Positions 1 through 64,000 of a DNA stretch of 64,000 bases are shown here, one piece after another. Within the stretch, counting starts at the first letter, position 1; every line of letters starts with the position of its first letter. A program made the position numbers and the translations under genes. Under the pieces are notes generated by a model that was not told the DNA's origin, did not search any database, and was given only the letters and a program-made list of their open reading frames with translations. The DNA is taken from NCBI GenBank assembly GCA_019044685.2, contig JAGTXX020000009.1:1550001-1614000 (forward strand). Direction: 5' to 3'. Origin of the DNA: Nannochloris sp. 'desiccata'. Its lineage: Eukaryota > Chlorophyta > Trebouxiophyceae > Chlorellales > Chlorellaceae.

Positions 1-1814
1 ACCATCACGGATAATATACCCTTCATCTTCCCTAAAGCACTCTTGCACTCCTTCCACATTTGTAATGCGGCACATTCTACCAATACGGGCATTCTTATCG
101 ACGATTGCTCCTTTGATGTGCGTCCCTCTGCCAACACCGATGGGCAAGCAATCAGCATAAATTTCACACTCGTCGTATTGTTCGTAGTAATCAGCACCCA
201 TGAGAAGGGAGTCTTCAATAAGACAATCCTCTTTAATACGAGAACGAAGACCAACAACAGAGTGAATCACCCGGGATCCTTGTTCAACGGTGCATCCATC
301 ACCGAGAATAGACCTCTCGACCGTCGCGTCGATAATCTTACTTGGAGGCAAGAATCGGGACATGGTGTAAATGGGAGCGTCTTTATCATAGAAAGAGAAT
401 GAGGGGTTGGGGGAATCGGTCAACGCAAGGTTTGCGTCGTAAAAGGCTTTGACAGTACCGATATCTTCCCAATATCCATTATACAGATATGCTTGTACAT
501 GCATACCGATGGCGTTGGCACCAGGAATGATATCACTACCGAAATCATGCTCTTCTTTGAATCTTTCTTCGAGTAAATTACGAAGGGCAGAGGCTTTGCA
601 CACGTAAATACCCATAGACGCGATATAAGGCTTTACCTTGGACTCGTCAGGGGACAAACCAAGGACGGTGGTGTCGACCTGCATAGCAGTAAGTGCCGCA
701 CCCTCAGGTTTTTCTGCGAATTCAATAATACGTCCAGATCCATCGATTTTCATTAATCCGAACGCAGATGCTTCTTTCTCTTGGCAAGGTAAGGCAGCGA
801 CGGTGATATCTGCACCAGCACGGCGGTGTGCAAGTACAAATTCTGAGTAGTCCATGCGATACAAGTGATCACCGGAAAGAATCAAAAAATCTTCAACACC
901 GTCTCTGCATGCTTCCTCAAAGAGCCACATGTATTGGCGAACAGCATCTGCAGTTCCCTGGAACCATTTCTTGGATGCAGTGGTTTGAGAGGCAGCCAAT
1001 ACCTCGACAAAGCCTCGGGAATTGTAGCCACCAACGTTGGAGTTGTAGGCTTGAGAAAGATGGCGATTAAGAGAGGCAGAGTTGAACTGGGTCAAGCAGT
1101 AAATTTTGTTGACGCCAGAGTTGATGCAATTGGAGACGGGGATGTCGATAAGACGGTAATTGGCTCCGAGGGGCACAGCGGGTTTTGCACGCTTCTTGGT
1201 AAGCGGATATAAACGGCTACCAGCACCACCTCCGAGAATAATTCCAAGGACAGTCTGCGGGAGTTGAATAATAAGTGAGTGCAAAGGGTAAAAATGGAGA
1301 AAATGATGTGTAGTAGAATAACAAATAAGCAAAAGAATAGTGTTCTGGTGTCATTCTCACCTTTGACATGTCATAAGACTTGTTGTCTGCTGCTCCATTG
1401 GCGCTGATCTGAGCGGCAATATCCTGATCGAGCTGCACAGCGGCCTGAGTAGGGCGGAGTGTCTGCAAGGAATATAAAGAAGAGGGTAAGAAGCTGATAT
1501 CTCCTGGTGCTTCAAATCAAACAGGCACGATCCAGAGAGGCCGTTGGTGCATTCTGGGCAATCGCCTTACCTTTCTAGCAGCCGTTTGAGGCTTGTTGAA
1601 TTTCTGAGCAATCGGAACTCCACGCACAGCACGAACAGAGCTCAAGCCTGCATCAACAAGTCAAGAGAAATTAGTAAACGAGTTAGAAGTAATAGCAACG
1701 CCACATACCAGCCCCGAACGCGCAACAATCGCAATTAATATGATCCTAAATAAGCAATAATATATAAAACTTACCCTTGGGCTCTACTGAGGCACGATTC
1801 AACCCCTTCTGCAT
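1..1814 (-). CDS. APS1: ADP-glucose pyrophosphorylase, small-subunit type, plastid (3' end beyond window)
   Basis: Makes ADP-glucose from glucose-1-phosphate and ATP, the committed step of starch synthesis. Reading the minus strand gives exons 1775-1814, 1571-1647, 1361-1462 and 1-1254 joined by GT-AG introns in frame. Exon 4 opens with [18 protein letters not shown], the nucleotide-binding signature, followed by [33 protein letters not shown] and [10 protein letters not shown], which are closest to plant small subunits. The ~70 residues before the catalytic domain are rich in Ser, Arg and Ala and fit a plastid transit peptide plus linker. The start chosen is the first ATG (1814), beginning [10 protein letters not shown]. 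The C-terminal beta-helix runs off the window edge. Some stretches ([11 protein letters not shown]) look more like the large subunit, so an ancestral form is possible. It pairs functionally with the starch synthase at 36.5-38.8 kb. Confidence 0.9.
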
Positions 1815-2222
1815 ATTGAATCGACTCTCGATCAAACCAGGCTGGATTGATGAAGCTTTATGGATGCAAACTAAGAAGATTGGTGTATTAGTAAAAAGGC
1901 TGTGGCATTTTGAGAGCTGCGGAGGCTTCTTTCGTGGTGTGGAGCTAGTGGATAGAGCTCTCTTGTTGCGCCTTGATTGGATCGAAGAGCGAGAGCGAGG
2001 AATGGGCCAGAGCTCCTTCTAGTTCTAGAAATCCTTAAGTACTGCTTGCTTAAAACTCTATGCTACTCACAGCATTGCAGTTCTTACAATCTCAACCCAA
2101 TTTCAAAACCTTATTAGAACAAAGCACCAAAGCATTAATATGGCTTTGCCCTCACAACGACCTTTTTCTCAAAGAATAAAACAAAATATCTGTACTTATT
2201 TCTTCTCAAATTTACAATAAAT
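1815..2222. other. intergenic, AGPase promoter and FPPS 3' flank
   Basis: About 400 bp between two minus-strand genes. It should hold the AGPase 5' region and the end of the FPPS transcript. No ORF, tRNA or repeat is seen. Confidence 0.6.
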
Positions 2223-3523
2223 TTACTTCTGTCTCTTGTAGATTTTCGCCAATAAACCCATAAATACTGCTTGAGGCATTAATGTCTGTTCTTTAATCGT
2301 ACGAACAAGCTTATCGTAACTTTCTTGTTCATAAGTACGGAACACATTTTCAAGATCAAGTTCCCGGTAGACTGCCTTCACCGCTGCAACGTTTTCTTCT
2401 TTATCCTTTCCATAATGCTCTTCAAGAACAGCCTTTTGCGCATCAGATGCTTTATTTAAAGCTTGTACTACCAACCAAGAGCACTTGTTATCTTCAATAT
2501 CAGTTCCAATCTTTCCAATCAGCTCGGGATCACCAAAACAATCCAGATAATCATCTTGAATTTGGAAATATTGACCCATACTAACGCAAATCTCCTCTGC
2601 AAGCTTGTATGCTGCAGGATCGGTGATTCCAGCAAGACGAAGACCGCAGGCAACTGGCAGGTAGAAAGTATAGAACGCCGTCTTATAAGTAACAATTCTC
2701 ATGTAAGTTTCAAGAGTATACCGGGAAAGGTCTACAGTGCCAATGGGAGCAGTGGTTGTATCCAGTAACTGCCCATGGGCAGTTTGGTGAGTCACATCGT
2801 GGAATAACTCCAATAAGTGAGCATACGCAGGGTGGCTACCAAAATGTTTTTTCAATACACGGTAAATACAAGATTCAAGAATAATCCCATCGTTAATAGC
2901 CACAAGACCGACTTTAGGGACAAGATACCAGCATGGTTGACCACGGCGAGTAATTGATTTGTCCATAATATCGTCAGCAACGAGGAAATATGCTTGTAAT
3001 AATTCAATGCACCACCCGAGGACACGAGCTTCATGGAGTTGAGCATCACTGGCGTCTTCAGATTTGGACATGGCACGAACGACATCTACGACAGCCATAC
3101 CGCGGTTTACTTTGCCGTGGGGGACGTTGTAGTCAAGCATCTGTAAGTGGAAGAAAGAAGAGAAGGGAAGTTGTCCAATTTCAGTTGGGCGACGGGAAAA
3201 GTAAAGTTTAGTACTTAAAGTATAAACTTGAAGGAACAGAACTATTTGAACTATTTTCTAGCATTTTAGAACACATACCTCACGAACCCATTTCTTGGAA
3301 GAATCCGGCTGGCCTTCAAGCCCATCAAGAAGGTCGTCATTGACAAGCTCATCACGGAGCTCTTCAAACACTTTTAAAAACTCCTGCAAAATAAAATTAG
3401 TAAATTGTCAGGAAGCACTGCCATCGGATGAATCTGATCATACGATACACGCATACTGCGTTTGCTTGCCTGTTTATCCTGGTGGGTATCAAGTTTAGGC
3501 TTGGTTGCTACAGGGGCTGCCAT
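2223..3523 (-). CDS. FPS: farnesyl diphosphate synthase
   Basis: Condenses DMAPP/GPP with IPP to farnesyl-PP for sterol, prenyl and dolichol synthesis. Three exons (3470-3523, 3279-3383, 2223-3140) give 358 aa, the usual length. The first aspartate-rich motif, DDIMD followed by KSITRRGQPCW, is near residue 110. The second, DDYLDCFGD, is near residue 250. The C-terminus ends KIYKRQK, basic as in eukaryotic FPPS. Exon 1 encodes only 18 residues (MAAPVATKPK onward). The first intron starts with GC, not GT (CAG|GCAAGC, donor at 3469). The next possible GT donor downstream would shift the frame into a stop, so GC-AG is the supported choice. No transit peptide is evident, so cytosolic or peroxisomal location is likely. 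Confidence 0.95.
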
Positions 3524-3766
3524 CTCGATTGCTGCTTTTTCACAGCGTACTTCACGCAGACGCTTTACGGGGTTGATCGGACGTGTAATTATTTAGATGT
3601 TGCTAATAAACCATCAAATTACTGAATATATGGGTCGATGGCAGGCAAGCTTCGAAAATCAAAGCAGGAAAGCAGAACTTGTTCTTTTCCACAAATATCA
3701 TCAATCTCGAGCATTGCCCAAGAAACTGCCATAAAATAACTCTGATAACCATACTAAACTCTTACT

Positions 3767-4593
3767 ATGCTTGCTAGCCGCGTACCCGGCGCTGCTTCTT
3801 CAACCTCCCAGATCTTTAAATCTTCCAGAAAAACTGATCTGCGTAGTCACAGAGCACCAGTGACCACGCAAGCATTCTTTAAAAAACTATTCGGCAGTGA
3901 AAAGGTTAGCCTAGCACCACTTTGATGAAGAAGAAGTCCACCAAGACTGCTGCTGCTAAAACCAGTGGCTATCTCGTTCCGGCGACCATTGTTTTTAGCT
4001 CCTGCCTAATTCTCTCCTCCCCCCTCTGGTTTTATTTCTTGCAGGGAATGGGATCTGGAACCAGTAAATCAGCAACAGAAGAGTGGATACCTTCCCCTTC
4101 TGCCGGTGTTGCTGAAAGAAAGATTAGTAAATCAGGATTTGATATTACTCCCCTTACCACCGAAAAATTAAAGAAATATAGCGCTGGCTTAACTTCTTTT
4201 CAAAAAGAAGTCGCATTCAAGGCTGGCACTGAGCGCGCCTTCACCGGCAAAACCATAGACGGGAGCTCACATGATAATAAACGCAAGGGGATTTATGTAG
4301 GATCCGTTGGTGGTCTCCCGCTGTTTTCTTCTGATACGAAATACAATTCAGGCACTGGTTGGCCTTCTTTCTGGGCCCCAATTGACCCCGAACACGTGAT
4401 TGAGATCACAGATAAGAGTATCCCCTTTATGTCACGGGTAGAGGTGGTTGATGCACGTAGTGGAGCCCATTTAGGTCATGTTTTTACTGATGGACCCAGA
4501 CCTACAGGACGTCGCTACTGCATGAATGCAGCAGCTTTGAAGTTTATTCCTGACGGAGAGCCTCTTCCTGAAGAAAGTAAGCCAGTGCAATAA
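3767..4593 (+). CDS. MSRB: peptide methionine-R-sulfoxide reductase MsrB, probably plastid
   Basis: Reduces methionine-R-sulfoxide in oxidised proteins. Exon 1 (3767-3904) encodes 46 residues that look like a transit peptide (MLASRVPGAASSTSQ, many Ser/Arg). Exon 2 (4045-4593) carries the SelR fold, giving 228 aa in total. Family signatures are SGTGWPSFWAP, GAHLGHVFTDGPRPTGRRYC and the catalytic Cys in RRYCMN. Both zinc-binding CxxC pairs of typical MsrB are absent (GIYVGSVGG and DARSGAHLGHVF stand there). The usual resolving Cys before GWPSF is Thr. It is therefore a zinc-free 1-Cys form, probably recycled by thioredoxin or glutaredoxin. It is transcribed divergently from FPPS. Confidence 0.9.
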
Positions 4594-4765
4594 TTTCATT
4601 GAAGAATAGTGCCGCTGAATTAATCATGTGTTTGAATAAACTACTCTGTAAAGGCTTGCTCTTCCGAGAAAAATGACGAAATGATTCGTGAGGATTACAA
4701 AAGAGAAGCACAAAAAGGGAAGTTATTTTAGTACAGCAGAAGAGGAATATTCTAATTAAACAGGG

Positions 4766-5116
4766 TTAAGAGCTGTTCTTCTCTTCGAGAGACTTGTAGT
4801 ATGCCTCCCACTTTGCATCTTCAGCCCAGTGATATCTCTGCAAGGAGGGAACGGCCGGAAAAAAAGGAGTTGTGGATACGAATGGAAAAAGATCAAGTTG
4901 AGAGAACTCAGATACCTCGCTCTAAAGATCAAATCGGATGATCAACACACTGATCATAAAACTATAGTACTGGATTATCAAACTAACCTGCCACCAGAGA
5001 CCAAAGCCTAATCCCAATGCACTTCCAATGACAATTTCCTTGACCACAGAGGTTCTGCTAGCTGCACCATTCTTGGTGAACATCTGAGCTGCCCGGATAA
5101 CTTCCTTGCCAGTCAT
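4766..5116 (-). CDS. COX5C: cytochrome c oxidase subunit 5C/6c-like small membrane protein
   Basis: Two exons (4988-5116 and 4766-4837) joined in phase 0 give a 66-residue protein. It has a basic N-terminus, the conserved SVVKEIVIG run, one membrane helix (SALGLGFGLWW) and a hydrophilic tail RYHWAEDAKWEAYYKSLEE. This order matches plant COX5C (SVVKEL-IGLALG, then W, then the YDLLE-type tail), a small subunit of mitochondrial complex IV. Length and hydropathy agree, but the sequence is short, so the family call rests on few residues. It is convergent with MSRB. Confidence 0.75.
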
Positions 5117-5765
5117 GATTTCTGCTATTTTTAAACGGAGGGTTGGGGTTCCTTAAAAACTAATTTACCAATATTGTAAAGCTTGATTCGTTGCTGCAGC
5201 GTTCTATTCAGCCCTTGCGGGTTTAGAACAAGCTTAAAATATTGGTCGCAAAAAGTTATTGCAGCTGCAGATGCGGAGCGAACGATTTTATATCAACGCT
5301 TGAAGAGGTGCCCTGCTCTGCCTTTGGCGAAGCCATTTCATTTCATGGCGCTGGTGCTAGAGCCAGCTGGAGAAGAGCTTATGTGGATGGGGAAAGGCCA
5401 TAGCTTACTTCCAAGTATCTACATGCTATAAATGGAAGGACAACAACAACAAAAATGGCGGAGCCACCAAGCTGCGATATTTAGCACAAGTTTTTTTTAT
5501 ATCGGCGGTGCCAAAAAACCGCCGCTTGATTGTTTTACCGCTCTAAATACGCCGATCGTCCCGCTGGCCCTGAGGAGAAAAAGGATAAAGCGATGTCGAT
5601 GTAGTGAGTGCACTGTAGCGGCTGTATTCATAGAAGAATCTCAGCAGGAGGACCCTGCCAGCAATTCATCAATGCCATTTGATCATGGCGAATGATTGCG
5701 AGCTCAATGACGTGATTCTAATTTAGATTCAATAAGCGACCTCCCTAGCCCCGGGTCCGGTACAC
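5117..5765. other. divergent promoter region between COX5C-like and bZIP genes
   Basis: About 650 bp with scattered short ORFs that show no protein-like composition. It presumably holds the promoters of both flanking genes and a long bZIP 5' UTR. Nothing else is recognised. Confidence 0.5.
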
Positions 5766-6804
5766 TTGAAATTCTTTTATGAAAACGAACTATATTGGCC
5801 TAGAGCAAAACACTCCATTATGTGCAGAGTCGCAGTAAGGCAAACTCCTCGAGCTCGGGCTCCCATGCCCCAGCAGCAAACTGAGGATGCCGGACTTTAT
5901 GAGCACCTCCAAGCCATGCCCGTAACCAAAGACGAAATTGACTTCAATAAGATATTCGGAGAGAACGACGAGATTGACATTGATGCCGGTATGTTAAAAA
6001 GCACGCTTCCTATAAATAATGACAAATCTCTTGCCACTATGGGGTGGCCAGTAAATTCTCTCGTTGCTCACCTATTCCGCCCCGCTACCCTTATTATTTT
6101 ATGCAGATTTGGAGTTTTTGCAAATGTTTAACGCCGCGGAAGGCACTGACCTTACCATCCCCAAAATTGAAGAAGCTGCTGTTCTCGGCCAGCCAGCTGT
6201 TGGCCCTATTGCCTATCAAGCAGCCCCAGCCAACATGACTGTCCCTGTCCAGCCCCAGCCCCAGCAGCCAATTGCCATGCAGATGCCCAACGGAATGATT
6301 CAAGCATACATGGAAGCAGCTCCCTCCACTGCCCCAGCCAATGCCATTGTTGCTCTTCAACAACAATACACTCAGGCCATTCTTCAGCAGCACATGCTTG
6401 CCCAGGCGCAAGCCAGCGCCACTGCAGGATCCATGCCTGTCAACAAACGTGGCAAATCTGCATCTGAAATCGCAGAGCAGCAAGAACGTATTAAACGCCG
6501 ACGCCGTGAGTCTGCTCAACGTTCCCGCCAGCGCAAATCTTGCTATATGAAGACCCTTGAAGCCGAGAATCACGCTCTCAAGCTTGAAAATGAACGTTTG
6601 AGGAAGGAGATGGTACGTGTAGGGCGTCCTGTACCACCCATGTTCAATTCTATCGTTACTTCGGGCTCTTCGGCTGATCTCCCCACAGAAGTGGTCACCG
6701 GCACTGGTGCTGGCACTGCCTCCTCCGATGGAGGCCTCTGCCCTGTAGATATGTCTGGCTTTGGAAGTGGCACAGCTCAAGAATTGATGGGTATGGCCAT
6801 CTGA
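5766..6804 (+). CDS. bZIP transcription factor with a non-canonical basic region
   Basis: Exon 1 (5766-5988) and exon 2 (6107-6804) are joined in phase 1. The N-terminal half is acidic, then rich in Gln, Pro and Ala, as in an activation domain. The basic region reads KRRRRESAQRSRQRK, followed by a leucine zipper (YMKTLEAENHALKLENERL). The Asn that is almost invariant in bZIP basic regions (NRESA) is Arg here (codon CGC). The start is uncertain: in-frame ATGs lie at 5766, 5820 and 5865. The last, MPQQQTEDAG, begins the more protein-like sequence. Nuclear. Target genes cannot be inferred. Confidence 0.85.
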
Positions 6805-7371
6805 AGATAGACTATTCTACCCGAAGCTTTATTTTTTTTATTTTTCATTACCCATCCACCCGCAGGTTTGAAAAAAGAAGAATAGAAAAAGAAAAAAATG
6901 CCGATTATAAGTTATGATACCATTACTAAGTATCCGATGGATGAATGGATATAAATAACAGTTGAAGATTCCACCATCTGAATACCGCTATAGCATAGTT
7001 TACTAGTGCACATGGTTGGCCCTGCCCTATTACACGCCAAGTTAAACCGGGCCAAAAGGCTTCCCTCGAACGTTTCTTTTCTTTTGTCGCGCATACATCG
7101 CTTTTAATTTTTCCCTCCTGTTCTTCTTTGCTAGTTTATCAGGGATCTTTATCCATTTTGCTTTCTGTTCTCGCTTCCTCGTACTGTGCTTTGTTTATGG
7201 CACACCTTTGTCAAACGAGATCGCCATTTGAAAGTGAAATGAGCTCATTTCCGACTATACTCTTCTTTACATTTTTCTTCTTTACCTGTCGATAAATAAT
7301 GCCAAGCACCGAACTTCTTTTGGTTTCCCCCTCCACTCTTTTTATGTAATCTTACAGAGTCGAAACAATAA
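6805..7371. other. convergent 3' region with a possible orphan basic exon
   Basis: About 570 bp between the bZIP and LAS1 stop codons. On the minus strand 7042-7194 is open for 50 codons of very basic sequence (KWIKIPDKLAKKNRREKLKA, later KRNVRGKPFGPV and a stop). It has no ATG at its 5' end but has a CAG acceptor at 7184-7186. It could be the last exon of an unmodelled small gene or an alternative LAS1 3' exon. I could not join it in frame to anything with confidence. Confidence 0.3.
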
Positions 7372-9356
7372 TTATATACGAGGACGGACTGCTGCCGGTG
7401 GTGGGCATCGACAAGTAGTGACAGCAGTACCGCCAGAAAGAGGCAGCTCGTCCTCTTCATCCAGTAACTCCTCTGCTTCAGCAGCAGTATCGTCAAATTT
7501 TCCATCCAGCTGCTCTGAATCATCTTCCTCTACGCTCATTGCTACTACTGCACCGGTGCCAATATCTTTACTTCGTCCTTCAGCTGCTCCTGCTGCTGTG
7601 CCTAATGCTGCTACGTCGTGTTGTTTCAGCAGATCCCGTAGTTGAAGATTTTCTTTAAGTTCTAGACGAGGTAGCGTCCCATTTGTGTCAATTGCATTGG
7701 GCAATGTACCTATAGCACAAGGCTTCCAATTCTGGCACCTAGTCCATCGCTGATTTTTTTTCATACTCTTGGCTTCGTTATTTTCTTCGGGCTTTTGTTC
7801 AGTAGAGCGAGAACGTTTCGAGCAGGCATCTTCAAGGTCTAAAACCTCATAGCTAAGACGTTGAAGATCCGCAACAACGTCTATATTCGGCTGTGCCTCT
7901 GCCATCACCGCCCCTGCACCACTTGCTGCCGTCGTCTGATTGTCAATTTGGTGTACTCTAGATGCCACGGCGAGACACCGTTTTTGCAGTTCTTTATCTT
8001 CAAGACAGGGTAGCGTCACTTCCAGCAGTCGCAGTAGAGTGGACGCTCTCTGTACATCTAGCTCCTTGGCTGCTATAGTGTCACTATTATCATTGTCGGC
8101 CTCGAGGGAATTTTGAAGCCATCGATTGAGCGGTGCTTGCTCTATTTCAGCAATGGAAAGTAAAGATGTAGCGATAATGCTACGTGCTGCAGCCTTTGAT
8201 AGGTCTACTTTCCCTTCTGGAGCCAAGACTTCGAGCCAGAGATTCCAGTTAACTAGAGAAGATGCAGGGGGAAGTGGCGGGTGGACCAACAGCTGGGCCA
8301 GCAGGGCCAGTAGCGACAGTTGTCGAGTTTTCTTGTAAAGAGCATTGTGGTGATAAACCCGCTGCTGCAGTTTCTAGAAGCACCGCAGGTAACTGACTCC
8401 ACCCTTCTTGTAGTAAATGTTTCATTGCGTGGGTGAGCGCACGAACTATCACAGGAGAAGAATATTCCTTGGCCGTTTTTTTTGGGCTTGAAGTAACCCG
8501 TCTATTAAAAGATACGTTGCAGGAGCTGGAACAGCAACACGTAGCTCTGTAAGTAAAGCTTGCCTTTGTTTTCTCGCTTCGGCTACATTATATTCACCAG
8601 AATTATCACCATCAATGCGAGCTCTTTTATTGCCGTTGCCGTTGTCGTCGTCACCATCTTTGTCATCGTCAATGTCTTCGCTATCATACTCTTGCCGTTG
8701 TGTCGTTGCAGCTGCTTTAATAGATGCTGCCATGTGAGAGGCTATATAATCGCATACTATTTTACTAATTTTCGTTTTATTGAGTTCCACGTGGTCTTTT
8801 TGTTTTTGCCAGTAGTTGGTGCGGAGCCAGGTCAGAGCGTGATGTGCCGCCAGCTGCAACGCTGCTAAAGACGGTAATTCATTGTGGGTGGCTTCGTGAC
8901 GGAGGTCAACTAAAAGACGTGGAAGACCAGCAGCTGCTGAGAGGCTGGCTACTGATGCTGCCATGCGACCTTTTTGAGAGGAGTCTGCAATGCCGTTGAC
9001 CATGCGGACCACCGCTAATGAATATTGCATTCGTAGAGGAAGTTGAGAAAGCTCGCCACTCTCATCTCTGCAGATATGTTGCCAGTTGTTAAACAAATGT
9101 AAATCGTCTTGAACACACCGATGCAATTGAAATTTATGAATTTGAAAACGATTATTTAAAATTTGCTTTACCTTAGCCGACATTCTACAAAACACGCAGT
9201 CGAATCTACTCCAAGAGGTACTCGTCCCCTAGATCGCCATGTTGCTACACGATCTAATCCCTTTTGTACAGAGGATGCTTCTTTGCTTTGCAGCCAATAT
9301 CCAACTTGAAACCATTCTTCCCAGGAAGTCCAAGGGACTGATCTACCTAATGACAT
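7372..9356 (-). CDS. LAS1: LAS1-like pre-rRNA processing endoribonuclease (two apparent frame changes)
   Basis: LAS1 cleaves ITS2 in the nucleolus together with the Grc3/NOL9 kinase. Exon 1 (9172-9356) gives SVPWTSWEEWFQVGYWL and DRVATWRSRGRVPLGVDSTA. The intron ends at 9068 and exon 2 continues with the HEPN domain, including the catalytic RHxxxH motif in VDLRHEATHNELPS near residue 120, then ALTWLRTNYW. The C-terminal part has the LAS1 signature RWTRCQNWKPCAIGTLP and an acidic tail. Between about 8480 and 8365 the protein-like reading lies in another frame (EYSSPVIVRALTHAMKHLL), and the original frame resumes at QQRVYHHNALYKKTR. The first shift coincides with an A8 run (8476-8483). Sequencing error, pseudogene decay or an unusual small intron are all possible. 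The family call is secure, the exact product is not. Confidence 0.8.
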
Positions 9357-9710
9357 AACTTATAAAAGCATTTGAAAACACCTAAAATAATAAAATTATA
9401 TAAACGATTGCCATGGGAGCTAAGAAGTAAGAGCCAAGTCTCCCGCTGCCTTAACCGCCCGCTGCAGCGCTGTGCTACAAACATGCTTTGCTTCTTCAAA
9501 ATCAACGTTTTACAGTGTAAATCAACTCCACAAAATATAATCTAAGTATCGATTCGTACGTAAATAATAACTAAAGAATAAGAACAGTGCTAACAGGAGT
9601 AAAGAGAGAAGAGAAGGACGCTGGACTGAATGCCCGCCAGCCAGAAAATAAAATCAAAAAATCACTAAATTCAGCAATTCAAACGTTGAAATCCATAATA
9701 ACTACTTCCA
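9357..9710. other. intergenic, LAS1 promoter
   Basis: About 350 AT-rich bp upstream of LAS1 and downstream of the Sec14-like gene. No feature is recognised. Confidence 0.5.
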
Positions 9711-10768
9711 CTAAGCAACCATATGCTTCTTTGCTGCTTCTATGTTTAACCTGGCTTCATGCTCTTGTTTCTTCATTTTCTCCTTATATATTTCAAAATT
9801 CCACATTCCGTCTTCTTCAAGCTTGCCACAAATCGGTTCATCCAAGTATTCTAAATGGAATTGTTTCTCCATTCCTTCAGCAGCATCACTCTTCTGATGT
9901 AAAAACACGAGCTTATCACGTGTCACAGGGTCGACAAAGGGGCGGATAGCTTTATAAAATAACTCAAATAGCATCGGAGGGTCAAAATTGACAGCTTTTC
10001 CTAGACGCTCTGGGTAATGATTTTGTACTATTGTCAAAGTTTGCAACGAAACTTTCCAAGGAGGTTGATTCTTACGGTCGTAGCCAACAAAATCAATCAA
10101 CCATGTCATCTTGCCATCAGGAGCTGCAATGGTGGAGAGAAACAAAAAAAAAGTAGTTTATCAATTTCAATTTTTAATGGGGAATGCAAGTACGTATCAA
10201 ATTAATTAAACAAGGTCTTCTTCTTTACTTACAACTGGCATCAGCTACTCGAGATGCTGTCTCCATGACATACACCACCCAACGTAATCTCTGATCATTA
10301 TCACCACCGTACTTTTCTTTTCTAGGTCTCATAAACACCACAGGCCGTCCATCCTTGTCTGGGTGATCTAGTACAAACACTTTACCCCTGGCAGCTTCCT
10401 CTTCCATATCATCCCATGTTATTTCATCAGGCTGGAACTCAGAACGCCATTTTAAAGTAGCTTCCAGCATTTGGGTGGCTTTATGGACATTCCAAGAGCG
10501 GGCACGGAGGTATCGGAGGTAAGTGCCACGAGTGCAAAATGCAATGTGGGAAGCGGAAGCCTGCAGAATAGGAAAATATACATACTGCTCAGTGGCATAT
10601 AACTATGAAGGAATTCGTGCGATGAATAATTTGATTGCATAAGGAGGTTGTAGAGAAAGAATCAACTGATCTTGCCTGAACAGTGAGAGCCACAGCAGCA
10701 GCTAATTCCTTAATTTTCCCCTCCTCTTCAGGGGTCAGAGAGCTTGCGAATGGCTCTGATGTAGTCAT
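9711..10768 (-). CDS. Sec14-like CRAL-TRIO lipid transfer protein
   Basis: Three exons (10676-10768, 10233-10560, 9711-10123) give 277 aa. The N-terminal CRAL-TRIO-N helices (YLRYLRARSWNVHKATQMLE) precede the lipid-binding CRAL-TRIO domain: GRPVVFMRP, then LIDFVGYDRKNQPPWKVSLQ, then VQNHYPERLGKAVNFDPP. The tail is a charged helix (KEKMKKQEHEARLNIEAAKK). Such proteins exchange phosphatidylinositol and other lipids between membranes. Intron 1 appears to use a GC donor (CAG|GCAAGA at 10675). A weaker GT donor 9 nt further (TCA|GTTGAT) also keeps frame. There is no signal peptide, so it is cytosolic. Confidence 0.9.
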
Positions 10769-11404
10769 AATAAGCCAGAGGTGCGCTTTAATGCAGCGAT
10801 TTATCAAAGATAGGCTGGTGGGTAGTTGCTGCACAGAAATGAAATGTGGCCTAATTGCCTAGAACACAGGACTTCAAAAGGCCAGATGGCAGCTTTAATG
10901 CAGAGCCTGAGTGATGGTCAAAGAGAAATAGAATTTATACTGCAATGAATTTAGATTGAGGTGCAGGACCAGCCAGAAAAAGAAGAGGTCCTTGCCGCGA
11001 AGGAAAATTCAAATTCGGAATTTCAACCCGTGCGCACGCGTTTTGAAAAGTATGTAGATGAAAGCTCTGGAAATTGCGTTGGTTGATTATACAGTAATTA
11101 TTTGTATATCAGAGATATTATCTACAGTCTCCATATCATTGCAAAGGGTCTATTTTTGTATCAATAAGAGCAAAATTAGAAGCGTAACACCAAGCATAAC
11201 TTCCTTTTTTGCTGGGTTTAATGCCCTATTAGCCAATTAAAGCGCGTTACAGGTACAATATCGACATGATTGCGCTAGCTTGACCACTCTCAATGTCGCT
11301 TCCACCTTGCTCAACGACTTTGAGTTTAACTTCCATGCAGAATTTTATTATTACTGTTATTGCTGCTTCTACATAAAGAAAAATACGCAAAATATTTTAA
11401 AGGA
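10769..11404. other. divergent promoter region of Sec14-like and GH16 genes
   Basis: About 640 AT-rich bp. Short ORFs here lack coding character. No RNA gene or repeat is seen. Confidence 0.5.
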
Positions 11405-12989
11405 ATGGCATCACATAGACCAGATAGCCGAGGAGGGATGGATGTCCCTCTCTACGCTCCACCCAGAGAACCGGGCACAAGAGGCGCCCCGCAATTCGTC
11501 ACCACCACAACCCTTGAAGACGAATTCTCTTCAGTAAAAATTTACGAAAGCAAAGGCTGGCGTCGTATGTTCCCAGACATCCCAGAAAATGATGGCTCCC
11601 GTGGCTTCTGTGGGAAATTTAAATTTGTAATATGGGCTGCCATCGTCATTGCTCTCGTTGCAGGAGCCATTGGCCTTTCCATCGCCATGGTGATTATCAA
11701 CGAAGATAGAACCGATGGAAGCCCAGTAGTACCCCCAGGTACACTAAGTCCTAGCAATAACAACAGCCCCGGTAAAAGTCCGAGTCCGAGTCCCAGTCCA
11801 TCTCCGCATACCGATCAAGACGGGCAGTTGGTTATAATGAAAGATCCCCCCTTTGATGTGCCCTCAGATTGGACTGCCTTGTGGTGGGATGAATTTGACG
11901 GGAATGCTTTAGATATGAAGTACTGGAATTACGACATCGGGTACGGGAAAGACTACGGTCTTTGGGCTTGGGGTAATCAAGAACAACAATATTATACACC
12001 AGAAAATGTCAAAGTAGCAGACGGTTTTCTGACGGTGACTGCACAGAGAGAGGTTACGGAGCTTCCTGATGGGTTTAAGTTCAACTATACATCTGCTAGA
12101 ATTAATACAAAAGGTAAAGCTGGGTTCTTTGGAGGTATGACGACCGCTGATGGTAGGCAGTGGAATACTGTTAGAATAGAGGCATCAATCAGAGCACCTG
12201 AACAGAGTAAGTTTTTGGACCGGCTTTTTTGTGGGTGTTATTTTTCGTTACTTGTCTAGTTTGTTTGGGGTTTTTGGTTGATTTTGTTCATGGTTGGAAT
12301 TTCTTGGGTATGGTACAGCGCATTGATTTCTCTTGACCACTATCTGATGATTTCATGAAATAATTACCTGTTTGGGGGTGGCGGTGGCGATGTGATTTGA
12401 CTTGATTTGATGTATTCCTTGGTATCGTTGTTTCATTTCCCCCTTGGTATCTTGCTTGAAGCCAGCTAACAAACGTATCCTACTCTTCCTTCTTCATCGT
12501 TTTGCAGCTTCTGTTGGTCTTTGGGCTGCGTATTGGTTTCTTCCTTCTGACATGCGCTACGGTGTATGGGCTGGCTCCGGTGAAATGGATTTGTACGAGA
12601 TGAAAAATGAGTTTTTTAAATGCAATTTTGCATTACACTACGGTGGACCATGGCCTAAATCCAACAGACGCTACAATCTGTACTACCCCCGTGTAGGAGG
12701 TGGTAGTTTCAGCAAAGATTTCACCACGGTTGCTCTTGATTGGAGTACCAACAAAATTGAAATGTTGCAAAACGGGGAGGTGCAACTGTCGAAACAAAGT
12801 AGGCCACAAGATCCGGATGGATACTACTCAGATGCGATTGGTGCGACATCTGGAGCACCGTTTAATATTCCGTTTTATATGATTATTAATTTAGCGGTTG
12901 GAGGGAGGTATCCTGGGAATGCAACTGATGAAACAGTGTTGCCAGCTGAACTGACTCTAGATTATATTAGAGTCTTTGGAAAGAATTAA
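11405..12989 (+). CDS. membrane-anchored glycoside hydrolase family 16 (beta-glucanase/transglycosylase)
   Basis: Exons 11405-12206 and 12508-12989 give 427 aa. Residues 1-75 are cytosolic, then one membrane helix (VIWAAIVIALVAGAIGLSI), a Ser/Pro linker (KSPSPSPSPSP) and an extracytoplasmic GH16 domain starting WTALWWDEFDG. The catalytic signature is GEMDLYEMKNE near residue 293, fitting the E-x-D-x-x-E pattern with nucleophile and acid/base Glu. The C-terminus ends LPAELTLDYIRVFGKN, typical of GH16. The type II topology resembles the Kre6/Skn1 layout. It may therefore act in the Golgi or at the cell surface on beta-1,3- or beta-1,6-glucan rather than on starch. Substrate cannot be read from sequence. 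Confidence 0.9.
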
Positions 12990-13219
12990 TGTTCTAGAAA
13001 GTAAGTGGTTCTCATAAATGCTATTGACGTTTGACTTGCTTTTTCCTCGATTATACCGTTGGAAACTTGTCATCTTCAAATTCCCAGCCCAATACCTTTT
13101 TCTACGCCGTGCTCTTTTTACTCTTCTGAATGCACTACCTTTTCTGTCTCCTAGATCTAGAGCATAATTCTTACAACTTCATATAAACAGCAATTATAAG
13201 AAATGAACTACTCTGAAGA

Positions 13220-14606
13220 TTACTCCAAATACATTTTGAAATTTCCAGCAAGCATCAACTTTCCAGGCAGTGGTCCAGGACACGGCGCCAAATAGGTCAG
13301 TGTACCATTTGTCACATCAACGTCTTGAACATAAATAAACCCAGCGACATTGACAGAAAGTAGTAAATCAGCAGAGTCGGCATGCGAAACAGCCACTACG
13401 TTGAATAAAACATCCCTCAAATTAGAAACTAAGGAAACTTTGAGGGGATCTGAAATTGAGGCAGCGCCAATGGGCAGAGCAGAGGACGGTGCCTTTGGCC
13501 CTCCCCCAACTCGATATATATTCAAATCATCTATTTTCGCTGTTTGTGACGCTGGGGAGAGTTCTTTCATAGGTCCATAGAAATAGTCTTCAACACGTGC
13601 TTTGCGTGCGGTGGCACGGAGTTCTTTTGTACGAGTCACCACACCTCCAGATTTTGAAAGTTTCACCACTGACACCCCACTAGCCTTCAATTCAGTTTGC
13701 AACTGATTAAACAACCTTTCTTGACCTACAACGAGCACTACATTTGCTTTAAAGGTCTGAATACTATGAACTAATAGCTCATATCCTAATGCTTCGATCC
13801 ATCCCATTGAATTAATCACCATGCCTGCAGCTCTTGCACCAGAATCTTTATCGGCACGAGCATCCAACACCGCCGCTAATCTTTCCACCAGCCGTCTATA
13901 CAAGGCAGGGTTATCGCTGGGCGTAAGGTGACCATAATAGTAGACTAACGGAGCGTCTGTGGGTAAGCCTTCTTCGATATCTATGGGGGCTTCTACGGGG
14001 GTAGCGGAAATGCATCCTGGGACGGTAATGGCACCTTGTCCGATATCTAAGTCAGCAAATGTAGGCGCCCAGCCAGCACGGACAGCGTAATTCAGTAATA
14101 TTTTACTTAATGTGCTTTTACCAGAGTCTGTGGGACCTACTATTATAGTGCGAGGGCCTTCTCCTTCACTAGCTTTTGCTTTGGTGCGACGGGCGTCCAA
14201 GGTATCATGAACATTCATATATTGAGACATGGGAGTATCTTCAGATTGGTAGACGACTTCCGGAGTCCCTTCAACATCTAGCGCACATCCTTTCCATGAG
14301 AAAATGGCAATCTTCTGACCGGAGATGCGAAATTTTTGGCCTAATTCAAGAGATGTTCCAAAAATTTCAGCTTCTCCGGAACGGAGGGTAAGATGCACAG
14401 CAGCACCCCAATCTACTTCTAAACGCAGCTCATGGCCCTAAATGTGTTTGAAAATAATCAAGATGGTAAGCAGGTGCAACAAAGTAATCAAGGTGGTGTT
14501 GAAAACGAAAGCGGTAACGGCCGCCGCTGACTTTATTTTTTATTTCCTAAGTAAGACTTACAGCTTCTAGTGTGTACTGGGTGCTACCTTCTTGTCCATT
14601 TATCAT
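13220..14606 (-). CDS. CLP1: CLP1 polyribonucleotide 5'-hydroxyl kinase
   Basis: Exons 14562-14606 and 13220-14437 give 420 aa, the normal CLP1 length. Domains in order: N-terminal beta domain (GHELRLEVDWGAAVHLTLRS, AEIFGTSL), central kinase with P-loop GPTDSGKST near residue 115, the DLDIGQGAI motif, and the C-terminal domain with SGGVVTRTKELRATARKARV and EDYFYGP. It is CLP1 rather than Grc3/NOL9 because of the N-domain and the SGGVV-R motif. CLP1 is part of the mRNA 3'-end cleavage factor, and in animals it associates with the tRNA splicing endonuclease. That is of interest beside the permuted tRNA in this window. Transcribed divergently from the ICL/PEPM gene. Confidence 0.95.
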
Positions 14607-14945
14607 TGTGTAGTATATGATGAACTTCTTAACACTGGAGATTGATACGAATAGCAATCTTGCAGCAAAGGTGATTGAAACAAAATCAAGGTGATGTCTA
14701 AAACAACAGCAATATAAAACGCCGTGCTAGGTCTCATACAACTTTTCAATATGTATACGGTTGAAATAATATGCCCATCATCTCTAACAGCTAATAATTA
14801 ATTTGGCTTTGCTCCCAGCTGCATGCAGAAGACGAAAGTTTGATCGCGGAAAAAGCATAAACTGACATGCGAAAGCTTTCGCTCGATATTATAAATTATC
14901 AATTCATATTTGTAACAAACCCTTATATTCATTTAGCGGAGCAAG
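14607..14945. other. divergent promoter region
   Basis: About 340 bp between the CLP1 and ICL/PEPM start codons. Nothing specific is seen. Confidence 0.5.
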
Positions 14946-16125
14946 ATGCAGCGTGCACTTCCCCAGCACCGATCATGTCACCCATTCACAGCTGGGATTT
15001 CTTCTTCGTGCAAGAGAAGCAGAAGCAATGTTTTGCAGGTGCATGCCTCTGGCATGAATAGTGCTCCTCGTGTTACTACAATTCACAAGCTAATTGACAG
15101 GTTTGGCACGCTTACTATTCCAGGTAAGGCTAGCTTACCCCTATGCAAGCTGCCATGTCCCACTTTTCTCGGCAAAGCGCAATTAATTCTGTAACTCTCA
15201 CACCTTTGCGGTATCGCATTTAACTATTGCAGGATGTTACGATTCTCTTTCCGCTAAAATCTTACAGCAAGCTGGCCACCAAGCTGCATATGTTTCAGGT
15301 GCAGCTGTCTCGGCAACCCAACTAGGTGAACCTGACCTTGGCTTACTCACCCCTCCCGAGATGTCTCGCCGCACTAGTCAAATCTGCAACTCTATCCCTG
15401 ACTTCCCCGTTATTGCTGATGCTGATACTGGCGGTGGCACCATACTTAACGTTCAACGTACTATCCACGCCCTTATCGCTGCCGGCGCCTCTGGTTGCGT
15501 TTTGGAAGATCAAAAATGGCCTAAGAGCATTGGTTATCAGCGCAACAAAGAAGTTTCCCATCGTGAAGAGTTTGTGGCAAAAATTTTGGCTGCTCGTGAA
15601 GCTATCGGAGATTCCGACTTCTTTTTAATTGCCCGCACGGACGCTCGTTCCACTTCCGCAAAGCATGGTTTAGAAGATGCCATCGCTCGTGCTAATTTAT
15701 ACATGGATGCTGGTGCAGATGCGCATCTCATTGGTGGTGTGCGTTCCATAGACGAATTAAGCATTATTGGAGAAAAAACATACGGTTTGCGGGTTGCCAA
15801 TATGGTTGAAGGCGGAGTCACCCCTTTGTGCACCACCGCTCAATTGAAGGAGATGGGTTTTAATGCCGTCGTGTTCCCCTTGTCTGCTATTTTCGCTGCT
15901 TCCCGCGCTTTGGTTGAGGTATATGGTGCTTTGGCTGAAGACGGATCCAGTCAGAAGAAGTGGAATAGCATGGTTAGTTGGAGGGCTTTTAATGATATTC
16001 TTGGAATTGAAGACAGGCTGGCAGTCGATGATCACTTTACGCAAGTAAAGGGACCCGCTTCAAATATTGGACAGCAGCTAAGAGTGAAAGTGAAGGGATT
16101 GGTAAAGCCAGTTTCAGTCCAATAG
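14946..16125 (+). CDS. isocitrate lyase / PEP mutase superfamily protein lacking the lyase Cys motif
   Basis: Exons 14946-15123 and 15233-16125 give 356 aa. About 55 N-terminal residues (MQRALPQHRSCHPFTAG, rich in Ser/Arg) look like an organelle targeting peptide. The barrel has PGCYDSLSAKILQQAG, YVSGAAVSATQLGEPD, the metal-binding VIADADTGGG and LEDQ, FFLIARTDAR and VANMVEGG. These place it with carboxyvinyl-phosphonate mutase, petal-death and 2-methylisocitrate lyase relatives. The lyase catalytic loop normally reads K-[KR]-C-G-H. Here it is PKSIGYQRNKEV, so Cys and His are replaced by Ile and Tyr. True ICL or methylisocitrate lyase activity is therefore unlikely. Possible roles are another C-C or P-C reaction, or a non-catalytic one. 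Confidence 0.85.
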
Positions 16126-16440
16126 GAGGATACCACGGAAACAAAGAAAAAATCCTTTAGCGAAAAATAGAATAGCTTGATGACTACGCCAGAGTGTATG
16201 AGAAAATTTGAGAGAAAAAATAATTTATAACTAACAAGCTTTTCTAGCATTGATATAAAACATGCTATAGTTTCTTCTTTCCCTGTTCTTCTTGTTCCTA
16301 GCCTAGCAATTGCAAGTCGAGTGAGCGCTTTGCTTTCTTTTCCTTTCCCTTTTTGAAATCAAAACTTTTGAAAAATAAAAACTAGTTCAAATAACATAAA
16401 ATGGTGCCGAAAGGAATGCATTCGATTAGATGTTGTATTC
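16126..16440. other. convergent 3' flanks
   Basis: About 315 AT-rich bp between two convergent genes. No feature is recognised. Confidence 0.5.
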
Positions 16441-19134
16441 CTACATCCATGAGCGCGGATCTCTAAAATTGACAGCATAATGCCCAACCCCTGGTACGAT
16501 TTTGCGGTTCCAACATCCTAACAATAAATATTTTCTATGGTTGGAGTGAGCAGCAGGCGCCGCCACTGCCAAATCCAAATGATTGGGAACACCGTGTTGG
16601 CAGATCAATGCATCCGCGCCATAAGGAGTTGCGTCTTGTAGACGCTTTTCCAAGGCATCAAAAGCAGCTACATTCTCCCGATTTTCTTCATTCTCCTCCT
16701 GCTCTTGATCATTGAGAAGTAAATTGGGAGGTGCGTTCGTTGGTTGCCTAGGATACAAACGTACATTTTGCTCACCAAAGACAGAATCCCAAATGTCACT
16801 CAAATTCAACCTTGAACGATGCGCTTTAAGGTTGCAATTGACAACTTTTGGAAGCCTATGGAGAGTAGAAGCTCCCGACGCGGAGATATAAATCCGCCCG
16901 GAACCAGCAATACTTTGACGAATCCCGTTCTGACCTAATGGAAGCAACTCACCCCAATAATGTGGGATTGCAATCATCAAAAGTGCGTGCGATTTGCGGG
17001 CCGAGTCGCCTTCTTGTAGAAGCGCGCTTGCGGCTTCGCAGGCGGCAATCGTAGGCTCCATGATGAACATTTCCCAGCCGACATGGCTAGCTTTTGTCCA
17101 CCCTTCGTTGTAATTATGGAGAATCTCGCCATCTAAATTTACCAGTATCCGACCTACCGTCTTCCGTTTTTGTATTCCCTCATTATTAGAGTTTTCGTCG
17201 TAAGCTTTGCCTCTTACTGTATTACGAGTGTTGAGCTTGGGACGCTTTGGGGAAGTAACAATGCCTTTATGCTTGTCTAAAGTCTCTATCAACCTTTCAA
17301 TTGAATGCCCACTACCATCGTCGTCATTTTCAATTAATGGTATGGTTGGCGATTCTAAAGTCTCCGGAATGAGACTTTCTAGATACACCCGACCAAATAA
17401 GCCGGGTAATTTGGGGCCAACAATCCATGCGCGATGTAGGTTCCACGGTTTAGCGCCACTTTCTCGGATCTTATAAAGCATCTCATTCAGGGAAATACTT
17501 TCAACAACATCCAAAGACTTGGGCAAACGAATGAAAGCCGCCGGTTGAAACCCAACAACCTCAACATCGGCTTGAAAATTGCCGGTTACATTAGTCCAGG
17601 CTAATTGACCTTTGTAAATTTTGCCTTGGTTCCCCAAAATTGATGGTGGGGACCATCCGCATGCAAGGTCAACATGTTCAATGGGAGGACCCCAATCTAT
17701 CTGTTGACGAGGTAGGTGAGATGGAGTTTGCACATGTTTATCCAAAAACGAGGAATGGTGCCTATTAACACAAGTTTCAGGGTTGGGTGGAGCTACCCGT
17801 TTTTCTTCGGCCTTTTTTGCGGGGCCAATTTGAGCGGTGTCAAACTTAACCGACTTTTTCGCACGTTTATCATTTATTACACAATCTTCTACATCATGCT
17901 TGTTATGTCTATCACTATCACTATCACTACTACTGCTGTCCTTGATTTCAAGACGTAAGCGCTTTTGAGCAATGGGGTGAACATCATTAACAACGGCGTC
18001 AACAACAGGTAGGAGGGCGGATTTGGAGGACGCATTGTTCAATCTGCTTGAATTGTTAAGTGTATCTGCATCAGAGTATCGAGGCTCTTTATACCCTTGT
18101 GCTTCGCGCTTAAGTTGCAAGGCCGCGTCGATATTTCTGCCAAAGACTATGTCACCATGGGGAAGGACATGGGTTTCTAAACTCTTTTCCTGAATTTTTC
18201 TTCTTTTTTCTGCTTGCTCTCTTGTCTCCATATCCTCGCTCCGCATCTTTACGAGGGCATCGGGCGGAATGGTGCCTTCGAGTACAGAGATTCGCAACTC
18301 GGCATTTTTCCCTAGGTTGAATTGTATGTGGCGGATCTTTTCAGAAAATTCGTGGGTGTCTATGTTTAAAGCAAGGATAGCGTTTACAATCGAATTTGCA
18401 AGCTCCGAACGCATGACCTTTGAAGACTGCGTGGTAGACGCGTCCATTGCCTTGCTAAGGCCTTCAGCGATCATTTGTTTGCTTTTGCTGATTTTCCTTT
18501 CATCGATCGAGGGAGCAACAAAATCCTTCTTGGTTTCAGTTGTAATAACTGCTTTGTTGGTAGCACTTGCCAAGGGTTTTTCTCGCTTAACAGCGGAAGG
18601 ATAAGGACGAGGATCAACCTTCTTGCTACTAACTCCTATAGCTGTGGTAGCCTGTGGTGTTGTCGCGTTTGTTCTTGCAAAATGAACGACGGAAGTTCCT
18701 AGTTGGAGGGTAGGTGATTGAGGATGAGTAAGGAGGGATTTATTTGCTTGTTCCCATATTACAACGGTTTTTGCATGCTTTTTTGCTTCGATGGCAGCCT
18801 TCTCGAGGTCCTTGGAGGGAGCTTGCAAGCGGTTAAGCACTTGCACTCTGCCTTCAAATGAGGTCGACGGGCCATCGCCTGATAGAAGAGGTTCACTTGA
18901 AAGCCACTGGGCGCATTTGACAGCATCTTGTTGGTTTCGAAAGCATAGCACGGCCCAAGTCATATCAGAGAGCTCCAGGTCATCACGGCGAGCCAGAAAA
19001 CTGCGTTGTCGTGAAAACGAAGAATAGAATTTTGCAGCTTTTTCGAGGACTACCTCGAACGAGTCAATGAGACTGCAAGGGACGTCTGTGACCTTGACAA
19101 CATACGCGCCTGGAACAGTGTCACCAGCCGCCAT
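16441..19134 (-). CDS. TFIIS central-domain and SPOC-domain protein (PHF3/DIDO/Bye1-like)
   Basis: A single 897-codon exon. Residues ~1-105 resemble an RRM-like module. Residues ~240-330 match the TFIIS central (TFS2M) domain: SELANSIVNAILALN, EKIRHIQFNLGKNAELRIS and GTIPPDALVKMRSEDM. After a Lys/Ser-rich nuclear linker, a SPOC domain begins near 500 (IYKGQLAWTNVTGNFQADVE, then FIRLPKSLDVVE). Proteins with this pair bind elongating RNA polymerase II; SPOC reads the phosphorylated CTD. No PHD finger and no TFIIS zinc ribbon are present, unlike PHF3/DIDO. The C-terminal 200 residues are unassigned. Nuclear location is inferred. Start is the first ATG (MAAGDTVPGAY). Confidence 0.75.
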   Translation of the reverse strand: MAAGDTVPGAYVVKVTDVPCSLIDSFEVVLEKAAKFYSSFSRQRSFLARRDDLELSDMTWAVLCFRNQQDAVKCAQWLSSEPLLSGDGPSTSFEGRVQVLNRLQAPSKDLEKAAIEAKKHAKTVVIWEQANKSLLTHPQSPTLQLGTSVVHFARTNATTPQATTAIGVSSKKVDPRPYPSAVKREKPLASATNKAVITTETKKDFVAPSIDERKISKSKQMIAEGLSKAMDASTTQSSKVMRSELANSIVNAILALNIDTHEFSEKIRHIQFNLGKNAELRISVLEGTIPPDALVKMRSEDMETREQAEKRRKIQEKSLETHVLPHGDIVFGRNIDAALQLKREAQGYKEPRYSDADTLNNSSRLNNASSKSALLPVVDAVVNDVHPIAQKRLRLEIKDSSSSDSDSDRHNKHDVEDCVINDKRAKKSVKFDTAQIGPAKKAEEKRVAPPNPETCVNRHHSSFLDKHVQTPSHLPRQQIDWGPPIEHVDLACGWSPPSILGNQGKIYKGQLAWTNVTGNFQADVEVVGFQPAAFIRLPKSLDVVESISLNEMLYKIRESGAKPWNLHRAWIVGPKLPGLFGRVYLESLIPETLESPTIPLIENDDDGSGHSIERLIETLDKHKGIVTSPKRPKLNTRNTVRGKAYDENSNNEGIQKRKTVGRILVNLDGEILHNYNEGWTKASHVGWEMFIMEPTIAACEAASALLQEGDSARKSHALLMIAIPHYWGELLPLGQNGIRQSIAGSGRIYISASGASTLHRLPKVVNCNLKAHRSRLNLSDIWDSVFGEQNVRLYPRQPTNAPPNLLLNDQEQEENEENRENVAAFDALEKRLQDATPYGADALICQHGVPNHLDLAVAAPAAHSNHRKYLLLGCWNRKIVPGVGHYAVNFRDPRSWM

Positions 19135-19449
19135 ACGTTAAAACTACGGGCCGGCGACCACCTGAAAACGGAAATTAGACAAAGTGAAGTGATCTAAGAA
19201 TTACGCCTAGATGCGCCATCCTGGCAGCTAATTGCCCTTTTGCATAGTTGCTAAGTTTACATTAATGCTCGAACGTCCTCCCGAGGATTTAACAGCATTG
19301 CTCTTGAAGAAATAAATTCCCATTTCTTTCTTGAGCACCGAAAAATCCAAACGTGAGCTATAAAGTGTGAGTTTCTTTCCTTGCAAATCTAATAATTCCT
19401 TTGGTTCCGACGTTTAATGCACATCGCGGTTTAACAAATCAGTGTCGAG
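19135..19449. other. divergent promoter region
   Basis: About 315 bp between the SPOC and PsbP-domain genes. Nothing specific is seen. Confidence 0.5.
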
Positions 19450-20431
19450 ATGAGTGCAGCAGTAGGCAGCGTTCACTTCCGTGCGATCATCACACCCACT
19501 GTAAAACATAGCGTGCAGCAAAAGTCTTCCACCAAACATCGTCAACACATTATTTGCGATGCCAAATCATCTGCAGCGGCGCCTGATTTTGACCGCAGGG
19601 CCACTCTCTTTAGCTTGGCAGCGGCAGCGGCGACCACCCAGCTCCAACTCCCCGCCCAAGCACAAGGCAAGCACTTGCTATTATTACACTCTATAGGGAC
19701 TTTGAAAACAACTACAAAACTTGCTCTTTTGCACTTTATTCCAAACGCATTATTTTTCCTCTTTATCAAATACTATTTTGCAGACTTCACAATTTTCTAT
19801 GGCACCGCCTCTCCTCCAACCAGTTACGGTGGCTATGGTGGCAATGCTGAAGAAGATGCCAAGTACAAATTCGAGTACCCAACAGGATGGAAAACGCAAG
19901 CACCAAACAAGGTTGAAAAAGGCACCCAAGGTATTGATTGCAGGGTCTTTAATCCCAGAAATAAATCTCAAGCAATTACCGTGGTCACTTTTGGGAGAGC
20001 AGGGGAAGACAACAAAAGTTTCAAAGTAACTGATATTGATACTACAATTGCTGGATTTGCTGGAGCGGATTACGATTTGTAAGTTTTAGGGTGATTTGAA
20101 ACGTCTTCTTCTCTGTTTCTAAGGAATTAATAATAATTTGGCCACGCGGACAAGATAAAAATTCCAACGCCCCCTTCCTCCTCGTTCGTCAATTCTCCCT
20201 TGCAGACAAGATGCTTTAAGTAGCGCAACAGACACCATCCGCGGGACCCGTGAACTTGACGGCGAAACGTACTTTGATATCCAAGTGGACTCTCCAGATG
20301 TCCAGTACCTCTGCAGTGTTACAGTAAAGATGGGTAAAGTTTTTGCGCTGTTTGTGAAATGCCCTACAAAGTCTTTCAAACAAGATGAAGAGGCCTTCCG
20401 CCACGTTGTAGAGACTTTTAGAACCATTTAG
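19450..20431 (+). CDS. PsbP-domain protein, thylakoid lumen
   Basis: Exons 19450-19666, 19784-20078 and 20206-20431 give 245 aa. The N-terminus is bipartite: a stroma-targeting stretch (MSAAVGSVHFRAIITP) then a twin-arginine lumen signal (FDRRATLFSLAAAAATTQL, ending PAQAQ). The mature part has SPPTSYGGYGGNAEED, KYKFEYPTGWKTQAPNKVEK, VTFGRAGEDN and FAGADYDLQDALSSATDT, a PsbP fold ending in FRHVVETFRTI. It belongs to the PsbP-like/PPD group that helps photosystem assembly and is not the core oxygen-evolving PsbP. Intron 1 is GC-AG (CAAG|GCAAGC, donor at 19667), with no usable GT nearby; intron 2 is GT-AG. Confidence 0.9.
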
Positions 20432-20782
20432 GATAGCCCTAACGCTGTTAAATTTGGATCTGAGATTGGTATAGGTAACTTCGATGTGTAGAGTGGATTG
20501 ATTAATCGAGATTTAGTATCTGTCACTGAACTTTTACCGGTAATTGTAAACAACTTTCATTTTCAATGGGAATAGGTCCTGAGAAGATTTTCTTTTGCAA
20601 TTTTAATTCCTAAAACGTGTCTTAAATCTTCACACCCGTAGAACCGCTCTATTAATACTTCTTCAACCATTTCGACAATAATTATTCTTTGCCGAGAAGG
20701 AAATCAAATTTTTCACCCAGTGAACGAATAGTATGGTATTAATACAGTACAGACATACGAAATAGTTTAACTTGTGTTTAAT
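20432..20782. other. convergent 3' flanks
   Basis: About 350 bp, AT-rich. Nothing is recognised. Confidence 0.5.
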
Positions 20783-21579
20783 TTAGTCAAGGTCAGGTTG
20801 TGGTAGAGCTGGTTCTTCCTCTTCCCCTTCTCTACCATCGCTTTGCGGGTGGCCAGCATCGCCACGACCGCCACTTAGAGCCGCTCCACCTCCTTCATCG
20901 TTTTTCTGCCGCTTCCCTCTCTTGTTGTCCTGCAAAACAAATAATGTTGAACAGAAGGTCAACTGATAAATTTATCAAAAGAGTAAGGATAAAGCTGTGT
21001 ATACATCATTCAAGGCATCAGCAACTAAATGCATCGTAAACTTGAAAACCCCATTCTACCTTCTTCTTTTGCCGCTTGGCTCGTCTCTTTGCCGTCTTTT
21101 CTTCATCAGCGTTCTCCAGCTGAGCCAACCGTTCTAGTCTTTCCTTTTCTTTCTCTTGTCTCTCAGCATCTCCATCAATTTGTTTTAATCTCTCCTGTTC
21201 TCGTCGTCTAGAATGTCTATACGTGTGAAATTCTCCAGAGCCCGCACCAGCATTACTTCCCATCACGTGATAGACTCGATCCGGAACATCTTCTACAATA
21301 TGCCGTAATTTCTTATCTAATTCTTCAGCCTGTAAGACATTAAAGTAAGCAATGCTGTAAGATGGATATTTTAGACACATCTTAACAAAAGGGGAAGAGG
21401 CTCTTCTTCCCTCTGTGGGCGACGAGCGGGGCAGTTCTCTAAAAGAAATTTAGTATTGCAGGAAGTAAGTTGAATTTGCGTACCTCTTGCTTGCGGCGTT
21501 CTTGTTCTTCAGGTGTTATTTGCTCTGCTTGATACAGAGCTAGAGTATGGCCTGGATCAGCATAGGGCTGGAGAGCCAT
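20783..21579 (-). CDS. PRKRIP1: PRKRIP1-like spliceosome-associated protein
   Basis: Core exon 21060-21329 encodes AEELDKKLRHIVEDVPDRVY, then VMGSNAGAGSGEFHTYRHSR, the diagnostic motif of PRKRIP1, a factor found in late spliceosomes. A long charged helix follows (EKEKERLERLAQLE, KTAKRRAKRQKKK). The last exon, 20783-20929, is Gly/Glu-rich and ends PQPDLD. Exon 1 (21484-21579) reads MALQPYADPGHTLALYQAEQ and ends RRKQE. Between them a protein-like segment ELPRSSPTEGRRASSPFVK lies at about 21383-21440. The exon 1 to exon 2 junction does not keep frame with any GT-AG pair I can find, so that splice site is unresolved. The next junction works with a 57-nt GTTAAG...TTACAG intron. Confidence 0.8.
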
Positions 21580-21968
21580 CTAATCTAAAGTTCTAAATGT
21601 GATCGAAAGAAAATCAGTTGAAATGTACTGACGTTCTCAGCCTAGTTTCTCGTTTATTTCTAAATATAAAAACGCCATTAATTTTGAGAATGAATTCATC
21701 TTCTTATGCGCCAACTGAGGTGGGCCTCAGCTTTTTGTCCAAAAGGGCGCCTTTTGGGGGGAAGTTGGCAAGAAACCCGCTATAACGGGGCCTTGGCATA
21801 CGTTGGTTGCATCTATCATATTCATATACTCAAAATAGATAAAGGCCAGCCTTCAAACAACACTTTCCTTGTGTCGGGATTGGAAGTGTCATTGAAATTT
21901 TCAAAAAATAACTGTGGTGGCTCACAGGTCAACCTTAAGCCAAACAACCTAAATACCGTACGAAGTTT
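21580..21968. other. divergent promoter region
   Basis: About 390 bp. A longer ORF crossing into 22131 is out of frame with the PAS gene and looks spurious. Confidence 0.5.
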
Positions 21969-22724
21969 ATGTCTAATTTGGTATCTTGCTTCGGCCGAGG
22001 CGCTGCCAAGAATGCACGCGCCCTTCAAGCACCGAGAACTGCTCATGCCCTCGCCAACAGCGGGAATGGGGCCAACGGGCACGACAGCAACGACACAAAT
22101 AAATTTGATGTTACTGCTGCCCTTCGTGTGAACAACGATAGCGACGATAATGACGTTCCCTCACTTAGAACCAAGCTTGAAAATGACATCCAAGCTCTAG
22201 AATGGGGCACCTTCGCCTCTAGTTCTTCAGCTACCCACAGTGGAAACTCCCGCCCTCAACGCACCACTTCTTTCTCTTCTACTTCGTCCTTGCGCTCAGA
22301 CACCGCTGCCCTAGCTGCCCGCATCGCCAACTCAATAGACTGTACCTTAGATCCGGGAACCCCGCGTTATTTAGCTTCTGCGATGGAAGATTCCACTCCA
22401 CAATGTCGGCTTATCGTCACTGCGCAACCTCCGTTTAGAGTCGTTCATGCCTCCCCGGCTTGGGAGTCTCTCACAGGCATGAAACGTGAACATACTGAAG
22501 GCCGTCCTGCATTGTCTGTGTTGCTCGCTGCCCAATCAACTCAGCTGGAAGGGGTAGATAACTTGATGGAGTCGTTGCACTTGCATTGCCGTGGGTGTGC
22601 TACGGTGACCTGTAGAGCCTCCAGTGGGAGTCCTTCGTCTTTCCCTGCAAAGGTGACGGTGAGCCCTTTGATTGATGCAAGTGGTGATATTTCACATATG
22701 CTGTGTGTAGTCAGACCTCTCTGA
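21969..22724 (+). CDS. PAS-domain protein
   Basis: A 251-residue single-exon protein. Residues 1-135 are low complexity (Ala, Ser, Asn), with a short predicted helix LRTKLENDIQALEWG. Residues ~145-250 form a PAS fold: CRLIVTAQPPFRVVHASPAW, ESLTGMKREHTEGRPALSVL, FPAKVTVSPLIDASGDISHM and a final CVVRPL. The LOV flavin motif (GRNCRFLQ) is absent, so it is not a blue-light LOV receptor, and no output domain is attached. It may be a sensor or a protein-interaction module. Ligand and partner are unknown. Confidence 0.7.
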   Translation: MSNLVSCFGRGAAKNARALQAPRTAHALANSGNGANGHDSNDTNKFDVTAALRVNNDSDDNDVPSLRTKLENDIQALEWGTFASSSSATHSGNSRPQRTTSFSSTSSLRSDTAALAARIANSIDCTLDPGTPRYLASAMEDSTPQCRLIVTAQPPFRVVHASPAWESLTGMKREHTEGRPALSVLLAAQSTQLEGVDNLMESLHLHCRGCATVTCRASSGSPSSFPAKVTVSPLIDASGDISHMLCVVRPL

Positions 22725-23126
22725 GGTCGTTGTGTAGAACATAAATTACAACGAAAAGGTTAGATAAATGCATATTTTCTCAGGGGCGGTTGCTCCAACA
22801 ATATAAAACCACTAAAATAATCATAGATGTTTAGTTTATATTTTCTATACAATTTATACCCCTTTTACTTATGTTTGAATGATCAATAATGATACGCATA
22901 TATAAAAAATCTTATTGAACTATCCATTTGATTCCCAGCTTTCCCAACTTCTTAAAAAAATAAATTCTTAATAATAATAAATTCCCTCTCTTTTTCTTCT
23001 TCATCCTCGTCTTGGCTTTGCTTTGCTGGCTCGCTTTTTTAAATGCTCCTCTGTGTTCCGTTACTATGCTCTTTAAGTTAGAAAATATAATACACGTACT
23101 CAAACCTGGAAATATGCATATATTCC
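22725..23126. other. convergent 3' flanks
   Basis: About 400 bp, very AT-rich. Nothing is recognised. Confidence 0.5.
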
Positions 23127-24742
23127 CTAGAAGCCCTCCTCTTTCACTACGACACTTGTTTGAATCTCCATCGCTGTTGGAGCACCAACGCCCCGACCCC
23201 CATGACCACGATCACCGGCTGCTCGGCCATTCTCTCCCCTGACATATTTAAACCGACTCCTATCGACTGCTTCCTCCCCCCATCCAACCATTTCAGGATC
23301 AGGCATATACATATTCATACTATCTTTATTCATTTTGGCCACCTCCCGTCGCGCCTCTTCGCTTTCCTTTGGCCACACGTGTATCTGCTCAAGCAACATG
23401 GTTGATCCATTCAACATCAACGCATCTTGTGCTGACTTTTCATTTCTTAATGATACCCACGCTAAATCACTATTCTCCCCTGAAATAGGCCTTTTTAGGA
23501 TCGATACACGAGGCACAGGCCCGCACAATGCAGCGAAATGAACTCGAATTATTGGATTTGTCGCTGTACGAGGGATTCCTTTTACTAGTACTGAACATTC
23601 AGATTTGGGGGTTGCTGCATAAAACGCTGCGTTATTGGGGTTAAGACTATTTGCTCTATTACGAAATTGTTCTACTTGTGAGTGATTTGCCCCGATCCTC
23701 CCCGCAGGTCGGCCGTTAATTGTAACCACTGATCGCTCCTGCTGCCTCACTCGTCGCTGTTTACCCTTCGTTATTGCGTGGTCTTGAATACCATGCGGTA
23801 ACTTATGTTTTCTTCTTTCCTTTTTATTATTATTCTTTCTAGTATTCGCTGAAATATCGTCCTTCATTGGGACACGCATTGTCAAAGACTGAAGTTGCTC
23901 TTCAGTGAACATTGGTTCTATGCTGGAACCATTACCTCCTCGTTTGCCCCATACGTGTCCACCTTCTCCAAAAGCAGCTGCTGCTGCTGCTGCGATTTCT
24001 TCTTGTTTCGTTTCAACTCCTTCCCCGTGCCCTTGCCCTGCATTAGCATACCAGTCCTTATTTGGACGGGATAGGACGAGGTCACTGCCCCCTCGGTGGT
24101 GGCGGCGTTCTTTTTCTTGAAATCCAGTTTTTCTATTATTTCTGTCAATATTTGGAAGGTTTACAGTGCTCCGAATGTGTCTGGTAGGCTCTGGGTAGTC
24201 TACATTGTAGAGTGCACTGTGGTTGTCTGTTGTCGCCTGGGCTGAGCGGCGGGACAGCAAAGAGTGAAAATTTGAGAATAACCTGTCGGGACAGAAAATA
24301 TACGCATGTTAACTGATTGAACTATAATTGTTTGACTTTTAAAGTGGAGCTCCATCTTTTCTAATAGCTTTCAACGTATCAATAATTTCACTCACCAATC
24401 AGAACAGTTGGTGGCGTCTTTGGGACCGAGAAATTCTACAAGACTTTTTTCTATGACCTGTCTAGTTGTTTTGTTACTTAACATCACGACTATATACTTT
24501 GACAGTGATACGTCATTGTATCCAGGTCCAAAGTAGCCTTGAAGGCGCTCCTGAACCGCATTTCCCAAGTAGATTCGATCAGATTCCGTCTCTATGTCAG
24601 GAAGCGAGAAATCCATGCCAGTGTTATCCAAATCCATATTCACGATTTGATTGAATTTTCGAAATAGTTTAGAGAACTGTCTGTGGAGCTTTGGCTGTTT
24701 GTGTGGGGAAGGCCTGTGCGTTGAATTCTTCAGGCCCCACAT
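23127..24742 (-). CDS. PWI-like (Nab2/ZC3H14-type) plus RRM RNA-binding protein
   Basis: Exons 24396-24742 and 23127-24282 are joined in phase 2 and give 500 aa. The N-terminal part (YLGNAVQERLQGYFGPGYND, then VVMLSNKTTRQVIEKSLVEF, then TNCSDWLFSNFHSLL) matches the PWI-like helical domain of Nab2/ZC3H14. The middle is basic and disordered, with an Ala8 run. An RRM follows near residue 370: SVLVKGIPRTATNPIIRVHF, PVPRVSILKRPI, LAWVSLRNEKSAQDAL. The tail is Gly/Arg-rich. No CCCH fingers are seen. A role in nuclear poly(A) RNA handling is inferred. The start may be the downstream ATG at 24637 (MDLDNTGMDF). Confidence 0.75.
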
Positions 24743-24911
24743 TTTGACGGTTTAAAATCCGAGGATGCTCGTAATTAGGGTATCTCTATGTATTCTGTGA
24801 TTTTTCAAGTGTAATTTTCAGTGTGCATTGCCCTGGTTATGCAATGGTGAACAATCATTGAACAGCATTAATTTATATTTGAACGTTCGAACTTTTACTT
24901 TGTGAACTGCA

Positions 24912-25697
24912 ATGGTGGTCGATCCAGCCTTAGCACCTGTCACAGAAACCTCATTTGGCATTGAATATTCAGTTCACGGTGCGTTTATACATCAGATCTT
25001 GAAATTAAGAATTCAAAAAATCCAACAGCTCACGGTTGTCGGCCGTCGCGGCTACTCATTCTTCTTTGTCTTTCAACAACCTTTCATCCCCTTTTTAGCT
25101 TGATGATTCTTTGCAGAATGCCCTAGAAGACATAGAGAGTATGTAGAAGCTGTTTTCCCAGGAGTAGATTTAGATGGCAAGTATAATTTATTTGTTCAAC
25201 AACCAACCCCTCGTTGTGGATTCATTGCCGCCTTTTATATTTTATCTCATCTCCTTAATTAATCACTAAATATCTTTAATATTCAAATGCCTACAGGTCT
25301 TCTTATTATCCCTACCTGTCAGCATTCTGAGGTCGATCTCGTCCAACGTGGCGAACGAGTAGAAAATGAGAAAGACCGACTTTTGGAACGGTTTATGGAA
25401 TTTGCCAAACACGTGTGCAGAACACTAGAGACATCAGGGTACTGGGCAGATTACGTCGACCCTTGTTCAGGACTGCCTATGATACATCGAGATACAGGCA
25501 GTGTGTATGGGGAAGTAGAAGCGCTGTGCACTTTATTGAGATATAAAACGCAAAATGCGGGGTGTTGCAAAATTATTTTGCATCCGAAATGGGGGTCTTC
25601 TGTGTACCCAGCGTCAATGTTTGCGAAAGCGCCGTTGGAAGTGGTGCATGCGGCTATGAAGGCAGCTGAAAAGGAGCTTGCTGAGGTACTGAATTAA
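24912..25697 (+). CDS. MMADHC: MMADHC (cblD) cobalamin trafficking protein
   Basis: Exons 24912-24978, 25117-25176 and 25297-25697 give 175 aa. Family motifs are FPGVDLDGLLIIPTCQHSEV, the long helix ERVENEKDRLLERFMEFAKH, SGYWADYVDPCSGLPM and NAGCCKIILHPKWGSSVYPA. MMADHC partitions cytosolic cobalamin between methionine synthase and mitochondrial methylmalonyl-CoA mutase. The mutase itself is encoded at 51.9-54.4 kb in this window. The protein is shorter than the human one and has no obvious presequence. Intron 2 is GC-AG (GATG|GCAAGT at 25177), and the nearest GT donor breaks the frame. It is divergent from the PWI/RRM gene, with only ~170 bp between starts. Confidence 0.9.
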
Positions 25698-25857
25698 AAG
25701 GGAAATTGTTTGCTTTAGAGAGAATTGTTTGGGCCCTGAGCGTTCAAAGCGTGAGCTCCTCCTGTAGAGATTGTGCAGGAAATTTTTTAGAAAATCGTAT
25801 TGACTTTTGAATCATCTATCTTATTTTTCATATATGTAACTATATTTTAATTTAAAA

Positions 25858-28243
25858 ATGTCAGCATTCGAAGAATTAGGTGTCGCACCAGAGCTGATTC
25901 GAGCAGTAGCTGAATTAGGATGGACGTAAGTAATAGAACAAATATTTTAAATGTATTGATTTAGCTAGTACCCAAAGATCTAAATTATATAATCCAAATT
26001 GCCCGAAACATGCATGCAGGCTTCCTACCCCCATTCAGGCAGAGGCAGTCCCTCTCATCCTCGGTGGCGGCGATGTGATGGCCGCTGCTGAAACAGGCAG
26101 TGGTAAAACAGGCGCATTCTCCCTCCCTGTCCTCCAAATTGTCCATGAAGCACTTGTAGAAAAGGAAAAGAAAAAGGGAATCTATGCATCAAGCAATCTA
26201 TCTTCAAAATCTTCAAAGATTAAAAAATGTGAACTGAATTCTGAAGATCGAGATGATGTGTTTGCCATCAGTGCAGATGGACTCACCTGTCAAGCCCGCT
26301 CAGAGCATTCCTGGGGTGGATGTCGTGCTACACTGGGTGCATTCGCGGGAAAAGTCTATTTTGAAGCGACTGTTAGAGACGAAGGCCTGTGTAGGCTAGG
26401 ATGGGCGACACTTGCCTCCTCTCTTGATGTGGGCACCGATAAAGGAAGTTTTGGGTATGGTGGTACCGGCAAGAAAAGCCATTCCAAGTCCTTTGAAGAT
26501 TATGGAGAGTCTTTTGGATTGAAAGATACGATTGGATGTTGGCTAGATTGCGATACTGGAGAGATTGGATTTTCTAAAAATGGAAAAATTTTAGGTGCCG
26601 CGTTTTTTTTACCGGGGGCCCTGCGTGGTCAACCACTATTTCCTGCAGTCTCTTTAAAAAATGCAGAATTAGTCTTAAATTTTGGGGAATCTGCAATGGC
26701 GTATCCACCTCCTGAGGGTTTTATTCCTCTTACAGCGGCGGCAGAAGGTGGAACGGCAACTTGGGCGCAAGTGCAAGCGGCCACCGCTACCGCTACCCCA
26801 GGCAGTAGAAAACCTCTTGCTGTGATTCTTGAACCAGCACGAGATTTAGCTGAACAAACATTTACAAATATAACAGATTTTGCTAAACATTTAGTGGAGC
26901 CTGGTGTGCGTGCCGAGCTCTTTGTTGGTGGAATATCTGCTGCTCAGCAAGTCAAGGCGCTAAAAGATGGGGTTGACTTGATTGTGGGCACTCCAGGGCG
27001 CGTTATTGACTTGATGGAACGTGGAGAATTGGCCGTAGATCAAGTTAAATTCTTTGTCCTTGATGAAGCAGATCGTTTACTCGACACAGGCAATCGAGAA
27101 GCTATCTTAAAACTTTTCCGCCGACTCCCTAAATCAGGCGCCGGTGCCGCTCGGCTTCAGGTTTTGTTGTTTTCTGCGACGTTGCACTCTCCAGAGATCC
27201 GCGCACTTGCAGCGCAGATCTGTGAAAATCCTGTTGTGGTGGATTTAAAGGGTAAAGATGCAGTTCCAGACACAGTAGACCATGTAGTAATAAAAGTTGA
27301 CCCGGTGGGAGATCGGACCTGGCTTCAATCAGAACCTCTAGTAGAAACAGATGGCATCCACAGCATTGATCCACCTCTAGAACCTACATCTTCATCTCCA
27401 GAAGCAATGTCAGAGGCGGTTAAAAGGCTAAAACCGAGGTTATTAGTGCGGTTATTGGATTCTTTACGTGCTGAGCAAGCGCTGGTTTTTTGTAGGACGA
27501 ATCATGATTGTGATACGTTGGAGAGATTTTTGAATAAAATGAGTGGATCTAGTAGTGCTTCAAACGCCAGAAAAAGTGCGACTTCCGGTCCTCAAGCAGC
27601 GTATAGCTGCATGGTGCTCGCTGGAGCGAGGACAATGGAAAAAAGAAGAGCTGCGTTATCGGCATTTAAAGAAGGCGAGGTGAGAATATTGATTTCAACA
27701 GACGTGGCAGCCCGTGGAATTGATATTCAAGGCTTACCTTTAGTAGTGAACATGACGTTGCCAGATAAATCTGAAGATTATGTGCATAGAGTAGGTCGTG
27801 TTGGTCGTGCTGATGCAATTGGGCTGGCAGTATCGCTGGTAGCTGGGGTACCAGAAAAAGTGTGGTACTGCACTCAAAAGGGGTTGAAACCATGGTTAAA
27901 TCCTGACAAAAGGAATACCCGGACAACTGATCAAGGAGGGCATACCATTTGGTATGATGAGCCTGCTTTGCTCACAGAAGTCGAGGCCAGGTTAGGTGGA
28001 AAAGAGGTGCCTGCTCTGGCTGCTGACCTGTCTTTACCCCCTGAGATCGCAGCACGCGTTTCAGGGGCTGATGGACAGGTGAAATATGGGCAAGATAAGG
28101 GCGGAGAAGCTGCTGCCTTTGCTAAAGAGGTTGCGGAAAGGGCAGCTGGATTTGCTCCAGCGGTGGCAGTGCTGGCGGAGATGGAACATGAAGCACAGTC
28201 TTCTTTCTTTCAATTGAAAAGAAAATGGAGTGCGATGCAATGA
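25858..28243 (+). CDS. DDX1: ATP-dependent RNA helicase DDX1
   Basis: Exons 25858-25925 and 26020-28243 give 763 aa, close to animal DDX1. The Q motif is split by the intron (LGWTLPTPIQAEAVPLI). Motif I is AAETGSGKTGAF near residue 47. Between motifs I and Ia lies the SPRY domain that defines DDX1 (SEHSWGGCRATLGAFAGKVY to LVLNFGESAMAYPPP). Motif II is VLDEADRLLD near residue 370, motif III SATLHSPE, motif V STDVAARGID and motif VI HRVGRVGRAD. In animals DDX1 is part of the RTCB tRNA ligase complex, which seals tRNA exons. The same role here is inference. Confidence 0.95.
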
Positions 28244-28420
28244 TCACTTTGAAATATACTGTTTAACTATTGATACTTGTACGTTATAAGACAATTGTGT
28301 TAATAAATACAGTAAAAGGCAAATACATACATTCAGTATAGATTTCATAGACATTGTAAGAATAAAATAATAAAGAACTTGATAATAATTAAACAGATTT
28401 CTCTTTTTTTTCTCGTTTCC

Positions 28421-29185
28421 CTATTCTTTCTTCGTCCCTTTCAGCACCACGCTATAAAATCCATCATCAAAACACACCTTTACATCTACAAATCCAACTC
28501 TAAGCATCATAGTCTTCATTATTTCCAATTCTTCAGGCATATCAAATTCTCGTACATGGTCCCAGACGTGCTGCTTTTCTTCATCTGTTAGACCCTGGTA
28601 TTGGCTAAATCTCTCTTCATACCATAACTGCATCGTCTCATTACGGGTACGGCTAGGGATATTATTATACACGTCAGCCCAAAGGAATAGAGAATTGGCA
28701 GACAGGCAGCGGTATATGTCTCTGAGAAGAGCTGGTTTTCCGTTTTCTTCACTGTTATCTAGGTGGTGGATGGTGTAGCTACTGTATATGATGTCGAATG
28801 TGTTGAGTTTGCAATGTTGCATGTATTCACGCATGTCTGCTTGGTGCCAGAATTGATTTTTGGTGGGGATGGCGAGGGCGGCATTAGATTTAGCGATAGC
28901 AAGAGCTTCGCCTGTAGAGTCCACGCCAGTAAACTGGTCTATTTGAGGGATGTTTCTGTTCGCAAGGGTGAGCAGTTGTGAGGGGAGCCAGCCGTCTCCT
29001 ACACCGATGTCCAGCACACGGAGGCCTTTTGCGTTCTTGTCAGTAGCATTGAAAGCTTCGAGTTCTTGGGCAAACGCCTCGACGATTTGTTGGTGATTTA
29101 GGTGGTTTAAATAGACTACTTTTTGGTACATGTTCCAGCTTTCACGGAAGACCTGGGTGATTTCCTCTCCGGTGTGGACAGTCAT
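28421..29185 (-). CDS. class I SAM-dependent methyltransferase
   Basis: Single exon, 254 aa. Motif I is RVLDIGVGDGWLPSQLL, followed by the acidic loop TGVDSTGEAL. A post-I region reads FDIIYSSYTIHHLDN and motif III RDIYRCLSANSLFLW. The fold is the Rossmann SAM-binding type (Methyltransf_25/12). The C-terminal third (FDMPEELEIMKTMMLRVGFV) resembles small-molecule methyltransferases. The substrate is not identifiable, and there is no targeting sequence. Confidence 0.85.
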   Translation of the reverse strand: MTVHTGEEITQVFRESWNMYQKVVYLNHLNHQQIVEAFAQELEAFNATDKNAKGLRVLDIGVGDGWLPSQLLTLANRNIPQIDQFTGVDSTGEALAIAKSNAALAIPTKNQFWHQADMREYMQHCKLNTFDIIYSSYTIHHLDNSEENGKPALLRDIYRCLSANSLFLWADVYNNIPSRTRNETMQLWYEERFSQYQGLTDEEKQHVWDHVREFDMPEELEIMKTMMLRVGFVDVKVCFDDGFYSVVLKGTKKE

Positions 29186-29737
29186 TCTGTGTTAATTTTG
29201 GATTAATTTGTTTGATTATGTTTTTCAGATGGAAGTAATCCAATTGAGATAGTTTGCAAAAAGAGAATTCCTTTTACGTTTCAAGCCAATTTTACAATTT
29301 TGAATCAATTTAATGCTTACTAAATACGGCTCTTTAGCTGCGGAAATGCGCTCAAGTAAGCTTCACAATCTTTTAGACTACCTGCCCCGCGACTACCGCC
29401 CAAGAAATTCTATTTGATTTCAATGCCCTCTTTCGTCTGTGGATTCTTTTGACGAGGCTTAATCAACTAATGCTGTTAACATCGGCTTTTGTTACAAATA
29501 TGTAAATTGCATGCGAAAACCAGCAAAAGCGAATTCGTTTTTCCTGGGCGGGTCGGCTCGAGCCACTAGCAAGAGCTCCCACCAGCTGGACTGTTCAACA
29601 TATATCCCGGAGTGTGATAAGTAAAATGCCTATGGAGAGATAAAATGGGTTAATTTGGTAACTTATATGATCTTACTTGCCCCAGCAGCTGCCGGAGGGG
29701 CATTTCCAAGTGCATCTGGGGGGCGCAAAATCACCAT
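29186..29737. other. intergenic
   Basis: About 550 bp between the methyltransferase start and the stop of the small secreted protein. No coding or RNA feature is recognised. Confidence 0.5.
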
Positions 29738-29962
29738 TCAATATTGAATAGCCGCCTCATCCTTTCCCTGATGCAAAACGACCTCGAAGTCACCAGCAAT
29801 GGCAAAAACAGAGGACTTAAGAGTATCCTGAACCTTAGTGTCATCCAAGTTGTCCATCATGGATGATGGTATGGTCAACAAGCATGCACTCTCCACTTGC
29901 GCGGCGGCAGTGGTCCAAGTTGCCACAAGGCAGAAAGCAACAACAAAAAGTGCAGCACGCAT
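29738..29962 (-). CDS. small secreted protein, unknown
   Basis: A 74-residue ORF with a classic signal peptide: MRAALFVVAFCLVATWTTAA, with likely cleavage after AAA/AQ. The mature part is ~53 residues (VESACLLTIPSSMMDNLDDT, VQDTLKSSVFAIAGDFEVVL) and ends EAAIQY. It has a single Cys, so no disulfide within the chain. No family is recognised. A missing downstream exon is possible because the region after the stop is non-coding for 550 bp. Confidence 0.5.
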   Translation of the reverse strand: MRAALFVVAFCLVATWTTAAAQVESACLLTIPSSMMDNLDDTKVQDTLKSSVFAIAGDFEVVLHQGKDEAAIQY

Positions 29963-30446
29963 GATTCCTTAACGCACAAGGGCCAGTAAAAGTATGTATA
30001 CCATAGGTAATTGCTTTTTCTGCAAGATTAGACCAGTTAATATGTTGTTGAAACTCTAGCTCTAGCAAGTGGGCAAGTGAGGGTAAGTGCATTTTATAGC
30101 CACATTTCAAATTTTGAATAAGGAATAACGGGCTTAAGCAAGCTTGGTCCACCCCAGGGGTCGGATCCGATACTGTTGCCCTTTATCCGAGTCGCCTTGC
30201 GGCTCCCAGAGTGAGTGAGCTACTGTTGGAGACTATGAAGTAGTTGTAAATATCTGTGGCAAAATCTGTGCCTTACATTCTTTTACTGCAATACATTGAA
30301 ATTGATCGCCCTGTCTATTGCTTTATAATTATAGGAAACATATGTATAGAATATTACAAGGATATCATAGATGAACTCAATCGGCATCATAAACTCATGT
30401 GCACCCGCTTAAAAGCAGCTATTGCGGGTCAAAAAGGAGCTCCTTC
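29963..30446. other. intergenic with a doubtful plus-strand exon
   Basis: About 480 bp. On the plus strand 30335-30450 is open after a TATAG acceptor (EYYKDIIDELNRHHKLM, then LKAAIAGQKGAPS and a stop). A GTGAGT donor lies at 30211. No upstream exon with an ATG could be joined, so it is left as a doubtful exon. Confidence 0.2.
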
Positions 30447-32088
30447 TTAACCAACCGGTACGGCAGATGTTTCCTCTGCTCCCGCAATTAAAGGTCTGAT
30501 AAATTTCTTCACACTACCGTCATTTGAGCTCACCAGCATCGCGTTCGGCTCAAATACTACATCACAGAGAGGTTCTATATGCATTTTAAGCTGTGATAGA
30601 GGCTCTAAAAATGTCATTTCTGTCCGAGGAAGCGCCGGAGCGATCACATTATTACCACCACCACCACCACCACCACCACCACCACCATAAGGGCTATTAC
30701 CCCGAACGCCTTCTCCATCAATATCCATACCATCAGACGTTCTACCGACACCACCAGAATTTATGCTATTTAAACCACCACCACCACCCCCGCTGTTGCT
30801 TTCCAACAGCCCAGCTCCGACCTCCCACAGCATGCCTTGACAATCCTGCCCTACGCTAGCCAACCGATACCTACCCTTTTCTAAAGACGAGGGAGAGGAA
30901 GTTTCTACATCCAAAGACGGTGCCCATGGATCGAATGCTACACCGGAAACCCACGATGTATGCCCTTGAAGATGGGCAACAAGCTGTCTTTTTTCAAAAT
31001 TATAAACCGCAACGAGGTCGTCTTCACCCCCTGCAGCTATTAATTTGCCGTCTTGACTCCACGAACAACACAATAACCCCCCATAATAAGCTTTAAAGCC
31101 AGAAATTAGCACCCCGCTCGGAATTTCTAAGACTCGTAACGTGCCATCTCGGCAAGCGAGGGCTATATGCTTGCCTGAAGGAGAGACGGCAGAAGCGGCA
31201 ATCCCATCGACAGCTGCACGGTGAAGTAGCTGTGCACTTGCTGCAGGGCGTAACGCAGAGTCATTGGATGTTCGTTCGAGTAAAAGGGTATCTGAGCTGT
31301 TTCCTATGATCTTTTGATGTAGATATACGCTGCCATCTGCGTGAACAGAGGTAAGAAAGGAGCCAGTGCTGCCGGGTAACCAAGAAACAGAAACACATCG
31401 GGATGGGGTTAAGTTGCCTTGTGCGTTAAAAACTACACTTGAAATCGGGCGAGAGTTTGTAGGTCCTGCTGCAAACTGAGCTGTTAAAGAAAGTGCTTTG
31501 ACTGCGAGGAGTTGTAAAAATATATTATAAATAAATAAATATAAAATAAAAAAGTACGAAAATTTGGGAGTAAAAAACCTTTGCAAAAAATCAATCATAG
31601 AAATCGATCAATTAATCAATCCTTACCTTCACCATTTGACATTCCAACAAGTAAATCATATTCATCAGCTGAATCGGGGGTAAAGCTGATGCTTGTGATG
31701 TACCCAGAAGGAAGTGGGGAGGCAGAGGCGGTGGAGCCTGCACCGGTGGTCTGATGAGGTTGTCTCAGCTCAATTTTTCTCAGAGGATCCTGAAAAGTTT
31801 AGAAAACAATATATATAAGATGGCATGTATTATATGGTATAATCAAAGATCCAATAGCACAGTTATTTGACTCACTCGTTCGTTTAATCCAGAGTTGTAG
31901 ATGAATAATGCCGTGTGCACGTTCCACAATACATAAGGACCTGCTGCTGGGCCATTCTTGACTTCTGCCAGAACTATTCTACTGCAGTGTTCAGCTGAGA
32001 AGCTGAGCAACGAGGGTAGACGTTCACAAAAATATGAAAATAACCCTTCAGGAGCATGTAATCCAGCTGGTTGGTTTTGAACAGCCAT
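30447..32088 (-). CDS. WDR20: WDR20/CreC-like WD40 protein
   Basis: Exons 31876-32088, 31627-31789 and 30447-31501 give 476 aa. WD40 signatures are YDLLVGMSNGEVKALSL, SVSWLPGSTGSFLTSVHADG, FKAYYGGLLCCSWSQDGKLI, AAGGEDDLVAVYNF and HTSWVSGVAFDPW. This is the WDR20/DMWD/CreC pattern, a scaffold and activator of USP12/USP46-type deubiquitinases. A disordered insert near residue 380 contains a run of 11 Gly. The last repeat (PLCDVVFEPNAMLVSSNDGS) closes the propeller. Confidence 0.9.
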
Positions 32089-32136
32089 GTCATTCAGCTA
32101 CTGCGACTTGGAATGTTACAAAAACCGTCATTGTTA

Positions 32137-32154
32137 ATATATATATATATATAT
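32137..32154. repeat. (AT)9 microsatellite
   Basis: Nine uninterrupted AT dinucleotides upstream of the WDR20 start codon. Confidence 0.9.
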
Positions 32155-32301
32155 GCGCAAAAAGCTCGAGTGTAGGCCATATCAGACAATAAAAGAAGAA
32201 AAAAGAAATCGACGGCCGAAACAACATTCAAAATTTATATACGATATACCAATTTTTAACCTATTAAATATGAAACCATACCATCATGAATTAAACCGAA
32301 A

Positions 32302-33936
32302 TTATCCCGCGCTCGCTAATGATACGCCAGGCCCTGCAAGAGAAGGGCACCCTGATCCTATAAATCCACCACCTTCACCGTCATCGACAAATCCTCCACC
32401 ACCGTTCCCATCCTCAACTTCTCCTTGACTCGCTTTACTCACAGCATCACAAGCAACCTCAACATCTGCAGTTCCAAGACCGTGTTCGACCATAGAAACT
32501 GCATCTTCAACAGCGAGGGTATTGTCTGCTTGCTGGGGGGCAAAAAAACCTGGACTACTGGCCGTTGGGCCTTGATTATTAAGATTTATATTGTTGTTAT
32601 TATTGTTAACATTTGTGCGTGGAACTTGCGCTGGTGGAGCCATTGGCGGTCGCCCTACACCACTCGGCGGTTTCTTTCTTTTCAAGCCTACGAATACCAA
32701 GGGACGATTGCCGCTGCTGCTGCTCTCTCCTGGTCGAGCGCTGAGAGAACCTGCTCTTCCAAAAGCTGCGCTAACAACGCTCTGAATTTGAAGAGGAGTT
32801 AGTCCATGTCCTGGAGTTAATAAAACACCGTTGCCCATACGCGAGGCTGGTGTAAGCATTGCCGTGACTGGAGCGGCAGCAGCAGCAGCAGTGGTAGCTT
32901 GTAGCTGGTGATTCTGGGCTTGGTAGTTAGTACTAGGTAATGGAGGTGCTGGCATATCAATAGCTTGTCTAATATCATCATCTACAGCTGCAGTTGCTAT
33001 GTCTAACGAACCACCACCAGCACCGTGGTCATCATCGTTGTGGTGGTGATGACTCGCAAGAGATGCTGCCGCACCATTACCTCCATTTCTATCATGCCCA
33101 CGATCTCCAGGAGGGGGTAAAGCATTAGCCGCAGCTGAAGAATACGAATCAGTGGGTTTGGCTGCAGCCGCAGCTGCTGCTGCGGCATTATTCGGTCTTG
33201 GGTTATTTCGCACAGTTGCCACAGCAACACTGGGCGTGGTGGCAGCCGTGGCAGCTGCTGCTGTGGCAGCGGCCGCAGCTCCAGGTGCATGTGAAATCGC
33301 CGTTGTAGAGTCGTCGGGCTCTATTCCACCACGCCCTCTACCCACATCATTCCTATTTCCAGAAGGTCCAGTTGCTCTACCTCTAAAAGCATTATTATTG
33401 GCTGCGCTATTTGCTGGCTGTGCAGTATTATTATCTTGGGAAGCAGCAGCAGGGGCAGATGCATTCAACGCAACAGCTGTGTTGTTGTTGTTGTTATCAG
33501 CACCACCAGCAGCATTACCACCACCAGTAGCAGTAGCAGGAATTCTAGGGCTGGTAGGCATGCCAGGAGCGGTGACGACAACTTGCACGGTACCTTCTGA
33601 TGAGCAGCGACGATTGAGTAAAGCTTGACCAATACTAGCACCTGCAATTGATGCAGTTCTACCAGGGCAGTGAAGGGTTGCTAATTGGGATTGCCTTCCA
33701 GTGGCGACTGTTAGAGCAGCGGCAGGTGGAGGGGCAGCAGGCGGGGGCATGCTCACATCATGGAGACCTGTAAGAGATTAAGAAGGGCAGCCGCGTAAAT
33801 ATATAGATTCTAAGTATCATAAACTATATTTTAGGGGTATGTTATCCAGAACCAGCTTACTTAGAGAAATTCCCGGAGAGCACTGTGAACCGCTTCGTCC
33901 CCATTCAACAGCCAACAAAGGCATTTCTGGCGTCAT
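32302..33936 (-). CDS. low-complexity Ala/Asn/Gly-rich protein, unknown
   Basis: Exon 1 (33861-33936) starts MTPEMPLLAVEWGRSGSQCS and joins in phase 1 to exon 2 (32302-33767), 513 aa in total. The protein is mostly disordered: runs of Ala, Asn, Gly and a short His run. Two less biased stretches stand out: MGNGVLLTPGHGLTPLQIQS followed by VVSAAFGRAG, and RPLVFVGLKRKKPPSGVGRP, which resembles an AT-hook or nuclear localisation signal. The tail is acidic and Gly-rich. A nuclear regulatory role is a guess. The open frame is long and the other frames are broken, so it is a real gene. Confidence 0.55.
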
Positions 33937-34309
33937 TAATGCGTCGAGGAATGAAATAAATGAAATGCGTAAATTATAAAAGAGTTTGTTGTGACGAGTG
34001 CTCTTTCTCTACGGCCATGCTCGAAATTAGTCTTTTTCTGGCCAGTGATAATATCGAGTGGCGGTACACGATAGGAATCGATTCTACACTATATTAAGAG
34101 ATGTTTTAATCAATTCATACCAGCCCGAAAAGCCTGGGTGTGGGATTTAGAAATGAAAACAGTCACTGAGTGCACTTTATTGCGCTCTCCCCCTTTTCCG
34201 AAGTTCGTGATATTTCAAAGCCACAAATATCGCAGCTTGCCTTGTTAATATGAACTATTTCTTATTTCAGTAAGTACACAATTTCAAAATATACTACCAT
34301 GGTATCAAA
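33937..34309. other. divergent promoter region
   Basis: About 370 bp. Nothing specific is seen. Confidence 0.5.
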
Positions 34310-35650
34310 ATGACGAGAACTGGCCTTGAGCCCAGAAGAAAAAAATCTGATCAACACAGTGCCATGGATTCTTGGCAAACAGAGCTTCCAAGCTTGCTAC
34401 ACGCTGCCACGACTCCGTCAAAGAATATAGACGCCTCTAGAGCCCGTTTACAAACGCTATGCGCGGACGTAATGTCTCGTTTTGGAGGGGAGCACCTAGC
34501 TCAAGTTCTCCAATCAGCAACCGGAGGTGGCCCCCTTTCGCCGGAAGCTACTTTAGTCTTATTGGATGCCTTGGGCGGGACATCTACCCGCTCAGAGTTC
34601 CTCGGAAAGTGCATCTACTCTCTACTGAAGAACCTGAATATAGATTGGAAATTATTTGAAGGTCAAGATTTTGGTGAACTATTCTCAACGCTTTTGATGT
34701 CAACGAAATCACCTGCCTCTCATTCTCAAGCAGCTCTCTCCCCTGAAGAGGCAGGAATCCTCTTAAAGGGGATATTTACTGCACATAATTATAGAATACG
34801 ACCAGAAGATCTCGCTATTGCTATTCAAATTATGTGGGACGAAGGTTTTTCATGGGGTCCAACAGTCGGGAAATTTTTATCCTGTCTACTATCCCAAGAT
34901 TGGGCTGTATCTCATGCAGCTGAGCTTCTTTGCTGCTTAGTACAAGGTTTCATAGATAGTGACGAACTCGATTTAGTTGATTACGAGGCTGTGGATAAGA
35001 CAGAATTGGATGGCCACAACCCGGCGATTAAACTAGGCTGTCTTTTAGATTCACTGGTACCTCGGGAACAGCAAACGGTGATGCTTGCTGCTGAAATAAT
35101 TCAAGCTTTGCACTTGGAATTTGGAGTCTCTTCCTCTCGAGAAGGAGAGGATGCAGGAGGAGGGAATACTTCAGAAGAGGGACCGTGGCAAAGAGCGGCA
35201 TTGTTTGGTGGAAGAGTACTCCAGCAGCTCAAGGGAAGGCAGCGAGGTAGTGGTGGTGGTGGTTGTAGTGGATTAGTTTCAAACGACTGGAACGTAGCTG
35301 ATGCGATATCTTTAGCGTGTCTCCTCTGTGCTGGACCAAACGTAGGAGATGCAGATTGGCGAGTAGGACGATCTGTCCATGCATACTTTGTAGGCGATGT
35401 GCTGAAACAATTGATAAAAATTTGGAAACCAGAGTACGTGTCTGCATTGATGATGTCGTTACAAAAGCATGAAAATTTTCCTGCTGGAAGCGCAGCTGCA
35501 CCCCGGCGTATTATCTCTGAAGTTATGGAAGGTCTGGGTGTTGATTATTCAGTGGTGATAGGGAGATCGAACGATCAAGGAAGTACGAAAAGGCCATCGA
35601 CACCGTCTCCGCCACCACAGCCAGAATGTGATGACGAGTCGAGAATATAA
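34310..35650 (+). CDS. alpha-helical protein of unknown function
   Basis: A single-exon ORF of 446 codons. The second ATG (34364, MDSWQTELPSLLHAATTPSK) is the more likely start. The sequence is helix-rich, with HEAT/ARM-like amphipathic spacing (LGKCIYSLLKNLNIDWKLFE, DLAIAIQIMWDEGFSW, HAAELLCCLVQGFID, DAISLACLLCAGPN). It has one Gly-rich insert near residue 320 and a Ser/Pro tail. I do not recognise the family. The pattern recalls helical scaffolds of large transcription or deadenylation complexes, but no diagnostic motif supports this. Confidence 0.6.
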   Translation: MTRTGLEPRRKKSDQHSAMDSWQTELPSLLHAATTPSKNIDASRARLQTLCADVMSRFGGEHLAQVLQSATGGGPLSPEATLVLLDALGGTSTRSEFLGKCIYSLLKNLNIDWKLFEGQDFGELFSTLLMSTKSPASHSQAALSPEEAGILLKGIFTAHNYRIRPEDLAIAIQIMWDEGFSWGPTVGKFLSCLLSQDWAVSHAAELLCCLVQGFIDSDELDLVDYEAVDKTELDGHNPAIKLGCLLDSLVPREQQTVMLAAEIIQALHLEFGVSSSREGEDAGGGNTSEEGPWQRAALFGGRVLQQLKGRQRGSGGGGCSGLVSNDWNVADAISLACLLCAGPNVGDADWRVGRSVHAYFVGDVLKQLIKIWKPEYVSALMMSLQKHENFPAGSAAAPRRIISEVMEGLGVDYSVVIGRSNDQGSTKRPSTPSPPPQPECDDESRI

Positions 35651-35927
35651 TAGTCATCTTTGAAGACATATCAGTAATCTGAAAGCTTAAGTTTTATGAA
35701 TGAACCTAACTGACTCTATTAAATGCATACGAAACATTGAATACATTGAATTAATGAATGAACAAGTTGTGTAAGTAGAAGACACTGCCAGGCTGTGACA
35801 GCCGCTGAGCGCTGCGGCAGCTTGGAAAATGATCCAGCATTTTAGTAAATGTTAAAATCTGTTTACCCTCGCACATATTTGTAGGATCTTTCCAATTTAT
35901 TTTAGTAAATTATATCACTGAGCAAAC

Positions 35928-36245
35928 ATGGCACCGCAGCTAAAATACGCTGGTGACCCCAGATCGCAATCTGCAATTAAAAAATATTCAGCGAATGACT
36001 TTAGTCCAGAAGATATAATGCCTGATGGCTTCGGAATCTTTGCATTGACATTTGGTATGGCAGGCATGATGTTGAAAAACAAGTACCTAGCGTTAATAAG
36101 TCTTGTAACTTGTTTAATTAGCATTGCCAATTTTAGGGGCACCGAGGCGGAAATCAAGCAAGTTGTTTCAAGTTTAATGGTTGCAGGCTTTGCTCTGTTT
36201 CAAAGCTATATAGATTTACCCGTCCCGTCCCGTGAAAGTACATAG
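35928..36245 (+). CDS. PAT complex subunit Asterix (WDR83OS family)
   Basis: A 105-residue single-exon protein. A hydrophilic N-terminus is followed by three hydrophobic segments: FGIFALTFGMAGMMLKNKYL, ALISLVTCLISIANF and SSLMVAGFALFQSYIDLP. The spacing and the ISIANFRGTEAEIKQVVSSL stretch match Asterix. In animals Asterix pairs with CCDC47 as an intramembrane chaperone for multipass proteins at the ER translocon. Length equals the family norm. Confidence 0.85.
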   Translation: MAPQLKYAGDPRSQSAIKKYSANDFSPEDIMPDGFGIFALTFGMAGMMLKNKYLALISLVTCLISIANFRGTEAEIKQVVSSLMVAGFALFQSYIDLPVPSREST

Positions 36246-36539
36246 ATTTTACATGTAACGACCTGAAGAATTAATCTCTCAGAAAAGATGTTCAGAAGCG
36301 GTTTTGGGAGCGGTGGCCTGCAGGGGGTAAAAATAAATTTGTTTTACAGACAAATAAAGCAAAAACCAACAAAAGCGCTACAATAAGACCAAATTTTAAT
36401 AAAAGCAAACATTTCTTCAATTTCTTCTTCTCAAAGGTTCTTAAAAAATGAAAGAAAAACCAAATTCTATTCATATCTCTTCACTCTATCGTTGTTTCTG
36501 GAATTAAAAATTTATATTACGAAAATACTCAAAATGTGT

Positions 36540-38767
36540 CTACCACTGGTACTTTGCTTCCACCAGAACATCTTCATACTGTGCAGCTGCATGTTCCCAA
36601 CTCAAATCTTGCTCCATTCCACGTACCATCAAACCCTTAAAGGAGTCTTTATGCTCTCTATAAGTGTACAAAGCGTCCCCCATGGCGTTCTTGAACGCGC
36701 CAGCATCTGCCCATTCAAAAGTCCATCCAGTCCCGCTATTTTCAAACGGATTGAACGGTTTCACTGTATCCCGTAACCCACCAACAGCGTGTACGACAGG
36801 CACTGTTCCGTACGCCATTGCATAGAGTTGATTTAAGCCACACGGTTCGAATCTTGATGGCATCAATAAAATATCCGCGCCAGCGGTGATACGATGCGCC
36901 ATTTGAGTAGAAAATCCAACCCAATTACGGCATTTATTATTATTACGTGCTTCCATGTCACGTAAGGAACCTTCCAGATCATCACGACCGGATCCAAGCA
37001 TAACTAACTGAACATTCTCGCTCATCAACCACTCGTAGTTGTCCCTGATTAAATCAACTCCTTTTTGGTAGTCGAGTCGTCCAATAAACGCCAAAAGAGG
37101 GATATTAGGATCAACAGGTAAGCCCATTTGTTTCTGTAAAGCTGCTTTACATGCAGCTTTCCCAAAATCAACTGAATTCACGTCGTACCTGCGATACCCA
37201 TCTTCGTCTAAATGATGGTCTATCGAAGGATGCCAGTCATTCATATCAATGCCATTGACAACCCCACGTAATTTCCATGCGTTCTCACGTAAAGTTTCAT
37301 CCAAACCCCAGCCACCATCTTGTGTTTGGCATTCCCATGCATAGCCGTGCGACACCGCCACCATCCGGTGAGCTGTAGCTACTCCAGCCTTCATGATATT
37401 CATATGTTCCCCTCCAACAGGGTCATCAAGCCTAAATAATTCACGATATTGATCAGGGATTTCAAAATTGTACAATTCATCCATGGGGGCGCGTCCTTGA
37501 TGGGCAATATTATGCAATACAAATACCGCTCTAGCGTATGTGTACTTGCCATGATCACGATAATGAGCTTGTAAATAGACAGGTAATAACGCGGTATGCC
37601 AATCATTCGCAACGAACACCAAGTTATCATCACCATAAGGACCGTCTCCACAGGGTACCACCCACGGCGCCTCGAGCGCGGCCTTACACAAGAGAGCACA
37701 TCTGAATTGAATTTCAGCTCGATTTCCGCCATAAATATCACTTCCTACTGATAAAAATGCATTATGATCGACGAATACATGATCGACACCATCTTTAAAG
37801 GTATGGTAAAAGCCTACTTCGTGATCTTGACCGAAACAACGAATGCGATGGCGGACCCCGGTTTCCCAGGCATCATCATACGCAGCATAACGAGGGGCAA
37901 TACACATTACACGGTGACCCCGTGCAGCAAGTGCTTTAGGTAGAGCACCCATGACGTCACCAAGACCGCCAGTTTTAGACCAGGGGGCGCATTCGGCGCC
38001 GACAAAGACGATGTTCATTGTGTTGGGATTGGCCGGAGGAGGTGGGGTCTCGTTAGTTGAAGTAGGGGCTTGTGCAGAGACAGCAGCAGGATCTTGTTCG
38101 GCTTTATCTTTAGCAGGAGGTGGAGTTACGTCAGAAGCACTAGAAGCAGGGAAAGTAAGTTCAGTAGGTTTCGCTGCCTTCTTGGCTGCAGAAGCAGGGG
38201 TGCCGCTGCTGCTGCTGGCAACGCCAAGCTGAGCTGATAAGACTGCCTGGGCACGCTTGCGTTCTTCAATTTGGTCCAGTAATTCTAGGTGAAGACGTTG
38301 AAGCTCATCATCATCACCTGAGCTGGTGGGGGCAGCTGCAGCGGCAGTAGGTTTTGGAGTTGGGACAGCAACAGGGGCGGAAGCAGTCTCTTCTTTGGCG
38401 GCAGTTTTGGAGGCTGTCTTGGGAGTTTTTGCTTTTCTCGTGCGAGGAGCACGAGGAGCACGAGGTTTGGGTGATGCAGCCGCAAATACCGTAAATTGAC
38501 CTGCAATGAGAAGAGTAAGCATGCATTAGAGGTCAAGAAAAAGATGAAAGAGGCAGCGCTTGATTTAACAGTCACGAGAGCAAGAATCTTATTTTTAGAG
38601 GGCTTGAACTAAATTATCATAGAACGATAGGCGAGCTCTTGACATTCATTACTATTAGTTATACGTATTCACTTACCAGTTCTACGACCGGAATGCGCCA
38701 ACGAGGCGTTGCCCCAACCTAAGGAAGGATGCAATCTTGAATTAAGTCCGTGAGTGAGCTGAGCCAT
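36540..38767 (-). CDS. SSII: starch synthase II, plastid
   Basis: Exon 1 (38677-38767) starts [20 protein letters not shown] and joins in phase 1 to exon 2 (36540-38500), 683 aa in total. Residues ~1-45 are a plastid transit peptide. A Pro/Ala/Lys-rich N-terminal extension with a coiled-coil stretch follows. The GT5 catalytic domain starts near residue 190 with [20 protein letters not shown], the ADP-glucose-binding KxGGL motif. The GT1 half carries [20 protein letters not shown] and [12 protein letters not shown]. The C-terminus ([20 protein letters not shown]) is typical of SSII. It elongates amylopectin chains from the ADP-glucose made by the AGPase at the start of the window. Confidence 0.95.
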
Positions 38768-39231
38768 TATAACTTGATCTCTAGATGCTAAATTATATGC
38801 TCAAGGCAATGCGAAAGCTGAGAAAAATGAATTCTCGCCAACTTATGTTTATCAAGTTTCGAAAGATTTTATTATCAACTTTGATTTCCAGCAAGGAGAA
38901 GCCACAGCCAGCAGCTCTCCTTTGTTGATTTGTTCTATGCCACAAGCAAGTTCCAATGCGTAATAGAACTAGATCAAATGGGCTGTGTGCCGATCTCATA
39001 CGCTCGAAATATCCCTAGAGAAAGTAGCGGAGCGGAAGAAGAACTTCTTTCCAGCTGACACTTCTAGCAAGAACTAGAAAATACTCTGCATTTTGCTGCT
39101 GAGGAGACATTTAAATTGGTTCCGATTACCAAAATCTGCCAGAGGAGGGCCGCAAAGAAACGTATACCTTGCCTTTTTCACCTCGATCAGTTCAAAACAG
39201 TTCAAAATTTTTAAACTCCAACGCAGATAAG
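38768..39231. other. divergent promoter region of SSII and BASS genes
   Basis: About 460 bp between two plastid-protein genes. No repeat or RNA gene is seen. Confidence 0.5.
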
Positions 39232-40698
39232 ATGTTGCAGACATGTGTAACAAGAGTCAATGCAAGGTAAACACCTGGCAGAATATTGTAAATTTTATGC
39301 CAAGAATGCGATGGTTTAGCAGCTCATTAAATTTCCTAGTTTCTCTTGACCATTTGCAGAGCCATGGCTATGGCCACTAAGAGCAGTGCTTTTACTTTAC
39401 CTGCCCGTTCCATGCGCACAGCCTCTCTGAACAAGCCATATTTGATTTCTACTAAAAAATCTTCAATCATTAAGCGCACACCTACTGCCTCTCTCCCTGT
39501 CACCGCCATTGCCGCCTCCACCGCTGTTGTCGCAGCTCCTTCCATTGGCGCTTCCATTTCCAAGCTTGCCAACGCTGCTACCACTGCATTTCCTATCTTT
39601 GTACTCGGTGCAGCTGCCATTGGTCTTCTCCAGCCGACTTCTTTTGATTGGTTCCTTCCTTCGTATGTCGCCCCTGCTCTTGGGATCACCATGCTGGGTA
39701 TGGGTCTTACCCTAACCTTCGCTGATTTTGCTCGTGTTTTATCCACTCCTAAGCGCATCTTCACTGGATTCGCACTCCAATACACCATTATGCCTGCCAT
39801 CGCATTCGCTGTGTCTCGCTTGCTGGCATTGCCACTTGATTTCGCAGTTGGTCTGTGCATCGTTGGTGCCTGCCCTGGTGGTACTGCTTCCAACGTTGTT
39901 ACTTACCTGGCCAAGGCTGATTTACCTCTCAGTGTGGCAATGACGACTGCCAGTACCATGGGTGCTGTAATCGCTACTCCTTTAATTACCAAACTCTTGT
40001 TAGGAACCCTTGTTCCAGTCGACGTGGTCGCCTTGCTCTTATCGACAGTACAAGTTGTGCTCCTCCCTGTACTTTTAGGCGCCGCATTGAACCAAACCTT
40101 CCCTAAACAGGTGGAACGTCTTGCTCCTTTGTCTGCTTTATCTGCTGTCTTGTTAATTGCGGCTATCTGTGGTAGTGTGATCGCTCAGAACGCCTCGGCT
40201 GTGGCATCTGCCGGCTCCCGCTTGCTTCTTGCAGTAGCTATTCTCCACGCAGGAGGCTTTGCTTTAGGCTATGGCTTGAGTAAAGTCTTGGGTATGCCTG
40301 AAAAGGTAGCCCGAACCAATTCTATTGAAGTTGGAATGCAAAACTCTGCTTTAGGCGCCTTACTGGCTACCTCCCATTTTCCAGGGAACCCTCTTGCTGC
40401 TGTCCCCTGTGCCATATCCGCATGCACACACTCAGTTATGGGCTCTCTTTTGGCCGCATTTTGGCGTACCACTGCTACGGAATCCTCTGATGGACCTCCT
40501 GTCCTTCTCTCTGAGCTGGACCTTGATAGGAGAAGGCAGCAAGTGAAGAAATGGATTGCTGACTGGCAGATCCGCACCGGGGGCCCTGGCGGGCCTAGTA
40601 AGTGGGTGACCACTGAGGAAATGGCTATGTATTCTAGTGAACAAATCGCTTTTCTGGAAAGGAAGAGGAAGGCCGCAGCTGAGCGCAGTAGCTCTTAA
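39232..40698 (+). CDS. plastid BASS-family sodium/metabolite cotransporter
   Basis: Exons 39232-39266 and 39360-40698 give 457 aa. Exon 1 is only 35 nt (MLQTCVTRVNAR). The first ~90 residues form a transit peptide. About nine to ten membrane helices follow, with the BASS signatures LGMGLTLTFADFARVL, GACPGGTASNVVTYLA, ADLPLSVAMTTASTMGAV and TNSIEVGMQNSALGALLATS. This is the SBF/BASS fold of plant BASS1-BASS2 carriers. BASS2 imports pyruvate for plastid isoprenoid synthesis, but the substrate here is not fixed by sequence. A soluble C-terminal tail of ~60 residues is charged. Confidence 0.9.
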
Positions 40699-41827
40699 AT
40701 ACGAGCAAACTTACTAGAGTAGTAAATTTTGTCCCATCCATCTAATTTTTCCGCAGAGTACTATTAATTACCAGAAAGTATATATATCCGAGTATATTTA
40801 TCTAAATTTTGCTTTCTTTGCCCATGTAACCAGCTTTACTACTATCTTAGATGTATTTTAATCGAATCAAGTTACACAATCTTCTTTTTAACGTGTTCAT
40901 GAAGTATACACAGTGCTTCCTGACTGGTCAGTGACAACGTCAATGCCAACAAAAGGCCATTCGATGGAGGAGATGGAAGTAAAACACAAATTGTGATATC
41001 TAAATAGTATTCAGAGTAATGGAGGTAAATGTATTTATTATTTTTATTGCTACCAGTACTTCAAAACGGACTTGAACTCTTGGCAGAAAGAGCAGCCAGT
41101 GAGTGGTCTTAGGGTTTTCTTAGGGTTGAGTGGCGCACAGGTGCCCAGACAGTCAGCAAAATGTGAAACAGTAAAAGGCGACTGCCTGCCTGGGAAAAGG
41201 AGCGCGGAAAAAGACAAAAATAAGTACTATCATAATAACTTCAAAACAGAGAATTTAGGGAACAGAGAGAATCGGTATCTCATCAGAATCGAAGCCGGGA
41301 AAAAAAAGGGGGGGCGGGACGTTCAGTTACTTTATTTGATCTTTATTCAATTTATTGAGACAGGAAAAGGCCGATTGGAAAGTGGCGTAGGGAAATAAAG
41401 GCTCTAAAAGGCAAGCTACACTACGAGCAGTAGTATTTGTTAGGACAGAATATAAAATACTAATCATAGTAGTGGGTAAGAATTAATTCACCAAAAAAGG
41501 ACGGTAGATGGATTCCTTGAATACTTTTCTATTTTTTTTTCCTCATTAGTTGAAAATAAAGAAAGGATGGACGAGGCGGTGGGAAAAAAAATAGAAACGA
41601 TATATATACGATCGTTAACTGAAAATTAGGGACGGAAAATGGGGAGCTATGACCATTCAACATTGAGACGACAGTAAATAATAAAAAGAAAAAAACATTG
41701 TCAAGTTCTAAATAAGATTGTGAAGAAAGATGTCTACTTTCTACCTCGGAATGGGAAAGAAGGGGAAAGAACGTTCAATAACAATTAACTAAAATAACCC
41801 CCCCCGAAAGGGCGCTGTTGCTACTGA
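40699..41827. other. long convergent 3' region
   Basis: About 1.1 kb between the BASS stop and the stop of the next minus-strand gene. It contains purine-rich and A/T-rich tracts and one 108-codon ORF (41072-41398) with no protein-like features. No tRNA, repeat or conserved motif is recognised. Long 3' UTRs are the simplest reading. Confidence 0.5.
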
Positions 41828-43340
41828 TTACCACATACGGCCATCTGGCATCAAGGACATGTCCAGATCTACTAGTACAGGATCCAAGTGCATGAAGATT
41901 TTATCCTCGTCCTCTTCAGGAAGAACCCCATCGCCCATGGGGATGAGGGTCGTAGCGCTGGCGGTGGCCGCAATGTTGTTTTCTACCTCTCCGACGACGA
42001 TGGAATTGAGCTCTTCACCAGAGCCCAGGGCAGCTGAAGGCTGTTTCACAATGGAAGGGTAGACAGGACCACCATAAATATACTCTGCGATCGACGCAGC
42101 ATCAGTTATAGGAAGAGTAGGAACACTAGGAGTTACTTGCATACACGCTTTGTTAAAAACATCCGCAACTTGGGTCTCGGATGCCAAAGGATACCCAGGT
42201 AAGAATGCTTTCAACTTTCTTTTTGCTGCAACGATGGCTGCGACTTCAGCAGCAGAATCTTTAGTGCGCGCTCCAGGATCACGGCTAGAGAGTAACTTGA
42301 ACGCAGCAGCAGACTTAGAAGGAGGAATACGGGCAGGGGCAGGAGGAGGGGGCATAGCAACGCGGGGGCAGGCGAGAAAAAAAGACAAACCGGAAGTAAA
42401 ACCCTCGCCGCCCGCACTGCCCGAGGCTGCAGGCTGATTTTCTGGAGATTCAGGACTAGCTACACCAGTTTCAGAGTCATCATTACCTTCTTCAGCGCTT
42501 TGATTACCAGAGAAACGGTCACTGAATGGGGCGTCGACCTCAGCGGCAGTAGGGGTTGATGGCTGTTCACCGACACAGGCCAATTTTGCAAAAGCCCTGT
42601 GGAGAGAAAGTTTTGAAGTGTTTTATTAGTTACTTGCTACTATTGTAGGAATATTCTTCATTAATTAGCCATTATTAAGTAATTATTACAACTTTAGAGA
42701 AAAGTAACGTACCTGCGCTTGGGAATGCGGGTTGATTTCCTGACGGGCTGCACTTCTACAGGGCCAGCTTTGGCAGTGGCAAGGGCAAGGGCGACAGCGC
42801 TCGAGGTGCTGGGTGATGACACAAGGCCAGCTTTCGTAGAACGTTTCTGGCCAATAGCTTTCTGACCAAGAGGAAAATATTGGGAAGGTCTCAATTTAAG
42901 AGCTGCGGGAAAGTGGAGTAATCAGAGTCAGAATTTTATAATAGAATAGAATTGCCAGCGGTGTGTTGCAATGAGTGAAATGTGGTAGTATGAATGATCA
43001 CCTTCAGCGAGCCTCCTTTGGAGCCAGCGCTTGTTCTGACTATTTGTGCTTGCTTTGTAGACTATTTCAAACATCGCCTGCAGGTTATAAAGGGGAATAT
43101 GTGTGAGAATTTCGCTGCCAAAGCTACACCAGCAGGACCATGACCGCGACCTGGACGCTTAATCTGCAGCAAACCCACCCTTAAGTCAGCAGGCTTCTTG
43201 CTGTGAAGCCAATGGAGAGCTTCTGTAATCGATGTAGCGCCAATGAGAGTCAAGACAGCCTTTTGGCTCAGTCTTGGGAGGTCATGCTGTAAAAAATGGT
43301 GGCCTTTAGCCCTTCTGTAAGTCGCATCGTATTCAGTCAT
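41828..43340 (-). CDS. nuclear protein of unknown function
   Basis: Four exons (43179-43340, 43002-43077, 42713-42902, 41828-42596) join in frame and give 398 aa. The N-terminal part (LSQKAVLTLIGATSITEALH, then MFEIVYKASTNSQNKRWLQR, then RLAEALKLRP) has a structured look, with a W-L-Q-R-R-L motif. A basic segment KSTRIPKRR suggests nuclear import. The second half is Ala/Pro/Glu-rich with an acidic end (VLPEEDEDKIFMHLDPVLVD). I do not recognise the family. A transcription-related role is a guess. Confidence 0.6.
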
Positions 43341-43720
43341 ATCACTGTTGATTTGCAGCGATCAAGTATGAGTAGAATAATAGGTTCCGCTATCTGTGGA
43401 GAAATCTACTTTGTTGGAGCCCAAGCCGTGAGATTGATGAGCGAGGGTGGTACTTTTTAATACTTGTCGGAATCTGCCCCGAAGTTGCCCGAAGTTGATG
43501 TCGTCAATTGATTTTTTGCCTAATTGAGCAGCTCTTTAAAACCAAATCCATGCAAGACCAAAGGTCACACAAAGAAAACCCCGACTTGATCACCTTGACG
43601 CACAACTTTTTTAGTTTTGCTCAATTTCGAACTAAGCCCATAAGTGCTTCAAGCACTGCTTGTCCACATTCTGTTGCTTTGAGAGCAACACCTAGTAAAA
43701 GCTCCAGGTATGCCGCAATA
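43341..43720. other. divergent promoter region
   Basis: About 380 bp upstream of the unknown nuclear gene. Nothing is recognised. Confidence 0.4.
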
Positions 43721-44047
43721 ATGTCGGTAGTTACTCTAAAAATAATACGAGAGGGACTCAAAGGTGGAGAGCGTTAAATATCGCAAGCCAGGGCATGGAA
43801 TAATTAGTTTGCCAACGGCCCCTCAGCGTTGCTACCGCCTCTACATAAAGTACGCTGCAGTGGCGGTCGAATTGACACCTTAAGTTCACCATGTCAACAG
43901 ATTACGGGTATCTGGGCATATAGAAAGGCACTTGAAGCAGCGTATTATGCCAAGCATGGGCGCGCAGCAGGAGCATCTCGGCACGGCGGCAAGCCTCTCA
44001 CGAGCAAAATATCTCCAACAACAGACATGAGAATATTTAACAAATAA
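43721..44047 (+). CDS. possible small two-exon gene, unknown
   Basis: An ATG at 43721 starts MSVVTLKIIREGLKG. After a possible intron, a CAACAG acceptor at 43895-43900 opens ITGIWAYRKALEAAYYAKHG, then KPLTSKISPTTDMRIFNK and a stop at 44047. The second part looks like real protein. However, the best donor (AAAG|GTGGAG) gives the wrong phase, so the junction is not proven. If real, it is a ~60-residue basic protein placed just upstream of TIM44. Confidence 0.3.
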
Positions 44048-44083
44048 ATTTCACTGCTCTTCAACGCGACATCGTGTGGCACG

Positions 44084-45570
44084 ATGACACCAGTAAGTTT
44101 TGATTCGCTCTTTTCTGGCACCTAAATCTTTGGTCGCCATCTAGCCTTTTGTTTTAATTTCAACATTTCTTCTCTCTTCTACACAGAAACTACGCGAATT
44201 TGCAGTCATATGTAGTAGAAGCTATAGCTCATTTTCAAAGCTTAGCAAAAAGGCTGAAGAAGCAGTGAAAAAGTAAGTGATGCAAAAATTTTGAACTGGT
44301 GTTCCATGTTTTAATCACCGTCAAACATCAAGGCTCTGTAGTTGATATCCCTTTTTTATGGATTGATTGCAGGACCAAGGAGGCTGCAGAGGATTTAACA
44401 AAGGGGGCAAACCCTGCAGAGGCGGCAGAACGGCTGAAAAAGCAAGCGGCAGCAGCTTCTTCTGTGCTTGGTGAGAAATTGAGCCAAGCCCAGGAATTAG
44501 GCAAAGCCACTGTCCAGGAACTGTTTAAAACTGGCAGTGGTGGTAGCGGTACCGGGGCAGGAGGATCTAAAGAGGGTCGAGATGCAGAAACAAGTAGAGG
44601 AGCTGCCTCGGCATCTTCCTCCTCTTTAGGCAGCGAAGAACAGCAGCAGCAGGGAAAGACGAAAGCTAGCAACAGCGAAAATTCAAATTCTACAAAAGCA
44701 GGATTTAGTGACCGTCTTCGTGGTGCCTTTGATACAGCAGTCCAAGAAATGAAATCTGCCGTCTTACCAGAAACAGCCACCGCCTCTGCCCTTCGAGGGG
44801 CCTCTGCCAAGGCCTCTAAAATCCAGACCTCAGACGTAACACACCTTGCTGTAGCACCTGCCGCTCAAGAAAGCGCCTGGCAGAGACAATTCCGTGAAAT
44901 GGGTGATAAACTCGGTGGGCACGCCTTTTTCCGCAGAGTTGCTTCAGGATTAAAAGATAATCGAGTTGTTAAGGCAGGAGAAGATCTTACAGAATCAATC
45001 CGTGAAAAGTGGGAAACTTCCGATTCTGCATTTGTACACCGTATCCAAGATGCCACGGATAATTTCTTTGCTGAGGGGGAAGCAGCACAAGCTTTACGAG
45101 AGATCCGTGCTAGAGATCCAAGCTTTGACATGGTTGAATTTTTGAGATTATTGCGCGCAGACGTACCGCTATTAATCAAAGCATACTTGACCAATGACCA
45201 GGCATTAATTAAAGAACACTGCTCCCCTGAGATGATTGAAAGACTCACTGGAATTATGAAGGCACAAGCAGAAGCTGGCTTGATACCTGACCCTACGTTG
45301 CTCGATACTTCAGAAGTCGAATTAGTCGATATAAAGATGCTTGAAGATGCGCCTATTATCGTGACGCAGTTCACGTGTCAGCAGATTAACTGTACTAGGG
45401 ATAGTCACGGGAATGTGGTTGAAGGGGCACCAGATGAGGTGCATCGTGTGTACTATTATTGGGCCGTGCAACAAGAGGAACAAGGATATGTGGGGGAAGA
45501 TGGGAAGGCACATCCACCGAGATGGCAGTTACGAGAGATGTTAATTCGAGGAATGCATCATTTGTTGTAA
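44084..45570 (+). CDS. TIM44: mitochondrial import motor subunit TIM44
   Basis: Exons 44084-44092 (only 9 nt, MTP), 44187-44272 and 44373-45570 give 430 aa. The N-terminus (KLREFAVICSRSYSSFSKLS) is a mitochondrial presequence. A charged coiled-coil part follows, with TKEAAEDLTKGANPAEAAER. The C-terminal Tim44 domain starts near residue 255: DPSFDMVEFLRLLRADVPLL, TNDQALIKEHCSPEMIERL, EDAPIIVTQFTCQQINC, HRVYYYWAVQQE and WQLREMLIRGMHHLL. It tethers mtHsp70 to the TIM23 channel on the matrix side. The 9-nt first coding exon is unusual and should be checked against transcripts. Confidence 0.9.
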
Positions 45571-45748
45571 ACGTAGAGATAGTGTTGCATAGTGTTATAC
45601 AGAAATTACAAAATTTAAGAATACTCAAGAGTATAATATATATTTGAACTACCTAAATAAAGCAGAAAGCGGCGGCTTTCTTTTTAGAGAGTTTTTATTG
45701 TAGATAGATACATAAGGATAAAGACAGTAAAATAGAGAGATACTGTAC

Positions 45749-47768
45749 CTAGAAATTGACAGGAAGGATGCGTGGCGTTGTCTGCACGATTTGATACTTT
45801 CCTCCTTTTTCTCCCTTTCCTCCTTCACCACCACAAGTAAATTTAATCTCACGTACAGCAGCGGTATCCAGCCCTTCAAGCGTTGCAGACCACCGCTTGG
45901 CCTCTTCATCGGAGGTACACCCCCCAATACAGTAGACAGATACATCGCATATTTTACCAGTAGAAGGATTAGATACGTGCCAATTTAAAGATAGAGAAGC
46001 AGGGAACGGAGCAGTCACCATAGTAATTGCTGTCGTGTTGCCTGTCGAGGTGGCTTTAATATTTAAGCTGAGGCTGTCTTCTGAGGTTAGTACACGCAAT
46101 AAACGATCAGCTACCCATCCAGGGATCATACCACCTCTAACATCTAAAATATGCAATGTCTTTTCTGTGTTTTCTGGGCCTTTATGTGCATCCTTGCTAG
46201 TGCCTGCTCCAGCCCTTGCCGCTGAAGCAGTGGAGGCGGTGGCAGTCAAAGTATATTTTTTAATTGCAGCGTGCGTAAACTGGACAGGAGCAAGCAATAC
46301 AGGCACATCACACACGTTGTCGAGTAAAGTAAACGCTCTATTTAATAGAAAATCGAATAACGCGTGTACTCGAAGAGCTCCATTGAAAACCAGCATGCTT
46401 CTGGTCGTGTGGTCGATCGCAGTTGTTGAACGACCCGTAGCAGTTGCATAGGTACTACTACCACCTATTACTAATGGAGTTTCGAATTCGACTCCTTGCA
46501 TTTTCAACACTGATCGTACACCAGCACTCGACGTTCCCATCACAGCTTGTAGCCTCTCGTTTCCCTTGACAGCTGCAGCACTAAACAAGACAGTAAACGG
46601 CTGCTTCCCAAGACCACTCGGAAGCTGAGGAGATACTACATAAAAAGCATTACATTGTCCAGTACGTAGTGCATCGTACAAGGAACAGAGGGATTCTTGC
46701 CAGTCTTTACGACGTTGTTGGATATGGCTAGGTACGGAGGTATCGATGGGACGGGACAATGCTGGCGGTTGTGTCCTTTGAGGGAATTGCCAGGTCATTG
46801 CTGCTGCTAAGAGACGCTGGTGGGGGTTAAGACCGGTATCTCCAATGCAGGCAGTAAAGGAACGTTCAGCGTCGATAACTGTGGTAGTGTAGGGAAAGAG
46901 AAAGAAGTGGTGTTTAGTTTGATTAATTAATAGCAAGTGACGAGGAGCGGTTAAAGTTGAGATAGATTTCGTCGTGAATTTTTATTTACCTTCAGAACGT
47001 GGAGCTGTGCGTGCAGTATCTAATAAGGCAAATGGCTGCGTGGAGTTGAAACGCAGGGAAGTTTTCAGGCTCCAATCCATTGGAGGCTCTTCTAATTTGA
47101 TACCGGACAGTTGGGCTGTTGCTGTGGTAGATGCTGCTGTTTGCTGGCCAAGCTGGCCAGCCTGTGCAGCTGCGGCCCCGCCAGCTTTGGGAGGGCGCGG
47201 TGCCATGATTGGAGGGAGCCAATCAGATTGGGATAAAGGGAGCATCGCCCCTGCAAGACCTGCTGCACCAGCAGCTGCGGCTGCGGCAGCGGCCCCTGAG
47301 ACATCCTGAAAAGTTTTAATTTTCCGAGCTGGACGTGTGCCCTGGGCGTCCGCGTTGTCGCTAGGTATCAATCCAGCAAAGGAAGTTGGGCCACTGCAGA
47401 GAGGTTTATTGATTGTTAAATAGCATGAAAGGAGGAGAAAAGAAGATCTTCTCATTTATTGAAATTGCAGTATTCTTCAAGGGTCAAAACTTACTTTGCG
47501 AGCATATCACTAGGAAAGAGTGTGTCTCCAATCTTGCTATCATTAATATCTACATTTTCACTAGAATCCTCAGGCTCTCTCCTTCGTTTCATACCCTGCC
47601 TACCCGCCTGCAGTTGATCATGAATTCAAAATTAGTGGGGAAGAAATCGAGCTACACTTAAAAATATGCAAAGCATATAATTTCAGCGTAGTGTTGAATA
47701 TATCTACTTACTTTTCCGGCTTTATCAGCGGCTGCATTGAGGGTCACCTTTCTCAGTGGCTTGCCCAT
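45749..47768 (-). CDS. DONSON: DONSON-like replication factor
   Basis: Four exons (47712-47768, 47495-47607, 46990-47393, 45749-46878) join in frame and give 567 aa. Family motifs are EEPPMDWSLKTSLRFNSTQP, RRKDWQESLCSLYDALRTGQ, CNAFYVVSPQ, QPFTVLFSAAA and RSVLKMQGVEFETPLVIGG. In animals DONSON delivers GINS to the CMG helicase at replication origins. The N-terminal exons are basic and disordered, with an Ala8-rich stretch. Nuclear. It is convergent with TIM44. Confidence 0.9.
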
Positions 47769-48573
47769 TCTAATTATTACCGAGCAAACGGAAGAGAGGC
47801 TGCGCTTTAAGTATCAGATATTATACTACGAATACATCTAGATAACTATGAATTTATTATTAAGCAGCAAATTAAGAAAATTTACGGCAAAAAGGCACCA
47901 GCGTTTTAAAATTTTGAAGAGGGTCCTGCTGTGCTTTGCTTTCTAAGAAGTTTTTCGAAAGTTTCTTCTCTCTTTTCGTTGTTGAGAAGCCTTTGGGGAT
48001 AGTAAAATCATCTCCCTTGTAGGAAATTGGGCCTATTCAATCGATATACACCTATGGCAGTTCAAGAGATCCGTGCGTGTCAGAAGCTGGTGGTAGGGAA
48101 GAAGGATTTTTGCAGCGACCAAGTTCGTTGACGGATGCCGTGGTTGGGCAGGGGCAAAGCCTCTCCCCTGCGACGATGTCGCTGAATGCGCTCTGAACCT
48201 CTGCCAGACTTAAATTTGGCGTGATATAAGATCCTGATGGCACGAGACCAGTCCAAGCAGCGATATACATACAATATATTGCAATCAATCTCTTGGCCTC
48301 CGGAGGACTAGGAATAAGCAAAGGGAAAATAATAAACCGACTTGGGCTGGGTTTGCGTTTACATACCACGGTATACGTATTAGAGAAGCCATCTCCTATT
48401 TAATATACAAATGCTGCGATTTTTTTGTGACGGCATGTTGTTAAAAATGCGGATGAAGCAAAGCGCCGGCGGCGGCCTGCGGTATTTCGCCTTGGCCTTC
48501 AGGGTTGTAGTGTATTGTCTTTATAAGCGTGTCTTGAGCGTCTTTAGTTGATGTTTCCTGCCTTGCAGAGGCG
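47769..48573. other. non-coding stretch upstream of DONSON
   Basis: About 800 bp. A minus-strand open stretch (48052-48369, TGLVPSGSYITPNLSLAEVQ) has some protein-like flavour but no ATG and no matching exon. It may be a gene relic. The right edge leads directly into the tandem repeat. Confidence 0.4.
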
Positions 48574-48842
48574 TCCCGGTTTGATTGAGGATCTTACATG
48601 TGGCCCAGTCCCACCGCCCTGGTGAGAGAGTCAAGTGACTCGCAGGCTTCCCTATAACATGGGAATGTATAAAAAGTAGAAAAAAGACAAGAGTCTAGAA
48701 TTGAGGTTAGCCAACCCAATAACAAAAGCATGGGGCGGTGAATATGCAAAACGCCACCAACCACCATACCTGGCGGTAATGAGCAAAAGGCAAAACCCTA
48801 CATTTTAACTCAAGAAAAGTGATGGATAACCAGAGATACTTT
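48574..48842 (+). repeat. tandem repeat unit, truncated copy 1
   Basis: About 270 bp nearly identical to the first 265 bp of the two full units that follow. It begins TCCCGGTTTGATTGAGGATC and stops inside the unit at GAGATACTTT. It contains one copy of the internal 28-nt motif (starts at 48736). Confidence 0.9.
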
Positions 48843-49851
48843 CCGATTGATTGAGGATCTTACATGTGGCCCAGTCCCACCGCCCTGGTGAGAGAGTCAG
48901 GTGACTCGCAGGCTTCCCTATAACATGGGAATGTATAAAGAGTAGAAAAAAGACAAGAGTCTAGAATTGAGGTTAGCCAACCCAAAAACATAAGCATGGG
49001 GCGGTGAATATGCAAAACGCCACCAACCACCATACCTGGCGGTAATGAGCAAAAGGCAAAAACCCTACATTTTAACTCAAGAAAGGTGATAGATAACCAG
49101 AGATACTTTGATTACCCATCAATACAACATAAAAAATGTTGAGCAAAGAATGAATTCTTCACTGGAAAGGATCCAGATCCATTTTTCAGGGTCTGAATGA
49201 AAAGAGCGGCGTTTCAGAAACGCCACTGGGAGGTATGATAAGAAGCACCATACAAAAAGAGGGGTTTTATTGGTGATAAATCAGTCAAGTAAAACCAGGT
49301 CGTGCAGAAATCTCTGCGCGAGTATTGAAAGAGTAGAGAAAAAGCTGCCCACCACCAATCCACGGCATATGACGGTGAATATGCAAAACGCCACCAACCA
49401 CATGCAAGGGAATGATGTTGGACCTCTCATCACTACTCAGTTGAGGAACGAGGTTTCCCTGCGTTGTTTTGCTGAGATAGCTTAATCAATAAAAGATTAT
49501 TGATGGTAGAAATCCTGCCTCCCAGTGGGTGGCAGCATCGGGGCTCGATGGCAAGCACCCGAATATGGGGGTTAAAAAGTCAGCGTGATGGAGTCCAGCG
49601 GACCCGGGGGCTGAAGAAGCTCGAATATAGAGGTGAGTTATGAGGCTCTCCATCTATCTTCGATCTGTGAAACAACGTGCAGAGGTTGATTTCTGAAGTG
49701 TTGTTAAATTGCCGGTTAGTTGAGAAAATAAATCCTCAAATACCGCATTATTAGAGACCGCGTGGCCTCAGATAGCTCCAATATAATTAGAGCTATAATA
49801 TACATCCCCCGCTGACGGCGAAAGCACGCACGGGAGAGTTTTAGTTTGTCG

Positions 49852-49901
49852 ATCAAAGAATGCTAACGAAAAAAATATTTTTTTCGCTGAACACCTTTGA
49901 T
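49852..49901 (+). repeat. nested two-level inverted repeat in copy 2
   Basis: An outer stem ATCAAAG/CTTTGAT (49852-49858 with 49895-49901) encloses an ~8/8-nt internal loop. Inside is a perfect stem CGAAAAAAA-TA-TTTTTTTCG (49867-49886). The same arrangement recurs in copy 3. Confidence 0.8.
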
Positions 49902-49916
49902 ATATAATCCCAGCAC

Positions 49917-49965
49917 TTTGAGAGGGAGCCAATTAACAAAAGGAGTTAATTGGTTCCCTCTCAAA
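49917..49965 (+). repeat. 21-bp terminal hairpin in copy 2
   Basis: Arms 49917-49937 and 49945-49965 pair over 21 bp with a single G-T wobble and a 7-nt loop. Confidence 0.9.
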
Positions 49966-49977
49966 ATAGCTAGAATT

Positions 49978-51118
49978 GAATCCGGTTGATTGAGGATCTT
50001 ACATGTGGCCCAGTCCCACCGCCCTGGTGAGAGAGTCAAGTGACTCGCAGGCTTCCCTATAACATGGGAATGTATAAAAAGTAGAAAAAAGACAAGAGTC
50101 TAGAATTGAGGTTAGCCAACCCAAAAACATAAGCATGGGGCGGTGAATATGCAAAACGCCACCAACCACCATACCTGGCGGTAATGAGCAAAAGGCAAAA
50201 ACCCTACATTTTAACTCAAGGAAGGTGATAGATAACCAGAGATACTTTGATTACCCATCAATACAACATAAAAAATGTTGAGCAAAGAATGAATTCTTCA
50301 CTGGAAAGGATCCAGATCCATTTTTCAGGGTCTGAATGAAAAGAGCGGCGTTTCAGAAACGCCACTCGGAGGTATGATAAGAAGCACCATACAAAAAGAG
50401 GGGTTTTATTGGTGATAAATCAGTCAAGTAAAACCAGGTCGTGCAGAAATCTCTGCGCGAGTATTGAAAGAGTAGAGAAAAAACTGCCCACCACCAATCC
50501 ACGGCATATGACGGTGAATATGCAAAACGCCACCAACCACATGCAAGGGAATGATGTTGGACCTCTCATCACTACTCAGTTAAGGAACGAGGTTTCCCTG
50601 CGTTGTTTTGCTGAGACAGCTTAATCAATAAAAGATTATTGATGGTAGAAATCCTGCCTCCCAGTGGGTGGCAGCGTCGGGGCTCGATGGCGAGCACCCG
50701 AATATGGGGGTTAAAAAGTCAGCGTGATGGAGTCCAGCGGACCCGGGGGCTGAAGAAGCTCGAATATAGAGGTGAGTTATGAGGCTCTCCATCTATCTTC
50801 GATCTGTGAAACAACGTGCAGAGGTTGATTTCTGAAGTGTTGTTAAATTGTCGGTTAGTTGAGAAAATAAATCCTCAAATACCGCGTTATTAGAGACCGC
50901 GCGGCCTCAAATAGCTCCAAAATAATTAGAGCTACAATATACATCCCCCGCTGACGGCGAAGGCACGCACGGGAGAGTTTTAGTTTGTCGATCAAAGAAT
51001 GCTAACGAAAAAAATATTTTTTTTTCGCTGAACACCTTTGATATATAACCCCAGCACTTTGAGAGGGAGCCAATTAACAAAAGAAGTTAATTGGTTCCCT
51101 CTCAAAATAGCTAGAATT
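49978..51118 (+). repeat. tandem repeat unit, full copy 3 (1.14 kb)
   Basis: Near-identical to copy 2 (spacing of equivalent points 1139 bp), with only scattered single-base changes and one or two indels in the A/T run. The high identity implies recent duplication or ongoing homogenisation. It ends ~150 bp before the permuted tRNA. Confidence 0.9.
51058..51106 (+). repeat. 21-bp terminal hairpin in copy 3
   Basis: The same hairpin as in copy 2. Arms are 51058-51078 and 51086-51106. Confidence 0.9.
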
Positions 51119-51238
51119 CCATTTTTTGTAAAAAGAGCTAAAATAAAATCCGGCGAGAGAGTTCAAAATTTGGTATTTTGTGCAAATATATTGAAACGGA
51201 AATAGAAGGTGATCACTTCCTACTTCACTTTCCTATAG

Positions 51239-51257
51239 CTCGGCGCTTCAAGCCGAG
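51239..51257 (+). other. leader hairpin of the permuted tRNA
   Basis: CTCGGC and GCCGAG form a perfect 6-bp stem with a 7-nt loop, 7 nt before the bulge-helix-bulge strand of the tRNA leader. It could shape or protect the precursor 5' leader. Function unproven. Confidence 0.5.
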
Positions 51258-51271
51258 ATTCAACATTATGT

Positions 51272-51372
51272 TCCTATTCCGAAAGGGCGCAGGTTCGAAC
51301 CCTGCCGCGATCAGCCTGTTGGAAACTTCAGCGAGATCGCGTGGCCGAGTGGTCTAAGGCGGTAGGGTAAGG
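51272..51372 (+). tRNA. circularly permuted tRNA-Leu(AAG)
   Basis: The 3' half (51272-51313) precedes the 5' half (51335-51372), with 21 nt between them. Joined 5'-to-3' they form an 80-nt class II tRNA. Acceptor GATCGCG (51335-51341) pairs 7/7 with CGCGATC (51306-51312), with discriminator A at 51313 and no encoded CCA. D arm is GCC/GGC (51344-51346, 51358-51360). Anticodon stem GTAGG (51362-51366) pairs with CCTAT (51273-51277) with one G-T. The anticodon is AAG (51369-51371) with U33. The variable arm is a CC/GG stem capped by GAAA. T arm is GCAGG-TTCGAAC-CCTGC. The flanks ATAAT (51373-51377) and ATTAT (51265-51269) pair 5/5. With the GTT bulge (51270-51272) this gives a bulge-helix-bulge-like junction cut at position 37/38. 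Box B therefore precedes box A. Confidence 0.93.
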
Positions 51373-51379
51373 ATAATTC

Positions 51380-51383
51380 TTTT
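51380..51383 (+). terminator. RNA polymerase III T4 terminator
   Basis: TTTT lies 7 nt after the 5' half of the permuted tRNA, just past the bulge-helix-bulge strand. No T4 run occurs between 51239 and 51379, so leader, both halves and the junction helix would be in one transcript. Confidence 0.75.
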
Positions 51384-51906
51384 GTCGCCATTTTCGGCAA
51401 CCGTGCAACGTGAGGGACATATTGCAAGCTTCAGCGGTCGATTTGGACGCAATTTGACCAAAAATTTCACAGACGGTGGTCTTGTACTTTCATAGGAGAA
51501 AAGTTGCTTATATAGTTTTATAAACATTACCAAACATCATAGGTAGGTGACCAGAGCCTGCGCAGACACTATCTGTCCTGTTTACTACTGTAAATTTTAA
51601 TTAAGCTGGAAACTATTTTTGAACCACCGCCGTCCACTCTTATCAAAGAATACTGTTTCTTCCTCTTCTCTCATTATACTCGAGCCAGCATACCCACAGA
51701 AATTTTAAGCTTTCATCTATACTAGGGTAACTACATCCGTATTACCACATCCATCGCTATCTTTACGTTCTATCTTGGCATGGAAAAAGGCAGGGCTGAC
51801 GGGGCGCTGCTCACTTTCCTCACGTTGCAATGCAGACAAAACCTCAAACGAGCAGCTTTTCTCTGCTAAAATAATGTTTGCATAATCAAAGAATAATTCT
51901 CCTTCT
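51384..51906. other. promoter region of methylmalonyl-CoA mutase
   Basis: About 520 bp between the tRNA terminator and the mutase start codon. No other feature is recognised. Confidence 0.5.
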
Positions 51907-54417
51907 ATGTTGGCTCTACAACGACAGCTAACAAGGCGGTCCGCCCTTGTGGGGATCAGCAGGTGGAGTAGCACTGATTCTTCAATGGTCGAAGCTTGGG
52001 AAACAAAAGCCAGGAAAGAAGCCAAAGGCCAGGATCCATATCAAGCATTTAGATCCAAGAATCATGATGTAGGTGTCAGAATGAAGCACGTAGTATGGGG
52101 CTTTGAGATCACAATTTCAATCCAAAGTGAATTTATTTACGCAATTGATAAGTACTAATGGTTCCACTCCTCCATTACCTGCAGGGGGTAGATCTTAAAC
52201 CTGTGTACAGCAAGAGTGATTTAGATGTGCTCCCCGATTACGGTGAAGAGTTTCCTGGGGTCTCTCCATTTACCCGAGGCCCCTACGCCTCCATGTATGT
52301 GCTTTCTTTGCCTCTCAAAAGATTATTCCCTCCTTCTTTGTCTCACACAATCTTCATGTGACGCTCTATTTTGCCTCGAATGATGCAGGTACTCTGGCCG
52401 CCCTTGGACTATCCGTCAATACGCAGGTTTTTCAACTGCTGAAGAATCCAACGCCTTTTACCACCGCTGCCTTGCTGCTGGCCAACAAGGCATCTCCGTT
52501 GCTTTCGATCTAGCCACCCATAGAGGCTATGATAGTGATCACCTACGTGTTTCTGGAGACGTCGGTATGTCTGGTGTGGCGATAGACTCTGTAGAGGACA
52601 TGGCTATTTTATTTTCTGGGATCCCTCTTGATCGCATGTCGGTATCAATGACAATGAATGGCGCAGTGCTTCCAATTCTCGCTATGTACATTGTTGCAGC
52701 TGAGGAAGATGGTGTGGAAGCTTCTAAACTTACTGGAACTATTCAAAATGATATTTTAAAGGAATTTATGGTTCGAAATACATACATCTACCCGCCACAC
52801 CCCTCGATGAGGATCGTAGGTGACATTTTCGCTTATTCTGCTAATCACATGCCTAAATATCACCCTATTTCTATTTCTGGTTATCATATGCAAGAAGCAG
52901 GCGCCACATCAACACTAGAACTTGCTTTTACTTTGGCCGATGGACTGGAATATCTCCGCTGTGCTGCCTCGGCAGGACTCCCTGTAGATGCCGTTGCTCC
53001 TCGTCTTTCCTTCTTTTTCGGCATCGGGATGGATTTTTTCACTGAAATAGCCAAACTGCGTGCTGCGCGTAGGCTCTGGGCGCGCCTTCTTCGTGATAAA
53101 ATGGGCGCCAAAGATGAACGCTCTCTTGTCCTTCGAACACATTGCCAAACAAGTGGCTATTCCCTTACAGCGCAGGAGCCATACAACAATATCATCCGTA
53201 CGACAATTGAAGCCATGGCTGCTATCTTAGGAGGCACACAGAGCCTCCATACAAACTCTTTTGACGAGGCCATAGCCCTTCCTACCGACTTTTCTTCAAA
53301 GCTCGCGAGAAATACTCAATTGATTTTAGCTGAGGAGACAGGTATCCCTGCAGTGGCAGATCCTTTGGGTGGCTCATATTATATAGAAAGCTTGACTGCT
53401 AGAATAGAAGCGGATGCTGAAAAGCTAATTCATGAGATTGAAGATCTGGGCGGCATGACCGAGGCGATTGTGGCGGGTCTGCCGAAATTGAAAATTGAAG
53501 AATGTGCTGCTCGGCAACAAGCTCGTATTGATAATGGAAAACAAGTTATTGTCGGAGTGAATAAGTACCACAGAGAGAATGGTCGTGTTGGCAGCGGTAG
53601 TAGCAACAATGAAGATGAAAATCAAGAGCAAACAGAAGAAGACCTTGTAGTACGTCAAATTGACAACACTGCTGTTTTAGCTACTCAAACAAAGCGATTG
53701 GAACGTCTACGAGCAACCAGAGACTTAGAGAAGGTTGAACAAGCGCTGAAAGCTATCGAAAATGCAGCACGATCGAGTGAAAGAACTGAAGAAACCAATT
53801 TGTTGGCACTTTGCGTGGAGGCTGCTCGTGCCAGAGCAACTGTTGGAGAGATAACAAACGCCATGGAGAAGGTCTGGGGTCGTTATGAAGCTAGCACAGG
53901 TATGGCGACTGGTACCTATGGTGCAGAAGTCGGTGCAAATACCGTTGACGGTATTCAAAAAGACCCTGAACTCGCTGCTGTAGCTGCAGCGGTGGAACGT
54001 TTTGAGGCCGACCAAGGCCGGCGTCCTCGTATCCTAGTAGCGAAGATGGGCATGGATGGCCACGATCGTGGGGCAAAAGTAATGGCCACTGGTTTAGCAG
54101 ATCTCGGGTTTGATGTGGATGTCGGTCCTCTGTTCTTAACTCCAGCAGAGGTAGCTCGCCAAGCTGTTGATGCAGACGTCCACATCGTTGGCGTGTCGAC
54201 TCAAGCGGCCGGGCACAGGACTTTGGTACCTCAACTGATGAATGAGCTTCGAAAGCAGGGGGCTAATGATGTGATGGTTATTTGTGGAGGTATTATTCCT
54301 CAACAGGATCATGCAATGTTGGAAAATGAAGGTGTAGCTGCCATTTATGGACCCGGCACCCGAGTGCCATCAGCCGCATTGGATATGTTGAATATATTGA
54401 TGAAGGAGCAACCTTGA
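51907..54417 (+). CDS. MMUT: methylmalonyl-CoA mutase, mitochondrial, adenosylcobalamin-dependent
   Basis: Exons 51907-52068, 52185-52294 and 52389-54417 give 766 aa, the single-chain form. The presequence [20 protein letters not shown] is Arg-rich and amphipathic. The TIM-barrel half has [52 protein letters not shown] and [20 protein letters not shown]. The B12-binding half has [20 protein letters not shown] (DxHxxG base-off His loop, near residue 643), [17 protein letters not shown] and [12 protein letters not shown]. It converts methylmalonyl-CoA to succinyl-CoA in propionate and branched-chain breakdown. A poly-Glu/Asn linker lies between the two halves. MMADHC, needed to supply its cofactor, is at 24.9 kb. 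Confidence 0.96.
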
Positions 54418-54603
54418 AGGTTTTAAGATTAATCGTCTAGTAAAAAGTGGACATATATTACAGCTTTTATTTCATGTATATGACGGTAATTTGATGTACA
54501 AACAAACCAAGTAACGAATAAAACTAACTAAAAAATGGGTGAAAAAATACAGGGAGGTTTGATACATATTTAAATAGAGGCTTTTTCTTCCTGGTCTTCT
54601 TTT

Positions 54604-55787
54604 TTATAATTCAAAATCAAAATCTGCTGAAGGGTTGACACTAAACAGTAACGGATCGCTGCTGCTTCCACGACCACCTGTTGGAGCAAAGGCAAGGACC
54701 ATTCGTCGCAGCACGACGGCCAGTAAGATAGCCCCAAGCAGCACTGCTACAAACGATAAGCCCTTGTCCTCCCAGGAAGTGCTGGAAGGTGACGTGGTGG
54801 TAGTGGTAGCTGCTGGTACAGCAAGTGAAGGGCTAAGAGGGGGAGAAGGGGTGGGTTGGCGGAGGAAAGGCTCTCTTCCTTCTGACGAAGAGGCTCCATA
54901 TCCAGTGGGGGTTGCCGCCATGTCCTCCTTTTGCTGCGGCTGGAATAGTGGAGGTGTTGTTATTGCTGCTTCTAACGATGAAGAAGAAGGAGTCACCGAA
55001 GGTGTTGTTTCTTGTGGCTGGAACATCACTTTGCCCTTCTCTTCTTCATCACTCCCTATGACTGCCTCTTCACTTGGAGTTCCTGCTGGCACCACCACTG
55101 ATGCCTCGCCCTCTGCGAGTTCCATACCTCTGCTTTCTGCTTGTGCAGCCTTTGGGCTACCTCCACGGCTGTATAAATTCTTAGATTCTTCTTCTAAATC
55201 AAGCATATTTTGATGTTGGGCGTTAATAAGCTCTTGAACATCGCAATTTGCGTGCTTTGGGGGTGTAGTTCTTGCCTCAATTGCCATTTGTTTTCGGATA
55301 TCAGTTGCAGTGTCAATTGAGCCTACTGCGCCATTTCCAGGGGTTTGCATGAAAGCAATTAAAGCTACTAATGCACTACGTACGCTCCATGATGGCTGCC
55401 ACGATTCTGGATGGAAAGAAGAGATTGAGAGGCAAATTTTTGTGCCCGTTTCAAAGCGACCGCTAGGAGTGAGCATGACGAATGCAGGGGGTTTAAAAGG
55501 GTACTCTGCGGGCATTAGAATCCTGCCGTGGTAGATGCCTCCTTCAAATTCGGTGTCCCATGCACCACGGATAACGAAATGCCATTCGAAAATGTTTTCC
55601 TGTGGTAAAGAGAACGAGCTGGCTGAGTAATTTATAGTAGTTTAAAACAGGGTTTCGAAACCAAAAGTTTCTGTATCAGACTCACCTCTAGCGCCTCAGC
55701 CAGAATGTCAGGGTTGTCATCCTTTTGAATTTCCTTCAACTCCTGCAGGATACGCTTCACTGCAGGATTTCTCAAGTTGTAGCTCAT
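54604..55787 (-). CDS. UBE2J: ER membrane ubiquitin-conjugating enzyme, UBE2J/UBC6 type
   Basis: Exons 55686-55787 and 54604-55599 give 365 aa. The UBC fold covers residues 1-160: AVKRILQELKEIQKDDNPD, ENIFEWHFVIRGAWDTEFEG, YPFKPPAFVMLTP and the active-site Cys in GTKICLSISSFHPESWQPSW. Like UBC6 it has the xGRF loop in place of the usual HPN. The Asn of TPNGRF/TANGRF is Ser here (TPSGRF). A long disordered linker leads to a C-terminal membrane anchor (FVAVLLGAILLAVVLRRMVL), so it is tail-anchored in the ER. The role is ER-associated degradation. Confidence 0.9.
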
Positions 55788-56025
55788 CTCGGTAGAATTT
55801 TAAAGTCAAAATTCAAACCGCTGAAGTGGGTGCCGGCTTTTCTTCTCTCAGTAATCGAGATCAAGTTAAATTAACGATGGGATAGAGCTAAGCTTGATAT
55901 TAAGGTGTTCCTCTAGGATACTTTAGAATAGAAAGGGAGAACAGAGCTTGGAGGTAAATGCACCTTGAAAGCAGCGATTGCGTGAATGATTTTGCAACAC
56001 GAATGCACACAGAAAAATCTAAGAT

Positions 56026-56595
56026 ATGTCAGAAGCCCCCGAAAAGCCTTCCAAGGCCAATGCGCAAAGCATAGATCACTTTAGAGTGCTTGAATGCTAT
56101 ACAACTCGATCAGGCCCGCGCTTAGCAGCATTGTTCGACCAGTTATACAGTCCAGACACAACTTTTGCAGATCCATTTGCTGTTGCAACCCCACGCCACG
56201 AAGCTAGGCTCCAATTCCTTTCATTGCAACATTTTTTCGACTCTATTACTGCCACCGCCAATGCAACGACTTCCTCTGGCAATGAAACACGCATGGAAGT
56301 GCACTTTGAGTATTATTGGGCACGTAACTCGTGGTTCTCGCGCATGATTTTACCTGAAGTTACTCCTCTCGATGCTCTGGTAGTTTTAAAACAAGATCCG
56401 GCGACGGGTAAAATTATTTCTCATGTTGATGAATGGCGCTCTCCAGCTATAGGAGCCTTGCCTACGCCGCTACGCCAAGCAAATGTTAAAGCGCTAAATG
56501 CGGTTTTTAGGTTACTGGGATGGGAATCTGAGCTGAAAGGGCGAAGTACTGATGGAACTGGTTTTGCCGCCGCTGCTGCTTCAAAGGAAGATTAG
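56026..56595 (+). CDS. NTF2-like fold protein
   Basis: A single-exon ORF of 189 aa. HFRVLECYTTRSGPRLAALF, DQLYSPDTTFADPFAV, LQFLSLQHFFDSIT and MEVHFEYYWARNSWF give the helix-helix-sheet order of SnoaL/NTF2-like domains, with LVVLKQDPATGKIISHVDEW as the closing strands. No catalytic set is obvious. Algal and plant proteins of this type are mostly uncharacterised. Confidence 0.65.
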   Translation: MSEAPEKPSKANAQSIDHFRVLECYTTRSGPRLAALFDQLYSPDTTFADPFAVATPRHEARLQFLSLQHFFDSITATANATTSSGNETRMEVHFEYYWARNSWFSRMILPEVTPLDALVVLKQDPATGKIISHVDEWRSPAIGALPTPLRQANVKALNAVFRLLGWESELKGRSTDGTGFAAAAASKED

Positions 56596-57110
56596 ACTGA
56601 AAATAATCTGTTTGCGTAGGATGTAATCGTAGTAAATACCATGTTGAAATTTAAATCAAAATTTTTTCCGTCTGTAAATCAAAACGTTTGCGCTATTGCT
56701 CTGATGCAGGCCAAAACAAAAATATGGAAATGCACAGTGTTCCCCGACCAGCTGGACAGTAATTTTAGTAGTGCACTTTTATCTTGTATTGTATCAGAAA
56801 TAGAAGTAGAGATGTGTCGATACATAAATCGCGTAGATATATGCATAAAATAGATTACAGAAAAGCTTAGATCTCTAATTAGATCATTTTAGAGATACGC
56901 CAAAACAAAAAGAGTTAGCGTCAACACAAGACACCATGCGTGCCTTTGATTTTTAAATCTTACAATATCTAATACTGCAAAAGGAGTATCAAAACCAAAT
57001 CAATGTGGAACAACACATCAGAATCCAAATCAAGAGGATTTTGTGCAAAGGAAAAGAAAAGCTTCACCGCTGCTGCGCGCTGTACAGTCGTCACATGTGC
57101 TACCCCATTT
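56596..57110. other. convergent 3' flanks
   Basis: About 515 bp, AT-rich. Short ORFs lack coding character. Confidence 0.5.
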
Positions 57111-57776
57111 TTACTCCTCAGAGGAAGGAAGCTTTGTTTTCCTAACATACGCTTTCCCAGATTTCACTTGAATCACCCTGTGATGAGGAAATTTCTCTTT
57201 TGCCTCTTCTTCACTCACTTTAGGCAAGATCATCACCTCGTCTCCCTTCTTCCAGTCAGCAGGCGTGGCAACAGGAAAATTTTCCGCAACCAGAAGAGAA
57301 TCAATTGCTCTCAAAATCTCCCCAAAACTGCGTCCGGTAGATGCGGGGTACAGCATCGACAATTTAAGTTTCTTGTCAGGGCCAATAACGAAGGCAGCAC
57401 GCCCAGCAAATTTCCCGCCTTCATCGCCCTCTTCAGCGTCAAACATTCCATATTTAGAAACAACGTCGCGCTCTGGGTCTGCTACAATAGGAAATTCGAT
57501 TTTACGCCCTTCAGAAAGAGATCCTTCGATATCCTGCATCCATTGTTTGTGAGATTCTATGTCGTTGCATGCCAAGCCGACGAGCTGGACACCTCGTTTT
57601 CCAAATTGGTCTTGAAGCTTCGCTGCTTGGCCAATCTCCGAGGTGCAAACAGGGGTGAAATCAGAAGGGTGGCTAAAAAGCAAAGTCCATTTGTCGTTGA
57701 TGTAGTCGTGGAAATGAATTGGGCCTTTAGTAGAGTCAGCTTGAAAATCAGGAACAATGTCTCCGAGGCAGACCAT
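57111..57776 (-). CDS. PRX6: 1-Cys peroxiredoxin (Prx6 type)
   Basis: A 221-residue single-exon protein starting MVCLGDIVPDFQADSTKGPI. The peroxidatic site is HPSDFTPVCTSEIGQAAKL (Cys ~45, with the PxxxTxxC motif). The long C-terminal domain has SMLYPASTGRSFGEILRAID, VATPADWKKGDEVMILPKV and KAYVRKTKLPS, as in Prx6/plant 1-Cys Prx. It reduces H2O2 and lipid hydroperoxides. The second Cys, in GLACNDIESHK, is not a conserved resolving residue. The upstream in-frame extension lacks an ATG, so 57776 is taken as the start. Confidence 0.93.
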   Translation of the reverse strand: MVCLGDIVPDFQADSTKGPIHFHDYINDKWTLLFSHPSDFTPVCTSEIGQAAKLQDQFGKRGVQLVGLACNDIESHKQWMQDIEGSLSEGRKIEFPIVADPERDVVSKYGMFDAEEGDEGGKFAGRAAFVIGPDKKLKLSMLYPASTGRSFGEILRAIDSLLVAENFPVATPADWKKGDEVMILPKVSEEEAKEKFPHHRVIQVKSGKAYVRKTKLPSSEE

Positions 57777-58071
57777 CTTTGTTTTACGTTTTTGAAGTTG
57801 CGGGGTCTGCAACCTCAGTTTCTTCTTGATTTTCCTCTGCCTTTTCGCCTAGGACTGGTCTTATTGTGCGTTTCTGCAAGATAATCGAGTTTATACAAGA
57901 TAATCAATGCTTTTTAATGCCAGAATGCATCACAGATTCAACAGGCTATACTTTTCTAAGCAGGGCCCCCCTAGCTGCTAGGGACCTTCCCCAGTCGGTT
58001 ATTTGGCTACTTTTTAGATATTCATCAAATCTATTTAATACAGGAAACCCGATTAAAATAGGAACTTAGTG

Positions 58072-59130
58072 TTAAGGCGCACTGTACCCAACATTTAAAT
58101 AGTGTACCCATCTATCTAAAACCAGATCATCGCCGTACCAAGGCCGCTCAGGACTCCTGCTTTTCGGTCCATGCCAAACGCCTGGCAAGATAATATTCTC
58201 AGCACCAGGTAGATGAGCAATACAAATAGGCGTTACACCATCCCCAGCAACAGCACCATCTCCACAACCCGATTTATAGGCTTCATACGCAATCCACGTA
58301 TCCTTCCCAGGCAACTTCGCTGCTAATTCCATTTTCTTCCCTTCTACATTGTGATTTATTTTTGGTGGTCGTTTATCTCGCCATGCTGGAGCTGCCCCTG
58401 TGATTGCATCGCCTACTGCACACACTACTTGCACCCCGGGTAAACAACTCGCATTTGGATAGAAATAATTGGTAAACTGCAAGCTACTTGTTCTCAAAGC
58501 ATCTGGCATCTCCCCACTTCCACCACTACTTTTTTTTCTCTTCTCTACGCTTTCAGGATCAATGATCAACCTTTGTGGAACGTATCCAAGTGGATATGCC
58601 TCTATACTAGCATGTGGAGTACCTAATGTGACTAACGAGTGAACTTTCTTTCGTCTACCAGGGAAAGTTAAACCTTGATAGGGGACATCCTCTCCTAACA
58701 AAATCCGAGCTATCCAACCCCCTGCCGAATGCCCTACTAAAGCCACAGATCCGTGTTTGTTATACAGTTCCTTTAATTCATTGTCTATACGGCGTAGGTA
58801 CCACTGGTGGTCGCTGCCTAGAAGAATTGGCCACCATTCTCTAGAGCTAACTGGGACGACTGCTGCTGCATGGCCTCGCTGTTGGAGAGAATTTACAAGG
58901 CCTAAATAAGGTTTCGAGCCAAATAGGAAGCCTGGGAGAACGAGGACAGCGCCTTGGGATTTATTTAAGGTAGTGGAGATACTCAAGGCACGAAGGGAAA
59001 GTGGTTTGCGTTGCCACGTAGATCTGAAGCGATTAAAATCAATTAACTTGATCTGAAGGCAGTGGCGATGCTGTTCCAGCCTTGTAGGGCCGGTTTTTGG
59101 TTTTAAAACATTAATATTAGTTAATGTCAT
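58072..59130 (-). CDS. alpha/beta hydrolase (PGAP1/lipase-like), probably plastid
   Basis: A 352-residue single exon. The N-terminal ~50 residues are basic and Ser/Leu-rich (RSTWQRKPLSLRALSIS), suggesting a transit peptide. The hydrolase starts with GAVLVLPGFLFGSKPYLGLV. The nucleophile elbow is SVALVGHSAGGWIARILLGE (GHSAGG). SLVTLGTPHASIEAYPLG resembles PGAP1/esterase loops. Candidate acid and His residues are in SGCGDGAVAGDGVTP and LPGVWHGP. Related plant proteins are plastid lipases of unclear substrate. Confidence 0.8.
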   Translation of the reverse strand: MTLTNINVLKPKTGPTRLEQHRHCLQIKLIDFNRFRSTWQRKPLSLRALSISTTLNKSQGAVLVLPGFLFGSKPYLGLVNSLQQRGHAAAVVPVSSREWWPILLGSDHQWYLRRIDNELKELYNKHGSVALVGHSAGGWIARILLGEDVPYQGLTFPGRRKKVHSLVTLGTPHASIEAYPLGYVPQRLIIDPESVEKRKKSSGGSGEMPDALRTSSLQFTNYFYPNASCLPGVQVVCAVGDAITGAAPAWRDKRPPKINHNVEGKKMELAAKLPGKDTWIAYEAYKSGCGDGAVAGDGVTPICIAHLPGAENIILPGVWHGPKSRSPERPWYGDDLVLDRWVHYLNVGYSAP

Positions 59131-59556
59131 TATAAAATATTGGACTTAATCAGCGATGTTGTAGTTTTTGAGGGAGACTAAGCAGCAGTAGCAGCACCGG
59201 AGGCGGAGCAGATAGCCGCGGGACTTTGCACGACATAGTTGGCTTATTAAGGATTGCCTAAAGGCAATGCGGGTATATGCAAGGATAATATTGATGCGCG
59301 TCAGCTTGAGAGAGCAGGATCTGCTTTGTCTTTCAATTGTTTAGGGTCTCTTTTGGAAGCGGGACGGCTGGCTTCAAGTTGAGGTACATCTTCGACTCAA
59401 GGAGAGACATTAAAAGCGCTTGCTCAGCTTTCCTTTGTAAACATAAAATTCAAAATAATTCCAGAAGCTTCCGCTCAGTCTGCGCCTGTCTGTATTGCTC
59501 GCTAAAGTTGCAGGTTTTTGAAAAGTTTCATATTAATTCTTAAAGTTTAGCGTAAC
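59131..59556. other. divergent promoter region
   Basis: About 425 bp between the hydrolase and SNARE starts. Nothing specific is seen. Confidence 0.5.
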
Positions 59557-60386
59557 ATGACTGACAGCAGGGATCCATTTTACATTGTCCAGGAAGAAGT
59601 AAATGAAACAGTAAGTGTTAGGCACGCTAGATTAAATTTTTATTCATTTTCTTGTCAGATTGAACACTACTCCTCTCTAAATCGCTACTGTTTAAAAAAC
59701 TGATCCAACCAACGTTTAATACCTGCCCGACCCTGCAGCTAACAGCATTACTAGGGCAGTATGACAAGCTACGTGCTGCCCCAGCCAATAGCGCAAAATG
59801 GCGTTCCCTAGACGACGAAGTTCAAGAAGAATGCCACAGCTTGAAATATATGATCAACGAACTTGACAAAGCTATAGACAACGCGGAAAGAAACCCAGAC
59901 CGCTTCCGCCTCAGCCAAGCAGAAATCTCTGACCGACGAAAATGGATCATGTCCACGCGTCGGCAAGTAGAAGGCATTTCCGATGGCACACTCCCACCAA
60001 AGCAAGCTTCCGCCCCCGTCCCTGCTCCCACCACTGCCGCTGCCAAACTCGCTGCCGCTGTACACGAAGAGAACGATGGTTTCATCAGATCGGAAGGGGA
60101 TAGACAGCAACAGGTGATGGCGGACCAGGACCAGGAACTAGACGTGCTGAGTCACCATGTAGTACGGATAGGTGAGCTCAGTCGGGAAATGGGTGAAGAG
60201 CTAGATACCCAGGGTCAATTACTTGACGATCTCGGCTACGAGATGGATGTGACACAAACTCGGTTAGCAGCAGCACAGAAGAAAGTGCAGTATGTACTGG
60301 AAAAGGCAGGATCACGAGGGCAATTGATTATTATATTGGTATTGATTGTTGTCTTAGTCGTCCTTATTTTCTTGGCTATTGCTTAA
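59557..60386 (+). CDS. syntaxin-6-like Qc-SNARE
   Basis: Exons 59557-59610 and 59739-60386 give 233 aa. The N-terminus MTDSRDPFYIVQEEVNETLT and the Habc-like helices (WRSLDDEVQEECHSLKYMIN, RKWIMSTRRQVEG) match the STX6/SYP61 family. The SNARE motif covers residues ~155-205 (MADQDQELDVLSHHVVRIGE, LDTQGQLLDDLGYEMDVTQT), with the Qc-type central Gln in DTQGQ. The tail anchor is QLIIILVLIVVLVVLIFLAI. It acts in TGN-endosome vesicle fusion. Confidence 0.9.
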
Positions 60387-60509
60387 TGCCCTCTGGGGTG
60401 TATTCTGTATTGGTTTGTATTCTATATATTGTATTGGTTTTAGTTAAACATTGATATATGTGACCTGACCGTTATCTATTGTTTGGTTTTAAAAAGGAAA
60501 ATTAGTTAA

Positions 60510-63500
60510 TTACCAGAGTGATCTAAATTGTTGAGTTTGACTTGTTCCAGTACCACTAAAAGGAGGGGGCGCAAATAACGAGGCAGAATCAGTAGGCAGA
60601 TTCAAAGAACCAGCAGCATTTTGAATATCTTGAGTACTTTGAACACTGCCAGGATCCATTTGGAAGACCCTGGCTGAAGGATCCAAGCCCAGCATAGAGG
60701 CACCTCCGCCAGCGCCAGGCATGGAGGATAACATCTGACGTTGAAGATTGAGTTGTTGATGCTGTGGCTGGAGGCGATACGGAGAGGAAGATGATTGAGA
60801 AGACACAGGGCCTGTACTGGGCATGGTGCCGTCTAACGCTCCAAGGAGATCGATTGAAAGCAACGAAGCATCACCGCCGCCGAGGTCAGGGTTACTAACT
60901 TGCTGTCCACTTCCATTGCCATTGCCTCCAAAGAACTGTGCAACTAAATCTTGACCAATAAACGAACCCAAATGATCTGAAGATTGGCCAGAAGGACCAT
61001 TACCAGCAGTAACAGCGCTACCGGAAGTACCGCTGCCAAAGGCGCCATAGGCAGCTACAGCAGCAGCTGCATCTGAACTTAAATCCACATCACCAAAATG
61101 ACGAGACAATCCTGAAGCACCGGCCGAGTCATAGCCGTGGTCCAGAGAATCATAGCCACCGCCACCATTACTGTGGTGTTGTGGCAAGTCCACACTAGCG
61201 CCCGCAGCGGTGGCAAATAGACTCGAAGCTCCAAAGAGAGAGGCCGATTGATCTGTGCCTACAGGGCTGCTTGGATCGTAGATGCTATGTTGCTGCTGTT
61301 GTTGTTCAAAGAGTCCACCAAGGCCACCCGATCCAATTGTACTCATTGAAGGAGCTCCTAAACCACTGCCTACACCCCCAACGACCGGTTGCTGTTGCTG
61401 TTGTTGTGGTGGTTGCTGATGTTGGATTTGAGTACCTGGAGCACCAAAAAATCCTGGAGGAGCAGCCATTTGCTGAGAAGAAGCTGGTACTGCAGTTTTT
61501 GTTGTACCAGATCCACCTACCGCACTTGCTGCAGCTGCAGCGTAATTAATAGGCTGCGGTGCCCCTTCTATGGCTGCATGTTGTACCATAGGCATCGTCA
61601 TTGCAGGCGGCGGGGGAGGGGGTGGCGGTGGAGGAGGCGGTGGAGGAGGGGGAGGAGGAGGAGGTGGGTGACCTCTATTACCAGGAGCACTAACACCAGC
61701 AGTAGGAGCAACACCAGCACCAGCTCTTGGTGAGGTAGGAGAGGAGGTGCTACGAGGATGCATCGGAGGGGGTGGCGGGGGAGGCGGCGGTGCGGTTCCC
61801 ATTACAACAGGCACATAGGTAGCTGTTTTGGAAATCGTAGGAGGTAACATGGCAGGTTGAGAACCTTGGGCAAATGCCGTAGGAGGAGCAGCTTTACGAG
61901 GGGATGGTGCGCTCGTCGTAGACGTTGCAGCCACAGAGTGGTGACAGGAAGCGGCCTGTGCGGCAGCAGGAGCTCTTGAAGAAGCGGGTTGCTGCACTAT
62001 CGTTGCCATTGAGGGAGGAGAAGGGTCAGGCAAGATTCCACGTGCACGATCAAGTGCAGTTTGCACTTTCTTCCTTATTTTCTTTCCATACTTAGCAGAT
62101 ACACCCACAGCAATCGCCTTTTCAACAACATCATCAAGCTCATCAAGCATTCCTTCCAGCACATCTTCATCTGGCTCGTCGCTTTCAGCTAGTAATTTTG
62201 TTGCTGCAGCCGCTACAGAATCCAAAGCTTCACGAATTGGGGCATGTTCAGAATGGCCTTCACTAGGTGCGTCAATAGAAGGAGCTGTGGGCTGGTGGGG
62301 GTGCTGTGAGGAGGCAGTCGTAGGGACAGAAGCAAAGGTCCTAGCATTGGCAGCAGCAGCAGAAGCAGCAGCGGTAGTGGTAGCCACTGCTGCTGCTGTA
62401 GCTATAGCTGTCTCTTTCTCCAGAGCATCAACAGCACCACCACCCGCATCACTAATAATTTCTTCTCCATGTGGTTTTCTCCCTTTCTTCTTTTTCTTTT
62501 TGGACTTTTTCAGCGCCTCATCTTGCGCCTCTGCCTCAACTTCCTCTAACAATGCAGCCATTGCAGCATCAGCCATGGCTTGTTCCGCTTCTAAATCAGC
62601 AGCTTCATCGTCTTTATCATCATCTTTGGCATCAGCTAAAGGATTACGGCCTGCTGCGCGTGCTGTGCTCCCTTCCTGGAAAACGCGCTTCAATTTAGCA
62701 TCCAACAGACGCTGTTGTCTAGTAGTTTTCCCATGTTGCCCACAGAGGACAAATGAAGCAGTGGCGCCATCGATACCATCTGCACGCGACCTCCAATCAC
62801 AGCCTAATCGAGCTAAAGAAAACATCATATCTTTCTTATTAGCCATGGCAGCGTGATGCATCGCGGTACCGCCAACACTGTCCTTGCAATTTACATCTGT
62901 GCCAAGCTCCACAAGGCGAAGTGCCATGTTACGATCACCACAACCAGCCGCAAGGTGCAATGCAGTGCGACCTTCATTATCAGTAGAACCTAGGTTGGCG
63001 CCCAAATCAACGAGTTTGTCGACTACTTTTATAAGACGGGAACGGTCTTGCTCACCAGAGGAAAGGTGGAGCTGTTCACTGCGACGCAGCAACGTGTCCA
63101 GGTTTTCACTATATGCAGCCGTAGGGGCTTTGGCAGCTTCAACTGCAGCGGCAGCAGCAGCAATCGCGGAAGTAGCGCTTGCAGCTTGAGAAGATGATGC
63201 AGATGAAGAAGAAGAGGGAGCACTCGCACCTCCTGCAATGCCGCCAGCCGTACTACCAGCCGTTATGGTTCCTTGCTGAGCTTGAAGCTGTTGTAACAAC
63301 TGCTGCTGTAAAGCAGCTTGGCTGTGCTGCAATGCAGCCTGCATTTGCTGTAAAGCAGCTTGCACAGTCTGTTGTGTCTGCTGCAACTGCTCTGCAGCTG
63401 CTTGAGCTGCAGCTCCACTTGCCGAGCCACTGCCCATAGGTACAGCGTTACCTCCACCTCCAACATTTCGCTTTTGCTGTTGTTTATACGCCTTCTTCAA

Positions 63501-64000
63501 AAGCTGTGTCAGACCGAGGCTTTTCCACGTATTCCATAAATCGTGGCTGGGATTGGAACCGGGTGTTGCCCCTGCTGCGGCCAAGGCACCAAGGCCACCA
63601 CCACCGCCATTAGCCACATCCAACGCCGAAGACAATCCACCACCAGCGGCAAAGCTACCGCTACTTCCTGGAAGGGACAACGGCGGCGGAGCAGGTGGTA
63701 TAGAACTTGTTTCCATCGGGGAATAAGGTTGTGACCAAGCAAGGCCCGTTCTGACAGGTACAAGGCCATCTCTTTTAATAGACGCTGACGATGTTAAAGC
63801 TGCTTGTGCTGCTTGCTGTGCTGGAGTAAGCTGCGGTTGATGTGGAGGATTAAACCGCGCGTATCCAGAAGCAGCAGCAGCTACTGCAGAAACACCTTGC
63901 GAACCACCACCAGAGCCACCAGAGCCACCAGAGCCAGTACTTCCACTAACTCCATCACCGGTGCCACCATTGGCATTGGGCATTGCAGCAAGAGCAGAAT
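60510..64000 (-). CDS. ankyrin-repeat protein with polyproline and Gln-rich regions (5' end may lie beyond window)
   Basis: At least 1157 residues, open to the window edge. The first ATG in the window is at 63983 (MPNANGGTGDGVSGS), but the frame is open before it. The N-terminal third is Ala/Gln/Gly-rich. Two to three ankyrin repeats lie near residues 320-400 (DNEGRTALHLAAGCGDRNMA, CKDSVGGTAMHHAAMANKKD). A basic/acidic helix region follows, then two polyproline runs of up to ~25 Pro (61600-61800), FH1-like but with no FH2 domain. The C-terminal half is Gln/Gly/Ser-rich and ends TQQFRSLW. A scaffold role, perhaps nuclear or cytoskeletal, is inferred only from composition. Confidence 0.75.
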   Translation of the reverse strand, partial: SALAAMPNANGGTGDGVSGSTGSGGSGGSGGGSQGVSAVAAAASGYARFNPPHQPQLTPAQQAAQAALTSSASIKRDGLVPVRTGLAWSQPYSPMETSSIPPAPPPLSLPGSSGSFAAGGGLSSALDVANGGGGGLGALAAAGATPGSNPSHDLWNTWKSLGLTQLLKKAYKQQQKRNVGGGGNAVPMGSGSASGAAAQAAAEQLQQTQQTVQAALQQMQAALQHSQAALQQQLLQQLQAQQGTITAGSTAGGIAGGASAPSSSSSASSSQAASATSAIAAAAAAVEAAKAPTAAYSENLDTLLRRSEQLHLSSGEQDRSRLIKVVDKLVDLGANLGSTDNEGRTALHLAAGCGDRNMALRLVELGTDVNCKDSVGGTAMHHAAMANKKDMMFSLARLGCDWRSRADGIDGATASFVLCGQHGKTTRQQRLLDAKLKRVFQEGSTARAAGRNPLADAKDDDKDDEAADLEAEQAMADAAMAALLEEVEAEAQDEALKKSKKKKKKGRKPHGEEIISDAGGGAVDALEKETAIATAAAVATTTAAASAAAANARTFASVPTTASSQHPHQPTAPSIDAPSEGHSEHAPIREALDSVAAAATKLLAESDEPDEDVLEGMLDELDDVVEKAIAVGVSAKYGKKIRKKVQTALDRARGILPDPSPPSMATIVQQPASSRAPAAAQAASCHHSVAATSTTSAPSPRKAAPPTAFAQGSQPAMLPPTISKTATYVPVVMGTAPPPPPPPPPMHPRSTSSPTSPRAGAGVAPTAGVSAPGNRGHPPPPPPPPPPPPPPPPPPPPPAMTMPMVQHAAIEGAPQPINYAAAAASAVGGSGTTKTAVPASSQQMAAPPGFFGAPGTQIQHQQPPQQQQQQPVVGGVGSGLGAPSMSTIGSGGLGGLFEQQQQQHSIYDPSSPVGTDQSASLFGASSLFATAAGASVDLPQHHSNGGGGYDSLDHGYDSAGASGLSRHFGDVDLSSDAAAAVAAYGAFGSGTSGSAVTAGNGPSGQSSDHLGSFIGQDLVAQFFGGNGNGSGQQVSNPDLGGGDASLLSIDLLGALDGTMPSTGPVSSQSSSSPYRLQPQHQQLNLQRQMLSSMPGAGGGASMLGLDPSARVFQMDPGSVQSTQDIQNAAGSLNLPTDSASLFAPPPFSGTGTSQTQQFRSLW

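Follow-up and report, generated by a model that had tools for sequence, protein, structure and literature searches.

A circularly permuted tRNA-Leu(AAG) gene of the green alga Nannochloris, one of at least 28 tRNA isoacceptor genes of similar build

A 64,000-nt stretch of the Nannochloris nuclear genome (the window; C9:1550001-1614000, GC content 45.1%) was analyzed for a tRNA gene whose halves appear in reversed order. Sequence tests best back the reading of positions 51272-51372 as a circularly permuted tRNA-Leu(AAG) gene of type II with its junction at 37/38. It is very probably a working, single-copy nuclear gene of this small-genome green alga and one of at least 28 isoacceptor genes that are built in a similar manner.

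Structure of the tRNA-Leu(AAG) locus

The gene occupies 101 bases of the plus strand and consists of a 42-nt 3' half, a 21-nt spacer and a 38-nt 5' half, in that order. A permuted-cloverleaf parser, which demands all arms in permuted order including U33, assigned tRNA positions 38-73 to the 3' half (51272-51313). This half comprises the 3' strand of the anticodon stem (51273-51277), an 11-nt variable arm (51278-51288), the T arm (51289-51305), the 3' strand of the acceptor stem (51306-51312) and the discriminator A73 (51313). A TTTT-free spacer (51314-51334) links position 73 to position 1. The 5' half (51335-51372; positions 1-37) follows with the 5' acceptor strand (51335-51341), the D arm (51344-51360), the 5' strand of the anticodon stem (51362-51366), U33 (51368), the anticodon AAG (51369-51371) and position 37 (51372). 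Joining the halves at 37/38 creates a 7-nt anticodon loop with U33. The 11-nt variable arm, the anticodon and A73, which is the usual discriminator of tRNA-Leu, are those of a nuclear tRNA-Leu(AAG). A 3' CCA is not encoded at the locus. Upstream, the leader strand ATTAT (51265-51269) can form five of five Watson-Crick pairs with the trailer strand ATAAT (51373-51377), as read from the sequence. The TTTT at 51380-51383 is a probable RNA polymerase III terminator, and its placement is common to 26 of 27 permuted genes. The preliminary description of the window had put this terminator directly downstream of the gene; the run is present but starts seven bases beyond the 5' half. A methylmalonyl-CoA mutase gene with a B12-binding domain adjoins the tRNA gene (52567-54417, plus strand).

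The same description had stated that the locus makes no tRNA when read in normal order. In agreement with this, nothing was called in the window by ARAGORN with anticodon-loop introns of up to 3000 nt allowed, by ARAGORN in bacterial mode or by Rfam at gathering scores. A conventional intron-containing tRNA fails as an explanation because the 5' half is not upstream of the 3' half. Once 51335-51372 was joined to 51272-51313, the sequence letters gave the 80 nt that had been predicted, and ARAGORN called them as tRNA-Leu with anticodon AAG and no intron. The parser likewise returned the pairing claimed for the acceptor stem (7/7), the T stem (5/5), the anticodon stem (5/5 with one G-U) and the D stem (three pairs, with three of four positions scored). 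The variable arm does have a stem of its own, but with 2 bp (CC/GG around GAAA) it is thinner than had been implied.

The copy number of the gene was addressed by genome searches. In the 21.55-Mb assembly the rejoined 80-mer matched only its own two halves among the best candidates scored. Whether another tRNA-Leu(AAG) exists had been raised as a check, and none was found among the best-scoring candidates of the Rfam tRNA and 80-mer searches; as these searches score best candidates only, a second, diverged copy could have escaped. An exact 26-base piece of the gene was absent from the viral contigs searched. CTT and CTC together account for 119 of the 305 leucine codons in seven open reading frames of the window, and these codons are normally read by an AAG (inosine) anticodon. 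If there is indeed no other tRNA-Leu(AAG), the permuted gene is needed. A decayed and now unused relic, left after a tandem duplication of tRNA-Leu by loss of the outer halves, is an improbable alternative. The available parts of PMC3978253 propose duplications of this type as the origin of permuted genes, and a probable relic lies elsewhere in the genome (C11:1726.9 kb), but every arm of the Leu(AAG) gene is intact, its TTTT stands at the usual distance and common CTT/CTC codons face no other Leu(AAG) gene that could be found.

A permuted-tRNA search had also been proposed, and the permuted-cloverleaf scan of the window produced one match, the Leu(AAG) gene, with a score of 20.2. When the window was shuffled 150 times with dinucleotide composition retained (19.2 Mb, both strands), four matches were obtained, of which the best scored 17.6 and none reached 18, and 404 kb of reversed sequence contained no match. 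The folding of the rejoined RNA is less clear-cut: its minimum-energy fold (-34.2 kcal/mol) lies below the cloverleaf (-28.3 kcal/mol), so the minimum is not a cloverleaf, which counts against the reading as a working gene. The acceptor stem is formed in the energy minimum of 25 of 27 permuted tRNAs (the exceptions are Leu(AAG) and Thr(TGT)) and of all eight conventional ones. Although the fold would suit two unrelated tRNA-like pieces that resemble a gene by accident, this explanation is hardly credible, as the preliminary description had already judged, because the shuffled null excludes it in practice and the 80-nt ARAGORN call comes with a Leu-type arm, U33 and A73.

Permuted and conventional tRNA genes of the assembly

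The assembly comprises 18 contigs, with CCCTAAA telomeres at two of the four contig ends read. Two proteins encoded in the window have their nearest homologs in metagenomic sequences and, among named organisms, in Micractinium and Chlorella. An Rfam tRNA search of the assembly returned 16 matches, ten of them above the cut-off; the six others are pieces of other permuted genes. The genome was sampled with short T-arm and D-arm patterns, and 153 stretches were scanned with the parser and with R1, a covariance model for the permuted layout. The inventory is incomplete. Of the matches to the A-box patterns (49, 34, 14 and 11), the D-arm-like ones were fetched, several of which turned out to be coding sequence.

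The training set of R1 comprised five real permuted genes and six conventional tRNAs whose halves had been swapped in silico. A first alignment (A1) was not used for the model because MAFFT had misaligned the D loops, and in its replacement (A2) the register is held by N pads and trimmed letters. The Leu(AAG) gene of the window, which is absent from the training set, scored 42.5 bits. Ten conventional-order tRNA loci served as a control and reached at most 25.3 bits, as half matches, even though R1 had been trained on permuted versions of several of them. As the E-values of R1 overstate significance, calls were based on the interval that separates 25.3 from 35.6 bits, together with the separate parser. 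R1 scores of at least 35.6 bits were reached by 27 permuted isoacceptors, two further Trp copies and the probable relic; permuted Thr(CGT) scored 50.8 bits.

In total, 28 permuted isoacceptor genes were found, compared with eight in normal order, three uninterrupted and five with an intron at 37/38. The permuted count covers junction 37/38 only, and all resolved permuted junctions are at this position. ARAGORN called all 28 permuted genes once their halves were rejoined, and none of 27 in genomic order with introns of up to 300 nt. The permuted set includes every isoacceptor found for Arg (ACG, TCG, CCG, TCT, CCT) and Leu (AAG, CAA, TAA), together with Ala (TGC, CGC), Asn (GTT), Cys (GCA), Glu (CTC), Gly (TCC), Ile (AAT, TAT), Lys (CTT), elongator Met, Phe (GAA), Ser (GCT, AGA), Thr (AGT, TGT, CGT), Trp (CCA), Tyr (GTA) and Val (AAC, CAC). 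Conventional genes encode Val(TAC), Gln(CTG) and initiator Met without an intron, and His(GTG), Pro(TGG), Ser(TGA), Asp(GTC) and Ser(CGA) with a 37/38 intron of 21-45 nt. Ser(CGA) was assigned by eye, ARAGORN having labeled it Pro(CGG). The ARAGORN parse was used for Val(CAC), which the parser missed because it demands U33, and for Trp and Cys, for which the parser first gave long variable arms.

The permuted share is thus 28 of the 36 isoacceptors resolved. It falls to 28 of 39 when three genes that were set aside are counted as conventional, namely two conventional-order Ser(GCT) genes that look organelle-like by eye and one odd Pro(CGG) gene. Two extra Trp copies were left out of the isoacceptor count. 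Relaxed parser matches scoring 14-16 (L026 on the plus strand, L053, L127, L141 twice, L162, L163) were rejected as chance or repeats.

A bias towards permuted genes was checked with the T-arm pattern GGTTCRANYCC, which is indifferent to gene order. All of its 141 matches (66 + 75; three palindromic places are counted twice) fall within the sequence that was scanned. Permuted genes hold 23 of them (21 isoacceptors; three are Trp copies) and nuclear conventional genes six, while further matches fall in the probable relic, the odd Pro(CGG) gene and the two organelle-like Ser genes. The remainder look like chance matches; the reversed pattern gives 187. The T arms of permuted Tyr, Cys, Asn, Val(AAC), Val(CAC), Thr(AGT) and Thr(CGT) differ from this pattern, and these seven genes were picked up by D-arm patterns or Rfam; Val(TAC) and Gln(CTG) were found through Rfam. 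Glu(TTC), Lys(TTT), Gln(TTG), Gly(GCC), Ala(AGC), Pro(AGG), Leu(CAG) and Leu(TAG) were not found with Rfam, the patterns or the 37/38 scans; isoacceptors missing from the inventory, such as Glu(TTC), must exist in some form.

A misassembly that swapped the two halves of the Leu(AAG) gene can be given almost no weight, as 28 isoacceptor loci spread over many contigs all show this order with differing spacers of 5-73 nt, and each permuted locus has its own T run and a TTTT-free body.

Transcription and processing of permuted tRNA genes

The distribution of T runs was used to delimit the transcription units. TTTT starts at most 20 nt past the 5' half in 26 of 27 permuted genes, compared with 13-14% of random window positions, and TTTTG occurs within 30 nt downstream in 19 of 27, compared with 5% at random. 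Thr(CGT), the 28th permuted gene, has TTTT directly after its 5' half. In conventional genes the T run is found past the 3' half (8/8 within 17 nt). None of the 27 permuted gene bodies contains TTTT, although 46% would be expected to from length-matched random pieces, and the spacers alone are also free of it (0/27, 3.3 expected, P 0.025). Spacers have a median length of 17 nt (n=27), and that of Thr(CGT) measures 54 nt. Terminators past the 5' half and TTTT-free bodies suggest that RNA polymerase III transcribes each permuted locus, from 3' half through spacer to 5' half, as a single unit. That the halves are instead transcribed separately and joined in trans, in the manner of Nanoarchaeum, is extremely improbable: they do lie separately on the DNA, but the spacers between them are short and without TTTT, and the T run of each unit comes only after the second piece.

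The promoter arrangement is unusual, with the B box ahead of the A box in every permuted gene. A TATA box, searched as TATAWA in positions -110 to -1, was seen in none of the 27 permuted genes, compared with 9% at random. Together these observations suggest that RNA polymerase III would have to cope with internal promoters in reverse order or rely on a different signal. A TATA element is not defining in green algae, as the parts of PMC3978253 at hand describe merely an ambiguous AT-rich upstream region for green-algal permuted genes.

The flanks of the genes were compared as a possible splicing motif. Over the 27 genes, pairing of the leader is better with the anticodon loop and trailer of the same gene than with swapped partners (permutation p 0.014), which offers modest support for such a motif at the level of sequence. 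The preliminary description had drawn attention to the outer flanks of the Leu(AAG) gene; all five pairs can form, yet taken alone they are unremarkable, since 10 of 27 trailers, its own included, pair with this leader as well or better. Two proteins with the catalytic domain of tRNA-intron endonucleases (tRNA_int_endo, PF01974; 69.6 and 57.6 bits) are encoded in the genome.

We infer that the permuted Leu(AAG) gene would be transcribed by RNA polymerase III into a single RNA of leader, 3' half, 21-nt spacer, 5' half and trailer that ends at the TTTT. In the folded precursor, the anticodon stem would enclose the rest, so that tRNA-splicing endonuclease could remove both flanks, cutting the leader off behind 51271 and the trailer ahead of 51373, as for a 37/38 intron. 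A ligase would then join position 37 to position 38 into a circle, and the spacer would be removed by RNase P and tRNase Z before CCA addition and use as a functional tRNA. The steps at the RNA level (circle, RNase P, RNase Z) are proposed by analogy with other algae, for which the permuted-tRNA pathway was shown biochemically according to PMC3978253, as far as it is available. As most of the tRNA genes found are permuted, working tRNAs of Nannochloris probably require a circular RNA. It is fairly likely, with at least 28 of 36 genes permuted, that permutation is the default nuclear tRNA format, that most translation needs RNA circularization and that RNA polymerase III tolerates reversed promoters or follows another signal. 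With a mostly permuted set, hardly any translation would proceed without the splicing enzymes. Most of the tRNA set escapes standard annotation (ten Rfam matches above cut-off). Three questions thus become testable: how RNA polymerase III copes with A and B boxes in reverse order, whether duplication followed by loss gave rise to permuted genes (this genome does hold possible relics) and whether a streamlined genome leads to permutation.

Known permuted tRNA genes and further tRNA-like loci

Permuted tRNA genes are a known kind, to which the Leu(AAG) gene adds one. Maruyama et al. (2010) reportedly described them in the prasinophytes Ostreococcus and Micromonas and in chlorarachniophyte nucleomorphs. 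The accessible text of PMC3978253 counts 34 permuted tRNA genes by 2014 in six algae and one archaeon, the carriers being C. merolae, four prasinophytes, a nucleomorph and the archaeon. Two more are reported for the Amorphochlora nucleomorph (PMC4494063, in part), and the green alga Auxenochlorella was added in 2025 (PMC12636532; preprint PMC12633428; both in part). The earlier listing of Cyanidioschyzon, prasinophytes and a nucleomorph thus stands but lacks Auxenochlorella. No permuted-tRNA report for Nannochloris was encountered in the literature searched, which was mostly non-subscription and did not extend to the 2022 genome paper. The Picochlorum SENEW3 paper mentions tRNAscan-SE and, in its available part, not the word 'permuted'.

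The genes of prasinophytes, which also belong to the green lineage, and of nucleomorphs resemble those described here in build. Their junction is nearly always at 37/38, their spacers measure 5-64 bp and many of them encode class II tRNAs (Ser, Leu), but there are two to six per genome compared with at least 28 here, and Leu(AAG) is absent from their table in PMC3978253 (available in part). The same partial source describes for C. merolae the order 3' half, spacer, 5' half and T stretch, as here, and a circular intermediate. C. merolae differs in that 11 of 43 genes are permuted rather than 28 of 36 resolved isoacceptors, junctions occur at several positions rather than at 37/38 only, and a TATA-like upstream element is present, whereas TATAWA was not seen in 27 genes here. 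The permuted share of Nannochloris is higher than the 11/43 of C. merolae, the highest published share in this comparison, which does not include Auxenochlorella. Auxenochlorella UTEX 250-A is likewise a trebouxiophyte with a streamlined genome, whose tRNAscan-SE set was incomplete until permuted genes were found; going by the available part of PMC12636532, its permuted proportion may resemble that of Nannochloris. In the archaeon Thermofilum pendens the 3' half also precedes the 5' half, but its junction is at 59/60 and CCA is encoded (PMC3978253, in part), in contrast to 37/38 and no encoded CCA here.

Several further loci carry tRNA-like sequences. At C11:1726760-1727180 (L055, 185-270; 35.6 bits) permuted Leu-like halves share the acceptor stem of the window gene. 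As no anticodon arm was recognizable and no T run was present in the 45 nt inspected, this probable relic was excluded from the permuted count. The odd Pro(CGG)-like gene (L111, C5:482730-483150, 32-230; R1 24.4 bits) was rejected as a permuted gene because it is in conventional order with a 37/38 intron. It has an additional 93-nt GT...TACTAAG...CAG insert between positions 31 and 32 that resembles a spliceosomal intron, its G18G19 is disrupted and its acceptor stem has a mismatch at 6-67; it is possibly a pseudogene. Directly upstream of permuted Thr(TGT), an extra T-arm-bearing piece resembling a 3' half (L069, C16:206880-207300, approximately 190-227) is possibly a duplication remnant. Two inverted permuted Trp copies, one with two additional bases in its 3' half, lie near a contig end (L046, C8:551360-552780), and a third copy is found at C8:321.5 kb. 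Permuted Val(CAC), in which C33 replaces U33, and Val(AAC) are 1.8 kb apart and form a recent-looking pair (L079, C12:297900-301200). Identical 280-bp stretches at C6:2472 kb (L005) and C13:296 kb (L006), each with a conventional Ser(GCT), look like organelle DNA inserted in the nucleus. Finally, a repeat with a period of 3,182 bases carries a chance T-arm motif at C9:1056010, 1059192 and 1062374 (L127, L162, L163) and at C12:202.6 kb (L141).
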